From positions 1 to 41,332 of IMG/VR virus record IMGVR_UViG_3300032085_000170: 41,332 nucleotides of DNA. One strand, 5' to 3'. Source of the DNA: a virus. Every line of letters begins with the position of its first letter. The stretch's first letter is position 1. The notes under the pieces were generated by a model. That model was not told the DNA's origin. It worked only from the letters and a program-made list of their open reading frames with translations, and did not search any database. Made by a program: the position numbers and the translations under genes. Positions 1 through 41,332 of the stretch are shown here, one piece after another.

Positions 1-247
1 CTACCGTCTGATCACCAGTATGTGTAGAGTAATACGTACACGCTTCATGCTTATCTGCAAGGGTAAAGAAGGCATCACCGACCTTGTTGCGACGTTGTAC
101 ATCACCAGCAGCGACAGCCGCCTTGTACCAAGAAACCACAGATCCTGTGGACACACCCATTTCTAATGAGGTGTCTGAAAGAGAATGCTCCATGTACATA
201 GCCACGGTTGCATTTTTGTGATCGTCTGTGTAAAAAGTTCTAGCCAT
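1..247 (-). CDS. Hypothetical protein with helix-turn-helix-like segment (3' end cut by window)
   Basis: This is a partial reading frame of 82 visible codons, open to the left edge. It starts at an ATG at 247 preceded by AAAGGAAC at a good distance. The protein begins MARTFYTDDH, and residues about 22-44 (SLSDTSLEMGVSTGSVVSWY) look like a helix-turn-helix: a short helix, a turn at MGVS, and a second helix with a Trp. That would suggest a small DNA-binding regulator, but the resemblance is by eye only. It is the most distal visible gene of the leftward operon and is separated from the previous gene by 89 bases holding an 8-bp hairpin. I do not recognise the family. Confidence 0.6.
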   Translation of the reverse strand, partial: MARTFYTDDHKNATVAMYMEHSLSDTSLEMGVSTGSVVSWYKAAVAAGDVQRRNKVGDAFFTLADKHEACTYYSTHTGDQTV

Positions 248-301
248 AGTTTGTTCCTTTCATAGAACATAGATTGTAAAGGCACCGTCTCAGTACCATG
301 A

Positions 302-325
302 AGTACACCCCTCCGAAGGTGTACT
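302..325. other. Perfect 8-bp stem-loop between leftward genes
   Basis: AGTACACC at 302-309 pairs perfectly with GGTGTACT at 318-325 around an 8-base loop. It lies in the 89-base gap between the 28-residue membrane peptide gene and the leftmost gene. No U-run follows on either strand, so it is not a classical terminator. It may be an attenuator, an RNA-stability element or an operator. Confidence 0.5.
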
Positions 326-336
326 CTAGGTAGTGA

Positions 337-423
337 TCAGGGTGTTGCCACCCACAGGATGAGCATGAGTAGGAACACGCAGCACCCACCCATGATAATG
401 TTGAACCAACACCATTTACTCAT
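337..423 (-). CDS. 28-residue single-span membrane peptide
   Basis: The frame reads MSKWCWFNIIMGGCCVFLLM then LILWVATP and stop. Nearly the whole peptide is one hydrophobic helix with three cysteines and two N-terminal tryptophans. The ATG overlaps the stop of the upstream gene in a TGATG junction, with AAAGG a few bases before, so translational coupling is likely. Size and make-up fit a small phage inner-membrane peptide. Function is unknown. The overlap and the ribosome site are the main reasons to believe it is expressed. Confidence 0.55.
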   Translation of the reverse strand: MSKWCWFNIIMGGCCVFLLMLILWVATP

Positions 424-614
424 CACATTATCCTTTCATAAATGGTGTCACCTTTTTCAGTTACCCACTCACACCCCAAGGGGAGATTGCGTAGCACTTC
501 ATGTGGCAACTCCATGCCCACACCGGCAAGGCGTGTCACCTTACCAGTCTTTACCGTGACAACCCTATAGACTTTATACTTGAGCCTATTAGGGTTGGTA
601 TTTGGTTGGCTCAT
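423..614 (-). CDS. Small hypothetical protein
   Basis: A 63-residue protein beginning MSQPNTNPNRLKYKVYRVVT. A predicted beta-rich stretch (YKVYRVVTVKTGKVTRLAGV) is followed by LPHEVLRNLPLGCEWV. The start at 614 has AAAGGA upstream at about 8 bases. The stop at 423 overlaps the ATG of the 28-residue membrane peptide. The end of the upstream gene abuts the start. It belongs to the leftward run of tiny coupled genes. No family recognised. Confidence 0.65.
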   Translation of the reverse strand: MSQPNTNPNRLKYKVYRVVTVKTGKVTRLAGVGMELPHEVLRNLPLGCEWVTEKGDTIYERIM

Positions 615-815
615 TCATAACATCCTTTCCATTTTATGTTCAGCCCATGCAATGTTGACCTCATGACTACGGCGATCAGCACTATGCTCCCACTCTTTCG
701 GACCCATCATATCAGCATTAAGCTGGTACAAGTCTTGACGTAAGACCTGAGACTGTCGGCTTAGTGCCGTCCACTTGTCAAAGAATTTAGCGCAAAGAAA
801 GTCATCACGAAACAT
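615..815 (-). CDS. Small hypothetical protein
   Basis: A 66-residue charged, mostly helical protein starting MFRDDFLCAKFFDKWTALSR. The ATG at 815 has a very good GGAGG six bases upstream and overlaps the stop of the preceding gene (TAATG). It is rich in Arg, Glu and Trp with no membrane segment or metal motif. Phage early regions often hold such proteins that act on host machinery, but nothing here shows that. Family not recognised. Confidence 0.65.
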   Translation of the reverse strand: MFRDDFLCAKFFDKWTALSRQSQVLRQDLYQLNADMMGPKEWEHSADRRSHEVNIAWAEHKMERML

Positions 816-943
816 TATAGTTCCTCCATTTTGTATTTGGTTAAAAGATACTGAGCAATCAACTCAGCAGCAAAGGTAGACACACCGCCCATCTGTGTTA
901 GGGCAGTGAGTAGGTCTTGATGAATACGTTGTTGGTTATTCAT
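815..943 (-). CDS. 42-residue hypothetical protein
   Basis: The frame encodes MNNQQRIHQDLLTALTQMGG followed by VSTFAAELIAQYLLTKYKMEEL and stop. It is short, helical and amphipathic. The stop overlaps the next ATG (TAATG at 815-819) and the start lies inside the end of the upstream gene, so both ends are coupled. The first five residues and their codons match the gene just upstream (both start MNNQQ). Function unknown. Confidence 0.5.
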   Translation of the reverse strand: MNNQQRIHQDLLTALTQMGGVSTFAAELIAQYLLTKYKMEEL

Positions 944-1133
944 TTAACAACATCCAAACTCCACCCATAGGCAGGTTAAAGGTTTCTTTTTCTTCAGGGG
1001 TAAAGAGTGATCTGGTATTATCACACCACCCATCAGTATTAGACCAGAACAAACGGTCACTGTGTACTTGAGTAATCACATACACAGATTTTTTAGGCCA
1101 TTCACCATTGATTTTATTCTGTTGGTTATTCAT
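936..1133 (-). CDS. Small phage protein with Trp/Gly-rich fold
   Basis: A 65-residue protein starting MNNQQNKINGEWPKKSVYVI. The pattern VYVI, FWSN, GWC and the C-terminal LPMGGVWML is common in small phage and plasmid proteins of unknown role: beta strands ending in a conserved LPxGG-W. I chose the ATG at 1133, which overlaps the upstream TGA (TGATG), over the GTG three bases earlier. No ribosome site is visible, so translation probably depends on coupling. It overlaps the next gene by eight bases. Confidence 0.6.
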   Translation of the reverse strand: MNNQQNKINGEWPKKSVYVITQVHSDRLFWSNTDGWCDNTRSLFTPEEKETFNLPMGGVWMLLNE

Positions 1134-1342
1134 CACAGAACACCACGATCATTTAGTTCATCTGCCCATTTTGCCGTGGCTTTAAGCACAGGCAATTGCT
1201 TTTCAAGCTCTGATATTTCTAAACAAACACCAGCAACCCTAGTGTATAAGGTGGCATGATTAGAAAACCGAGCTTTGCGAGCATTTAATATTTCTATCCT
1301 ATCAGAAACTTCAATTGCGTCTTTGTGATACTTACTTAGCAC
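1133..1342 (-). CDS. Small coiled-coil hypothetical protein (GTG start)
   Basis: A 69-residue protein read from a GTG at 1342 (VLSKYHKDAIEVSDRIEILN). That start is preferred because a perfect GGAGG lies seven bases before it; the same frame stays open upstream to 1414 without a better site. The sequence has heptad-like hydrophobic spacing from about residue 8 to 55 and looks like an antiparallel coiled coil. It ends in a TGATG overlap with the next gene. No family recognised. Confidence 0.55.
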   Translation of the reverse strand: MLSKYHKDAIEVSDRIEILNARKARFSNHATLYTRVAGVCLEISELEKQLPVLKATAKWADELNDRGVL

Positions 1343-1798
1343 AGTTAATCCTCCAAATAAAAAGCCCCACACCATGTAGGGACTAACCGTCCGTGGTTTC
1401 TCCGATAAGATCACAGGGTATATGAAGCCTTGCTCTTATTGCTGAGGTTACGGGTAGAAAAAACCAAAGACCCACCCACTCACAGCTTGGGTATTACTCT
1501 GTGCGGGTAGGATTTGCACCTACAAAACTTTGGTGACACTGTAAGAGCTGTCTTACAGATCACACACCCACCCATGCTAAATGTGGGCGCACAGCACTGT
1601 CATGTATTTAGTTGGCAATCATTGGGGAATCATTGACGGTTCACCCCTATGCCTAATCATTGAAACCTCAACCGTTGAGGCTGTATTCAAAAGGCTTGAA
1701 CACAGAAAGCGCCCCATGATTAGGACGCTATCAGTAGTCAAGAAGTCACACCCCACGTTGATACATGGGGTGCTTAGTCTAGGTATGTCATGGGTGGA
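1343..1798. other. Non-coding stretch with several stem-loops
   Basis: No convincing gene lies here on either strand. It holds a run of inverted repeats: the cloverleaf-like fold at 1499-1594, CCTCAA/TTGAGG at 1666-1680, TTCAA/TTGAA near 1686-1700, a GC stem at 1711-1730, and CACCCCA/TGGGGTG at about 1748-1772. The stretch separates the 1799-2308 gene from the small-gene run on the leftward strand. It may carry a structured RNA, processing sites or terminators. A rightward open frame across 1581-2114 is judged a shadow of the leftward gene. Confidence 0.5.
1499..1594 (-). ncRNA. Candidate tRNA-like cloverleaf RNA
   Basis: Read leftward, a perfect 7-bp closing helix (CTGTGCG at one end, CGCACAG at the other) encloses three hairpins that nearly fill the interior. 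The first is CCCAC/GTGGG (1567-1571 with 1583-1587). The second is an 11-bp arm (GTGA plus CTGTAAG, 1533-1563). The third is GTAGG TGCAAAT CCTAC (1507-1523). The last sits where a T-arm belongs and has a 7-base loop resembling TTCAAAT. There is no 7-base anticodon loop with a good 5-bp stem, so this is not a normal tRNA. It could be a decayed tRNA, a tRNA mimic or an unrelated structured RNA. Confidence 0.35.
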
Positions 1799-2308
1799 TC
1801 ATTCCACCACCTCACCATTGAGAACCTTGAGAGCTTCCCGCAGGTGCTTGAACGCAGCGACATTAACCATGTCACCATCCTTGGGCTTCTCAGCACGCTT
1901 GATGGATTTGTCCAGTATCTTTTGCAATTCATCTGCCATGATGAAAGGCTGGGCCACAGGTGCAGGTGAAGCTTTCCAGAAGGGTAGATCACGTGCGGCC
2001 ATAAAAGGCTTGCCTTTAAGTATGGTATCCTTGTCGCAATACCACACCTTAGCTTCATCAGACCACTCAAGGGGTAACATCAAACCAACCCACACAGAGA
2101 AGGCACGGGTATGATAAGGTGACGCATCTTGCAAGGCATTAATACGGGCAACCGCTTTCAACGCATCCTTGTCGTCATGCCATACCTTGAGTATAGACAC
2201 AGCATAGTTGTGAATACGTTGTTGAAACGTCTCCGCATCCTTGGCTATCTTAACAATACCCGCATCAATTTCGTCATCTTTGAACATTTTAGTTACAATT
2301 TTTGCCAT
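1799..2308 (-). CDS. Hypothetical phage protein, first gene of the leftward operon
   Basis: A 169-residue soluble, helical protein starting MAKIVTKMFKDDEIDAGIVK. GGAAAG lies at a good distance before the ATG at 2308. Mid-protein there is a Trp/Pro-rich stretch (SVWVGLMLPLEWSDEAKVWY), and the C-terminal half is charged and helical (ADELQKILDKSIKRAEKPKD). No catalytic motif or membrane segment is seen. As the gene nearest the divergent control region it would be transcribed first among the leftward genes, an early-gene position. I do not recognise the family. Confidence 0.7.
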   Translation of the reverse strand: MAKIVTKMFKDDEIDAGIVKIAKDAETFQQRIHNYAVSILKVWHDDKDALKAVARINALQDASPYHTRAFSVWVGLMLPLEWSDEAKVWYCDKDTILKGKPFMAARDLPFWKASPAPVAQPFIMADELQKILDKSIKRAEKPKDGDMVNVAAFKHLREALKVLNGEVVE

Positions 2309-2495
2309 GATTTTATCTTTCCATTAGGGTTGCATACGGGACGCCCCATCATTGAGACGCCCCTAGATACAACCCCGACCTATGCTATGAAGCATAACCT
2401 AGTTGGCTAGGCTTAGTCGGAGTTATACCCCCACTGGAAATTTCAATACAGTTACCGCTATCTCTAACGGGATATTGTCAAAACAGACAAGCCTA

Positions 2496-2516
2496 TCAGA
2501 TACAAAAAGTATCTGA
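2496..2516. other. 8-bp perfect inverted repeat
   Basis: TCAGATAC at 2496-2503 pairs with GTATCTGA at 2509-2516 around an A5 loop. It lies about 190 bases before the first leftward gene, so it would be in the leader of that operon or act as an operator. Read leftward the loop is U5. No terminator U-run follows the stem. Confidence 0.5.
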
Positions 2517-2688
2517 ATGGTAAACGGTTCTAGTAACGTCCCTTGACCATGTAGAAGCCAAACAACCTAGATAATTAATGCAAGGGTAATCAAAAACCCT
2601 CTCCGACTTGTCAATTCAAGTCTTGCAACCGTATTGCTATCAATTTACCGCCACCAAATAGAATTTAAATCCATGTCATAGCCTATGT

Positions 2689-2719
2689 ATTATCCAACCG
2701 CACTTTAAGTACTTGTCAG
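2689..2719 (-). promoter_or_regulatory. Weak candidate leftward promoter containing an operator-like 10-mer
   Basis: Read leftward, CTGACA (2719-2714) is followed after 19 bases by GATAAT (2694-2689). The spacer is longer than the optimum 17, so this is only a candidate. Its interest is that the spacer contains a full copy of ACTTTAAGTA (2702-2711), the same element that surrounds the rightward promoters at 3.75-3.95 kb. A second weak leftward candidate is TTGACT-N18-TACAAA at 2935-2906. Either would give a leader of several hundred bases before the gene at 2308. Confidence 0.3.
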
Positions 2720-3174
2720 ATATTGCAAAATAACTACACCACGTTAAAACCCCTCTGGATTTGTTCCATGATACCCCTTGTGCATATGTACCCTATAACC
2801 GCCACAAGGGGAGGCAGTAGTAGGGGAGATAATGAAACTCTGAAACCGTGGCGGGTCAAAAGAAAGACCGGAGACGAAAATCAGAAGTCCAAAAACCGTA
2901 GCTATTTTGTACTCCGAAAGACCAAAACAAGTCAAACACTTTTATTTTGTCAATAATATCAACAACTTATGAGACTATGGGTAATACATGCTGTCTTATA
3001 TTATGAAGGATTTTAGGCTTATTTCTACAACTATAAAGGGAAAGAGGTAGGGGTGATTCGCAAGTAAAGGTTGAGATAGAATACCTTTAAGTAGTTGTTC
3101 AAAGTATCTGTAAGCAAGCTAAGGTTGCGTTATGTATAGACTGGAGATTTTTCATAACAGGAATAAATTATTCA

Positions 3175-3226
3175 TGTATAAGAGTTGTTGTATAAGAGAT
3201 AATGTATAAGAGATAATGTATAAGAC
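3175..3226. repeat. 14-bp tandem repeat, four units
   Basis: TGTATAAGAG recurs at 3175, 3189 and 3203, and as TGTATAAGAC at 3217, spaced exactly 14 bases. The second and third units are followed by ATAA, giving a 14-mer unit TGTATAAGAGATAA; the first and last are degenerate. Exact phasing in a non-coding region suggests iterons for an initiator or binding sites for a regulator. It also contains repeated TATAA cores that could mimic -10 elements. Confidence 0.7.
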
Positions 3227-3452
3227 ATATAATGGGGTGGGTGTATATGTGCAGACATAATGTTATTATGGGTAGTGTATAGTGCATGGCCTTACTCACA
3301 AACAGTAACCCCCTGAAAACACAAGGAAAAATCCCGATTATGTGTACTGAATAATCCTACATTGTATAGAAAACACAATGATATCAAGGAGTTACAGCTT
3401 AAAGTGTCACATTAACTGAGGAAAACCTTGTGTATACCGTTGTATACAGCAT

Positions 3453-3512
3453 GGGGGGCATGGGCCATACGGGGGGTGTCCGTATACGTATACACCCAAT
3501 GACAGCGGGGGG
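3453..3512 (+). other. G-tract cluster (possible G-quadruplex)
   Basis: Runs of six G at 3453-3458, 3471-3476 and 3507-3512, with GGG at 3462-3464, occur in an otherwise AT-rich region. The first three tracts lie within 24 bases. GTATAC repeats lie on both sides and between them. The strand could form a quadruplex when single-stranded, for example during replication initiation. This is structural inference only. Confidence 0.35.
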
Positions 3513-3644
3513 TCAAATACACTTGGTAACTACATGAACCAATACTTTAACCCCCACACATACGTTATACCTATGGACATATACATAATCCCTATACATA
3601 ATGTTAATCATAATCCAGCCTCACAGAGCCATCTCCATGCCTAC

Positions 3645-3656
3645 GGTAGGCCTACC
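3645..3656. other. 12-bp perfect palindrome
   Basis: GGTAGGCCTACC reads the same on both strands and overlaps a second near-palindrome (GCCTAC-G-GTAGGC, 3639-3651). Such twofold-symmetric sites often bind dimeric proteins. It lies about 160 bases upstream of the first strong rightward promoter. Confidence 0.5.
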
Positions 3657-3707
3657 CCCATGAATCTACGAGATGACCCCTTAGAGAGCCACTCACAGCC
3701 TCTCAGA

Positions 3708-3733
3708 GGGTATTCTACCCGAAGATAATACCC
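3708..3733. other. 7-bp stem-loop in control region
   Basis: GGGTATT at 3708-3714 pairs with AATACCC at 3727-3733 around a 12-base loop. A short 5-bp stem (CCTCT/AGAGG, 3699-3709) overlaps its left side. No U-run follows. Together with the palindrome at 3645 it makes a compact structured block before the repeat-rich promoter region. Confidence 0.4.
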
Positions 3734-3753
3734 GACCCTCGCCGTTAAGAACG

Positions 3754-3949
3754 CTTTAAGTATTAATTGAACACCTGTTCAATAAGTAATAGTAAAAACT
3801 TAAAGATTTCTCTTGACATCTGCACAAAATGTGATATAATTAAGTATAACTTTAAGTAACTAGAGTACTTAGAGTAACTTAAAGTACACTTAAAGTCTAT
3901 TATTACTTATATATATAAAGAAATAATAATACTTTAAGTATACTTTAAG
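3754..3949. repeat. Cluster of CTTTAAG / CTTAAAG elements
   Basis: The 7-mer CTTTAAG occurs at 3754, 3850, 3932 and 3943, and its complement CTTAAAG at 3799, 3878 and 3889. Several fit the 10-mer ACTTTAAGTA. Two pairs (3878/3889 and 3932/3943) are spaced exactly 11 bases, about one helical turn, which suggests cooperative binding on one DNA face. Further copies lie at 2703, 3085 and 3398. The cluster brackets the promoter at 3813-3840 and ends about 40 bases before the second promoter. It is an operator or iteron array by position. Confidence 0.65.
3813..3840 (+). promoter_or_regulatory. Consensus sigma70 promoter P1
   Basis: TTGACA at 3813-3818 and TATAAT at 3835-3840 match the bacterial consensus exactly, with a 16-base spacer. 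It points right toward the lysis and late genes. CTTTAAG-type elements lie on both sides, so it is probably regulated. The host RNA polymerase should read it without a phage factor. Confidence 0.85.
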
Positions 3950-3990
3950 TACCATGTAAGAATTTTTCTTAGATTCTTTGTCGTTCTCTC

Positions 3991-4018
3991 TTGACATAGA
4001 GAATTTTATAGGTATAAC
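3991..4018 (+). promoter_or_regulatory. Near-consensus sigma70 promoter P2 abutting a start codon
   Basis: TTGACA at 3991-3996 and TATAAC at 4013-4018 are separated by 16 bases. The ATG of the next gene starts at 4024, five bases beyond the -10 box. A transcript starting at the usual distance would begin at or next to that ATG, giving a leaderless message. TATAACTAG is shared with the coat-gene promoter at 18578. Confidence 0.8.
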
Positions 4019-4023
4019 TAGTC

Positions 4024-4275
4024 ATGTCCAAGCCGAAAATGTACATTAGCGATAATGTACTAGAAGAATTTTATCTAGCACTAGCTGACGAGGACGAAGG
4101 GAGACTACAAAGAGTACACATCCCAAGGTCTGACGTCTTCTACATCAGAGAAGCAATATTTCAAGACACTGGCGTCAAGTATTCTTTAGATCATGTTGAA
4201 AGAGCCATGTATCTAGAGGGTCATCTTGAGGCCAAAGACGTATTTCAACCACGAACAAAAAGGGATTGGGAATAA
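4024..4275 (+). CDS. Small hypothetical protein, first rightward gene
   Basis: An 83-residue acidic, helical protein starting MSKPKMYISDNVLEEFYLAL and ending in a charged tail. No ribosome site lies before the ATG; AGG is too far away and the P2 promoter abuts the start, so P2 transcripts would be leaderless. An alternative start at Met6 also lacks a ribosome site. Transcripts from P1 would carry a leader of about 180 bases. The stop overlaps the next ATG (TAATG). No domain recognised. Confidence 0.7.
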   Translation: MSKPKMYISDNVLEEFYLALADEDEGRLQRVHIPRSDVFYIREAIFQDTGVKYSLDHVERAMYLEGHLEAKDVFQPRTKRDWE

Positions 4276-4481
4276 TGCCAGAGATTATCATGGAACGTGT
4301 ACTTAAGTGGCAGATTATGCCACGCATTATGATGCTTGCAGTGACTGTCTTAACCTACCAAGCAGTTCATTGGTTCATGACCCTACCAGATCCTTCCATA
4401 CAGCAGTCAGGCCTAGTGTCTATCTGTATGGGAGCCTTAACAGGATGCTTTGCTGTATGGCTTGGCAATGAGAAACACTAA
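4275..4481 (+). CDS. Small two-span membrane protein, holin candidate
   Basis: The ATG at 4275 overlaps the upstream stop (TAATG) and is preferred over an in-frame start at 4266. The 68-residue product begins MPEIIMERVLKWQIMPRIMM. Two hydrophobic segments follow: one around LAVTVLTYQAVHWFM, and one around VSICMGALTGCFAVWLG, joined by a short loop with PDPS. Size, two spans and a position next to a 3TM holin and an endopeptidase gene suggest a holin or antiholin. Similar proteins are common in marine podoviruses. The role is inferred from context. Confidence 0.7.
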   Translation: MPEIIMERVLKWQIMPRIMMLAVTVLTYQAVHWFMTLPDPSIQQSGLVSICMGALTGCFAVWLGNEKH

Positions 4482-4674
4482 TAGTCCTATCCATAAAGAA
4501 GTAAATAGGTTTATGTGGATTATCAAAGGTAGATTAGCTCCTGATGAATACAGTGAGCAGGACTACCTAGAAGTACATGACACTTACTTCCAAAGACTCT
4601 GGGGCAATCATGAGAACTGTGTTCATGAAGAGGGCTTTGAAGAAGCATATACGGAGAAGTATAAAAATGGCTGA
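4468..4674 (+). CDS. Small hypothetical protein
   Basis: A 68-residue protein from the ATG at 4468 (MRNTNSPIHKEVNRFMWIIK), overlapping the previous gene by 14 bases. It is rich in aromatic and acidic residues (DEYSEQDYLEVHDTYFQRLW) and ends in KYKNG. There is no membrane span. It sits between two holin candidates but shows no lysis-related motif. It overlaps the next start by eight bases. Family not recognised. Confidence 0.65.
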   Translation: MRNTNSPIHKEVNRFMWIIKGRLAPDEYSEQDYLEVHDTYFQRLWGNHENCVHEEGFEEAYTEKYKNG

Positions 4675-4975
4675 AGAATTACCCAAAGGTGTTATGAATA
4701 AATTAAAAAAATTAGGGGAACTTGATAAAAAACATGGTAAGATTTCAAGTGATGATAAAATTTTTAACGAACAACAAAATCTACGAATTTCTGCTATGAA
4801 AGAAATAGGAATAAGAACTAAAGAAGCTTTAGATAAATTTTTAGGCACAAATAAAAACCTTAATCCTAAAGTTAAATCTGCTCTACGTTTACTTTTTCCT
4901 AGTACTATTAAAAGAAAAAACAATTTTAATAAAGGTGGTCTAATAGACTACAGAAAAACTGGGATGTTTAAATGA
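4667..4975 (+). CDS. Basic hypothetical protein with C-terminal GG motif (AT-rich gene)
   Basis: The start at 4667 follows GGAG at a good distance and gives 102 residues beginning MAEELPKGVMNKLKKLGELD. It is Lys-rich and helical, and ends FNKGGLIDYRKTGMFK. That tail carries the aromatic-x-x-GG-hydrophobic motif repeated in several virion-module proteins here. The codons are visibly more AT-rich than in the flanking genes (many aaa, att, aat, tta), which hints at recent acquisition. The stop overlaps the next ATG (ATGA). Function unknown. Confidence 0.65.
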   Translation: MAEELPKGVMNKLKKLGELDKKHGKISSDDKIFNEQQNLRISAMKEIGIRTKEALDKFLGTNKNLNPKVKSALRLLFPSTIKRKNNFNKGGLIDYRKTGMFK

Positions 4976-5325
4976 TTGGTCAACTTATAGGAAGTCTAAC
5001 AGGATTAGCTACTTCTATCATAGATGGTAAGACCCAGATCAAACTTACTGAAGCTGAGATTAAGAAGAAGCAGCTTACAGGAGAGATTGACTGGGACTTG
5101 GAAGCAATGAGAGCTACCGAGAACTCATGGAAAGACGAATGGATTACTTTATTGTTTTCTATTCCCCTTATCCTAGCCTTCTGTGGTGAATGGGGAAATG
5201 ATATAGTAGCCCAAGGCTTTGCCTCACTTGAAGTAATGCCTCAGTGGTATCAGATTGCTCTTGGTGGAATTGTATCAGCTAGTATTGGTATGCGTTCAGT
5301 GAGTAAGTTCTTTGGAAAAAAATAA
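4972..5325 (+). CDS. 3TM-type holin-like protein
   Basis: A 117-residue protein. An N-terminal amphipathic segment (MIGQLIGSLTGLATSIIDGK) is followed by a charged helix, then the SWKDEW sequence and a hydrophobic span ITLLFSIPLILAFCG, then WYQIALGGIVSASIGMR. The SWKDEW-span-WYQ-span order matches the 3TM-type holins found in gene transfer agents and many phages. It sits directly upstream of the M15 endopeptidase, as expected for a lysis cassette. It would form inner-membrane holes that release the endolysin. Identification is by remembered family pattern. Confidence 0.8.
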   Translation: MIGQLIGSLTGLATSIIDGKTQIKLTEAEIKKKQLTGEIDWDLEAMRATENSWKDEWITLLFSIPLILAFCGEWGNDIVAQGFASLEVMPQWYQIALGGIVSASIGMRSVSKFFGKK

Positions 5326-5452
5326 CGTAATACCTATCCCTCAACTATCTGAGTTGGATAAGCAGTTTATTGCATTAGAAAAACAACAAGAGTTAATACG
5401 AGAGCAAGCAAAGCTCATAGCGGAGAGAAGTAATGACGTTTCAACTATCTAA
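5312..5452 (+). CDS. Short coiled-coil ORF with TTG start, possible lysis accessory
   Basis: A 46-residue frame from a TTG at 5312 fills the gap between the holin and the endopeptidase and overlaps both. It reads LEKNNVIPIPQLSELDKQFI and continues as a Glu/Gln-rich heptad helix (LEKQQELIREQAKLIAERS). There is no clear ribosome site and no ATG, so expression is uncertain. It has no signal peptide or lipobox, which argues against a spanin. Its fit to the gap and its coherent coiled-coil make-up are the evidence. Confidence 0.4.
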   Translation: MEKNNVIPIPQLSELDKQFIALEKQQELIREQAKLIAERSNDVSTI

Positions 5453-5885
5453 TCGTAGTAAAGGTAGACTAGAGGGAGTAAACCCCCAGCTAGTACAAGT
5501 AGTGAATGAAGCTATTAAACGCACTAAAGTAGACTTTGGTGTTACCTGTGGTATGCGTACCGTAGAAGAACAAGAGAAGCTTGTGGCTAGTGGTGCTAGT
5601 CAGACCATGAAGAGTAAACACCTAGAGGGACGTGCAGTAGACCTAGTGGCCTACATTGGTCCTAATATTACATGGGCATTAAATAAATATGATGAGCTGG
5701 CTGATGCTATGGCTGAAGCTGCACGTAAGAAAGGTGTAGCTATTAAGTGGGGAGCTGCATGGAGTGTAGGTGACATTGCTTCTTATGAGGGTTCTATGGA
5801 AGATGCAATGAATGACTATGTAGACCTTCGTCGTTCTCAAGGTCGCAGACCGTTCATTGATGCACCACACTTTGAAATGATGTAA
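5433..5885 (+). CDS. M15-family peptidoglycan endopeptidase (endolysin)
   Basis: A 150-residue protein matching the T5-endolysin/VanY type of M15 peptidase, which cuts the L-alanyl-D-glutamate bond of peptidoglycan. Zinc ligands are visible: His63 and Asp70 in KSKHLEGRAVDL, and His146 in DAPHFEM. The GMRTVEEQ segment at residues 40-47 is also typical of the fold. There is no signal peptide, so release would need the holin encoded just upstream. The start at 5433 has GGAGAGAAGT before it. The stop overlaps the next ATG (TAATG). Length matches single-domain phage endolysins. Confidence 0.9.
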   Translation: MTFQLSNRSKGRLEGVNPQLVQVVNEAIKRTKVDFGVTCGMRTVEEQEKLVASGASQTMKSKHLEGRAVDLVAYIGPNITWALNKYDELADAMAEAARKKGVAIKWGAAWSVGDIASYEGSMEDAMNDYVDLRRSQGRRPFIDAPHFEMM

Positions 5886-6076
5886 TGTTTACCTTCGTTC
5901 TCTTAATCTATCTTGGCATAGATAGAGAGCTTATAGAATACGAGATGGTCTTTGATAACATAGAACATTGCAACTACTACGCTAGAGAAGTAGTAAGACG
6001 ATACAGTACACATGGCATAGCACTAGAAGATCGTGCAATTGCCTATTGCGTTCCTAAGAAAATAAATATAAAATAG
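5885..6076 (+). CDS. Membrane-anchored small two-cysteine protein
   Basis: A 63-residue protein with a hydrophobic N-terminus (MFTFVLLIYLG) that could be a signal anchor. A soluble part follows with Cys29 and Cys55 (FDNIEHC, AYCVPK). The start overlaps the endolysin stop. The soluble part aligns with the protein at 40424-40648: F-x3-E-x-C, then R-x-Y-x-T, then A-[IV]-[AS]-x-C. If exported, the two cysteines could form a disulfide. Placement after the endolysin suggests a lysis or envelope role, possibly spanin-like, but it lacks a lipobox. Family not recognised. Confidence 0.6.
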   Translation: MFTFVLLIYLGIDRELIEYEMVFDNIEHCNYYAREVVRRYSTHGIALEDRAIAYCVPKKINIK

Positions 6077-6130
6077 TGGCATACCCACAATGAGCCAACA
6101 AAGTGGTAATACCACGAAAGGATATTAATC

Positions 6131-6760
6131 ATGGCAACAACTACACTCACACAAGGTATTGAAGAATACGAATCAACTATTACATTTGGTGATGGCATTG
6201 ACATTACTGGTACTGCAACTGTATCAGGCGATGTATCTGCTAACTCTGCACTTAACACAATCGGCTGTAAGAAGTTTCAAGTCTTTGCTGGTTCTTTAGC
6301 TGCTACTAACGGTGGCACTACTACATACGCTGACAATGACAACATGGTTGAGCTTGGTGCATTAGATGTAACTATTGCAGACTCAGCAATGGGTATTGTA
6401 ACTGCAAGTAAAATCTTTATTGATAAAGTAAAGGTACTTGTTACTACTGCTTCTGGTGGCACACACGTAGGTAATCTACAACTTAGTGCTACTGCAGGTA
6501 CAGCTACTAACGCCGCACTTACTTCTGGTACAGAGATTGTTGGTGCTGGTGTTGCATCTTTTAACCCTCGTATCTCTGCTACTGATGCAGTTACTGAAGT
6601 TGATATTAACTTTAACTCAGCAGCAGTTCACGTGTTTGAACCCAACATTGCTGTAGCAAGTACACTGATTAATTTGTACGCTTGTACTACAACTACTATT
6701 AACTCCGACAGCTTCCAAGCAGGACGTTTTACTGTTATGGTTGAATACACAGTATTCTAA
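6131..6760 (+). CDS. Putative virion structural protein
   Basis: A 209-residue Ala/Thr/Gly-rich beta protein starting MATTTLTQGIEEYESTITFG. AAAGGATA lies before the ATG. Composition and length resemble phage capsid decoration or fibre-like proteins, and the style is close to the head protein at 19886-20422 (MATxTx start, many TTT and AADxxx stretches). No transmembrane segment or enzyme motif. It pairs with the next gene 12 bases downstream. The call as structural is from composition and position, not a recognised domain. Confidence 0.55.
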   Translation: MATTTLTQGIEEYESTITFGDGIDITGTATVSGDVSANSALNTIGCKKFQVFAGSLAATNGGTTTYADNDNMVELGALDVTIADSAMGIVTASKIFIDKVKVLVTTASGGTHVGNLQLSATAGTATNAALTSGTEIVGAGVASFNPRISATDAVTEVDINFNSAAVHVFEPNIAVASTLINLYACTTTTINSDSFQAGRFTVMVEYTVF

Positions 6761-6772
6761 GGGGGATAACTA

Positions 6773-7075
6773 ATGGTTGATCAAGCAGCATTAGTAGGAG
6801 AACACTTAGGGTGGGCTGTAGAAGACGCAGTTACTCTAGGTGATACTGCTACTACACACGTAGTTTGCACTGACGCTAAGATGGTGCTTATTGAAACAAG
6901 TCATGCTTTAGACATTGGGTTTGCAGCAGCAGAGGCTGATATTACTGATAATGATATTATGCTTCCTGCTGGTGTACATTCTCTTGTAGTACCTAAAGCT
7001 ATAGGCAATGCTACTATCCTAAACTATAGACGTGGCAGTAGTACAAGTACATTAGTACGTGTGGTTTTATCGTAA
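6773..7075 (+). CDS. Putative small virion protein
   Basis: A 100-residue beta-rich protein starting MVDQAALVGEHLGWAVEDAV, with AAGGGGG upstream. The alternation TTHVVCTDAKMVLIETSHAL and the C-terminal ILNYRRGSSTSTLVRVVLS suggest a small jelly-roll or Ig-like fold, as in head or tail accessory proteins. It lies immediately after the 209-residue structural-like protein, and the two may work together. Function inferred. Confidence 0.5.
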   Translation: MVDQAALVGEHLGWAVEDAVTLGDTATTHVVCTDAKMVLIETSHALDIGFAAAEADITDNDIMLPAGVHSLVVPKAIGNATILNYRRGSSTSTLVRVVLS

Positions 7076-7080
7076 GGCGC

Positions 7081-7140
7081 ATATTTAAATACTTAAATAT
7101 TTTAATTGGGGGTTAAGCCAGCGCCGGTGTTTCCCCCAAT
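7081..7140. other. Two consecutive stem-loops in intergenic gap
   Basis: ATATTTAA (7081-7088) pairs with TTAAATAT (7093-7100). Just after, ATTGGGGG (7105-7112) pairs with CCCCCAAT (7133-7140) around a GC-rich loop. The second stem could slow or stop polymerase, but no U-run follows, so a partial terminator or RNA-processing/stability element is more likely. It divides the structural-like pair from the basic-protein block. Confidence 0.5.
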
Positions 7141-7157
7141 ATTTATAAGGATTCACT

Positions 7158-7451
7158 ATGGCTATCCCTGAACGAGTCAAGACTAAGATGAAGGAGGAAG
7201 GACTGACTAAGGTCAATGTTCCAAAGAGAACTCCTAGTCACAAAACTAAGTCTCATTGTGTTATGGCTAAGGAAGGGGATACCTATAAATTTATCAGATT
7301 TGGGCAGCAGGGCGTTAAAGGTGCGGGTAAAGCCCCCAAGACTGCGAAGGATAAAGCCCGTAAAAAAAGTTACTACGCAAGACATAATGCACAAGGGAAA
7401 CCGACGAGCAAACTGTCAGCAAAATACTGGTCCCACAAAGTCAAGTGGTAG
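7158..7451 (+). CDS. Conserved basic phage protein
   Basis: A 97-residue very basic protein starting MAIPERVKTKMKEEGLTKVN. The sequence KFIRFGQQGVKGAG followed by DKARKKSYYARH and the end SAKYWSHKVKW is a pattern I remember from many marine and freshwater phages (a DUF6321-like family; the label is from memory). Its role is unknown; packaging or DNA-binding is plausible from the charge. The start has TAAGGA upstream. It begins a block of small Lys-rich proteins just before the terminase genes. Confidence 0.75.
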   Translation: MAIPERVKTKMKEEGLTKVNVPKRTPSHKTKSHCVMAKEGDTYKFIRFGQQGVKGAGKAPKTAKDKARKKSYYARHNAQGKPTSKLSAKYWSHKVKW

Positions 7452-7474
7452 AATAGATATAAAGGCATAGAGTT

Positions 7475-8182
7475 ATGACAAAAAAAGCGTCAGAAAAAAG
7501 AAAGACATTTAATAGAGAGTTTAGAGAAGCAAGAGCTGCTTTTAGAATAAATCCCACTGAAAAAAACTTTACTTTTACCAGCAAAGTTGATGGAGGTAAA
7601 AAAACTGTTTTAAAAAAGGGTGAAACTAAACAAGGTTTAATGAAGGAGTTTAAAGCAGAATTTAATTCTGCAGCTCCTACTAAAACTACTGATAGTACAC
7701 CGGGGTATTTAAAACGTAAAGCAACAGGTAAAAGAATAGTAAAAAATACTAAACTTGCTGATGTAACTAAACAAGAATTAAATGCTTGGAAAGAAAAAAA
7801 TAAAGGTCTTTACAAAGGTAAAGCTTTAACAGCCTATCTAAATGCTAAAGGTAAAAATCTTTCAAAACCTAAAACAGTAGCCCGTGCAACAGAAAAAGTA
7901 GGATCAGGTAAACAACATTTAAGATCCAAGGTAGATACCTCTCGTAAAGCTGGTGAACTTTCTACAACTGGTAAAGCTACTGTAGAAACAGTAAAACAAG
8001 ATAATCGTAGTGAAAAAAATCTAAATCGTAATTTTACTTTAAGGCAACAACAAGCAAGCAATCCTACTTTAAAAGTTTTTTATGCTCTAACAAGTAAACA
8101 AAAATTAGATGTAGGTAAATTAATTAGAAAAGAAGGATTAACTTTAAGTGCAGCTATAAAAAGAATAACTAAAGGAAAATAA
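7475..8182 (+). CDS. Lys-rich hypothetical protein (AT-rich gene)
   Basis: A 235-residue extremely basic protein starting MTKKASEKRKTFNREFREAR, with Lys/Arg spread throughout and no hydrophobic core segment. Features include KKTVLKKGETKQGLMKEF near the N-terminus and LTLSAAIKRITKGK at the end. Codon use is strongly AT-biased (aaa, aat, tta, act) compared with the next genes, like the gene at 4667-4975. It may bind DNA or RNA, or be packaged, but this is only from charge. No family recognised. Confidence 0.6.
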   Translation: MTKKASEKRKTFNREFREARAAFRINPTEKNFTFTSKVDGGKKTVLKKGETKQGLMKEFKAEFNSAAPTKTTDSTPGYLKRKATGKRIVKNTKLADVTKQELNAWKEKNKGLYKGKALTAYLNAKGKNLSKPKTVARATEKVGSGKQHLRSKVDTSRKAGELSTTGKATVETVKQDNRSEKNLNRNFTLRQQQASNPTLKVFYALTSKQKLDVGKLIRKEGLTLSAAIKRITKGK

Positions 8183-8183
8183 A

Positions 8184-8513
8184 ATGTACGGGACAAAAAA
8201 GAAAACTAAAGGTTATAACAAAGGCGGATCAATGCCTATGGTTATGAAAAATGGCAAGAAAGTACCAGCCTATGCTGCTGATGGTATTGGCAAAATGAAT
8301 AAAGGTGGTATGACCAAAAAGAAAACTAAAGGTTATGCTAAGGGTGGTATGCAGTCTAATCCCGGTTCAGTCAACACTTCTGTAACTGCAAGCTATCCAG
8401 CTAAAGATTCTATTATTAATAGAGAACCTATGAAGAAAAAGAATGTCATAACTTACAACATGGGTGGCATGGTCAAATCTCAAGTGGATAACCTTAAGAA
8501 GAAAAATGCATAA
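8184..8513 (+). CDS. Low-complexity Lys/Gly protein with repeated GG motif
   Basis: A 109-residue basic protein. It contains an internal repeat, TKKKTKGYNKGGSM and TKKKTKGYAKGGMQ, plus KMNKGGMTKK and TYNMGGMVKSQ: four copies of an aromatic/Met-x-x-GG-x motif. The rest is mostly disordered. The same motif appears singly in proteins at 4667, 8698, 9073, 13847 and 30576. GGAAAATAAAATG gives a usable start. A docking peptide or processing site is possible. Function unknown. Confidence 0.6.
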   Translation: MYGTKKKTKGYNKGGSMPMVMKNGKKVPAYAADGIGKMNKGGMTKKKTKGYAKGGMQSNPGSVNTSVTASYPAKDSIINREPMKKKNVITYNMGGMVKSQVDNLKKKNA

Positions 8514-8518
8514 CGGGT

Positions 8519-8547
8519 TTGCAATCTTGTATGTAGTATGATACACT
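8519..8547 (+). promoter_or_regulatory. Weak candidate promoter before DUF1127 gene
   Basis: TTGCAA at 8519-8524 and TACACT at 8542-8547 are 17 bases apart, in the 75-base gap before the DUF1127 gene. A better -10-like box, TATAAC, lies at 8557-8562 but has no matching -35. This is much weaker than the N16 promoters elsewhere in the window. Confidence 0.25.
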
Positions 8548-8588
8548 AACTTGTGGTATAACTGTCTCTGGTCAAAAGGAGATATACC

Positions 8589-8741
8589 ATGTTTAAACAA
8601 TTCATTAAAGCACTACAAGATCACCAAATGCGTAGAGTACAATACTGGCAGTTAGTTAATATGTCAGACTCTGCTCTTAAAGATATAGGAGTAACACGTG
8701 GCGAAATTAAAGAAAAGTTCTACGGTAAAGACTACACCTAA
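8589..8741 (+). CDS. DUF1127-like small protein
   Basis: A 50-residue protein read from the ATG at 8589, which has a perfect AGGAG seven bases upstream. The core YWQLVNMSDSALKDIGVTRG matches the DUF1127 pattern (R..L..LSD.EL.DIG..R.DI) known from Alphaproteobacteria, where some members bind RNA and affect growth and phosphate or nitrogen metabolism. It may have been taken from a host and could tune host RNA metabolism; that is inference. Its last 44 bases overlap the next gene in another frame. Confidence 0.75.
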   Translation: MFKQFIKALQDHQMRRVQYWQLVNMSDSALKDIGVTRGEIKEKFYGKDYT

Positions 8742-8937
8742 AGCAAAGCCAAGAGGGTATGCTAAAGGTGGTTCAACTGTAAATGCGGCGGGTAATTATA
8801 CTAAGCCTACTATGCGTAAGCGTCTTGTCGCATCCGTTAAGGCTGGCGGCAAAGGAGGAAGCCCCGGCCAGTGGTCGGCTCGTAAAGCTCAAATGGTTGC
8901 CAAACAATACAAAGCAAAAGGTGGAGGATACACGTAA
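8698..8937 (+). CDS. DUF5872-like conserved phage protein (GTG start)
   Basis: A 79-residue basic protein from a GTG at 8698, supported by AGGAG six bases upstream. A disordered Lys-rich N-terminus with GYAKGGSTVN (GG motif) leads to a conserved domain, TMRKRLVASVKAGGKGGSPG then QWSARKAQMVAKQYKAKGGG. I recall this domain as DUF5872 or similar, widespread in aquatic phages. The start lies inside the DUF1127 gene, so the two are probably co-translated. The stop overlaps the next ATG (TAATG). Function unknown. Confidence 0.75.
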   Translation: MAKLKKSSTVKTTPKAKPRGYAKGGSTVNAAGNYTKPTMRKRLVASVKAGGKGGSPGQWSARKAQMVAKQYKAKGGGYT

Positions 8938-9086
8938 TGAAAGTAGAAGCACCTAAAGGCTACCATTGGATGAAACAAAAAGATGGTAGCTTAAAGCTAA
9001 TGAAACATGACGGTAAGTTTGTCCCTCACAAGGGGGCAAGCCTTACTGCTAATTTTGCTATACAGAAAAAACATGACAAAAAGTAA
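8937..9086 (+). CDS. 49-residue conserved phage protein
   Basis: The frame from the ATG at 8937 (TAATG overlap) encodes MKVEAPKGYHWMKQKDGSLK then LMKHDGKFVPHKGASLTANF and AIQKKHDKK. The pattern APKGYHWM...KLM.H.GKFVPHKGAS is familiar from many marine phage genomes beside the DUF5872-like gene. It is compact and basic, with no membrane segment. It overlaps the next gene by 14 bases. Role unknown. Confidence 0.65.
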   Translation: MKVEAPKGYHWMKQKDGSLKLMKHDGKFVPHKGASLTANFAIQKKHDKK

Positions 9087-9366
9087 ACCTAAAAAAATGA
9101 ATACAGGTGGGTTGGCTAAAAGTCAAAAAAGTCTTAAGTCTTGGACTAAGCAAGATTGGAGAACCAAGAGTGGTAAACCCTCGACACAGGGGGCTAAAGC
9201 TACCGGCGAAAGATACCTACCTGCTAAAGCTATTAAATCTCTTAGTGATTCTGAGTATGCTGCTACAACCCGTGCCAAACGAAGAGGCAAGGCTGCGGGT
9301 AAGCAGTTTGTGGCTCAACCTAAGAAAGTTGCAAAGAAGGTAAAACCCCACAGGAAAGTAACATGA
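9073..9366 (+). CDS. Conserved basic phage protein with GG motif
   Basis: I place the start at the ATG at 9073, because the frame's earlier start at 9007 overlaps the previous gene without a ribosome site. The 97-residue product begins MTKSKPKKMNTGGLAKSQKS, carrying one copy of the GG motif. It continues with a conserved part, SWTKQDWRTKSGKPSTQG then GERYLPAKAIKSLSDSEYAA, and a Lys-rich tail. The conserved part is known to me from phages, usually just upstream of terminase genes. Function unknown. The stop overlaps the terminase small subunit start by four bases. Confidence 0.65.
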   Translation: MTKSKPKKMNTGGLAKSQKSLKSWTKQDWRTKSGKPSTQGAKATGERYLPAKAIKSLSDSEYAATTRAKRRGKAAGKQFVAQPKKVAKKVKPHRKVT

Positions 9367-9722
9367 GAAAACTTACAGAAAAACAACAACTATTTCTTGA
9401 CGTGTTGTTTGAAGAGGCACAAGGTGATCCTGTGCAAGCTAAACGTCTTGCAGGGTATGCTAATACTATGTCCTCTACAACTATCACTGCTGCATTACAG
9501 GACGAAATTGCTGAACTTACTAAAAAGTTTATTGCTACTGCTGGTAGTAAAGCTGCATTCTCAATGATGCAGGTTATGACTAACCCCACTGATCTTGGCA
9601 ATAAAGAAAAGATGGCAGCAGCTAAAGATTTCCTTGACCGTGCTGGCTTTGTAAAGACAGATAAAGTAGAAATCAAAGCTGAAAACCCTGTATTTATATT
9701 ACCACCTAAAAATGAAAGTTAA
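9363..9722 (+). CDS. terS: Terminase small subunit-like protein
   Basis: A 119-residue protein starting MRKLTEKQQLFLDVLFEEAQ. The LTEKQQLFLD start, the GDPVQAKRLAGY turn, the central helices and the end DFLDRAGFVKTDKVEIKAEN follow the pattern of terminase small subunits, with an N-terminal helix-turn-helix that recognises packaging DNA. It lies directly upstream of the HTH-like gene and the large subunit. Small subunits vary widely, so the call rests on pattern and position. Confidence 0.75.
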   Translation: MRKLTEKQQLFLDVLFEEAQGDPVQAKRLAGYANTMSSTTITAALQDEIAELTKKFIATAGSKAAFSMMQVMTNPTDLGNKEKMAAAKDFLDRAGFVKTDKVEIKAENPVFILPPKNES

Positions 9723-10140
9723 TAAAACTTGGAAGCTCCCTGAGCCAGAGCTAGTGGATGGTGAGTATGAATGGTTGTCTGTCGTTAGAGTAGGCAGAGT
9801 TGTACCATTTGGCTATAGACAAGACCCTGAAGATGATGATATACTGCTACCAATCCCAGTAGAGCTAGAAGCTTTAGAAGAAGCTAAGAAGTATCTAAAG
9901 CAATACAGCTACAGAGATGTAGCTAATTGGTTGAGTGAGAAGTCAGGTAGATACATCTCTCACGTAGGTCTAATGAAGAGAGTTAAACTTGAACGAAAAC
10001 GTAAAGCAGAAGCTTCAACGCAACGCTATTACGCTGAACGCTACAAAGAAGCGGCGGCAAAAGCGGAAACCCTCGAAAGAAATCGTATCGGAGCCAGAGC
10101 TTCAACAAGTTCCAGCGAGAGTGAAGCCAGAGCCGATTGA
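9712..10140 (+). CDS. HTH-like protein overlapping terminase large subunit
   Basis: A 142-residue protein starting MKVNKTWKLPEPELVDGEYE. Residues about 65-92 (QYSYRDVANWLSEKSGRYIS then HVGLMKRVKLERKR) read like a helix-turn-helix. They are followed by an Ala/Glu/Lys-rich coiled-coil tail. Such proteins precede terL in many marine podoviruses and may help genome recognition. The last 152 bases overlap the annotated start of terL in the +1 frame. The overlap raises the possibility of a frameshifted fusion or of a later true start for terL. Confidence 0.65.
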   Translation: MKVNKTWKLPEPELVDGEYEWLSVVRVGRVVPFGYRQDPEDDDILLPIPVELEALEEAKKYLKQYSYRDVANWLSEKSGRYISHVGLMKRVKLERKRKAEASTQRYYAERYKEAAAKAETLERNRIGARASTSSSESEARAD

Positions 10141-11545
10141 TGTAGAAAAAGCTCAAGACGTTATCTTTGAGCCTAATCCCGGCCCTCAGACAGATTTTCT
10201 TTCAGCAGCAGAACAAGAGGTACTATATGGTGGGGCGGCTGGTGGTGGTAAGTCTTTTGCTATGCTGGCCGATCCTGTTAGGTATTTTAATAATCCACTA
10301 TCTTCTATGCTGTTGGTACGGAGAAGCACAGAAGAACTCAGAGAACTTATCTCAGTCTCCAAACAGCTCTACCCAAGAGCAATCCCCGGGATTAAGTTTA
10401 TGGAACGTGATAAGACGTGGGTAGCTCCAAGCGGTGCTACTCTTTGGCTTTCATATCTAGATAGGGATGATGATGTACAAAGATACCAAGGACAAGCTTT
10501 TAACTGGATTGGTTTTGATGAACTTACACAATGGCCTAGCCCTTATCCTTGGAACTATATGAGGTCACGCCTACGTACTACTAAGAATAGTGGTCTAGGT
10601 TTATATCAAAGGGGAACTACTAACCCCGGCGGAAGTGGGCATCAATGGGTTAAGAAAACTTTTGTAGACCCAGCTCCACATAATACTAGCTTTGATGCTA
10701 CTGATATGGAAACAGGAGAGGTTATTGCTTGGCCTAAAGGTCACTCAAAAGAGGGTCAACCACTGTTTAAACGCAGGTTTATTCCTGCTACTTTATTTGA
10801 TAACCCGTACTTAGCTGATGATGGTCTGTATGAAGCTAACTTATTATCACTACCAGAGCATCAACGTAAGCAACTACTTGAAGGTAACTGGGATGTAAAT
10901 GAAGGTGCTGCTTTTCCTGAGTGGAATAGACAGATACACGTAATAGAACCTTTTGAAATACCCAGTGGCTGGGCAAGGTTTAGAGCATGTGACTACGGAT
11001 ACGGTTCTTACTCAGGGGTTGTTTGGTTTGCTGTAGCTCCTGATGAACAACTGATAGTTTATCGGGAAATGTATTGCTCAAAGGTTATAGCTACTGACCT
11101 AGCTGATATGATACTAGAAGCAGAGAATGGAGAGAAGATACGCTACGGAGTACTTGACTCATCTCTCTGGCATAAACGTGGAGACACTGGCCCAAGTCTA
11201 GCTGAACAAATGATTATGAAGGGCTGTAGGTGGAGACCTGCTGACAGGTCCAGAGGTTCAAGGGTAGCAGGTAAAAACGAAATACATAGACGGTTACAAG
11301 TAGACGAGTTTACTGAAGAACCACGGCTAGTATTCTTTAATACTTGTACTAATACTATATCACAAATACCAGCACTACCTCTGGATAAGAATAACCCTGA
11401 AGACGTAGACACACACTCAGAAGACCACCTGTATGATGCAATTAGGTATGGGGTTATGACAAGACCACGAAGCAGTTTGTTTGATTTTGACCCTGCAACA
11501 CAACGATCAGGTTTTCAAGCAAGCGACCCAACGTTTGGTTATTAA
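9989..11545 (+). CDS. terL: Terminase large subunit
   Basis: The DNA-packaging motor. The ATPase domain has a Walker A (GGAAGGGKS, residues 81-89) and Walker B (WIGFDE, 173-178), with a TTNPGG coupling motif at 210-215. The C-terminal RNase H-like nuclease has acidic residues at Asp335 (ACDYG), Asp390 (GVLDSS) and Asp483 (YDAIRYG). The full length of 518 residues is normal. The only start giving this length is a TTG at 9989 without a clear ribosome site; the next candidate is a GTG at 10121. The first 50 residues are basic and may not all be translated. Numbering is from the TTG. Confidence 0.93.
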   Translation: MNENVKQKLQRNAITLNATKKRRQKRKPSKEIVSEPELQQVPARVKPEPIDVEKAQDVIFEPNPGPQTDFLSAAEQEVLYGGAAGGGKSFAMLADPVRYFNNPLSSMLLVRRSTEELRELISVSKQLYPRAIPGIKFMERDKTWVAPSGATLWLSYLDRDDDVQRYQGQAFNWIGFDELTQWPSPYPWNYMRSRLRTTKNSGLGLYQRGTTNPGGSGHQWVKKTFVDPAPHNTSFDATDMETGEVIAWPKGHSKEGQPLFKRRFIPATLFDNPYLADDGLYEANLLSLPEHQRKQLLEGNWDVNEGAAFPEWNRQIHVIEPFEIPSGWARFRACDYGYGSYSGVVWFAVAPDEQLIVYREMYCSKVIATDLADMILEAENGEKIRYGVLDSSLWHKRGDTGPSLAEQMIMKGCRWRPADRSRGSRVAGKNEIHRRLQVDEFTEEPRLVFFNTCTNTISQIPALPLDKNNPEDVDTHSEDHLYDAIRYGVMTRPRSSLFDFDPATQRSGFQASDPTFGY

Positions 11546-11554
11546 GGAAATACT

Positions 11555-13663
11555 ATGGACGAATTTGAAGAAAGCATGGGAATGGATACTGAAGAGGCAA
11601 GCTCTTTAGAGGACATGAAAGAAGATACATACAGTGATCCTCTTGCAGGTACTATTGTAGGTCTTGTACAAAAACAATACAAGAAAGCTTCTGATGCAAG
11701 AGAGACAGAAGAAAACCGTTGGGTACAAGCATACCGTAATTATCGTGGTATCTATGGACCTGATGTACAGTTTACTTCCACAGAAAAATCTCAAGTATTT
11801 GTTAAAGTAACTAAGACTAAAGTACTTGCAGCTTATGGTCAAATCATTGAAGTACTTTTTGGCAACAACAGATTCCCAGTTACTGTAGACCCCACTACCT
11901 TACCTGAAGGAGTGGCTGAGTCTGTACACTTTGAATCTAATGATGAGATAAAGAAAGCACAGGGTCCAAGCCTAGAGGATACTAAGCTACTTCCCGGCGA
12001 GACTATGACTGATCTTAAAGAACGGTTAGCTGGTTTAAAAAATAGCCTAGCTCCTGTAGAAGATCAACTTAAAGAAGGTGTAGGTAGTACACCTACACAG
12101 ATTACATTTCATCCTGCTATGGTAGCAGCTAAAAAGATGGAAAAGAAAATTCATGATCAACTTGATGAGTCTAATGCAAACAAACAGTTACGTGTAGCTG
12201 CCTTTGAATGCGCCCTGTTTGGTACAGGCGTAATGAAAGGTCCGTTTGCTATAGACAAAGAGTATGCTAATTGGAATGATGAGGGAGAGTATACCCCTAC
12301 TATTAAAACTATCCCTCAAACCTCTAGTGTATCTCTTTGGAACTTCTATCCTGATCCTGATGCAGCCAACATGGATGAGGCTGAGTATGTAGTAGAACGT
12401 CATAAAATGTCACGTACTCAACTGCGTAATCTTAAAAAACGTCCTTTCTTTAGAAGTAATGCTATTGATCTTGCTGTATCTGATGGTGAGTCCTACACTA
12501 AAGAATGGTGGGAACAAGCTATGGAAGATGATGCTCAGGAATCCAAAGCTGAACGTTTTGAAGTTCTTGAGTTCTGGGGCAGTGTAGACACAGAAGTTCT
12601 TGAAGGACATGACATAGATATCCCTGCAGAATTAGCAGATATGGATCAAGTTAATGTAAACATCTGGGTATGTAATGGTAAGGTATTGCGTTTGGTTATG
12701 AATCCATTCACTCCTTCTATGATTCCTTACTATGCAGTACCATATGAAGTAAGCCCATACAGTTTGTTTGGTGTAGGTATTGCTGAGAATATGGATGATA
12801 CACAAACACTTATGAATGGCTTTATGCGTATGGCTGTTGATAATGCTGCACTATCTGGTAATATGTTGATTGAGGTGGACGAGACTAACCTAGTTCCCGG
12901 CCAAGACCTTTCAGTATATCCCGGTAAAGTCTTTCGTCGCCAAGGCGGTGCGCCGGGACAAGCTATCTTTGGCACCAAGTTCCCTAATGTATCCAATGAG
13001 AACATGCAGATGTTTGATAAGGCACGTGTATTAGCAGACGAGAGTACAGGCTTTCCTAGCTTTGCTCATGGTCAGACAGGAGTTCAAGGTGTCGGACGTA
13101 CAGCTTCTGGCATTAGTATGCTCATGTCTGCTGCTAATGGTTCTATACGGAATGTAGTTAAGAATGTAGACGATTATCTACTAGCACCACTAGCTAAAGC
13201 ATTCTTCAACTTCAACATGCAGTTTGATTATGACGAAGAAATCAAAGGCGATCTTGAAGTCAAAGCTCGTGGTACTGAAAGCCTAATGGCTAATGAGGTA
13301 CGTAGTCAACGCCTGATGCAATTCCTTGGTGTAGTACAGAACCCTGTACTAGCCCCTTTTGCTAAAATGGATTACATTGTGCGTGAGATTGCTAAGTCTA
13401 TGGATCTTGACCCTGACAAATTGGTGAACTCAATGGGTGATGCTGCAGTACAAGCAGAGATACTTAAGAAGTTTCGTGAAGAGAATCCACCACCACCTCA
13501 ACCACAAGCAGGTCCACCACAAGGAGGCCCACAGAAGCCACCAGCAGGGGCACAGGTACAGGACACTCAAGGTAGCGGAGGGGGTACTATAGGTACAGGC
13601 ACAGCACCTCAGCCGGGAGAACAAGGCTTCTCAGCTAACACTGGTGGAGGACCAATGCAGTGA
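11555..13663 (+). CDS. Portal protein
   Basis: A 702-residue protein with an acidic N-terminus (MDEFEESMGMDTEEASSLED), a central helical and beta region, and a Pro/Gln/Gly-rich disordered tail. RWVQAYRNYRGIYG at about residue 56 and the later LAFxEC-type region ANKQLRVAAFECALFGTGVM are typical of podovirus portals. It follows terL by nine bases and is the size expected for a 12-subunit portal that carries DNA into the head. Its C-terminal tail (QPGEQGFSANTGGGPMQ) is low-complexity. The stop overlaps the next gene's GTG (GTGA). Confidence 0.85.
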   Translation: MDEFEESMGMDTEEASSLEDMKEDTYSDPLAGTIVGLVQKQYKKASDARETEENRWVQAYRNYRGIYGPDVQFTSTEKSQVFVKVTKTKVLAAYGQIIEVLFGNNRFPVTVDPTTLPEGVAESVHFESNDEIKKAQGPSLEDTKLLPGETMTDLKERLAGLKNSLAPVEDQLKEGVGSTPTQITFHPAMVAAKKMEKKIHDQLDESNANKQLRVAAFECALFGTGVMKGPFAIDKEYANWNDEGEYTPTIKTIPQTSSVSLWNFYPDPDAANMDEAEYVVERHKMSRTQLRNLKKRPFFRSNAIDLAVSDGESYTKEWWEQAMEDDAQESKAERFEVLEFWGSVDTEVLEGHDIDIPAELADMDQVNVNIWVCNGKVLRLVMNPFTPSMIPYYAVPYEVSPYSLFGVGIAENMDDTQTLMNGFMRMAVDNAALSGNMLIEVDETNLVPGQDLSVYPGKVFRRQGGAPGQAIFGTKFPNVSNENMQMFDKARVLADESTGFPSFAHGQTGVQGVGRTASGISMLMSAANGSIRNVVKNVDDYLLAPLAKAFFNFNMQFDYDEEIKGDLEVKARGTESLMANEVRSQRLMQFLGVVQNPVLAPFAKMDYIVREIAKSMDLDPDKLVNSMGDAAVQAEILKKFREENPPPPQPQAGPPQGGPQKPPAGAQVQDTQGSGGGTIGTGTAPQPGEQGFSANTGGGPMQ

Positions 13664-13854
13664 GCTTAAAACTACTAGTAAATAACCCAGAAGCATGGAA
13701 AGCATTTGAAGCTGAACTAGATGAACGCATTCAGGCCAGTTACAAAATGTTTTCTCAGTCGGATGAATCTCATGTAATGTACAGGTTACAGGGACAGATA
13801 CATGCACTGCAAGCTTTAAAACAGCTTAGGCTAAAGGTTAATGCTAATGGCTAA
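13660..13854 (+). CDS. Small helical hypothetical protein
   Basis: A 64-residue protein from a GTG that overlaps the portal stop. It begins MSLKLLVNNPEAWKAFEAEL and forms one or two amphipathic helices (IHALQALKQLRLKVNANG). Small helical proteins coupled to portal genes are frequent in podoviruses and may assist head or portal assembly. Nothing in the sequence proves this. It overlaps the following long gene by eight bases. Confidence 0.65.
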   Translation: MSLKLLVNNPEAWKAFEAELDERIQASYKMFSQSDESHVMYRLQGQIHALQALKQLRLKVNANG

Positions 13855-16800
13855 TCTTGAACGTGAAACAGAGGAAGCATTAGGTCTTCCCCCTAGAGCA
13901 AAAGAGACTAAACCAACAGTTCAAGAGTATATGGATGATACAGGTGCTATGGGCCTACTAACTGGCCCTATGAGTAGAGGATCAGGTCTTCTTGGAGGCG
14001 CAACTGCTGCATATCAATTTGGTAGAGACTTACTAGGTTTTAATGAACAAGCTGATGATCGTGCTTTGGCTGGACGAAAAGATGATGAAGGCATTACGCC
14101 TACTAAAAATTATATATATGACTTAGCCATAGATAAACTAGGTGCTACTCCATATCAAGCTCAGACTGTAGCTATGTTAGCAGAAGCTACTCCTATCGCA
14201 GGAGAGTATTTAGGTATTGAAGAAACAGCTAATCTTATTAAAGAGGGCAGGTACAAAGATGCTGCACTTTCAGGCGCAGGTACTGCTGCTGGTATAATTC
14301 CTTTTATAGGGGATGCAGCAAAAGCGGCTCTAAGGAGGGGTGTAGACCCTGAAGTTGTAAATCAAATTATTGCAGGTAAAGGTGCAAAAGATTTTTATGG
14401 TGATGATCTACGAAAGGCAGTAGAACTAGAAGAACGAGGTTTTAGCCCAGAAGAGATTGAAGAAATTACAGGAAGATTTACAGTAGGGTCTGCAGAAGCC
14501 GATTATTTATCAGAGCCTCTTATGGTAAGGGGTAAACCAAAGCCTTACTTTAAGTTTGAAATAGATGACTCAGATGTTTTAATTAAGTCTAATGATGGAA
14601 ACATAACCTTAAAAGAGACTTCTCCAAGCCAGCCTGTTAATGTTGGTGATATTATAGATCACCCTAAATTGTTTGCACAGTATCCAGAAGCAAAAAACGT
14701 ACAATTTTATTTTGATGCTTCTGAAGACGGTGGCGCATATTTTGATCCTAGTAAAGGACCAAGAGGTTCTATTGTAATTTCTGGAAGTAGAAAAGACACA
14801 GATGTAAGTAATATGTCTTTGAAGGATGGTCGTGACTTTAGAAAGAGTTTTTTTCATGAGTTGCAACATGCAATTCAATGGCAAGATAAAAAAATAAAAG
14901 GATTAGAACAAATAGCGGGTAGCCCTACGGGTTACATGAAAACGGTTGCTAAACCTGAAAAAGCATATAAAGGGGATTTGTACTTAAAGAAATTAGGACA
15001 AAATACAAAACTTATTAATATTAAAGACAAAATTTTAGAATTATATCAAGAAGGTAAAAAAACTAATTCGTGGGATTTTAGTTCTAAACTAAAAATTATA
15101 GATTCAGATAATAAAATGTTACCTGAACCTGTAGAAATTAAAGAATTTTACAACAACCCTGAATCAGCAAAAAAAATAGCTAAACTAATGAGAGACTTAG
15201 AGCAAGAGTCTTTTAGAACTTATATTCAAGCAGCTTCAGAAATAGAAGCTAGAGCGGTAGGTTACAGAGCCATTCCTCATCCCTATCAATCTCTTCCACC
15301 AATAGTTCCTGAAATTGATAAACAAAAAAAAATTGAAACTTCAGAAGAAGCATATGAAAATACTCCCAATAAACCAATTCAACAAGCAAAAAATAGGGCT
15401 ATATACAAGTTAAAACCCATGACTGATGAAGAAATTAGCAGATACGCCCAAGGTGCTGTAAATTTTGCTAAATATGCAGAAGGTGTAGAACCAGAATTAA
15501 AAGGGTTTAGTGATTGGGGACCAACTCAAAAAGGATTTGCCCAAGGAGGGGTAGCAATGAAAGACCAAATGGAAATGAACTTTGGGCAAGCAGAGACAGT
15601 AGACCCAGTGTCAGGTAATAATGTACCTCCCGGTTCTCTACCTGAAGAAGTACGTGATGATATACCTGCACGTCTATCTGAAGGTGAATACGTTGTACCT
15701 GCGGATGTTGTTCGTTACTACGGTGTGAAATTCTTTGAGGATTTACGTACTCAAGCAAAAATGGGCTTGCAACAGATGGATGCTGATGGTAGAATAGGCG
15801 GTGAGCCTATGGAGCCACAACAAGCAGAGCTTAGTGATGATGACTTAAATAGTATTATTGAACAAGCAATGCAACAAGAACAACCTATGATGGCTAATGA
15901 AGGTGGTGTTGTAGGTTACTATAGCGGTGGTGGTAATTTTGATTACTTAGGCGGAAGTATATTTGGACCACAAGAAAAAGCTATAGATACAACTGTAGCT
16001 AATCAATTTTATGACCCTGATGTAGGTGGTTATAAACCAACAACAGGTCCGTATGGCCCCGATCCTCAAGCAGCACCTGTAGTAGCAGCCGCTAGAGTTG
16101 CAGATCCTGTATGCCCTACAGGATTTAGATACGACAGAAACCAAGGTAGGTGTGTACCTAAGAGTGAGGGTCCAGATGTTGTAAATCAAACAGTTAATAC
16201 AGGCGGAATTAAATTTGGAAAAGACTTTGGAAAAAGTGTAGATTGGAATGATGCTACTGCAGTACAAGAGTTTGCCCTTGGTACTCCCGGAGATAGTACT
16301 AAAAGTGGATTAAACACCCCGTTTAAACCTTTTGGTTTAGATAAAAAATCTCAAAACCAATTAGCAGGTGCAGCTCTTTTAGTAGGGGGAGTAAACCCTG
16401 TTTCATTACTTGCAGGTGCTGCAACAAGAATATATCAAAATGTAGACGCAACAAAAGACTTAGCAGGTTTAAGAGCTTCTGAAATAATTGCGTATGCAAA
16501 AGGTCATAATGAAGTTGGCGGTAAAATTAATAAAGCAATAGGTCAGTATGTAGAGCAAGCTGGAAAAGGTTATTCTAATAAATCAGGGTTACTTAAAAAT
16601 ATTGTTGGTACTGGGTACAACTATGCTTCAGAAGTTTTAGGTGTTAAAAAAGAAGACCTTAAAAACTTTATGTCTATTGTTGATAATGCTAACTCAACAG
16701 AAATAGAGGTGGCCGCAGCCCAAGAAGCTTTACAGGCAAAAATGAAACAAACTAAAGAACTTGTACAGAAGTCTAGTGAAATAGAAAAAGATAGAAAACA

Positions 16801-17383
16801 AGAACAAATAACAGCAGCACAACAAGCAGTTCTTACAGCACAAAAAACTCCAATACAATCAGGCAGACTAGAAAAAATGCTAGGTGTTCCTAGCCAAGGT
16901 CGTCCAGCAAGAGATAGTGAAGGTAATGATCTTTCAGGTCTTGATCCAACAGATTTAAACTGGGAAGAAGTAAGACAGTTAAGAAGTCATGATAGTGCAG
17001 CTAATAGACAGAAGCTTGCTGAGTGGGAAGCTGCTAGTGGTAAAGAGGGTTCTTCTGGCGCACAAGCAGGATCAAAAGGATGTTTCTTAACCACTGCTAT
17101 AGTAGAGCATAGAGGTGAAGCTGATGATGGACCTACTTTAACAAAGCTGCGTAACTTCAGAGACACCTATTTAGTGAATTATCCAGAAGAAGTGAAGAAG
17201 TACTACCAAGTTGCACCTAAGATTGTTGCAGCTATACCAAAAGATAATCCTACATGGGATTGGGTAGGTAAACAAATTGACTCTGCTATTAAGCATATTG
17301 ATAATAACATGCTAGATAAAGCCCATGAAACTTATAAGAGTATGGTGCTAGAGTTAGAAACAAATTGGTTAAAGAAAGCGTAG
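13847..17383 (+). CDS. Large multidomain virion protein with zincin-like metallopeptidase and CFI-box-like C-terminus
   Basis: A 1178-residue protein. I chose the ATG at 13847 because AAAGG lies nine bases before it. In order: a Gly/Ala-rich N-terminus with a hydrophobic stretch at about 137-158 (AGTAAGIIPFIGDAAKAA); a domain with HELQH at 337-341, a zinc-protease HExxH motif, and SEIEAR near 464-469 as likely third ligand; GFAQGGVAM and a SLPEEVRDDIPARLSEGEYV domain familiar from marine phage virion proteins; GG-rich and CPTGFRYDRNQGRC segments; a coiled coil; and a C-terminal CFLTTA...LRNFRDTYL domain from 1079 that resembles CFI-box domains. It is likely packaged and ejected, with the protease acting in assembly or on the host. 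Confidence 0.75.
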   Translation: MANLERETEEALGLPPRAKETKPTVQEYMDDTGAMGLLTGPMSRGSGLLGGATAAYQFGRDLLGFNEQADDRALAGRKDDEGITPTKNYIYDLAIDKLGATPYQAQTVAMLAEATPIAGEYLGIEETANLIKEGRYKDAALSGAGTAAGIIPFIGDAAKAALRRGVDPEVVNQIIAGKGAKDFYGDDLRKAVELEERGFSPEEIEEITGRFTVGSAEADYLSEPLMVRGKPKPYFKFEIDDSDVLIKSNDGNITLKETSPSQPVNVGDIIDHPKLFAQYPEAKNVQFYFDASEDGGAYFDPSKGPRGSIVISGSRKDTDVSNMSLKDGRDFRKSFFHELQHAIQWQDKKIKGLEQIAGSPTGYMKTVAKPEKAYKGDLYLKKLGQNTKLINIKDKILELYQEGKKTNSWDFSSKLKIIDSDNKMLPEPVEIKEFYNNPESAKKIAKLMRDLEQESFRTYIQAASEIEARAVGYRAIPHPYQSLPPIVPEIDKQKKIETSEEAYENTPNKPIQQAKNRAIYKLKPMTDEEISRYAQGAVNFAKYAEGVEPELKGFSDWGPTQKGFAQGGVAMKDQMEMNFGQAETVDPVSGNNVPPGSLPEEVRDDIPARLSEGEYVVPADVVRYYGVKFFEDLRTQAKMGLQQMDADGRIGGEPMEPQQAELSDDDLNSIIEQAMQQEQPMMANEGGVVGYYSGGGNFDYLGGSIFGPQEKAIDTTVANQFYDPDVGGYKPTTGPYGPDPQAAPVVAAARVADPVCPTGFRYDRNQGRCVPKSEGPDVVNQTVNTGGIKFGKDFGKSVDWNDATAVQEFALGTPGDSTKSGLNTPFKPFGLDKKSQNQLAGAALLVGGVNPVSLLAGAATRIYQNVDATKDLAGLRASEIIAYAKGHNEVGGKINKAIGQYVEQAGKGYSNKSGLLKNIVGTGYNYASEVLGVKKEDLKNFMSIVDNANSTEIEVAAAQEALQAKMKQTKELVQKSSEIEKDRKQEQITAAQQAVLTAQKTPIQSGRLEKMLGVPSQGRPARDSEGNDLSGLDPTDLNWEEVRQLRSHDSAANRQKLAEWEAASGKEGSSGAQAGSKGCFLTTAIVEHRGEADDGPTLTKLRNFRDTYLVNYPEEVKKYYQVAPKIVAAIPKDNPTWDWVGKQIDSAIKHIDNNMLDKAHETYKSMVLELETNWLKKA

Positions 17384-17386
17384 ACT

Positions 17387-17632
17387 ATGGAAAAAGATGC
17401 TCACAGTCAATATCTTAAAGATGTAAAAAACCGTGTAATAAACCTTTCTGAAGAAGAAAAATCAATGCTTATGCAATTTAGACAAACACCGGAAGGAACT
17501 TTAGTTGCCAGAATAGTTGGTCCTGATGTTGCTGGAATAGGGGGTGTTCAAGTAGATCAATTTGCACAGGCTGATAATGTAAAAAACAAAATGCCTATGC
17601 CACAAGGCTTAGGTGCAAGACCACAACGATAA
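17387..17632 (+). CDS. Small hypothetical protein with GLGARPQ tail
   Basis: An 81-residue protein starting MEKDAHSQYLKDVKNRVINL. The N-terminal half is helical and charged (LSEEEKSMLMQFRQTPEG); the C-terminal half contains GPDVAGIGGVQVDQF. The end PMPQGLGARPQR matches the tail of the protein at 33978-34499 (PKGLMARPQGVM). This shared tail suggests a common partner or processing site in the virion. It sits between the long virion protein and the scaffold gene. Family not recognised. Confidence 0.6.
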   Translation: MEKDAHSQYLKDVKNRVINLSEEEKSMLMQFRQTPEGTLVARIVGPDVAGIGGVQVDQFAQADNVKNKMPMPQGLGARPQR

Positions 17633-17672
17633 GGCTACCCAGCTACTGCTGGCCCCAACATAAGGAAACAAT

Positions 17673-18548
17673 ATGCCTGAACTACAAACTATGGAAACAC
17701 CAAAGACTGCAGGGTTCGTAAACCCTAACCATAATAATCGTAATCGTAAACGAATTGAAGAAGACGAGAAGGAAATCCAAGAACTTGAGGGTAAGACCCA
17801 AGAGGAAGAAGAAGTAGCAGTAGAGGCTACTGAAGAAGAACCAGAGGTTGAGGACAAGAACCTTAGTCGTGAAGAGAAGTCTTTTAAAAAACGTTACGGT
17901 GATGTACGGCGTCACATGCAACAGAAAGAAAAAGAGTGGGAAGAAAAGTTTGCTGCACTAGAAGCTCGTCTAGGTCAGGAAAACATTCGGCCTCCTAAGT
18001 CAGATGAAGACATTGAGACATGGGCTGCAGAGTACCCTGATGTAGCAAGCATTGTAGAAACCATTGCTGCTAAGAAAGCTCAAGAAATGTTTAGCAAAGC
18101 AGAAGATCGTCTGCAAAAACTAGATGCTAAAGAAGCTGAAATGTCACGATCAACTGCAGAACAAGATATACGTTCTGCTCACCCTGACTTTGATAAACTA
18201 CGTGAAGCAGATAAGTTTCATGATTGGGTTGATGATCAACCTAAGTGGGTACAAGATGCTCTCTATGAAAACTCAGACGATGCAGCTTCAGTAATTCGTG
18301 TTATTGATCTATACAAAGTAGACAATGGTATGACAAAGAGTGATTATGCAGCAAAGCGTAAGGCTGCTGCTGGTACTGTTAAGAAAGCTTCCAAAGCATC
18401 TGTTGATGCAGAGGATACATCTGGCTCATTTAAAGAGTCTGATATTGCTCGTATGTCTGCACAAGAATACGAGAAACAAGAAGAAGCAATAACTAAAGCA
18501 ATACAAACAGGTAAATTTATTTATGATTTATCTGGTAATGCACGATAA
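17673..18548 (+). CDS. Capsid scaffolding protein
   Basis: A 291-residue highly charged protein. The N-terminal half is acidic and coiled-coil rich (Glu runs near residues 30-62, then QQKEKEWEEKFAALEARLG). A helical core follows, with a Lys-rich stretch about 35-60 residues before a C-terminal helix. This is the usual make-up of phage scaffolds, and it lies immediately upstream of the coat gene, where scaffolds belong. It should direct coat assembly into procapsids and then leave. AAGGAAA precedes the start. Confidence 0.8.
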   Translation: MPELQTMETPKTAGFVNPNHNNRNRKRIEEDEKEIQELEGKTQEEEEVAVEATEEEPEVEDKNLSREEKSFKKRYGDVRRHMQQKEKEWEEKFAALEARLGQENIRPPKSDEDIETWAAEYPDVASIVETIAAKKAQEMFSKAEDRLQKLDAKEAEMSRSTAEQDIRSAHPDFDKLREADKFHDWVDDQPKWVQDALYENSDDAASVIRVIDLYKVDNGMTKSDYAAKRKAAAGTVKKASKASVDAEDTSGSFKESDIARMSAQEYEKQEEAITKAIQTGKFIYDLSGNAR

Positions 18549-18555
18549 TATATAC

Positions 18556-18583
18556 TTGACAAATAAAAATTTGTTAGTATAAC
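18556..18583 (+). promoter_or_regulatory. Strong sigma70 promoter for the coat gene
   Basis: TTGACA at 18556-18561 and TATAAC at 18578-18583 with a 16-base spacer. The spacer length equals P1 and P2 in the control region, and TATAACTAG is shared with P2. It lies just after the scaffold gene and 214 bases before the coat start, so it would boost coat expression over the rest of the operon. Confidence 0.85.
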
Positions 18584-18585
18584 TA

Positions 18586-18635
18586 GGGATTAGTATTCAG
18601 AAGCCACCATTAGGTCTACCTTCTGTACTAATCCC
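18586..18635 (+). promoter_or_regulatory. 5'-terminal RNA hairpin of the coat transcript
   Basis: GGGATTAGTA (18586-18595) pairs perfectly with TACTAATCCC (18626-18635). After a two-base bulge, CAGAAG (18598-18603) pairs with CTTCTG (18620-18625), leaving a 16-base loop. The base of the stem lies three bases after the promoter's -10 box, so the transcript would begin in or next to this stem. A hairpin at the very 5' end commonly protects mRNA from decay. No U-run follows, so it is not a terminator. Confidence 0.75.
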
Positions 18636-18797
18636 CTCATTAAAGCTCAAACAAACTAACTAAGACTACCTGTATTAAGTATAGGCCCGTACTTAGATTG
18701 ACCGGCCAGTTGATCATAGTATGCACCCTAGAAAACAATCAGCCTCTTCAGATAATGTTTAGCTCAACAAAGCCTAAACTTTATAGGAGGATCTATT
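18636..18797 (+). promoter_or_regulatory. Structured leader and strong ribosome site of the coat gene
   Basis: The rest of the leader holds two 6-bp stems, TAAGTA/TACTTA near 18678-18697 and GTTTAG/CTAAAC at 18757-18779, and no open frame with a ribosome site. It ends in AGGAGG at 18785-18790, seven bases before the coat ATG, the best ribosome site in the window. Together with the promoter and hairpin it is built for high coat-protein yield. Confidence 0.65.
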
Positions 18798-19871
18798 ATG
18801 GCTTTTGCATCAGCATCGGGATATGGAAATCTACCAAATGGTAATTTTAGCCCCGTAATCTATTCAAAAAAAGTACAGCTTGCTTTCCGCAAGAGTACTG
18901 TTTGTGGTGATATCACAAACTCTGACTACATGGGAGAGATTGCCTCACAAGGTGATACCGTCCAAATTATTAAAGAACCAGAAATTTCTGTAAGTTCATA
19001 TTCACGTGGTACGAATGTTACCGCACAAGATTTGGACGATGAAGATTTTTCACTTACCATTGACAAAGCTAATTACTTTGCTTTCAAAATGGATGACATT
19101 GAAGAGGCTCACAGCCACGTCAATTTCATGGACCTTGCAACTAATCGTGCTGCATATCGTCTTGCTGACAACCATGACCAAGAAGTTCTTGGCTACATGG
19201 CTGGTTACGCACAGGCAAGTCAACACGCTAACGCTAATGCCCTTAATACATCTGTTAATGGTACTAAAGCTGTAACTACTGCGGGTTCTAACGAATTGCT
19301 TTCCTCTATGCAACTGCATAAAGGTGACTTTGGCAATATTACTACTTCCTCTGCTGGCACCCACTCTATCCCGCTGACAGCACGTATGCCCGGTGCAACC
19401 TCGTTGCCAACTGCTACTGCTTCCCCAGCAATGGTTATTGCTCGTATGAAGCGTTTGCTTGATCAACAACAAGTTGACTCACAAGGTCGCTGGTTGGTGG
19501 TCGATCCAGTGTTCATGGAAATTCTTGCTGATGAAGATTCACGCTTCATGAATGCAGATTTTGGTGAATCAGGTGGATTGCGTAATGGTTTGACCATTAA
19601 CAACTTCCACGGCTTCCGTGTATACTCTTCCTCTAATCTACCAGCGGTAGGTACTGGGCCGGGTACTTCGGGTACAGCTAACCAACTGACTAACTTTGGT
19701 GTTATTATGGCGGGACATGATTCTGCTGTAGCAACTGCAGAGCAAATCAATAAGACAGAATCATATCGTGATCCTGACAGCTTTGCTGACATTGTTCGTG
19801 GTATGCATCTATACGGTCGTAAGATTCTTCGTCCTGAAGCAATCGTTACTGCCCGTTATAACGCAGCATAA
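18798..19871 (+). CDS. Major capsid protein
   Basis: A 357-residue protein starting MAFASASGYGNLPNGNFSPV. The order VIYSKKVQLAFRKSTVCGDI, then GDTVQIIKEPEI, then a long helix and a C-terminal WLVVDPVFMEILADEDSRF and YGRKILRPEAIVTARYNAA fits HK97-fold coat proteins of marine podoviruses. Its place after the scaffold, the strong private promoter, the 5' hairpin and the perfect ribosome site all fit the most abundant virion protein. No N-terminal delta domain is evident, consistent with a separate scaffold gene. Confidence 0.9.
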   Translation: MAFASASGYGNLPNGNFSPVIYSKKVQLAFRKSTVCGDITNSDYMGEIASQGDTVQIIKEPEISVSSYSRGTNVTAQDLDDEDFSLTIDKANYFAFKMDDIEEAHSHVNFMDLATNRAAYRLADNHDQEVLGYMAGYAQASQHANANALNTSVNGTKAVTTAGSNELLSSMQLHKGDFGNITTSSAGTHSIPLTARMPGATSLPTATASPAMVIARMKRLLDQQQVDSQGRWLVVDPVFMEILADEDSRFMNADFGESGGLRNGLTINNFHGFRVYSSSNLPAVGTGPGTSGTANQLTNFGVIMAGHDSAVATAEQINKTESYRDPDSFADIVRGMHLYGRKILRPEAIVTARYNAA

Positions 19872-19885
19872 AGGAGTAATACGTT

Positions 19886-20422
19886 ATGGCTACAATCACA
19901 ATGAGTACAAACTCCGATTCAACATCCAATAATGCTGGAACGGGCAACAAGAAACTTCGTGGTGCAATCACTGTATTGCAAAACGATATTGACATGGCAG
20001 ACGCAGTACTGCAGAATGGTGGCACTGCTCTAGCAGCAAATGATATTATTCAAGCTATTGCTGTTCCAACTAATACTATGATCCTTCACGCAGGTATCAA
20101 AGTTATTACTGCAATGGAGGGTACAACTACTGACTCTGGATTGCTTTTGGGTATCACAGGAACTGATGTAGATATTTTCTCTGCAGCATTTGACTATGAT
20201 GGCGCATCTGTTGGTGATCATACTACTGCTGTTCTTTCTGGAGGAAGTGCTGATAATCTACCAGTATTTACTGCAGCAGCAGATACTATTGATGTAGAGA
20301 TTGATGCATCTAGTGGTACTATTACTGGTGGTGTTATTCGTGTGTATGCAATTTGCATTATCATGGATGATATTACGCAATCAGGTTCAGCCTCTGAAGT
20401 AGATCGTGATCTGCTGGCTTAA
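19886..20422 (+). CDS. Putative head decoration or head-completion protein
   Basis: A 178-residue Ala/Thr/Gly/Asp-rich beta protein starting MATITMSTNSDSTSNNAGTG. It lies 14 bases after the coat gene with AAGGAG upstream and is followed by a strong hairpin, so it is probably co-expressed with coat at high level. Composition resembles phage decoration proteins, and it is stylistically close to the 6131-6760 product. No specific domain recognised. Confidence 0.6.
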   Translation: MATITMSTNSDSTSNNAGTGNKKLRGAITVLQNDIDMADAVLQNGGTALAANDIIQAIAVPTNTMILHAGIKVITAMEGTTTDSGLLLGITGTDVDIFSAAFDYDGASVGDHTTAVLSGGSADNLPVFTAAADTIDVEIDASSGTITGGVIRVYAICIIMDDITQSGSASEVDRDLLA

Positions 20423-20440
20423 CTTAAATAATACATACTT

Positions 20441-20465
20441 TGGGGCTGGCTATATGCTGGCCCCA
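20441..20465 (+). terminator. GC-rich stem-loop after the coat/decoration genes
   Basis: TGGGGCTGGC (20441-20450) pairs with GCTGGCCCCA (20456-20465) around TATAT, a 10-bp stem with two G-U pairs. It ends the high-expression head unit and lies 43 bases before the tail-tube gene. No U-run follows, so it may act as a weak terminator or as a 3' stabiliser after processing. Confidence 0.5.
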
Positions 20466-20508
20466 TTAGTGTATCAAACATACACTACAAAAAATTCTTG
20501 GGGTAGAC

Positions 20509-21447
20509 ATGGCTCTTACTTTTCTCACATTAACTAATAGTGTTATTACACGTATGAACGAGGTAGAGCTTACTTCTAGTAACTTTACAAGTGCTAGAGG
20601 GGTACAGATACAATGTCAGAATGCAGTAAATGAATCAATACGATACATTAATCAGCGTGAGTTTGGGTACTCTTTTAATCACGCTAGTAACTCTTCTACT
20701 TTAGTAGCAGGTCAAAGTAGATATACTCTCCCTACAAGTACTAAGTCGTTAGATTATAGTACAGCAAGGATTAAAAAAGATGATGACCTTAACGCAGCAG
20801 GTAACAGTCTTACGACACTAAACTATAACGAATATATTCAAAACGGTCTTGCTGATCAAGAAGATGACGTTGTAGCTACCACATTAAATGGATCACACTC
20901 TAATAGTGTGGCTACTTTAACTCTTGCATCTACTACAGGACTTGATACTACAGGAACAGTACATATAGGTAGTGAGCAAGTTACTTACACCGGAATACTA
21001 GGCAATGATATTACAGGTTGTACACGTGGTGCTAATAGTACCACTGCTGCTGCACATTCTAGTGGTGTGGCAGTTACACAATTTGAAGAAGGTGGCGTAC
21101 CTAGAAGCATTGTACGCACTCCTGATAATAACTATCTTCTCCACCCCTACCCAGATAAAGCTTATACACTAGCTTTTGATTATTATACTTTTCCTTCTGA
21201 TCTGTCTGCACATGGAGATACAACAACTATTCCTGACCGATTTGCTCCTGTAATAGTAGACGGAGCTACCGCATATGTTTATCAATACCGTGGTGAGTTA
21301 AATCAATATCAATTAAATTTTGAACGTTTTGAACAAGGTATTAAAAACATGCAAAGTCTTCTTATTAATAAGTTTGAGTATGTTAGATCAACCGTTGTTT
21401 TAAGACCACGTGGTTCTATTAGTTTTATGTCTGGGGTTATTAATTAA
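20509..21447 (+). CDS. Tail tubular protein A-like (T7 gp11-like) with inserted beta domain
   Basis: A 312-residue protein starting MALTFLTLTNSVITRMNEVE. The N-terminal helices, the ALxYINQREFGYSFN region and the late PDRFAPVIVDGATAYVYQYR with QLNFERFEQGIKNM match podovirus gp11-type adaptors that join portal and tail. Residues about 121-190 are an insertion (TLASTTGLDTTGTVHIGSEQ then VTYTG...TTAAAH) that recurs in the next gene. The stop overlaps the next ATG (TAATG). Confidence 0.75.
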   Translation: MALTFLTLTNSVITRMNEVELTSSNFTSARGVQIQCQNAVNESIRYINQREFGYSFNHASNSSTLVAGQSRYTLPTSTKSLDYSTARIKKDDDLNAAGNSLTTLNYNEYIQNGLADQEDDVVATTLNGSHSNSVATLTLASTTGLDTTGTVHIGSEQVTYTGILGNDITGCTRGANSTTAAAHSSGVAVTQFEEGGVPRSIVRTPDNNYLLHPYPDKAYTLAFDYYTFPSDLSAHGDTTTIPDRFAPVIVDGATAYVYQYRGELNQYQLNFERFEQGIKNMQSLLINKFEYVRSTVVLRPRGSISFMSGVIN

Positions 21448-23192
21448 TGCCAGATAGTTCACAAGTACAACCAGTAGCATTTAATTGTGAAGGCGGTTTA
21501 ATACTTAACCGTTCTAACTTTATTATGCAACCGGGAGAAGCACTAGAACTAGAAAACTTTGAGCCTGACATTTCAGGTGGCTACAGACGTATTAGTGGTT
21601 TTCGTAAATATGTTAATGCTGTAGTTCCAATTACTAGCACCACTGCTGAAAACGTTTTAATGACTGCTTCTTTTGCAGACAAGATAATAGCAGCTAGAGG
21701 CGAAAAGATATTTAGTTCTGCTTCTACTGAGTTGTCTATAGCTATTGCATCAGGCACAGGTATGACAGGCTCTGGTACTATTACTGTACCCTCTACTACA
21801 GGGTTTTCTTCTAGTGGTACAATACAGATTAACTCAGAGTTATTTACCTACACAGGTGTTAATGCTACTACCTTTACTGGTGTAACTAGGGCTACTTCAA
21901 GTACTACTGCTGCAGCACATGCTAAGTTTGATGTAGTGTCTGAGAGTTGGACAGTCAGGGATACTGGCAGAACTAGTGCTACTAAGTACCACTTTGAAAG
22001 ATACAACTTTGATGGTAATGAAAAGATTATTTGTGTTGATGGTGTTAATGCCCCTGTAATATTTAACTCAGCTATGACTGCTGCTGATGTTAGTGACAGT
22101 AGTGTGGCAGGGTCTACAGTTGTAGCCTCCTACAGAAATCGTATGTTTTATGCAGGTAAATCTACTACGCCACAAGAAATAATTTTTAGTGAAGGCTTTA
22201 ATGAAGACGGGTTTAATACAGGTGCTTCTGATCCTGCAGGTAGTATCAGCGTTGACGATACAGTAGTTGCATTAAAAGTATTTCGTGATAGCTTGTTTAT
22301 CTTTTGTGAAAACAGGATTTTTAAACTAACTGGCTCTACTTCAAGTAATTTTTCTGTAGAACCTGTTACAAGAAACATTGGTTGCATTAACAGTTTTACC
22401 GTACAGGAATTTGCAGGTGACTTAATCTTCCTTGGTCCTGATGGCTTACGTACTGTTGCTGCTACTGCACGTATTGGTGATACAGAACTTGGTACTATTA
22501 GTAAGAATATCCAGACTGTATTTGATGAGAACATTAAAGATGCAGGATCGTTTGATAGTGTAGTTATACCCGATAAAACCCAATACCGTATATTTTTTAC
22601 TAAAGATGGTCAGGGTGCAAGCCTTTCTAAAGGGGCTATCTGTGTTCTTAAAAAAGAAGCATTTGAGTTTTCAGAAACACGTGGTATAAAGGTACAATGT
22701 ACAGATACTTTTATTGAAGCAGGTAATGTAATTGTAGTTCATGGTGATACCAATGGTTTTGTGCAAAGACAAGAGTCAGGTGATACATTTGATGGCACAA
22801 TAATATCAGGTAAGTATAGAAGTCCTGATATGAGCTTTGGGGATAACGGTATCCGTAAGCACATGCAACGGGTAATTATTAACTATAAACCTGAAGGTAC
22901 TGTTGATGCAGACTTAATAGTGCGTTATGATAACGAAGATAAAAACTCAGCAAGACCTGCTGTTTACCCTTTTGATAATACACAGCTTGCAGCTACGTAT
23001 GGTAATGCTTTATATAGTACCTCTGCTAGTACTACACAGTTTGTTTATGGTGGACCTACACAGCCACTTGTACGCCAACCAGTAGAAGGTTCAGGTTTTT
23101 CTGTAGCATTAAAAGTAGAAGATGGCGGCAGTAGTGCAGCTTATTCACTCAAAGGGTTTCAGTTAGAATATCAATTAGGAGCAAGACGTTAG
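21447..23192 (+). CDS. Tail tubular protein B-like (T7 gp12-like)
   Basis: A 581-residue beta-rich protein. The N-terminal GGLILNRSNFIMQPGEALEL then ENFEPDISGGYRRISGF is the hallmark of gp12-type tail nozzle proteins. Later segments (NRMFYAGKSTTPQEIIFSEG, DLIFLGPDGLRTV, MQRVIINYKPEG) fit the propeller fold. Residues about 95-166 are a copy of the insertion domain seen in the previous gene (ITVPSTTGFSSSGTIQINSE). It would form the tail tip that the fibres attach to. It ends directly at the next start. Confidence 0.8.
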   Translation: MPDSSQVQPVAFNCEGGLILNRSNFIMQPGEALELENFEPDISGGYRRISGFRKYVNAVVPITSTTAENVLMTASFADKIIAARGEKIFSSASTELSIAIASGTGMTGSGTITVPSTTGFSSSGTIQINSELFTYTGVNATTFTGVTRATSSTTAAAHAKFDVVSESWTVRDTGRTSATKYHFERYNFDGNEKIICVDGVNAPVIFNSAMTAADVSDSSVAGSTVVASYRNRMFYAGKSTTPQEIIFSEGFNEDGFNTGASDPAGSISVDDTVVALKVFRDSLFIFCENRIFKLTGSTSSNFSVEPVTRNIGCINSFTVQEFAGDLIFLGPDGLRTVAATARIGDTELGTISKNIQTVFDENIKDAGSFDSVVIPDKTQYRIFFTKDGQGASLSKGAICVLKKEAFEFSETRGIKVQCTDTFIEAGNVIVVHGDTNGFVQRQESGDTFDGTIISGKYRSPDMSFGDNGIRKHMQRVIINYKPEGTVDADLIVRYDNEDKNSARPAVYPFDNTQLAATYGNALYSTSASTTQFVYGGPTQPLVRQPVEGSGFSVALKVEDGGSSAAYSLKGFQLEYQLGARR

Positions 23193-24725
23193 ATGGGTGC
23201 TATTTATACAAGACAATCTACTTATGAAGATGGGGATACCATCACAGCAGATCATACTAACAATGAGTTTGATCAGCTTCTAGCTGCTTTTGCTGCAAGT
23301 ACAGGTCACACACATGATGGTACTACAGGTGAAGGTGGTCCTATTACGTCTTTGCTTGGTACTTCTCTTACCTTTGGCAATGGCACTGCAGGTACAGACA
23401 TTACAGTAACCTTTGATGGTGAGAGTAATGATGGTGTATTTAAGTGGATGGAGGATGAGGATTACTTTGAGTTTTCTGATGATTTACTTATTGCGTCAAC
23501 AGAGAAGATTCAGTTTCGTGATACTGGCATCTATCTTAATTCTAGTGTTGACGGTCAGCTTGACATTGTAGCAGACACAGAAGTACAGATTGCTGCTACT
23601 ACTATAGATATTAATGGTGCTGCTGATATATCAGGTAACTTAGGTGTTGGCGGTAATCTTACGGTAACAGGTACTACTACCTTTAATGGTGGTACAATTA
23701 CAATGGGTGATGCAGCCACTGACAATGTTGTGTTTGGTGCTGACGTAAACTCTAGTATTATTCCTAACACAGATGATACATACGATTTAGGTTCAGCTAG
23801 TCAAGAATGGCGTGACTTGTACATTGATGGTACAGCTTACTTAGATGCTATTAACTTTAATGGTACAGCTATTACTGCTACTGCTGCTGAACTTAATATC
23901 CTAGATGGTGTAACAGCCACAGCCACTGAGCTTAACTTAATTGATGGCGTTACAGCTACAACAGCAGAACTTAATATCTTAGATGGTGTTACATCTACTG
24001 CAGCAGAGTTAAACATTCTTGATGTAAGTGGTAGTACAATAGGCGATCTAGCTGAAATTAGTACCATTGCTAGTGATGATGTGTTTCTTGCACTTGATAC
24101 TTCTGGTGGTGGCATAAAGAAAGTTGCTAGAAGCACACTTGTATCTGGCCTTGCTACCTCATCTGCTATCTCTAATCTAAGTGAAGATACCAGCCCACAA
24201 CTAGGCGGCAACCTAGATATGAATGGTGCTGACATTGTTACTACTTCTAATGCTACAATAGACCTAGCACCTAATGGTACAGGCACTGTTGTTGTACGTG
24301 GTAACACTAACTCAGGTGCTATCGTATTTAACTGTGAGAGCAACAGCCACGGTCAAACAGTAATTGCACAACCACACTCAGCTTCTGTTACTAATACCAT
24401 GTTACTACCTGCTGGTGCTAGTTCTACTTTAGTATCACTTGTATCTACAGACACACTTACAAACAAAACACTTACTACCCCAGTACTCACTACCCCTATT
24501 GCAAATGCAGGGGTTCAGCTAAAGAATGGTGCTACGTCAGCAGGGTTCCTTGAGTTCTTTGAAGACTCAGACAATGGATCAAATAAAGTAACACTTATTG
24601 GCCCTGCATCTACTGCAGATATTACCTTGACTTTACCTTCAACTGCTGGTACAGTTTCAACTGAAGAAGCAGCAGTAATCATAGCACAAGATGAAGCAAC
24701 AGCTTTAGCAATCGCCCTTGGATAA
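23193..24725 (+). CDS. Tail fibre protein with ATELNILDG repeats
   Basis: A 510-residue fibre-like protein. The N-terminus (MGAIYTRQSTYEDGDTITAD then HTHDGTTGEGGPI) is typical of marine-phage fibre proteins and probably docks to the tail. The middle carries NTDDTYDLGSASQEWRDLYI, then four near-copies of T-A-x-E-L-N-[IL]-[IL]-D-G-V at residues about 227-280, a shaft repeat common in trimeric fibres. The C-terminus is Thr/Ser/Ala-rich and ends in an Ala/Glu helix. It begins the fibre cassette. Confidence 0.8.
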   Translation: MGAIYTRQSTYEDGDTITADHTNNEFDQLLAAFAASTGHTHDGTTGEGGPITSLLGTSLTFGNGTAGTDITVTFDGESNDGVFKWMEDEDYFEFSDDLLIASTEKIQFRDTGIYLNSSVDGQLDIVADTEVQIAATTIDINGAADISGNLGVGGNLTVTGTTTFNGGTITMGDAATDNVVFGADVNSSIIPNTDDTYDLGSASQEWRDLYIDGTAYLDAINFNGTAITATAAELNILDGVTATATELNLIDGVTATTAELNILDGVTSTAAELNILDVSGSTIGDLAEISTIASDDVFLALDTSGGGIKKVARSTLVSGLATSSAISNLSEDTSPQLGGNLDMNGADIVTTSNATIDLAPNGTGTVVVRGNTNSGAIVFNCESNSHGQTVIAQPHSASVTNTMLLPAGASSTLVSLVSTDTLTNKTLTTPVLTTPIANAGVQLKNGATSAGFLEFFEDSDNGSNKVTLIGPASTADITLTLPSTAGTVSTEEAAVIIAQDEATALAIALG

Positions 24726-24737
24726 GGATATAAAATA

Positions 24738-25094
24738 ATGGCAAATACATTCAAGACAATTACAAGGGACGTTGCACCAGCTAGTGCAGGTACTCCTGAA
24801 ACAATATACACTACTCAATCAAGTACTAGGGCTATCATCTTAGGACTTACTTTAGCTAACGTACACACCTCTCAGGTTACAGCAAGTGTAACTCTGGTTA
24901 GTACAACTACACAAACAAGTCAAACACAAAACACTACAGCACACATTATTAAAGATGCAGCTATACCAGTAGGATCATCACTGTCTGTACTAGACGGTAA
25001 GGTTGTTCTTAACGCAGGTGATATCATTAAGGTAGACTGTAGTGTGGCAGATAAAGTCTCAGTAATTATGAGCTACATGGAGATTGACAGCTAA
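24738..25094 (+). CDS. Small fibre-associated structural protein
   Basis: A 118-residue beta-sandwich-like protein starting MANTFKTITRDVAPASAGTP. Hydrophobic and Thr residues alternate (AIILGLTLANVHTSQVTASV), and it ends KVSVIMSYMEIDS. Proteins of this size and pattern accompany fibre genes in marine phages and may cap or connect fibre parts. AAGGATA lies upstream. It is coupled to the next fibre gene by a TAATG overlap. Confidence 0.6.
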   Translation: MANTFKTITRDVAPASAGTPETIYTTQSSTRAIILGLTLANVHTSQVTASVTLVSTTTQTSQTQNTTAHIIKDAAIPVGSSLSVLDGKVVLNAGDIIKVDCSVADKVSVIMSYMEIDS

Positions 25095-26125
25095 TGGCAG
25101 GTTATATTGGTAATCAAGCACAGATCAGGTCAGGGCTTAGTGCAACTATTGATGAGCTTAATATCATTGATGGTGTTACGGCTACCACTGCTGAGTTAAA
25201 CTACAATGATACAGGTGCTGCAGTAGGGACTGTTGTAGCTAGTAAGACTGTAACTGCAGATGCAAACAAAGATGTAGCTAGTCTCCGTAATGTAACAGCT
25301 ACAGGTGTTGCAACAGTTGGAAGTGTAGTAGTAGCAGATGGTGGTAACATTGGTGCTGCATCAGACACAGATAGTCTAGCTATTGCAAGTAACGGTGTAG
25401 TGACATTTAGTCAAGCTCCTGTATTTCCTGATGGTAGTTTAAACTTAGCAGACCTAGACATAGACGGTGGCACTGACATTGGTGCAGCATTAGTTGATGC
25501 AGACTTAATGATTGTAGATGACGGTGCAGGTGGCACTAATCGTAAAGCTACAATGTCTAGGCTTGCAACTTATATGGGTACTAAAATTGGTGGTGGATTA
25601 GAGTTTATTTCTTCTACTGATATCAGTGATGCAGCTACTGTATCTTTTACAGGATTTGATGCAAGTAAATATGATAATTATGTTTTTTACATTCAAAATG
25701 TTACTATAACGGGTGCTGGCGGTGTGGATTTTGGACTGAGAACTAGCAGTAATGGTGGTAGTAGTTACGATAGTGGTAGTAGTGACTATCAATGGGTATC
25801 CAAAGGTCAGAGAGCTACAAGCGACGAAGACAGTTATGATGTAGCCGACACTGACATACGACTTACATTTTCTCAAGGTGGAGATACTGGTGAAGAAGGG
25901 GGAGCTTCAGGAACTGTACAAATTTTTGGGCCACATTTAACTACTAAAACTAGAGTATCTTCTAATTTAGGTTTTTTTAATTCTGGCTCAGAGGGTCAGC
26001 CTTCTATGCAAATAGTTAATGGTGTTAGAGAATCAGAAGCTGATGTAGATGCAGTTCAGTTTTTTATGAGCAGTGGTAATATAGCATCAGGAACAATTAC
26101 TATGTATGGTATGGTTAATTCATAA
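25094..26125 (+). CDS. Tail fibre paralogue 1
   Basis: A 343-residue fibre protein. It starts MAGYIGNQAQIRSG, has one IDELNIIDGVTATTAELNYN repeat, then a stalk segment (DGGTDIGAALVDADLMIVDD and on to GGGLEFISSTDIS) shared almost unchanged with the gene at 26442. A unique region follows, then a shared C-terminus (GNIASGTITMYGMVNS). The conserved-variable-conserved layout is typical of a receptor-binding domain swapped between constant attachment and trimer-capping parts. Confidence 0.75.
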   Translation: MAGYIGNQAQIRSGLSATIDELNIIDGVTATTAELNYNDTGAAVGTVVASKTVTADANKDVASLRNVTATGVATVGSVVVADGGNIGAASDTDSLAIASNGVVTFSQAPVFPDGSLNLADLDIDGGTDIGAALVDADLMIVDDGAGGTNRKATMSRLATYMGTKIGGGLEFISSTDISDAATVSFTGFDASKYDNYVFYIQNVTITGAGGVDFGLRTSSNGGSSYDSGSSDYQWVSKGQRATSDEDSYDVADTDIRLTFSQGGDTGEEGGASGTVQIFGPHLTTKTRVSSNLGFFNSGSEGQPSMQIVNGVRESEADVDAVQFFMSSGNIASGTITMYGMVNS

Positions 26126-26149
26126 CACAACAACAAAGGAAAAGCAGAA

Positions 26150-26431
26150 ATGCCAAGATATCATAATATTAACGGAGAAATGGTTCAGTTCACAGCAGCA
26201 GAAGAAACTGCACGTGATGCTGAAGAACAAGCATGGGCTGACGGTGCAGACACACGTGCTGCTGTACAGGTCCGTGAAGAACGTGATGCACTACTGGCTG
26301 CTACAGACTGGATGGGCAACAGTGATGTAACCATGTCAGACGCATGGACTACTTATCGTACAGCACTACGGGACGTACCAGCACAGGGTGGATTCCCTAA
26401 TAGTATTACGTGGCCTACCAAGCCTAGCTAA
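26150..26431 (+). CDS. Phage tail assembly chaperone-like protein
   Basis: A 93-residue protein starting MPRYHNINGEMVQFTAAEET. The C-terminal half (VREERDALLAATDWMGNSDV then WTTYRTALRDVPAQGGFPNS and ITWPTKPS) matches the pattern of small tail-fibre assembly chaperones (ERD.LLA..DW...D...W..YR..LRD.P.Q.GFP..I.WP). It lies between two fibre paralogues, which fits a folding or assembly role for them. A different frame at 26106-26330 is discarded. Confidence 0.8.
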   Translation: MPRYHNINGEMVQFTAAEETARDAEEQAWADGADTRAAVQVREERDALLAATDWMGNSDVTMSDAWTTYRTALRDVPAQGGFPNSITWPTKPS

Positions 26432-26441
26432 AGGATAGATT

Positions 26442-27353
26442 ATGACTAAAGCAAGAGATACAGCTAACATTGTAGGCGGTGGGTTTTCTGGCACTATTGC
26501 TGGTGCCACAATGGAACCTACGGGTGACACTGCTGCAGGAGACAATGCTGCAATAGGCTTTACTGCTGCTGAAGGTCTAATCTTAACAGGGCAAGGTAGT
26601 ACAGGTGACGTTACTATTAAAAATGATGCTGATGCATTAGTAGCTCATGTACCCACAGGTACTACAGGTATTACCTTTGCTGGAACACCAACTTTCCCAG
26701 ATGGTAGCATTGCTGTAGCTGACTTAGACATTGATGGCGGTACAGATATTGGTGCTGCTCTTGTAGATGCTGACCTTATGATTGTAGACGATGGGGCTGG
26801 TGGTACTAACCGCAAGGCTACAATGGCTAGGTTGGCTACTTATATGGGAACTAAAATTGGTGGTGGACTAGAGTTTATCTCTTCTACTGATATAAGCAAC
26901 GCAGCAACAGCTAGTTTTACTGGGTTTGATAGCAGTAAATATGACAGCTATCTTTTTACCTGCGCCAATATTGTTCCCGCAACGGATGACGCCGATTTTG
27001 CAATAAGAATGTCTATTGACAACGGTTCTAATTATTTATCTGCAAGTGATAGCTATTTTGCTGGCAGTCCGACTGATGCAGATGCAAGTTATATACCTTT
27101 AATGTATTATGGCATGGGTAATGTTTCAACAGAAGGGGCGTCATTAGATGTTAAAGTACACGGCCCTCATCTAAATACATGTACTTATGCTTTTGCAGAC
27201 GGTGTTTATTCAAAAAACAACGGTAATCTGGATAAGACCCCGCAGGGTGGTAAAACAAAAATTGCTAGAGTTGTTAATGCTGTTCAGTTTTTATTTCACA
27301 CTGGGAACATAGCAAGTGGAACAATTACTATGTACGGTAGAGTTAATTCATAA
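26442..27353 (+). CDS. Tail fibre paralogue 2
   Basis: A 303-residue fibre protein starting MTKARDTANIVGGGFSGTIA. Residues about 26-80 (TGDTAAGDNAAIGFTAAEG, LTGQGSTGDVTIKNDADA) are shared with the gene at 27363. The next stretch (DGGTDIGAALVDADLMIVDD to STDIS) is shared with the gene at 25094, followed by a unique middle. The C-terminus (VNAVQFLFHTGNIASGTITM) again matches 25094. The gene is therefore a mosaic of its two neighbours and likely carries a different binding specificity. Confidence 0.75.
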   Translation: MTKARDTANIVGGGFSGTIAGATMEPTGDTAAGDNAAIGFTAAEGLILTGQGSTGDVTIKNDADALVAHVPTGTTGITFAGTPTFPDGSIAVADLDIDGGTDIGAALVDADLMIVDDGAGGTNRKATMARLATYMGTKIGGGLEFISSTDISNAATASFTGFDSSKYDSYLFTCANIVPATDDADFAIRMSIDNGSNYLSASDSYFAGSPTDADASYIPLMYYGMGNVSTEGASLDVKVHGPHLNTCTYAFADGVYSKNNGNLDKTPQGGKTKIARVVNAVQFLFHTGNIASGTITMYGRVNS

Positions 27354-27362
27354 GGAAACAAA

Positions 27363-28448
27363 ATGGCAGGTTATATAGGTTCAGTACCCGTACCCCAAGC
27401 AACAGAAACTAGGGACGTTTACACAGCTACATCAAGTCAAACTACATTCACTACAGGGGGTTACACTCCTAACTTTGTATCCGTGTATCTTAACGGAGTA
27501 CACTTAGCTAGGGCTGACTATACTGCTACTAATGGGTCTGACGTAGTACTAGCTGTAGGGGCAGCAGCAGATGACACTGTAGAGATTGTTTCGTTTGCTA
27601 CGTTTGAAGTATCAGCACAGACATTCACAGGGGATGTTACTGCATCAGGTGGTACGTTCTTACCTACAGGTGACACAGCAGCAGGTGATGATGCAGCCGT
27701 AGGGTATGCTGCTGCTGATGGCTTGGTGCTTACTGGTCAGGGTTCTACCTCAGATGTAACCATTAAGAATGACGCAGATGCTACTGTAATGTCTATACCT
27801 ACAGGCACTACAGGTGCTACGTTTGCAGGTGACGTTATAATTCCTGACGGTGATCTAATCTTGGGTAGCACTGCTGTTACTAGCACTGCTGCTGAGTTAA
27901 ATCAATTAGATGGAGTAGTAGCAAAAACTGCAGGTAAAGAAACTATATGGGTTCCTGCCAGTGCTATGCAGCCCACTACTTCTAATGGTTGTTCTGCACT
28001 TACTACAGTAGAGACTACATCAGGTAGACCTGATATGGTTGTATTAGACTTTGATAAAGATAGTGATGAATTTGCACAGTTTAGTGTGGCATTTCCTAAA
28101 TCATGGAATGAAGGTACTGTAACCTTTCAATTCTTTTGGTCAGGCATTGCAGCCACTACAGGTGTAACATTAGGATTACAAGGTGTAGCTGTAGGAGACA
28201 ATGATACAATAGATGTAGCATATGGCACAGCAGTATTAGTAGATGATGATGCTCAAGGTGCTGTAGAAGAAATGTTAGTGTCTGCTGAGAGTGCTGCTAT
28301 TACTATTGCAGGTTCACCAGCAGTAGATCAACTTTGTTACTTTAGAATATTTAGGGATGTTTCAGCAACTAATGATGATATGGCAGGAGACTGTAGACTA
28401 CATGGCATTAAATTATTCTTTACCACTGATGCGGCGAATGATGCATAA
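27363..28448 (+). CDS. Tail fibre paralogue 3
   Basis: A 361-residue protein starting MAGYIGSVPVPQATETRDVY. The first 85 residues are a beta domain common at fibre N-termini (TFTTGGYTPNFVSVYLNGVH). The TGDTAAGDDAAVGYAAADG and GQGSTSDVTIKNDADA segment matches paralogue 2, and STAAELNQLDGV matches the repeats of the 23193 gene. The C-terminal 160 residues form a different beta-rich domain (TIWVPASAMQP, FQFFWSGIAATTGVTLGLQG, CRLHGIKLFF) that may bind a surface sugar. It is coupled to the next gene by TAATG. Confidence 0.75.
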   Translation: MAGYIGSVPVPQATETRDVYTATSSQTTFTTGGYTPNFVSVYLNGVHLARADYTATNGSDVVLAVGAAADDTVEIVSFATFEVSAQTFTGDVTASGGTFLPTGDTAAGDDAAVGYAAADGLVLTGQGSTSDVTIKNDADATVMSIPTGTTGATFAGDVIIPDGDLILGSTAVTSTAAELNQLDGVVAKTAGKETIWVPASAMQPTTSNGCSALTTVETTSGRPDMVVLDFDKDSDEFAQFSVAFPKSWNEGTVTFQFFWSGIAATTGVTLGLQGVAVGDNDTIDVAYGTAVLVDDDAQGAVEEMLVSAESAAITIAGSPAVDQLCYFRIFRDVSATNDDMAGDCRLHGIKLFFTTDAANDA

Positions 28449-29233
28449 TGAGTAGCTTTGGTTATAATATGTTAGGCTTTGGCGGTTATCCAAGTAGAGG
28501 GGGACCGCCGATTGACCTTACTTATACTCTTGTTGCTGGCGGTGGCGGTTCAGGCAGAAACCGTGGTGGTGGTGGCGGTGCTGGAGGCATGAGGACATTT
28601 TCTAACGTAGAACAAGAGAGTGGCGATTACACTATCACTATCGGCGCAGGCGGTGTGTTAGGCTCTGCCAGCCAAGCACAAACAAATGGCGGTAATACCA
28701 CAGCTTTTGGCGAGACAATGATAGGTGGGGGTCGTGGTGGTGCTAACGGTAGTTCGGGCGGCGTTACTGGCTCTGTTGGTGGTTCGGGTGGCGGTGGTGG
28801 CTCTACGAATTCTGCCGCAGGAGGAGCAGGTACGACAAATCAAGGAAATGCTGGTGGAAATGCTGGCACTAGAGAATACGGGCCGGGGGCTGGTGGCGGG
28901 GGTAAAGGGGCCGTTGGAGCAAATGCTGTTAACACTGACTTTGGGGCAGGAGGTGCAGGTGCTGCGGGAACAGATGGAGTAACATATGCTGTTGGTGGTG
29001 ATGGTGGTAATAATGCTAATGGTGCTGGTACAGGCCCAGCAGGAGGGGCTAACACAGGCAACGGTGCTGGTGGTGGGTCTGGTGATACTGACGGGACAGC
29101 AGGTGGTTCTGGTATTGTTGTTATTAAGTACCTTACATCTTCTGAGGGTTCAGCTTCAGGCGGCACTGTTACGACAAGTGGTGATTATACGTTCCACAAA
29201 TTTACTTCCTCTGGCACATTTACGATTGATTAA
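28448..29233 (+). CDS. Glycine-rich adhesin-like protein
   Basis: A 261-residue protein in which long Gly-rich runs (GGGGSGRNRGGGGGAGG, GGSGGGGGSTNSAAGGAG) separate short conserved strands (YTLVAGGGG, DYTITIGAGG, GSGIVVIKYLTS). It ends SGDYTFHKFTSSGTFTID. This matches the phage Gly-rich adhesins thought to form polyglycine-II helix bundles at fibre tips, as in T-even gp38. It would contact the host receptor. Base composition is visibly more GC-rich than its neighbours, driven by glycine codons. Confidence 0.8.
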   Translation: MSSFGYNMLGFGGYPSRGGPPIDLTYTLVAGGGGSGRNRGGGGGAGGMRTFSNVEQESGDYTITIGAGGVLGSASQAQTNGGNTTAFGETMIGGGRGGANGSSGGVTGSVGGSGGGGGSTNSAAGGAGTTNQGNAGGNAGTREYGPGAGGGGKGAVGANAVNTDFGAGGAGAAGTDGVTYAVGGDGGNNANGAGTGPAGGANTGNGAGGGSGDTDGTAGGSGIVVIKYLTSSEGSASGGTVTTSGDYTFHKFTSSGTFTID

Positions 29234-29236
29234 ATA

Positions 29237-29572
29237 ATGGCACATTATGCAAAAATAGAAAACGGAATTGTCACGCAAGTAATTGTGGCTGAACAAGACT
29301 TTGTTGATACTCAGGTAGGGACTTGGGTTCAGACCAGCTACAATACATATGGTGGTCAGCACCGACTTGGCAACACACCATTAAGAAAAAACTATGCAGG
29401 TGTTGGCTACACATATGACAGCACAAGGGATGCTTTCTATGCGCCACAGCCTCACCCAAGTTGGATACTAAACGAAACAACTTGTTTGTGGGAGCCACCT
29501 GTTGCGTATCCTGATGATGACAAAAGCTACATTTGGAATGAAGATACAACAAGCTGGGTTGAAGTAACTTAA
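29237..29572 (+). CDS. Conserved fibre-region protein
   Basis: A 111-residue protein starting MAHYAKIENGIVTQVIVAEQ. The start (MAHYAKIENGIV.QVIV), the middle KNYAGVGYTYDSTRDAFYAP and the end IWNEDTTSWVEVT are a widely shared set in marine and cyanophage fibre regions, with many Tyr and Trp. It probably belongs to the fibre tip or its assembly. It overlaps the next gene (TAATG). Function inferred from context. Confidence 0.75.
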   Translation: MAHYAKIENGIVTQVIVAEQDFVDTQVGTWVQTSYNTYGGQHRLGNTPLRKNYAGVGYTYDSTRDAFYAPQPHPSWILNETTCLWEPPVAYPDDDKSYIWNEDTTSWVEVT

Positions 29573-29826
29573 TGGATATCAACTGGACATTAGTAACAAT
29601 AGCAGGAGCATTACTAGCACAGGGTGCTGCTGTAGTGTGGGCAGTGTCCAGCATGGTATCAGACATTAAGTATAACAGGGCTGAGATAGCTGATGTAGAA
29701 ACTAGCACAGCAAGACTAGCTGATGATATACATGAGAATGACGTAATGATTGCACGTATTGATGCAAATGTAGAAGCAATCAAGGAAGCATTAAATGTGG
29801 TTACAACTAATCACGCAAAGAGATAA
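29572..29826 (+). CDS. Single-span membrane protein with coiled coil
   Basis: An 84-residue protein. A membrane span at residues about 7-27 (LVTIAGALLAQGAAVVWAV) is followed by a heptad-rich coiled coil to the end (VSDIKYNRAEIADVETSTAR). This shape resembles phage XhlA-like or spanin-like accessory proteins, or a small virion membrane protein. It sits between the fibres and the internal-protein block rather than in the lysis cassette. Topology is clear; role is not. Confidence 0.65.
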   Translation: MDINWTLVTIAGALLAQGAAVVWAVSSMVSDIKYNRAEIADVETSTARLADDIHENDVMIARIDANVEAIKEALNVVTTNHAKR

Positions 29827-29830
29827 TTAA

Positions 29831-30310
29831 ATGATAGACCCCGTTACAGCTTTTGCTGCAGCTAATGCAGCCTTCAAAGGGGTCAAGATGCTAGTAGGTG
29901 CTGGTAGAGAGATACAAGATGTATCACAGCAACTAGGTGCATGGTACGGTGCAGTAGCTGATATTACTAGGGCTGAGTCCCAACGTAAGAACCCTACATG
30001 GTTAGACAAGCAGACACACGGTACTGACAACATAGAACAAGAAGCAATGGACATTATTGTTCGTAAGAAGACATTGCTTGAGAAAGAAAAAGAAATAAAG
30101 TTTATGTTAGACTACAGGTTTGGTCTTGGCACATACGATGAAATGTTAGGTATGCGTAGGCAAATACGTAAGGAACGTGAAGAGACTGTTTATGCGGCGA
30201 TGGAAGCTAAAAGACAGATGGCAAACAACGCAGCTATAGGTGGCCTATCATTACTAATAATTGGTGTATTAGGTGGGGGCATATATCTGATATCACTAGG
30301 AATTGGTTAA
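29831..30310 (+). CDS. Hypothetical protein with C-terminal membrane span
   Basis: A 159-residue protein starting MIDPVTAFAAANAAFKGVKM. The amphipathic N-terminal part is followed by long charged helices (KKTLLEKEKEIKFMLDYRFG) and a C-terminal hydrophobic span at about 134-156 (IGGLSLLIIGVLGGGIYLIS). Similar proteins recur in marine phages just before the internal virion proteins. It could be a virion membrane-active protein used during ejection. The stop overlaps the next ATG (TAATG). Confidence 0.65.
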   Translation: MIDPVTAFAAANAAFKGVKMLVGAGREIQDVSQQLGAWYGAVADITRAESQRKNPTWLDKQTHGTDNIEQEAMDIIVRKKTLLEKEKEIKFMLDYRFGLGTYDEMLGMRRQIRKEREETVYAAMEAKRQMANNAAIGGLSLLIIGVLGGGIYLISLGIG

Positions 30311-30573
30311 TGATTAATCTTGTTGTGTTACCCCTTGTGTTAGCAGGGCTGTTAAGTAACCCTGAGTTTGTACAGTGTCACTTAGCAAAAAGAGTTAAGA
30401 TACAGGGAGAAATGGTTTGCATTTACCGTGGACCTAATGGTACAATAGGATATCATTACCCTATGTTTAAGTTTAGTGAATGCCCTAAGACGTATATGTG
30501 TAGATACACACCTAATGCAAAGAAGAAAGTATCAGTTCAAGATATACTTGATGGATTAAAGGACGGATTTTAA
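30310..30573 (+). CDS. Exported cysteine-containing small protein
   Basis: An 87-residue protein with an N-terminal signal-like helix (MINLVVLPLVLAGLLSNPEF) and four cysteines in a short soluble part (FVQCHLA, EMVCIYRG, FSECPKTYMCRY). The cysteine pattern suggests two disulfides outside the cytoplasm. It is tucked between a membrane protein gene and an internal virion protein gene. It may act at the envelope during infection or lysis. I do not recognise the family. Confidence 0.65.
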   Translation: MINLVVLPLVLAGLLSNPEFVQCHLAKRVKIQGEMVCIYRGPNGTIGYHYPMFKFSECPKTYMCRYTPNAKKKVSVQDILDGLKDGF

Positions 30574-30575
30574 TA

Positions 30576-33077
30576 ATGATTAATCAAAGACTTAATGAAG
30601 CTGTAGCTAGAAAGTTTGGTTACAATGGTCCTGCTAACAGTGAAGCAGTTGATAAATTTTTAATGTCAAAACCTGAAAGTATTGCTACCGTCCGTAGAGC
30701 TTTAAACATTATGAAACCTACTACAGCTATGGCAGAAGGTGGTGACACTGAGACCACTGCAACCACTACCCCTGTAGAACCTGATGATGTGCCTACTAAG
30801 ACACCGGAAGAAATGGCTGAAGAGGTAGTGCAAGGTCAACGTCAAATGGTACGTGATGCCTTTGTTGATCCTCAAGCTCTTGTAGCAAAACCAGAAGTAG
30901 CAAAGCTAGACCCTGCTGCTGCAGGTACAACCATAGACCCCACTGCTGGTCAAGTTACTTCCCCTGTACCTCAAGCTGGTCAACCTGATTTCTTTAAACT
31001 CTTTCAACCACAACCTACTCAGATTATGGCAACACCTGATACTCTTCCCGGCTATGTTAATAGGGGTCTAGAGCCATTGCCCGGCCCACCCTCGGAGATA
31101 TTTGATCCACGTATTAGAGCAATGGAAGAAAAAAGACAGAGAGAATTTACTGATAAAGACCGTGAATTTTATGCAGACCATTTAAAAAAAACAAATGAAG
31201 AGCGCCGTACAAAAGGGATAGATATTTCTTCTAACCCAGAAGAAATAGCAAAAGCTTTTGGTGTACCTGTAGAAAGTCTTGTGCGTAGAGGCAGTATCAC
31301 AAGTGATGGAATAATACGTGGTGCTCAAGGTCATACGCCTATGAGAAGTGACTACGAAAGTTCACTAGATCCTCGTACAGAAGGGGGTAAACTGTCTCAA
31401 GATGGTAGAACAGGTTTATATTTAGACTACTCAAAACTTACTGCTCCTAGAGGTAGTGAAGCCAGAGAAGAACAATACAAAAAATTAGTTGCTGAAAAAC
31501 TAGCAACAGTTAAACCTCTTGATCCTTATCCTATGGAAGATATCTTTTTAACTAATACTCAATTACCTACAGAACCCCGATCACCATCAGGTGTAGCCAC
31601 TGCAACCACTGCCGCAACACCAGAACCTATAACCCCAGAAACAGTAGATGCTAAGACAGCATCAGGAGAAGTCACTACAGCTTTAGCTGATGTAGACCCA
31701 GTGACAGGCGCAGTGTCAGATAAAGCACAGGTAACTGCTGCTACTATGGACCCAGCTACTACAGGTGTTAAAGACTTAACTTCAGCTCAAGGTGAAGCTG
31801 TAGTAATGACTAACCCTGTACAGAGAGAGATACAAGACGGTGAGCTTGTATCAGGTGTTGCTGATGCTACTAAAGCTGCTGCATTTACTGAGCAGGTACA
31901 AGCTGCCACAGCTACCCCATCAGAACAAGCTACAGTACAGGGCCAGTTGTCTACTCTTATGACACAGTTTGAAGGTGGTAACACACCAGCATGGGCAGCA
32001 GGTGCAATGAGAGCAGCTACAGCAGCTATGGCTGCACGTGGACTAGGTGCTAGTAGCATGGCTGGACAAGCTGTTGTACAAGCTGCTATGGAGTCTGCAT
32101 TACCTGTTGCTATGGCTGATGCACAAACACAGGCAACCTTTGAAGCACAGAACTTGTCAAACAGACAACAACGTGCTATGCTTGCAGCTCAACAACGTGC
32201 TACCTTTATGGGCCAAGAGTTTGACCAAGCGTTCCAAGCTAGGGTATCTAATGCTGCTAAAATTAGTGACGTAGCAAACATGAACTTTACTGCAGAGCAA
32301 CAGGTTGCTTTGGAGAATAGCCGTAATGCTAACACAGTAAACATGGCTAACCTAACTAACAAACAGGCTATGGTATTAGCTGAAGCCTCTGCTATTGCAC
32401 AGCTTGAAACACAAAACTTATCCAATCAGCAACAGGCTGCTGTACAGAATGCTAACTCATTCTTACAAATGGATATGTCTAACATGAATAACGCACAGCA
32501 GACTTCCATGTTTAAGGCTCAGTCTGTCGTGCAGTCACTGCTTACTGATCAAGCTGCTGAGAATGCTGCACGTCAATTCAATGCTTCTAGTGAGAACCAG
32601 ACAAAGCAATTCATGGCTAACCTTAACACACAAGTTACACAGTTTAATGCAGCTCAAGCTAATGCTATATCACAATTTAATGCTGGTGAAACCAACGCAC
32701 TGGACAAGTTTAATGCTAGTATGCAGGAACAACGTAATCAGTTCAACGCACAGAATGGTCTTGTTGTAGCTCAAGCTAATGCACAGTGGAGACAGAACGT
32801 GGACACATTGAACACTGCAGCACAGAACGAAGCCAACATGATCAATGCTGCTACTGTTAATACATTTACTAAGGCTACTGTAGATCAGATATGGCAGAGA
32901 GAACGTGACCTGATGGACTATGCTTTTAAAGGTACTGAGCAAGAGAAAGATCGTATGGTAAACATCATGCTTGGTGAAAAACAAATCAGTCAGTATCAAA
33001 CACAAGCTGAACAGAATAGAAAAAGTAATGAAGATACAGCTAAGTATAGCCTTCTTACTCAACTTATTTTATCTTAA
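30576..33077 (+). CDS. Large internal virion-type protein with QFNA repeats
   Basis: An 833-residue protein. Its N-terminal about 50 residues (MINQRLNEAVARKFGYNGPA, NSEAVDKFLMSKPESIATVR) form a small domain I know from marine podoviruses, followed by MAEGGDT with the GG motif. A Pro/Thr-rich linker, a charged middle, and from about residue 470 a long Gln/Ala/Asn-rich helical region follow. Five [QK]FNA units occur at about 666-724, with further LSNxQQ units (NLSNRQQ, NLSNQQQ) before them. Composition and place match ejected core proteins. No enzyme motif seen. Confidence 0.7.
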   Translation: MINQRLNEAVARKFGYNGPANSEAVDKFLMSKPESIATVRRALNIMKPTTAMAEGGDTETTATTTPVEPDDVPTKTPEEMAEEVVQGQRQMVRDAFVDPQALVAKPEVAKLDPAAAGTTIDPTAGQVTSPVPQAGQPDFFKLFQPQPTQIMATPDTLPGYVNRGLEPLPGPPSEIFDPRIRAMEEKRQREFTDKDREFYADHLKKTNEERRTKGIDISSNPEEIAKAFGVPVESLVRRGSITSDGIIRGAQGHTPMRSDYESSLDPRTEGGKLSQDGRTGLYLDYSKLTAPRGSEAREEQYKKLVAEKLATVKPLDPYPMEDIFLTNTQLPTEPRSPSGVATATTAATPEPITPETVDAKTASGEVTTALADVDPVTGAVSDKAQVTAATMDPATTGVKDLTSAQGEAVVMTNPVQREIQDGELVSGVADATKAAAFTEQVQAATATPSEQATVQGQLSTLMTQFEGGNTPAWAAGAMRAATAAMAARGLGASSMAGQAVVQAAMESALPVAMADAQTQATFEAQNLSNRQQRAMLAAQQRATFMGQEFDQAFQARVSNAAKISDVANMNFTAEQQVALENSRNANTVNMANLTNKQAMVLAEASAIAQLETQNLSNQQQAAVQNANSFLQMDMSNMNNAQQTSMFKAQSVVQSLLTDQAAENAARQFNASSENQTKQFMANLNTQVTQFNAAQANAISQFNAGETNALDKFNASMQEQRNQFNAQNGLVVAQANAQWRQNVDTLNTAAQNEANMINAATVNTFTKATVDQIWQRERDLMDYAFKGTEQEKDRMVNIMLGEKQISQYQTQAEQNRKSNEDTAKYSLLTQLILS

Positions 33078-33089
33078 GGAATAAAACAA

Positions 33090-33974
33090 ATGGGATCGTT
33101 AAGTTATCAAAAACTTTTAGAAGGTGCTAGAAATACATTAGGTGAAGTTTTTGATTATATGTCTAATGATAGAACTAGAAAACCTTCTGCTGCTGATGAA
33201 GGTGAGCTTCGTTTGCAAAATAAAAGAACTTACTCTGATGTTAAACAAATACAAATGGATAGGTCCAGACTTCCCGGCCTTGTTAGTCCAAGAATAAAAT
33301 CAGGTGTTGAGACTAACGAAGATAATGTATCTATGTTAGACAAAGCCTATAACCAAGTGCGTAGACAAAATGCTGAACTAAAAAGTTCTATTGAAGCTGA
33401 TGCTGATGAGGCATTTTATAATGAAACTGGAGATGCTTTGGGTCAGGTTAAACCTCCTGTAAAACGTGGGGGTAAGTTTCCACGTTTTGAAAATGTTGTA
33501 CCTACCTTTAATAAAAAACAAAAAGAGTTACAAAGTTATATATTTGAAAAAGCTAAGGATCGTGGCTATGAAGGCCCAGAACTTGCACAATTTATGGCGC
33601 AGGTTGCAATAGAAACAGATTACTTTAAAACTTTAGAAGAGTACGGACCCGGTAAAGATAGATATGGTGGTGGTAAGAGGTACAAAGGAAGAGGATTTTT
33701 GCAGCTAACTCATAAAGATAACTATGAAGCTGCTGGTAAAGCTCTTGGCTACGCAGGTTTGGCCGATGATCCTGATTTAGTTTTAGATAAAGAAACTGCA
33801 GCAGATACTTCTTTCTGGTTCTGGGAAACAAATGTAAGACCTGCAGTAAAAGACTTTTCCAATACAGATAAAGTTACTCGGATAGTTAATGGGCCGGGTA
33901 TGCTTAAGAAAGCTGAAAGAAATGATGCCTATAACTTTATGAAGTTATCTGGCACTTCATTGTATGAGGAATAA
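33090..33974 (+). CDS. GH19-like lysozyme, virion-associated cell-wall hydrolase
   Basis: A 294-residue protein. The N-terminal about 130 residues are charged linker sequence. The C-terminal domain has FMAQVAIETDYFKTL, with the likely catalytic Glu175, then RYKGRGFLQLTHKDNYEAAG and DDPDLVLDKETAADTSFWFW, the pattern of glycoside hydrolase 19 / phage lysozyme-like enzymes. It should cut peptidoglycan glycan strands. Placement among internal virion proteins, far from the holin-endolysin cassette, suggests use at genome entry rather than lysis. AAGGA precedes the ATG. Confidence 0.85.
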   Translation: MGSLSYQKLLEGARNTLGEVFDYMSNDRTRKPSAADEGELRLQNKRTYSDVKQIQMDRSRLPGLVSPRIKSGVETNEDNVSMLDKAYNQVRRQNAELKSSIEADADEAFYNETGDALGQVKPPVKRGGKFPRFENVVPTFNKKQKELQSYIFEKAKDRGYEGPELAQFMAQVAIETDYFKTLEEYGPGKDRYGGGKRYKGRGFLQLTHKDNYEAAGKALGYAGLADDPDLVLDKETAADTSFWFWETNVRPAVKDFSNTDKVTRIVNGPGMLKKAERNDAYNFMKLSGTSLYEE

Positions 33975-33977
33975 AGA

Positions 33978-34499
33978 ATGTTTGAAGCACCAATCCCCGG
34001 TCAGTCATTGACTAATGAACCTAAGAATTATCCTTGGGAAAATCCTTCACGTCTTGCCACACCAGAGGATGCATTAGTATATCACCTTGAAAGACTTAAT
34101 CAACCTAAAAGAATAGAAGCTATGCTAGACTTCTTACAGCTAGGCATTGATGTTGTCACCATGACTGAGGGTATTCTTCGTAACGCTGTAGCTAATGGTG
34201 AGCATAGTGTAGACGTGAGCATGATCATTGCCCCTATCATCCATGAATATATTGTAGGTCTAGCTGATGCTACAGGTATTGATTATGATGAGGGTCTTGA
34301 TGAAGATGATTCTGAAGAAGAAAGAGCCTATGCTATCCGTGAGAATAAAGCACGTAAGATTCTTAAAGATATTAAGCTGGACAAGAAGCCTGACTTAGGT
34401 GATCTTGAAGCTTCTCTTCCTAAGACACCTATGAGTGATGCTGAAATGCCTGAAGAAAAACCAAAAGGTTTAATGGCAAGACCACAAGGAGTTATGTAA
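33978..34499 (+). CDS. Conserved acidic virion-module protein with GLMARPQ tail
   Basis: A 173-residue protein starting MFEAPIPGQSLTNEPKNYPW. The PIPGQSLT...P.N.PWENP start followed by EDALVYHLERLN is widespread in marine podoviruses next to internal core genes. Helical centre, acidic stretch (DEGLDEDDSEEE), and an end PKGLMARPQGVM that echoes the tail of the 17387-17632 protein. It may guide or anchor the large core protein. Function inferred from neighbours only. Confidence 0.7.
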   Translation: MFEAPIPGQSLTNEPKNYPWENPSRLATPEDALVYHLERLNQPKRIEAMLDFLQLGIDVVTMTEGILRNAVANGEHSVDVSMIIAPIIHEYIVGLADATGIDYDEGLDEDDSEEERAYAIRENKARKILKDIKLDKKPDLGDLEASLPKTPMSDAEMPEEKPKGLMARPQGVM

Positions 34500-34500
34500 T

Positions 34501-35577
34501 ATGGGTATGTGGGAAGGATTCTTGCATGGTGTTGAAACCGACAGAGCTAGAGAAGAAAAAGAAAAAACTGAAGCTAAACTTGATGCACAGTTTGAAGAAG
34601 GTAATAGATTAAAACTTTTAGACATGGCTTTAAAGTATGCAAATAAAAATAAAAGTAATTTTACTGGTGGTGATTATAAAGTAGCTTCTGCTAGTGGTAA
34701 ATCTATTGACACTGTTGAGCAAAGTCTAGAGCAATTAAAACAATTTGGTATTCCAGACGAAGTAATATCTAAAGTTGCTGGTGGAGGTGCTGGTGATTTA
34801 GCTAAGATTGTAACCGCTTTTACACAAGCAAAAGAGGAACACCTTAAAGAGTATGGTGAAGTTAATCCTATGCCTAATGAGATGTTTGTTGAGGCTTTAA
34901 ATAACGCAGTAATTACACAGCCAGAAGGTTATAAAGTTGATGTAGATGCAGTGCTTGAACAGTTTGGTATTACTGCAAGTGAAGCTGAACGTCTTATGTT
35001 TCCTCCAAATGTAGCACCGAGACAACAGATAGACCTAAAAGCAGGTTCTTTAAACATTGTACCTGCTCTTTCTTTTAAAGACTTAGATGATGCCACTAAA
35101 GCTGTTGGTATGGAAGTTATTCGTACTGCTTATGGAGAGTTAGAAAATCTTAGAGGCGCACCTGAAGCTGAAGATGCACAGATTAATACTTGGAGAGCTG
35201 CTAGGGTAGCACAAATTGAATCAGGTTTATCAAAAGCTCAAGGAGATGTGCCTATATTAACAGACTTGTTTGGTTTATTTGGTAACTCTTATGCAAGTCA
35301 ATACATTGAGTCTCAACCTGTATTACAGAACGCAGTAAAAATGGGGCAGTTTCCAAAATCATATGCTGAAGCTGCTGCACGCCCTGATCTTGATTTAACT
35401 GCACCAGTGCAAGGCGTAGAAAACTTAGCTGAATATGGACAGAAAATTTTTAAATACCTTATGCAAAATAGTTTAGTTCCTGTAGGTACTACAGTTAAAT
35501 TTTATGGGAGTAATGGAAGTATTTCAGAACAAACTGTAACAGAACAACTAATAGAACAATTTAATAGGTCGCAGTAA
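34501..35577 (+). CDS. Hypothetical internal-module protein
   Basis: A 358-residue acidic helical protein starting MGMWEGFLHGVETDRAREEK. A coiled-coil N-terminus (KEKTEAKLDAQFEEGNRLKL) leads into a helical body without catalytic motifs. The stop overlaps the ATG of the large core protein (TAATG), suggesting fixed stoichiometry with it. T7-like phages have two to three internal core proteins in this position, so it may be a small core protein. Family not recognised. Confidence 0.65.
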   Translation: MGMWEGFLHGVETDRAREEKEKTEAKLDAQFEEGNRLKLLDMALKYANKNKSNFTGGDYKVASASGKSIDTVEQSLEQLKQFGIPDEVISKVAGGGAGDLAKIVTAFTQAKEEHLKEYGEVNPMPNEMFVEALNNAVITQPEGYKVDVDAVLEQFGITASEAERLMFPPNVAPRQQIDLKAGSLNIVPALSFKDLDDATKAVGMEVIRTAYGELENLRGAPEAEDAQINTWRAARVAQIESGLSKAQGDVPILTDLFGLFGNSYASQYIESQPVLQNAVKMGQFPKSYAEAAARPDLDLTAPVQGVENLAEYGQKIFKYLMQNSLVPVGTTVKFYGSNGSISEQTVTEQLIEQFNRSQ

Positions 35578-38500
35578 TGGCAGACACATTAGAAAGCATC
35601 TTAGGTTTAACTGAAACCACTACTACTGTTATGCCTGAATCTGTTGTAGAAGAAGAAAATAATACTTTAGAAGATATTCTAGGTATTAAACCTATTATTC
35701 CTGCAGCAGAACCTGCTTCACCTCAAGTTGCACCTAGTATTAATACATTAGAAGATATTTTAAACTTAACTCCTGAAGTTGCTACACGTAAGGTAGTTCC
35801 TCAAGGCCCACAAAGCTCTCTATTCATAGATCTTGACAAACACTTTGCAGAAAAATACAACAACAAACCCTTAATTAAAGAAGACATTATCTCAGACCCT
35901 GACCTAATAGAAGTTATGACAAGCGCAATGGAAGCTAGGTTTAAACCAGCAGGTCTCCTTAAAAAAGGTTACAAAGCTGCCACTGCTACTGCTGGTGGAA
36001 CCATAGGTGGTTTAGACAGGGACTACAGGTCTATGTCACCTGAAGATTTGTTTGAAACATATCAGAACTATCAAAGATCTTTAGCTGGATTGCAAACTGT
36101 AACTGTAGCTAATGAATCTGTCTATGGTATAAATGCGGACGATATAACAAGAGCTAAACTTGGTGCAGGTTATAGACTGTTTAATCAGATGGACAACGCA
36201 TTTACTGGTGAAGGTTCTTGGGCTGAAGCTGCTGATGCTACAGGAGACTATCTCAGGGCTGGGCTTCATGACCCTAGCACATTGTTTGGTATTGGTTTTG
36301 GTAGACTACTAAGCGTAGGTACAACCAAAGCAACAGGACTAGCCTTAAGAACTCTTGCACAAACTACATACAGAAAATTACTTAAAGCACAGCTTGCTAA
36401 AGGTGCAGCTTTACCTGCTGCTAAACAGGCTGCACGTGTTAGTTTAGGTAGACGAGCCGCTGCTACTGCTGTAATTGCACCTGCAATAGTAGATGGTGGT
36501 ATTACTATGGGTGCTGATGTTGCGTATCAAATGCAGTTAATTCGTACTGATGCACAAGAAACTTACAGCAGATATCAAACAGGATTTGCTGCTCTTGGTA
36601 GTATGGTGTTACCATCTCTTGTACTAACTAAAGAAGGTATCAAGACCCTAAGAGCAAAGGGTAAACTTACACCTGACTTTGCAAGATACATAGACCTAGA
36701 CCTTACTCTTGGTAAGCTTGATCCTAAGAAGGCAATGGCCCACGTCAAAGCTAAATTAAGCCCTAGTATGGGTGGTATCTTCACTGCAGTAGATGCAAAC
36801 TTTGGAACAATACGTGGTAGTACACGACCTGTAGACTTTAAAGTTTGGGACGATGCTAAACAAGATGCATCTGGAACCCTAAGTCAACTGGGTGGTAAGA
36901 TGGGTGACAACGAGCTGACCACTCAGTTCTTTCGTAGGTTTTTCTTTGGTGATGACAGTCAAAACTTAAAAGGTTATGCTCAAGTACTAGAGGAAGCTGG
37001 CTTTCAAGTTCATCCTAGTATGAGAGAAGATGGTAAAATTAGTGGTATCTATGGTCAAACTATTAGCTGGCTTGATGATGATGTTGTGAAAAGAATAACA
37101 ACGCAGTATGAAAATACTATTGGTAGACCTATAGGTTTAGGTAAAACCTCAAAGGAACTAAGCAAACAATTTATACAGATACAATCTGGTTCTGGTGCTG
37201 CACTTAATGTAAGCTCTATACTTGGACAAATCTCTGGTGGTAAACTTACAGCAGCAGAAAAACTGTCTGCTATGGCAGGTAAATATCATAAAGGTGGTGA
37301 CAAACCAAAGAGAATGCAGTTTGGTTTGTCTGTGTATAAACGTCTACTTACCTCTCACCTATCCACAACAGGTGCTAACCTTAAGGGTTTTAAACAACTT
37401 GTTACACTCAATAATTTATCCGACTTTGCTACCTCTGCTATAAACTTTAGTCAGAGTGGTGCATTTAAATTAATAGGTAATACAACCAAAGCAGAAAAAT
37501 ACTACAACAGAGGTTGGGGTTCCTTTGCTGGTGCTATACGTAGAGGTTACTCCGTGGTATCTCCTGACATTGAAATGGCATATGCTAGAAAATACTTTAA
37601 CTTAGACCCTAAGACTAGAGAAGCATTGTTCAGGGATGTTGCAGGTGATGGTGGTGCATTTGATAGTATTAAACAATTTAACTTAGACCCAAATAATAAA
37701 ATATATAAAGGTGTTGATGGTTATACTAAGGCTATGCAAACACTATCTTTAGCAAGGGTACAAGATGATATAACTAAAACTTGGACCTTTGGCAATAACA
37801 TGAACCAAGCTATCATGAGAGAGTATGGAATAACACCTGAACAATTCTTTAAAGGTGAATGGAAATCAGGTCAAGTTTCTAAAGAGGCTGTCCATCTGGC
37901 TATGGGTGAGAAAAGATTTCTTACTGACGTAGCAGAAAAGGCTTTGTTTAGAACTCAAAGAGAAACTGCTTCTGTTAATTGGAGTAGGTTAGAAACAGAT
38001 ATTGGATTTGGTTTTAGGACTATAGCTGAAGGTGTTGAGACTCTTACTAATAAAAGTCCTGTTGGTTTTATAGTTCCGTTTGGCTCTTTCTTAAATACAA
38101 CTCTTGCTACTGCTGCCGACTTGACTGGCGTAAATGCAATGCGTATGGCTATGATGAGGGCGACAGGTAAAGAAATAGACTTTGTAACAAGAGAAGGATC
38201 TGAAATATTAGGTAAAACTATTGTTGGATATAGCACAATAGGTCTAGCAACTTACGGACTGTCAGATACTGATACTGACATGCTACCTCATGAACAAAAA
38301 AATACTGCTGCTTATCGTGTAAAGAATGGTTTAGCATATAATCAACAAGTTCTTAATGATGGTTCTATTGCTGATGTAAGATATGATTGGCCTAATTCTA
38401 CAATACAACTAACAGCTCAAATCTTAGCTCATGCTACTATGGGAGAGTTTGATAATCTTACTAGCCTTAATTTTGATAAAGTTCCAGCAGATTTACTTAC

Positions 38501-39377
38501 AGAGCTTGGCCTTCAATTAGGTGGTCAAGCAATCAGAGATATGGAGAATGTAACTGAACAAAGTATTTATGTTTTTGCAGAGTCTGTTTTAAGAGAAGCT
38601 CAAGATAAAGATTACATTGGTGTAGTTGACGCAGTGATTGGACCTTTTGTAGCACGTGCTGGTCAGGGTCTTACTAGACACGTAGAACCAGTCAACGAGT
38701 TTTACAAATTGTTTACTGATCAAAGTGGCGCACCTGATTTAAACATGGTTCCATACGAGTACCAAGGTTACATAAAATATATTGATGGTTTGGTTGGGGG
38801 AGTAACACCTTTTGGATCAGAAGAAACATACTCTGATTTACCAAAAAAACTTGATACATTTGGTAAACCAAAGCCTACAAGTGTAGGCAAACAAATTATG
38901 TTTAGGCAATCAGGGGAACCTATCTCTGCAGAAATGATGATGAATGCTGCAGGTATGCCTAGTTGGAAAGCTACAAAGTTTGATGGCCCTGCTATTGTCA
39001 AAAGAAAAATGCAAAGCTTGGTCAACCCTTACTTTGAAGTAGCTGCTATAAAATATCTAAATAAATATCCTGACTTCTTTGAGATGGAACAAAAGAAAAA
39101 AGCACAGATTGTGGCTGATATGCAGAAAGAAGTTCAAGGTAATGTTAAAGCTTTGTTTGAGGATGGACACATGCCACAAAGTTTAACTATGCTTAGAGAT
39201 TTATCTAAACCTAGCAATAAAAAGAAGGCCCTAGAAGCAATGAAATTTCTAGGGATTACTGGTAGTTTAGAGGATGTGTACAAAAGAGAAGACGCATTGT
39301 CAAAATTAAACTTAATTAATGTCCTTATACAAAAGGATAATTATAGATCAATAATTCAAGGCTTCGGCCTAGACTAA
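35577..39377 (+). CDS. Largest internal core protein (T7 gp16-like position)
   Basis: A 1266-residue protein, last gene of the rightward operon. The N-terminus carries three near-copies of a 9-mer, TLESILGLT (4-12), TLEDILGIK (30-38) and TLEDILNLT (57-65), spaced 26-27 residues by Pro/Glu-rich linkers. The rest is largely helical with Ala-rich, possibly membrane-active stretches (AAATAVIAPAIVDGGITMGA near 296-315). Length and position match the large ejected core proteins that form a channel across the envelope. No transglycosylase motif is apparent; wall cutting may be left to the GH19-like protein. It converges with the leftward gene at 39374. Confidence 0.75.
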   Translation: MADTLESILGLTETTTTVMPESVVEEENNTLEDILGIKPIIPAAEPASPQVAPSINTLEDILNLTPEVATRKVVPQGPQSSLFIDLDKHFAEKYNNKPLIKEDIISDPDLIEVMTSAMEARFKPAGLLKKGYKAATATAGGTIGGLDRDYRSMSPEDLFETYQNYQRSLAGLQTVTVANESVYGINADDITRAKLGAGYRLFNQMDNAFTGEGSWAEAADATGDYLRAGLHDPSTLFGIGFGRLLSVGTTKATGLALRTLAQTTYRKLLKAQLAKGAALPAAKQAARVSLGRRAAATAVIAPAIVDGGITMGADVAYQMQLIRTDAQETYSRYQTGFAALGSMVLPSLVLTKEGIKTLRAKGKLTPDFARYIDLDLTLGKLDPKKAMAHVKAKLSPSMGGIFTAVDANFGTIRGSTRPVDFKVWDDAKQDASGTLSQLGGKMGDNELTTQFFRRFFFGDDSQNLKGYAQVLEEAGFQVHPSMREDGKISGIYGQTISWLDDDVVKRITTQYENTIGRPIGLGKTSKELSKQFIQIQSGSGAALNVSSILGQISGGKLTAAEKLSAMAGKYHKGGDKPKRMQFGLSVYKRLLTSHLSTTGANLKGFKQLVTLNNLSDFATSAINFSQSGAFKLIGNTTKAEKYYNRGWGSFAGAIRRGYSVVSPDIEMAYARKYFNLDPKTREALFRDVAGDGGAFDSIKQFNLDPNNKIYKGVDGYTKAMQTLSLARVQDDITKTWTFGNNMNQAIMREYGITPEQFFKGEWKSGQVSKEAVHLAMGEKRFLTDVAEKALFRTQRETASVNWSRLETDIGFGFRTIAEGVETLTNKSPVGFIVPFGSFLNTTLATAADLTGVNAMRMAMMRATGKEIDFVTREGSEILGKTIVGYSTIGLATYGLSDTDTDMLPHEQKNTAAYRVKNGLAYNQQVLNDGSIADVRYDWPNSTIQLTAQILAHATMGEFDNLTSLNFDKVPADLLTELGLQLGGQAIRDMENVTEQSIYVFAESVLREAQDKDYIGVVDAVIGPFVARAGQGLTRHVEPVNEFYKLFTDQSGAPDLNMVPYEYQGYIKYIDGLVGGVTPFGSEETYSDLPKKLDTFGKPKPTSVGKQIMFRQSGEPISAEMMMNAAGMPSWKATKFDGPAIVKRKMQSLVNPYFEVAAIKYLNKYPDFFEMEQKKKAQIVADMQKEVQGNVKALFEDGHMPQSLTMLRDLSKPSNKKKALEAMKFLGITGSLEDVYKREDALSKLNLINVLIQKDNYRSIIQGFGLD
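39356..39373. terminator. UUCG-type hairpin at the convergent operon ends
   Basis: AGGC (39359-39362) and GCCT (39367-39370) close a TTCG tetraloop, and two further pairs lie beyond an A-A mismatch. It overlaps the last codons of the core protein gene just before the overlapping stop codons of the two operons. No U-run follows either way, so any termination would be weak or factor-assisted. Confidence 0.35.
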
Positions 39378-39580
39378 CCACACTCATCCTCTAACATAAA
39401 GTCTGCCCACTCATATGCTGAACGCCTTACCTCAGACATATTTAAAGCCCCTCTACTATTCGAAAGTATTCCAGCAAGAGCTTGTCCTGCTAGATACCTT
39501 CGGGCAGTGAGGGGTTTTATCATGTCTGGGTTACGCTTCTTGCGTGTGTATTTTTTAGCTTCCTGTTCTAGATTGCTCAT
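39374..39580 (-). CDS. Small basic hypothetical protein
   Basis: A 68-residue protein starting MSNLEQEAKKYTRKKRNPDM. Basic N-terminus, helical centre (TARRYLAGQALAGILSNSRG) and an acidic end. Its stop overlaps the core protein's stop by four bases on the other strand. The start lies inside the preceding 55-residue gene. Last gene of the leftward operon as far as seen. No family recognised. Confidence 0.6.
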   Translation of the reverse strand: MSNLEQEAKKYTRKKRNPDMIKPLTARRYLAGQALAGILSNSRGALNMSEVRRSAYEWADFMLEDECG

Positions 39581-39722
39581 ACTGTTTTACTTTTTCTAGG
39601 TTCTTGAAATACTCGGTGTTGAAACCGAACTCCCAATCTTTGTTAGGTCGTGTATCTATTTTGTAGGGATTACCTAACTTGCCTTTAATAAAAGCTTCTC
39701 TGCCCTGATCGTATGGCTTCAT
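39555..39722 (-). CDS. 55-residue protein resembling ribosome modulation factor/CrpP-type
   Basis: The frame encodes MKPYDQGREAFIKGKLGNPY followed by KIDTRPNKDWEFGFNTEYFK and NLEKVKQYEQSRTGS. The spacing GREAF-x3-G-x2-NPY then W-x2-GF is like the ribosome modulation factor / CrpP small-protein fold (G..A...G....CPY....W..GW). That likeness is by eye. The ATG overlaps the upstream stop (ATGA), a strong sign of coupling. If correct it might act on ribosomes or stress responses in the infected cell. Confidence 0.6.
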   Translation of the reverse strand: MKPYDQGREAFIKGKLGNPYKIDTRPNKDWEFGFNTEYFKNLEKVKQYEQSRTGS

Positions 39723-39967
39723 TCTTTTTCTACCTCACTGATAAGTCTATCTAAGTACCAACGTGCTTTCTTCAAGTCTTCTAAGCCATTCTTGTAAGGC
39801 CATCGCCAAAGATACTTGAAAGAGTTTTGCCAGCAGTATGCTTCATGTGCGCTGACAGGTGCATCCTCAGCCATAGCTTGCATAGCATCAATACATTCAA
39901 TACCTGCTGCATTATAATGGGGTGGATGTTCTACCATATCCACAGCCAACTCTTTCCATTTAGCCAT
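39719..39967 (-). CDS. DUF3310 family protein
   Basis: An 82-residue protein. HPPHYNAAGIECIDAMQAM then FKYLWRWPYKNGLEDLKKAR and WYLDRLISEVEKE match the DUF3310 pattern (H..HY...GIE.I......F..G...KYL.R...K.....DL.KA.WYL..L). In T7 the family includes gp1.7, reported as a nucleotide kinase. Beside a ribonucleotide reductase, a role in nucleotide supply is plausible. The start lies inside the previous gene's end. Confidence 0.85.
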   Translation of the reverse strand: MAKWKELAVDMVEHPPHYNAAGIECIDAMQAMAEDAPVSAHEAYCWQNSFKYLWRWPYKNGLEDLKKARWYLDRLISEVEKE

Positions 39968-40424
39968 TGTTGTTCTCTTTCTCTAGTACAATTAGTTCTG
40001 CGTTAGTATAGGGGATGTGGAAGAACTGCTCACCTTTCTGTATGTATCTACCCTTAGCTTCTTTGAGACTCTCTTTAGTCAAGCAAGTATCCTTGATGCG
40101 CCAGCATTGCTTCATATCTTTACGGAAGATATAGAAATTTAGTACACCATTAGCACCATCATACTTGTCTAATAATCTCTGCTTCCTTTCTGGAATCCTA
40201 ATCTCTGCCCAATGTGTAGGCCAGTCACCATCCCATGCTACCTTTACCTCTGCCTCATTGAAGTAAGTGTAGTCATCTTTCTGTGACACTACATCTACAT
40301 AATAGTTTTCTTCTGTGTTTACAATGGTGTGTCCTTTTTGCTCAAGTAAAGTTACAAGTTTGTCCTTAGCAGCAGCATCATATGCTTCATACAATGCTCT
40401 GTTAAAACGTTTTCTTACAGCCAT
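39960..40424 (-). CDS. Hypothetical protein, possible nuclease-like fold
   Basis: A 154-residue protein starting MAVRKRFNRALYEAYDAAAK. Residues about 50-80 (YTYFNEAEVKVAWDGDWPTH then WAEIRIPERKQRLLDKY) have an acidic-x-x-E-x-K spacing that recalls PD-(D/E)xK nucleases, but the motif is incomplete by eye. The end contains FFHIPYTNAELIVLEKENNN. Similar proteins accompany phage replication genes. AAGGAAC precedes the start, which overlaps the upstream stop (TAATG). Function uncertain. Confidence 0.65.
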   Translation of the reverse strand: MAVRKRFNRALYEAYDAAAKDKLVTLLEQKGHTIVNTEENYYVDVVSQKDDYTYFNEAEVKVAWDGDWPTHWAEIRIPERKQRLLDKYDGANGVLNFYIFRKDMKQCWRIKDTCLTKESLKEAKGRYIQKGEQFFHIPYTNAELIVLEKENNNG

Positions 40425-40648
40425 TAAGATTTAGTTCCTTGTTTAAATAGAGGTAGAGAAAAACACTGGCTTACAGCCTTGGCATTTTCATTTGGTCTTG
40501 TGTTGTACAAGCGTAGCATATCATACTCTCGCCACTCTTGGCAAGACTCTTCGGTTAAAAAAGCAAGGTTAGTTGCATGTACTATAAACTTATCTTCTTT
40601 TGCAGGGGCTGAACCCATTGCCATAACTACTACGTAAACCCAAATCAT
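40424..40648 (-). CDS. Exported small two-cysteine protein, similar to 5885-6076 product
   Basis: I place the start at the ATG at 40648, which has AGGAG seven bases upstream, not at the in-frame GTG at 40681. The 74-residue product begins with a signal-like helix (MIWVYVVVMAMGSAPAKE). Cys36 and Cys62 lie in FLTEESC and AVSQCFSLP. The soluble part aligns with the protein after the endolysin (F-x3-E-x-C, R-x-Y-x-T, A-[IV]-[AS]-x-C). A periplasmic disulfide-bonded hairpin is likely. It is downstream of the ribonucleotide reductase in the leftward operon. Confidence 0.65.
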   Translation of the reverse strand: MIWVYVVVMAMGSAPAKEDKFIVHATNLAFLTEESCQEWREYDMLRLYNTRPNENAKAVSQCFSLPLFKQGTKS

Positions 40649-40698
40649 TTTAGTTCTCCTTGTTTGGAGCAGTTTAGCCACATACTCAGGTGGTTACT

Positions 40699-41332
40699 TT
40701 AAGTGATGTCTACCATTTCACACACATCCCCAGTACATGCCATCGTCTGCATCCCTGATGTATTATCTTCTTGTTCGTATGATGATAGCTTAGTCCAATC
40801 AATCTTAACAGGTGATGCATCTACCATGTTGTAGAAATCTTCTTTTGTACATTCTTGATATGGTGCCTGTTGATATGTGTGTTCATTGAAAGGTAGGAAC
40901 GACACACCACTCATCTCATCAAAGTGTTTGTACACAAATGCCCCTACCTCAAACCATTCATCAGGTTTGACATTGATAGTAACACTAGGTTTATGCTCAC
41001 ACCAATGACGTTGATACATCAACCACATCTCTAGTTGTTCTAAGGCTGTCATGTCAGCAGTATGAATTGCACCCATAGGAGACTGCATAGGAAAACTAAA
41101 CACTGTGGTAGCATCAGGCTTCATAACGTCAGGCTCGTTGGGTATACCCTGATCAACCATGAACTGAGTTAGTGGGTCTTTATTATCTCCACGCACAGTA
41201 CGGATATAATAGGGACTGTGACGAGCATGAATCCCAGAAGCTGAGTCAACCAGTTGGGAAACTGTTCCACTGGGCTTGACACAAGTAATAGCAGTGCTAT
41301 GAGGGATACCAAGACGGTCAGCCCACTCAGCG
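40699..41332 (-). CDS. nrdJ: Class II (B12-dependent) ribonucleotide reductase, C-terminal part
   Basis: The frame is open to the right edge and shows 210 residues. CVKPSGTVSQLVDSASGIHA then RHSPYYIRTVRGDN is the conserved barrel segment of adenosylcobalamin-dependent reductases, followed by PSVTINVKPDEW and GVSFLPFNEHTYQQAPYQEC. The end ACTGDVC has the CxxxxC pair that in the Lactobacillus enzyme re-reduces the active site with thioredoxin. It makes deoxyribonucleotides for phage DNA. B12 dependence ties the phage to a B12-containing host. The start lies outside the window. Confidence 0.95.
   Translation of the reverse strand, partial: AEWADRLGIPHSTAITCVKPSGTVSQLVDSASGIHARHSPYYIRTVRGDNKDPLTQFMVDQGIPNEPDVMKPDATTVFSFPMQSPMGAIHTADMTALEQLEMWLMYQRHWCEHKPSVTINVKPDEWFEVGAFVYKHFDEMSGVSFLPFNEHTYQQAPYQECTKEDFYNMVDASPVKIDWTKLSSYEQEDNTSGMQTMACTGDVCEMVDIT

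Follow-up and report, generated by a model that had tools for sequence, protein, structure and literature searches.

Large polyvalent proteins, their zincin-type metallopeptidase domains and the repeated accretion of modules within them have been described by Iyer et al. (2017; PMC5512222), in a text that mentions neither tape measure proteins nor Puniceispirillum, Roseobacter or Pelagibacter. Another relevant system, that of polymorphic toxins (Zhang et al., 2012; PMC3482391), combines a conserved carrier with an exchangeable effector cassette. The locus analyzed here has features of both. It lies in a window of 41,332 nucleotides (the whole analyzed stretch, IMG/VR record IMGVR_UViG_3300032085_000170), which comes from an HMO-2011-type marine podovirus, as established by the 70–79% identity of its capsid protein to those of HMO-2011, CRP-1, CRP-9 and CRP-13 and by a 54.8-kb contig containing a 100% identical copy of the gene under study. 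The modular cargo-carrier gene, its parts and its neighbors are arranged as follows:

9989..11545, + strand: terminase large subunit (phrog_979, E = 2e-55)
11555..13663, + strand: portal protein of SU10_portal / phrog_332 type
13841..17383, + strand: modular cargo-carrier gene, whole (1178 aa from ATG 13847; 1180 aa from ATG 13841)
13841..13852, + strand: conserved start (MLMA), where homology with phages bearing other cassettes stops (blastn: loci L006, L009, L021)
13853..15535, + strand: exchangeable N-terminal cassette, here an LPD23-like region and a zincin
15536..15550, + strand: FAQGG hinge, residues 564–568, the 3' cassette breakpoint
15602..15808, + strand: core DPVSGN...VRDDIPARLSEGEYVVPADV...GRIGG, residues 586–654, with a tape-measure-like motif
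15809..17056, + strand: middle region of the carrier, kept in near relatives and replaced in L021
17081..17380, + strand: CFI-box-like C-terminal domain, residues 1079–1178, a predicted five-helix bundle
17387..17632, + strand: small ORF ending in GLGARPQR, in the shared downstream stretch and not moving with the cassette
17673..18548, + strand: scaffold-like protein (phrog_13678), its role suggested by position
18798..19871, + strand: P22-like major capsid protein (phrog_267)

The order of portal, (sometimes) a tiny ORF, carrier gene, scaffold and capsid is constant in 12/12 annotated relatives, all of which have the carrier homologue annotated as hypothetical. Carrier lengths range from 377 to 1395 aa in these relatives and reach 2060 aa in viral contigs. 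CRP-1, CRP-9 and CRP-13 are Roseobacter phages and HMO-2011 is a Puniceispirillum phage. Translation placed all motifs named in the original prediction in a single ORF (GIIPFIGDAAK at about residues 148–158, HELQH at 337–341, SEIEAR at 464–469 and CFLTTA...LRNFRD from C1079), for which the ATG at 13841 is an alternative in-frame start, with the upstream RLMLMA / MLMA kept in relatives.

Polyvalent zincin proteins (PMC5512222; Pfam LPD23 and DUF6782 contexts) likewise combine HExxH, a downstream Glu helix and a three-strand core, and in both cases LPD23, ParB-like, lysozyme-type and methylase domains occur as neighbors in a late-gene context; the zincin motif is common to the window protein and to prophage-type proteins of up to ~4000 aa. 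In contrast to polyvalent proteins, the site of the window zincin, fixed on a small conserved carrier, can be taken by many other cargos, and the zincin is swapped whole at FxxGG. As in polymorphic toxins, a putative effector cassette is exchanged on a conserved carrier, whereas here the cassette is N-terminal, is part of a phage structural-module gene and lacks an accompanying immunity gene; neither a C-terminal toxin cassette nor an adjacent immunity gene was found. What is new relative to the published work is the exchange at fixed boundaries on one carrier gene, together with a shared tag. In the passages searched, the HMO-2011 comparison paper (PMC9038755) is silent on variation of the carrier gene, and we found no published account of exchange in this gene in the open literature searched. 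Such an exchange system is not visible from one sequence alone, and the original prediction was based on a single protein.

Exchange of the N-terminal cassette

The core of the carrier (~69 residues, DPVSGN...EVRDDIPAxLSEGEYVVPADV...) is present in exactly one copy per genome in 13/13 genomes, and also in at least 588 viral contig stretches. It matches several tape-measure families (phrog_3547, E = 3.5e-7; also phrog_6090, 5448 and 23013) over a short motif of ~50 residues. The pattern VRDDIPAxLSEGEYVVPADVxxxxG is common to phage tape measure proteins and the core, whereas the carrier is a podovirus gene beside the portal, without a long helical ruler; a search for tape-measure likeness along its whole length revealed none beyond this short motif, and the carrier is not classed with these proteins. 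HMO-2011 gp49 (phage1322_49) and Roseobacter phage CRP-603 gp62, both annotated only as hypothetical, have the slot and the core in common with the window gene, but begin immediately before the core and thus lack its N-terminal cargo. Other loci place cargo of up to 1484 residues ahead of the core.

Comparison of the window with L006 at the DNA level (blastn) revealed 96% identity up to nt 13852, loss of homology, and its return at 94% from nt 15536, at the codon of F564, the first residue of the FAQGG hinge. Breakpoints identical to these (nt 13852 and 15536) are observed in L009 and L021, the latter additionally swapping 15917–17581, i.e., the gene end. Relatives that differ in the cassette are 90–97% identical to the window just upstream and 76–94% downstream. 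The converse case is provided by L007, which retains the zincin stretch (13851–15808) at 88%, whereas its upstream flank is only 74% alike. By this sequence comparison, the zincin half of the protein is an exchangeable cassette between the start codon and the FxxGG hinge.

The same trend is observed across the gene family. Among 76 loci, alike flanks with unlike or absent cargo were found in 260 pairs (131 of them presence/absence pairs), and in 228 of these the left boundary lies close to the start codon and the right boundary at most 130 nt upstream of the core, a pattern that 30 of the 35 pairs with flanks at least 88% identical also fit; these counts describe the pattern rather than test it, because the pairs are not independent. 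The 80 cargos fall into 35 architecture groups. They include peptidoglycan hydrolases (phrog_1259, endolysins, CHAP, Hydrolase_2), LPD23, ParB-like and methyltransferase domains, and metallopeptidases of the SprT-like and DUF6782 types, and many others have no match to any known family. Such disparate domains occur across the family and, in part, within one protein (L007, L034). No separate gene was found linked to the cassette as an immunity gene would be, the ORF at 17387–17632 staying with the shared backbone; a toxin-immunity reading was therefore rejected, as no ORF moves with the cassette.

The zincin domain and the FxxGG motif

The cassette of the window phage comprises the following features:

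14270..14344, + strand: hydrophobic Gly-rich element AALSGAGTAAGIIPFIGDAAKAALRRG, about residues 142–166, recurrent ahead of enzyme domains
14369..14476, + strand: LPD23-like stretch, residues 175–210 (PF18838, E = 0.0035)
14549..15271, + strand: zincin-like metallopeptidase domain, about residues 235–475
14855..14869, + strand: HELQH, residues 337–341, predicted to supply two zinc ligands and the general base
15236..15253, + strand: SEIEAR, residues 464–469, with E465 as candidate third zinc ligand

Across the 13 cargo zincins of the phage group, H272, Y279, P280, H337, E338, H341, Q344 and E465 show no variation and E467 almost none, and a downstream motif of ExE[AS]R type is present in 126/171 wider HExxH relatives; the invariance of this motif in alignment A5 is partly by construction, because A5 was filtered on it. 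Thus, of the two residues proposed as third ligand, E465 has full conservation on its side and E467 has not. The invariant Q344 stands three residues past HExxH, a position at which Iyer et al. describe an Asp in one phage clade. The wider zincin relatives amount to at least 182 viral stretches and 77 bacterial loci, the latter mostly encoding very long proteins (Clostridia, Desulfovibrio, Akkermansia, Pseudomonas and others).

An AlphaFold model of the domain (pLDDT 78.5, pTM 0.70) presents helices at model positions 84–95, strands at 97–101, 108–111 and 119–123, and then C-terminal helices, those at 137–162 and 274–285 bearing the HExxH and Glu residues. This order corresponds to the fold of Iyer et al. 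(helix, three strands, HExxH helix, Glu helix; PMC5512222): HExxH is placed in a helix and Glu in a later C-terminal helix, and the predicted three-stranded sheet is accompanied by one N-terminal and two C-terminal helices. The best BFVD matches of the model are themselves models of "large polyvalent protein" (E = 1.2e-6, probability 1.00). A Foldseek search against the PDB returned no match below 0.001, several of its low-rank matches being HExxH metalloenzymes, and single-protein PDB and profile searches returned no significant relative (WLM metalloprotease and IrrE weakly, E = 0.4–1.6). Taken together, the invariant residues, model order and BFVD matches bear out the earlier assignment to the metallopeptidases of polyvalent proteins, which is well supported by sequence and model, and make the cassette a probable zinc protease.

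The Gly-rich stretch before the zincin, previously likened to membrane-inserting toxin pre-domains, proved to be recurrent: GIIPFIGDAAK is one copy of a motif, GLIPGLGDAAxxxxRRG, present in 23/49 cargos vs. 3.9 expected in shuffles. Its hydropathy (~1.2 over 19 residues) is below the usual transmembrane threshold. The element, which stands ahead of the putative effector, may be pre-toxin-like. The LPD23-like stretch behind it scores 17.5 bits against PF18838, below the Pfam gathering cut-off of 27; LPD23 is above the Pfam cut-off in L019 and L074.

A pattern [FY]-x-x-G-G stands just ahead of the core in nearly every cargo-bearing protein, and it also closes inner modules (L007, L009, L013, L021). 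Its form [FY][AN][QEKD]GG occurs 93 times in 100 proteins vs. 1.9 in shuffled proteins. In addition, separately encoded cargos terminate in an F-N-x-G-G-L tag (LRFNKGGLVERPTK, LRLNKGGLVQRPSA and KFNLGGLVQRPNR, each running to the end of its protein). The strict tag is found within the last 22 residues in 41/87 core proteins and in 11/15 ORFs between portal and core, and in 0/448 other ORFs (83 portals, 69 scaffolds, 56 capsid proteins and 240 others), a large contrast between gene classes obtained with patterns written after viewing the sequences. The GG motifs that were proposed as cleavage sites are thus real, but are not simply the site of the window protease, since they mark the hinge or C-terminal tag with and without a zincin.

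Proposed role of the carrier and competing readings

That the product is a virion protein, as the original prediction had it, we infer from gene position and the weak tape-measure match; no virion proteomics for the HMO-2011-type group was found in the open literature searched. Delivery into the host is plausible, because the slot also carries peptidoglycan hydrolases and ParB-like and methyltransferase cargos and the core is tape-measure-like; these enzyme types and the place beside the portal, together with that core, point to head loading and early entry. We therefore consider it rather probable that the protein is a virion-loaded carrier, composed of the tape-measure-like core and the C-terminal domain, with the front cassette acting as an early-infection effector. 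In the corresponding sequence of events: (i) cassettes, whose exchange is evident from sequence comparison, would be replaced by recombination in the conserved start and hinge/core DNA; (ii) the zincin, judging by its invariant ligands and modelled fold, would be catalytically competent; (iii) the core, perhaps with the FxxGG tag, would load the cargo into the procapsid beside the portal, as suggested by gene position and by the same tag on separate cargos; (iv) the protein would accompany the DNA into the host, possibly crossing the membrane with the help of the hydrophobic element; and (v) early in infection, the zincin would cut a host target. The likeliest pressure behind the turnover of cassettes may be host defence. 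The tag occurs both in cis and in trans, which a loading or docking signal explains no less well than a cleavage site does, and we tentatively suggest that F-(N/A)-x-G-G could be a transferable virion-loading signal: an enzyme with this ending, whether fused to the core or made from a gene of its own ahead of it, would be packed next to the portal and delivered to the host.

Alternatively, the zincin may act in cis, cutting the carrier at the FAQGG hinge or other GG motifs and freeing itself in the head or after entry. The hinge is the exact junction between cargo and the ancestral N-terminus of core-only homologues, so that cleavage there would regenerate that N-terminus, and Iyer et al. (2017) propose such release for many polyvalent zincins, citing the processing of P1 DdrB before packaging (PMC5512222). 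Nevertheless, the hinge is equally conserved in cargos without HExxH (L005, L014, L016, L021 and CRP-207), and L019/L020 have zincin and core on separate genes, so that no release is needed there; we consider self-cleavage unlikely. A role as virion maturation protease, with the capsid, the scaffold or internal proteins trimmed at GG sites, would suit a gene between portal and scaffold/MCP, the usual place of head maturation genes, but appears highly improbable. A search for the zincin gave 0/12 complete relatives (the 54.8-kb genome did give a match in this search) vs. 13/13 genomes for the core; L006 and L021, fragment contigs 96–97% identical to the window in portal-side DNA, have no HExxH in the carrier gene; and [FY]x-x-GG is missing from the portal, scaffold-like protein and MCP of the window. 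The suggestion that the zincin matures other virion proteins was accordingly dropped as a general role and is largely refuted, the domain being missing in these 12 relatives and replaced in near-identical phages.

The cassettes could, finally, be neutral or structural fillers, i.e., decayed enzyme domains left as recombination hot-spot debris on a structural protein. Cargo is indeed dispensable, as fused N-terminal cargo is absent in 47/111 homologues, and, as noted above, many cargos match no known family; yet long open reading frames are retained, catalytic residues are invariant across diverged cargos, and the enzyme classes that recur would be expected among entry proteins, which leaves this reading very little probability. 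Early cleavage of a host protein is thus favored, general maturation being unsupported and release in cis not being required.

If the loading-signal reading is true, HMO-2011-type phages would possess a delivery system into which cassettes from a repertoire are plugged, the phage analogue of polymorphic toxins. The trade of cassettes among relatives looks as though these viruses repeatedly renewed the tool carried into the host. Injected phage enzymes are mostly known singly, whereas the easily recognized portal-carrier-scaffold-capsid slot offers a large natural collection of precisely delimited, probable early-infection effectors within a dominant marine phage group that has cultured members. 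The slot makes testable how phages select the proteins that are loaded and ejected and what polyvalent zincins cut, and a tag that served as loading signal would also allow new injected proteins to be sought by sequence.

The C-terminal domain

The predicted resemblance of the C-terminal domain to CFI-box modules holds, with a match to NCBIfam NF041770 (CFI-box-CTERM) at E = 1.3e-8 and 34.5 bits, under the curated cut-off of 40. The AlphaFold model is a five-helix bundle (pLDDT 90.3), for which Foldseek found no relative in the PDB, and no literature on the CFI-box was found in the open literature searched. Both NF041770 and the window domain have a Cys-Phe-(Ile/Leu) start after a Gly/Ser linker and an LRxFRD motif. 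Unlike CFI-box-CTERM, the domain can be replaced in the carrier slot by a GGLMxKKKKK tail or by other Cys-start domains, and this alternation suggests that the C-terminal domains of the slot serve a comparable purpose, which may be to dock in the particle.

Cargo arrangements in related loci

Several metallopeptidase-like modules can be stacked in one cargo-bearing protein, as exemplified by a 1766-aa protein from a viral relative with the same gene slot (L083:2203-7500), in which the three HExxH sites are all different (HEYTH, HELRH and HEVQH). Judging by the gene arrangement in another relative, where a separate ORF of 670 aa (L007:4707-6716) lies upstream of a carrier already bearing two fused cargos, a single phage can hold cargo both in trans and in cis.

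Relatives of the CFI box

Cultured phages carry a relative of the CFI box, the CCFIMLEARYG C-terminal domain, preceded by a long poly-Ser or poly-Gly run in both proteins:

L027:2145-5780, CRP-13 gp55
L035:3435-7181, CRP-345 gp62

Small proteins of 231 aa (at L343:2959, L347:2965, L348:2953 and L350:2953) are matched by both the core and the CFI profiles; in their CFI-like domain, GGFIGAAAV replaces the Cys start, and the Cys form is additionally found in another ORF of L343, L347 and L350.

Other proteins of the window

KGLMARPQGVM and QGLGARPQR, the ends of two window proteins (33978-34499 and 17387-17632), resemble the basic G-L-x-x-R-P sequences in which some carrier proteins terminate and are perhaps members of the same tag family. 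The products of 25094-26125 and 26442-27353, with a tail-fibre-assembly-like gene between them, both match phrog_14820 and are possibly duplicated fibre tips. The Gly-rich protein encoded at 28448-29233 (34 GG pairs), matching phrog_2295, is probably a tail or fibre component.
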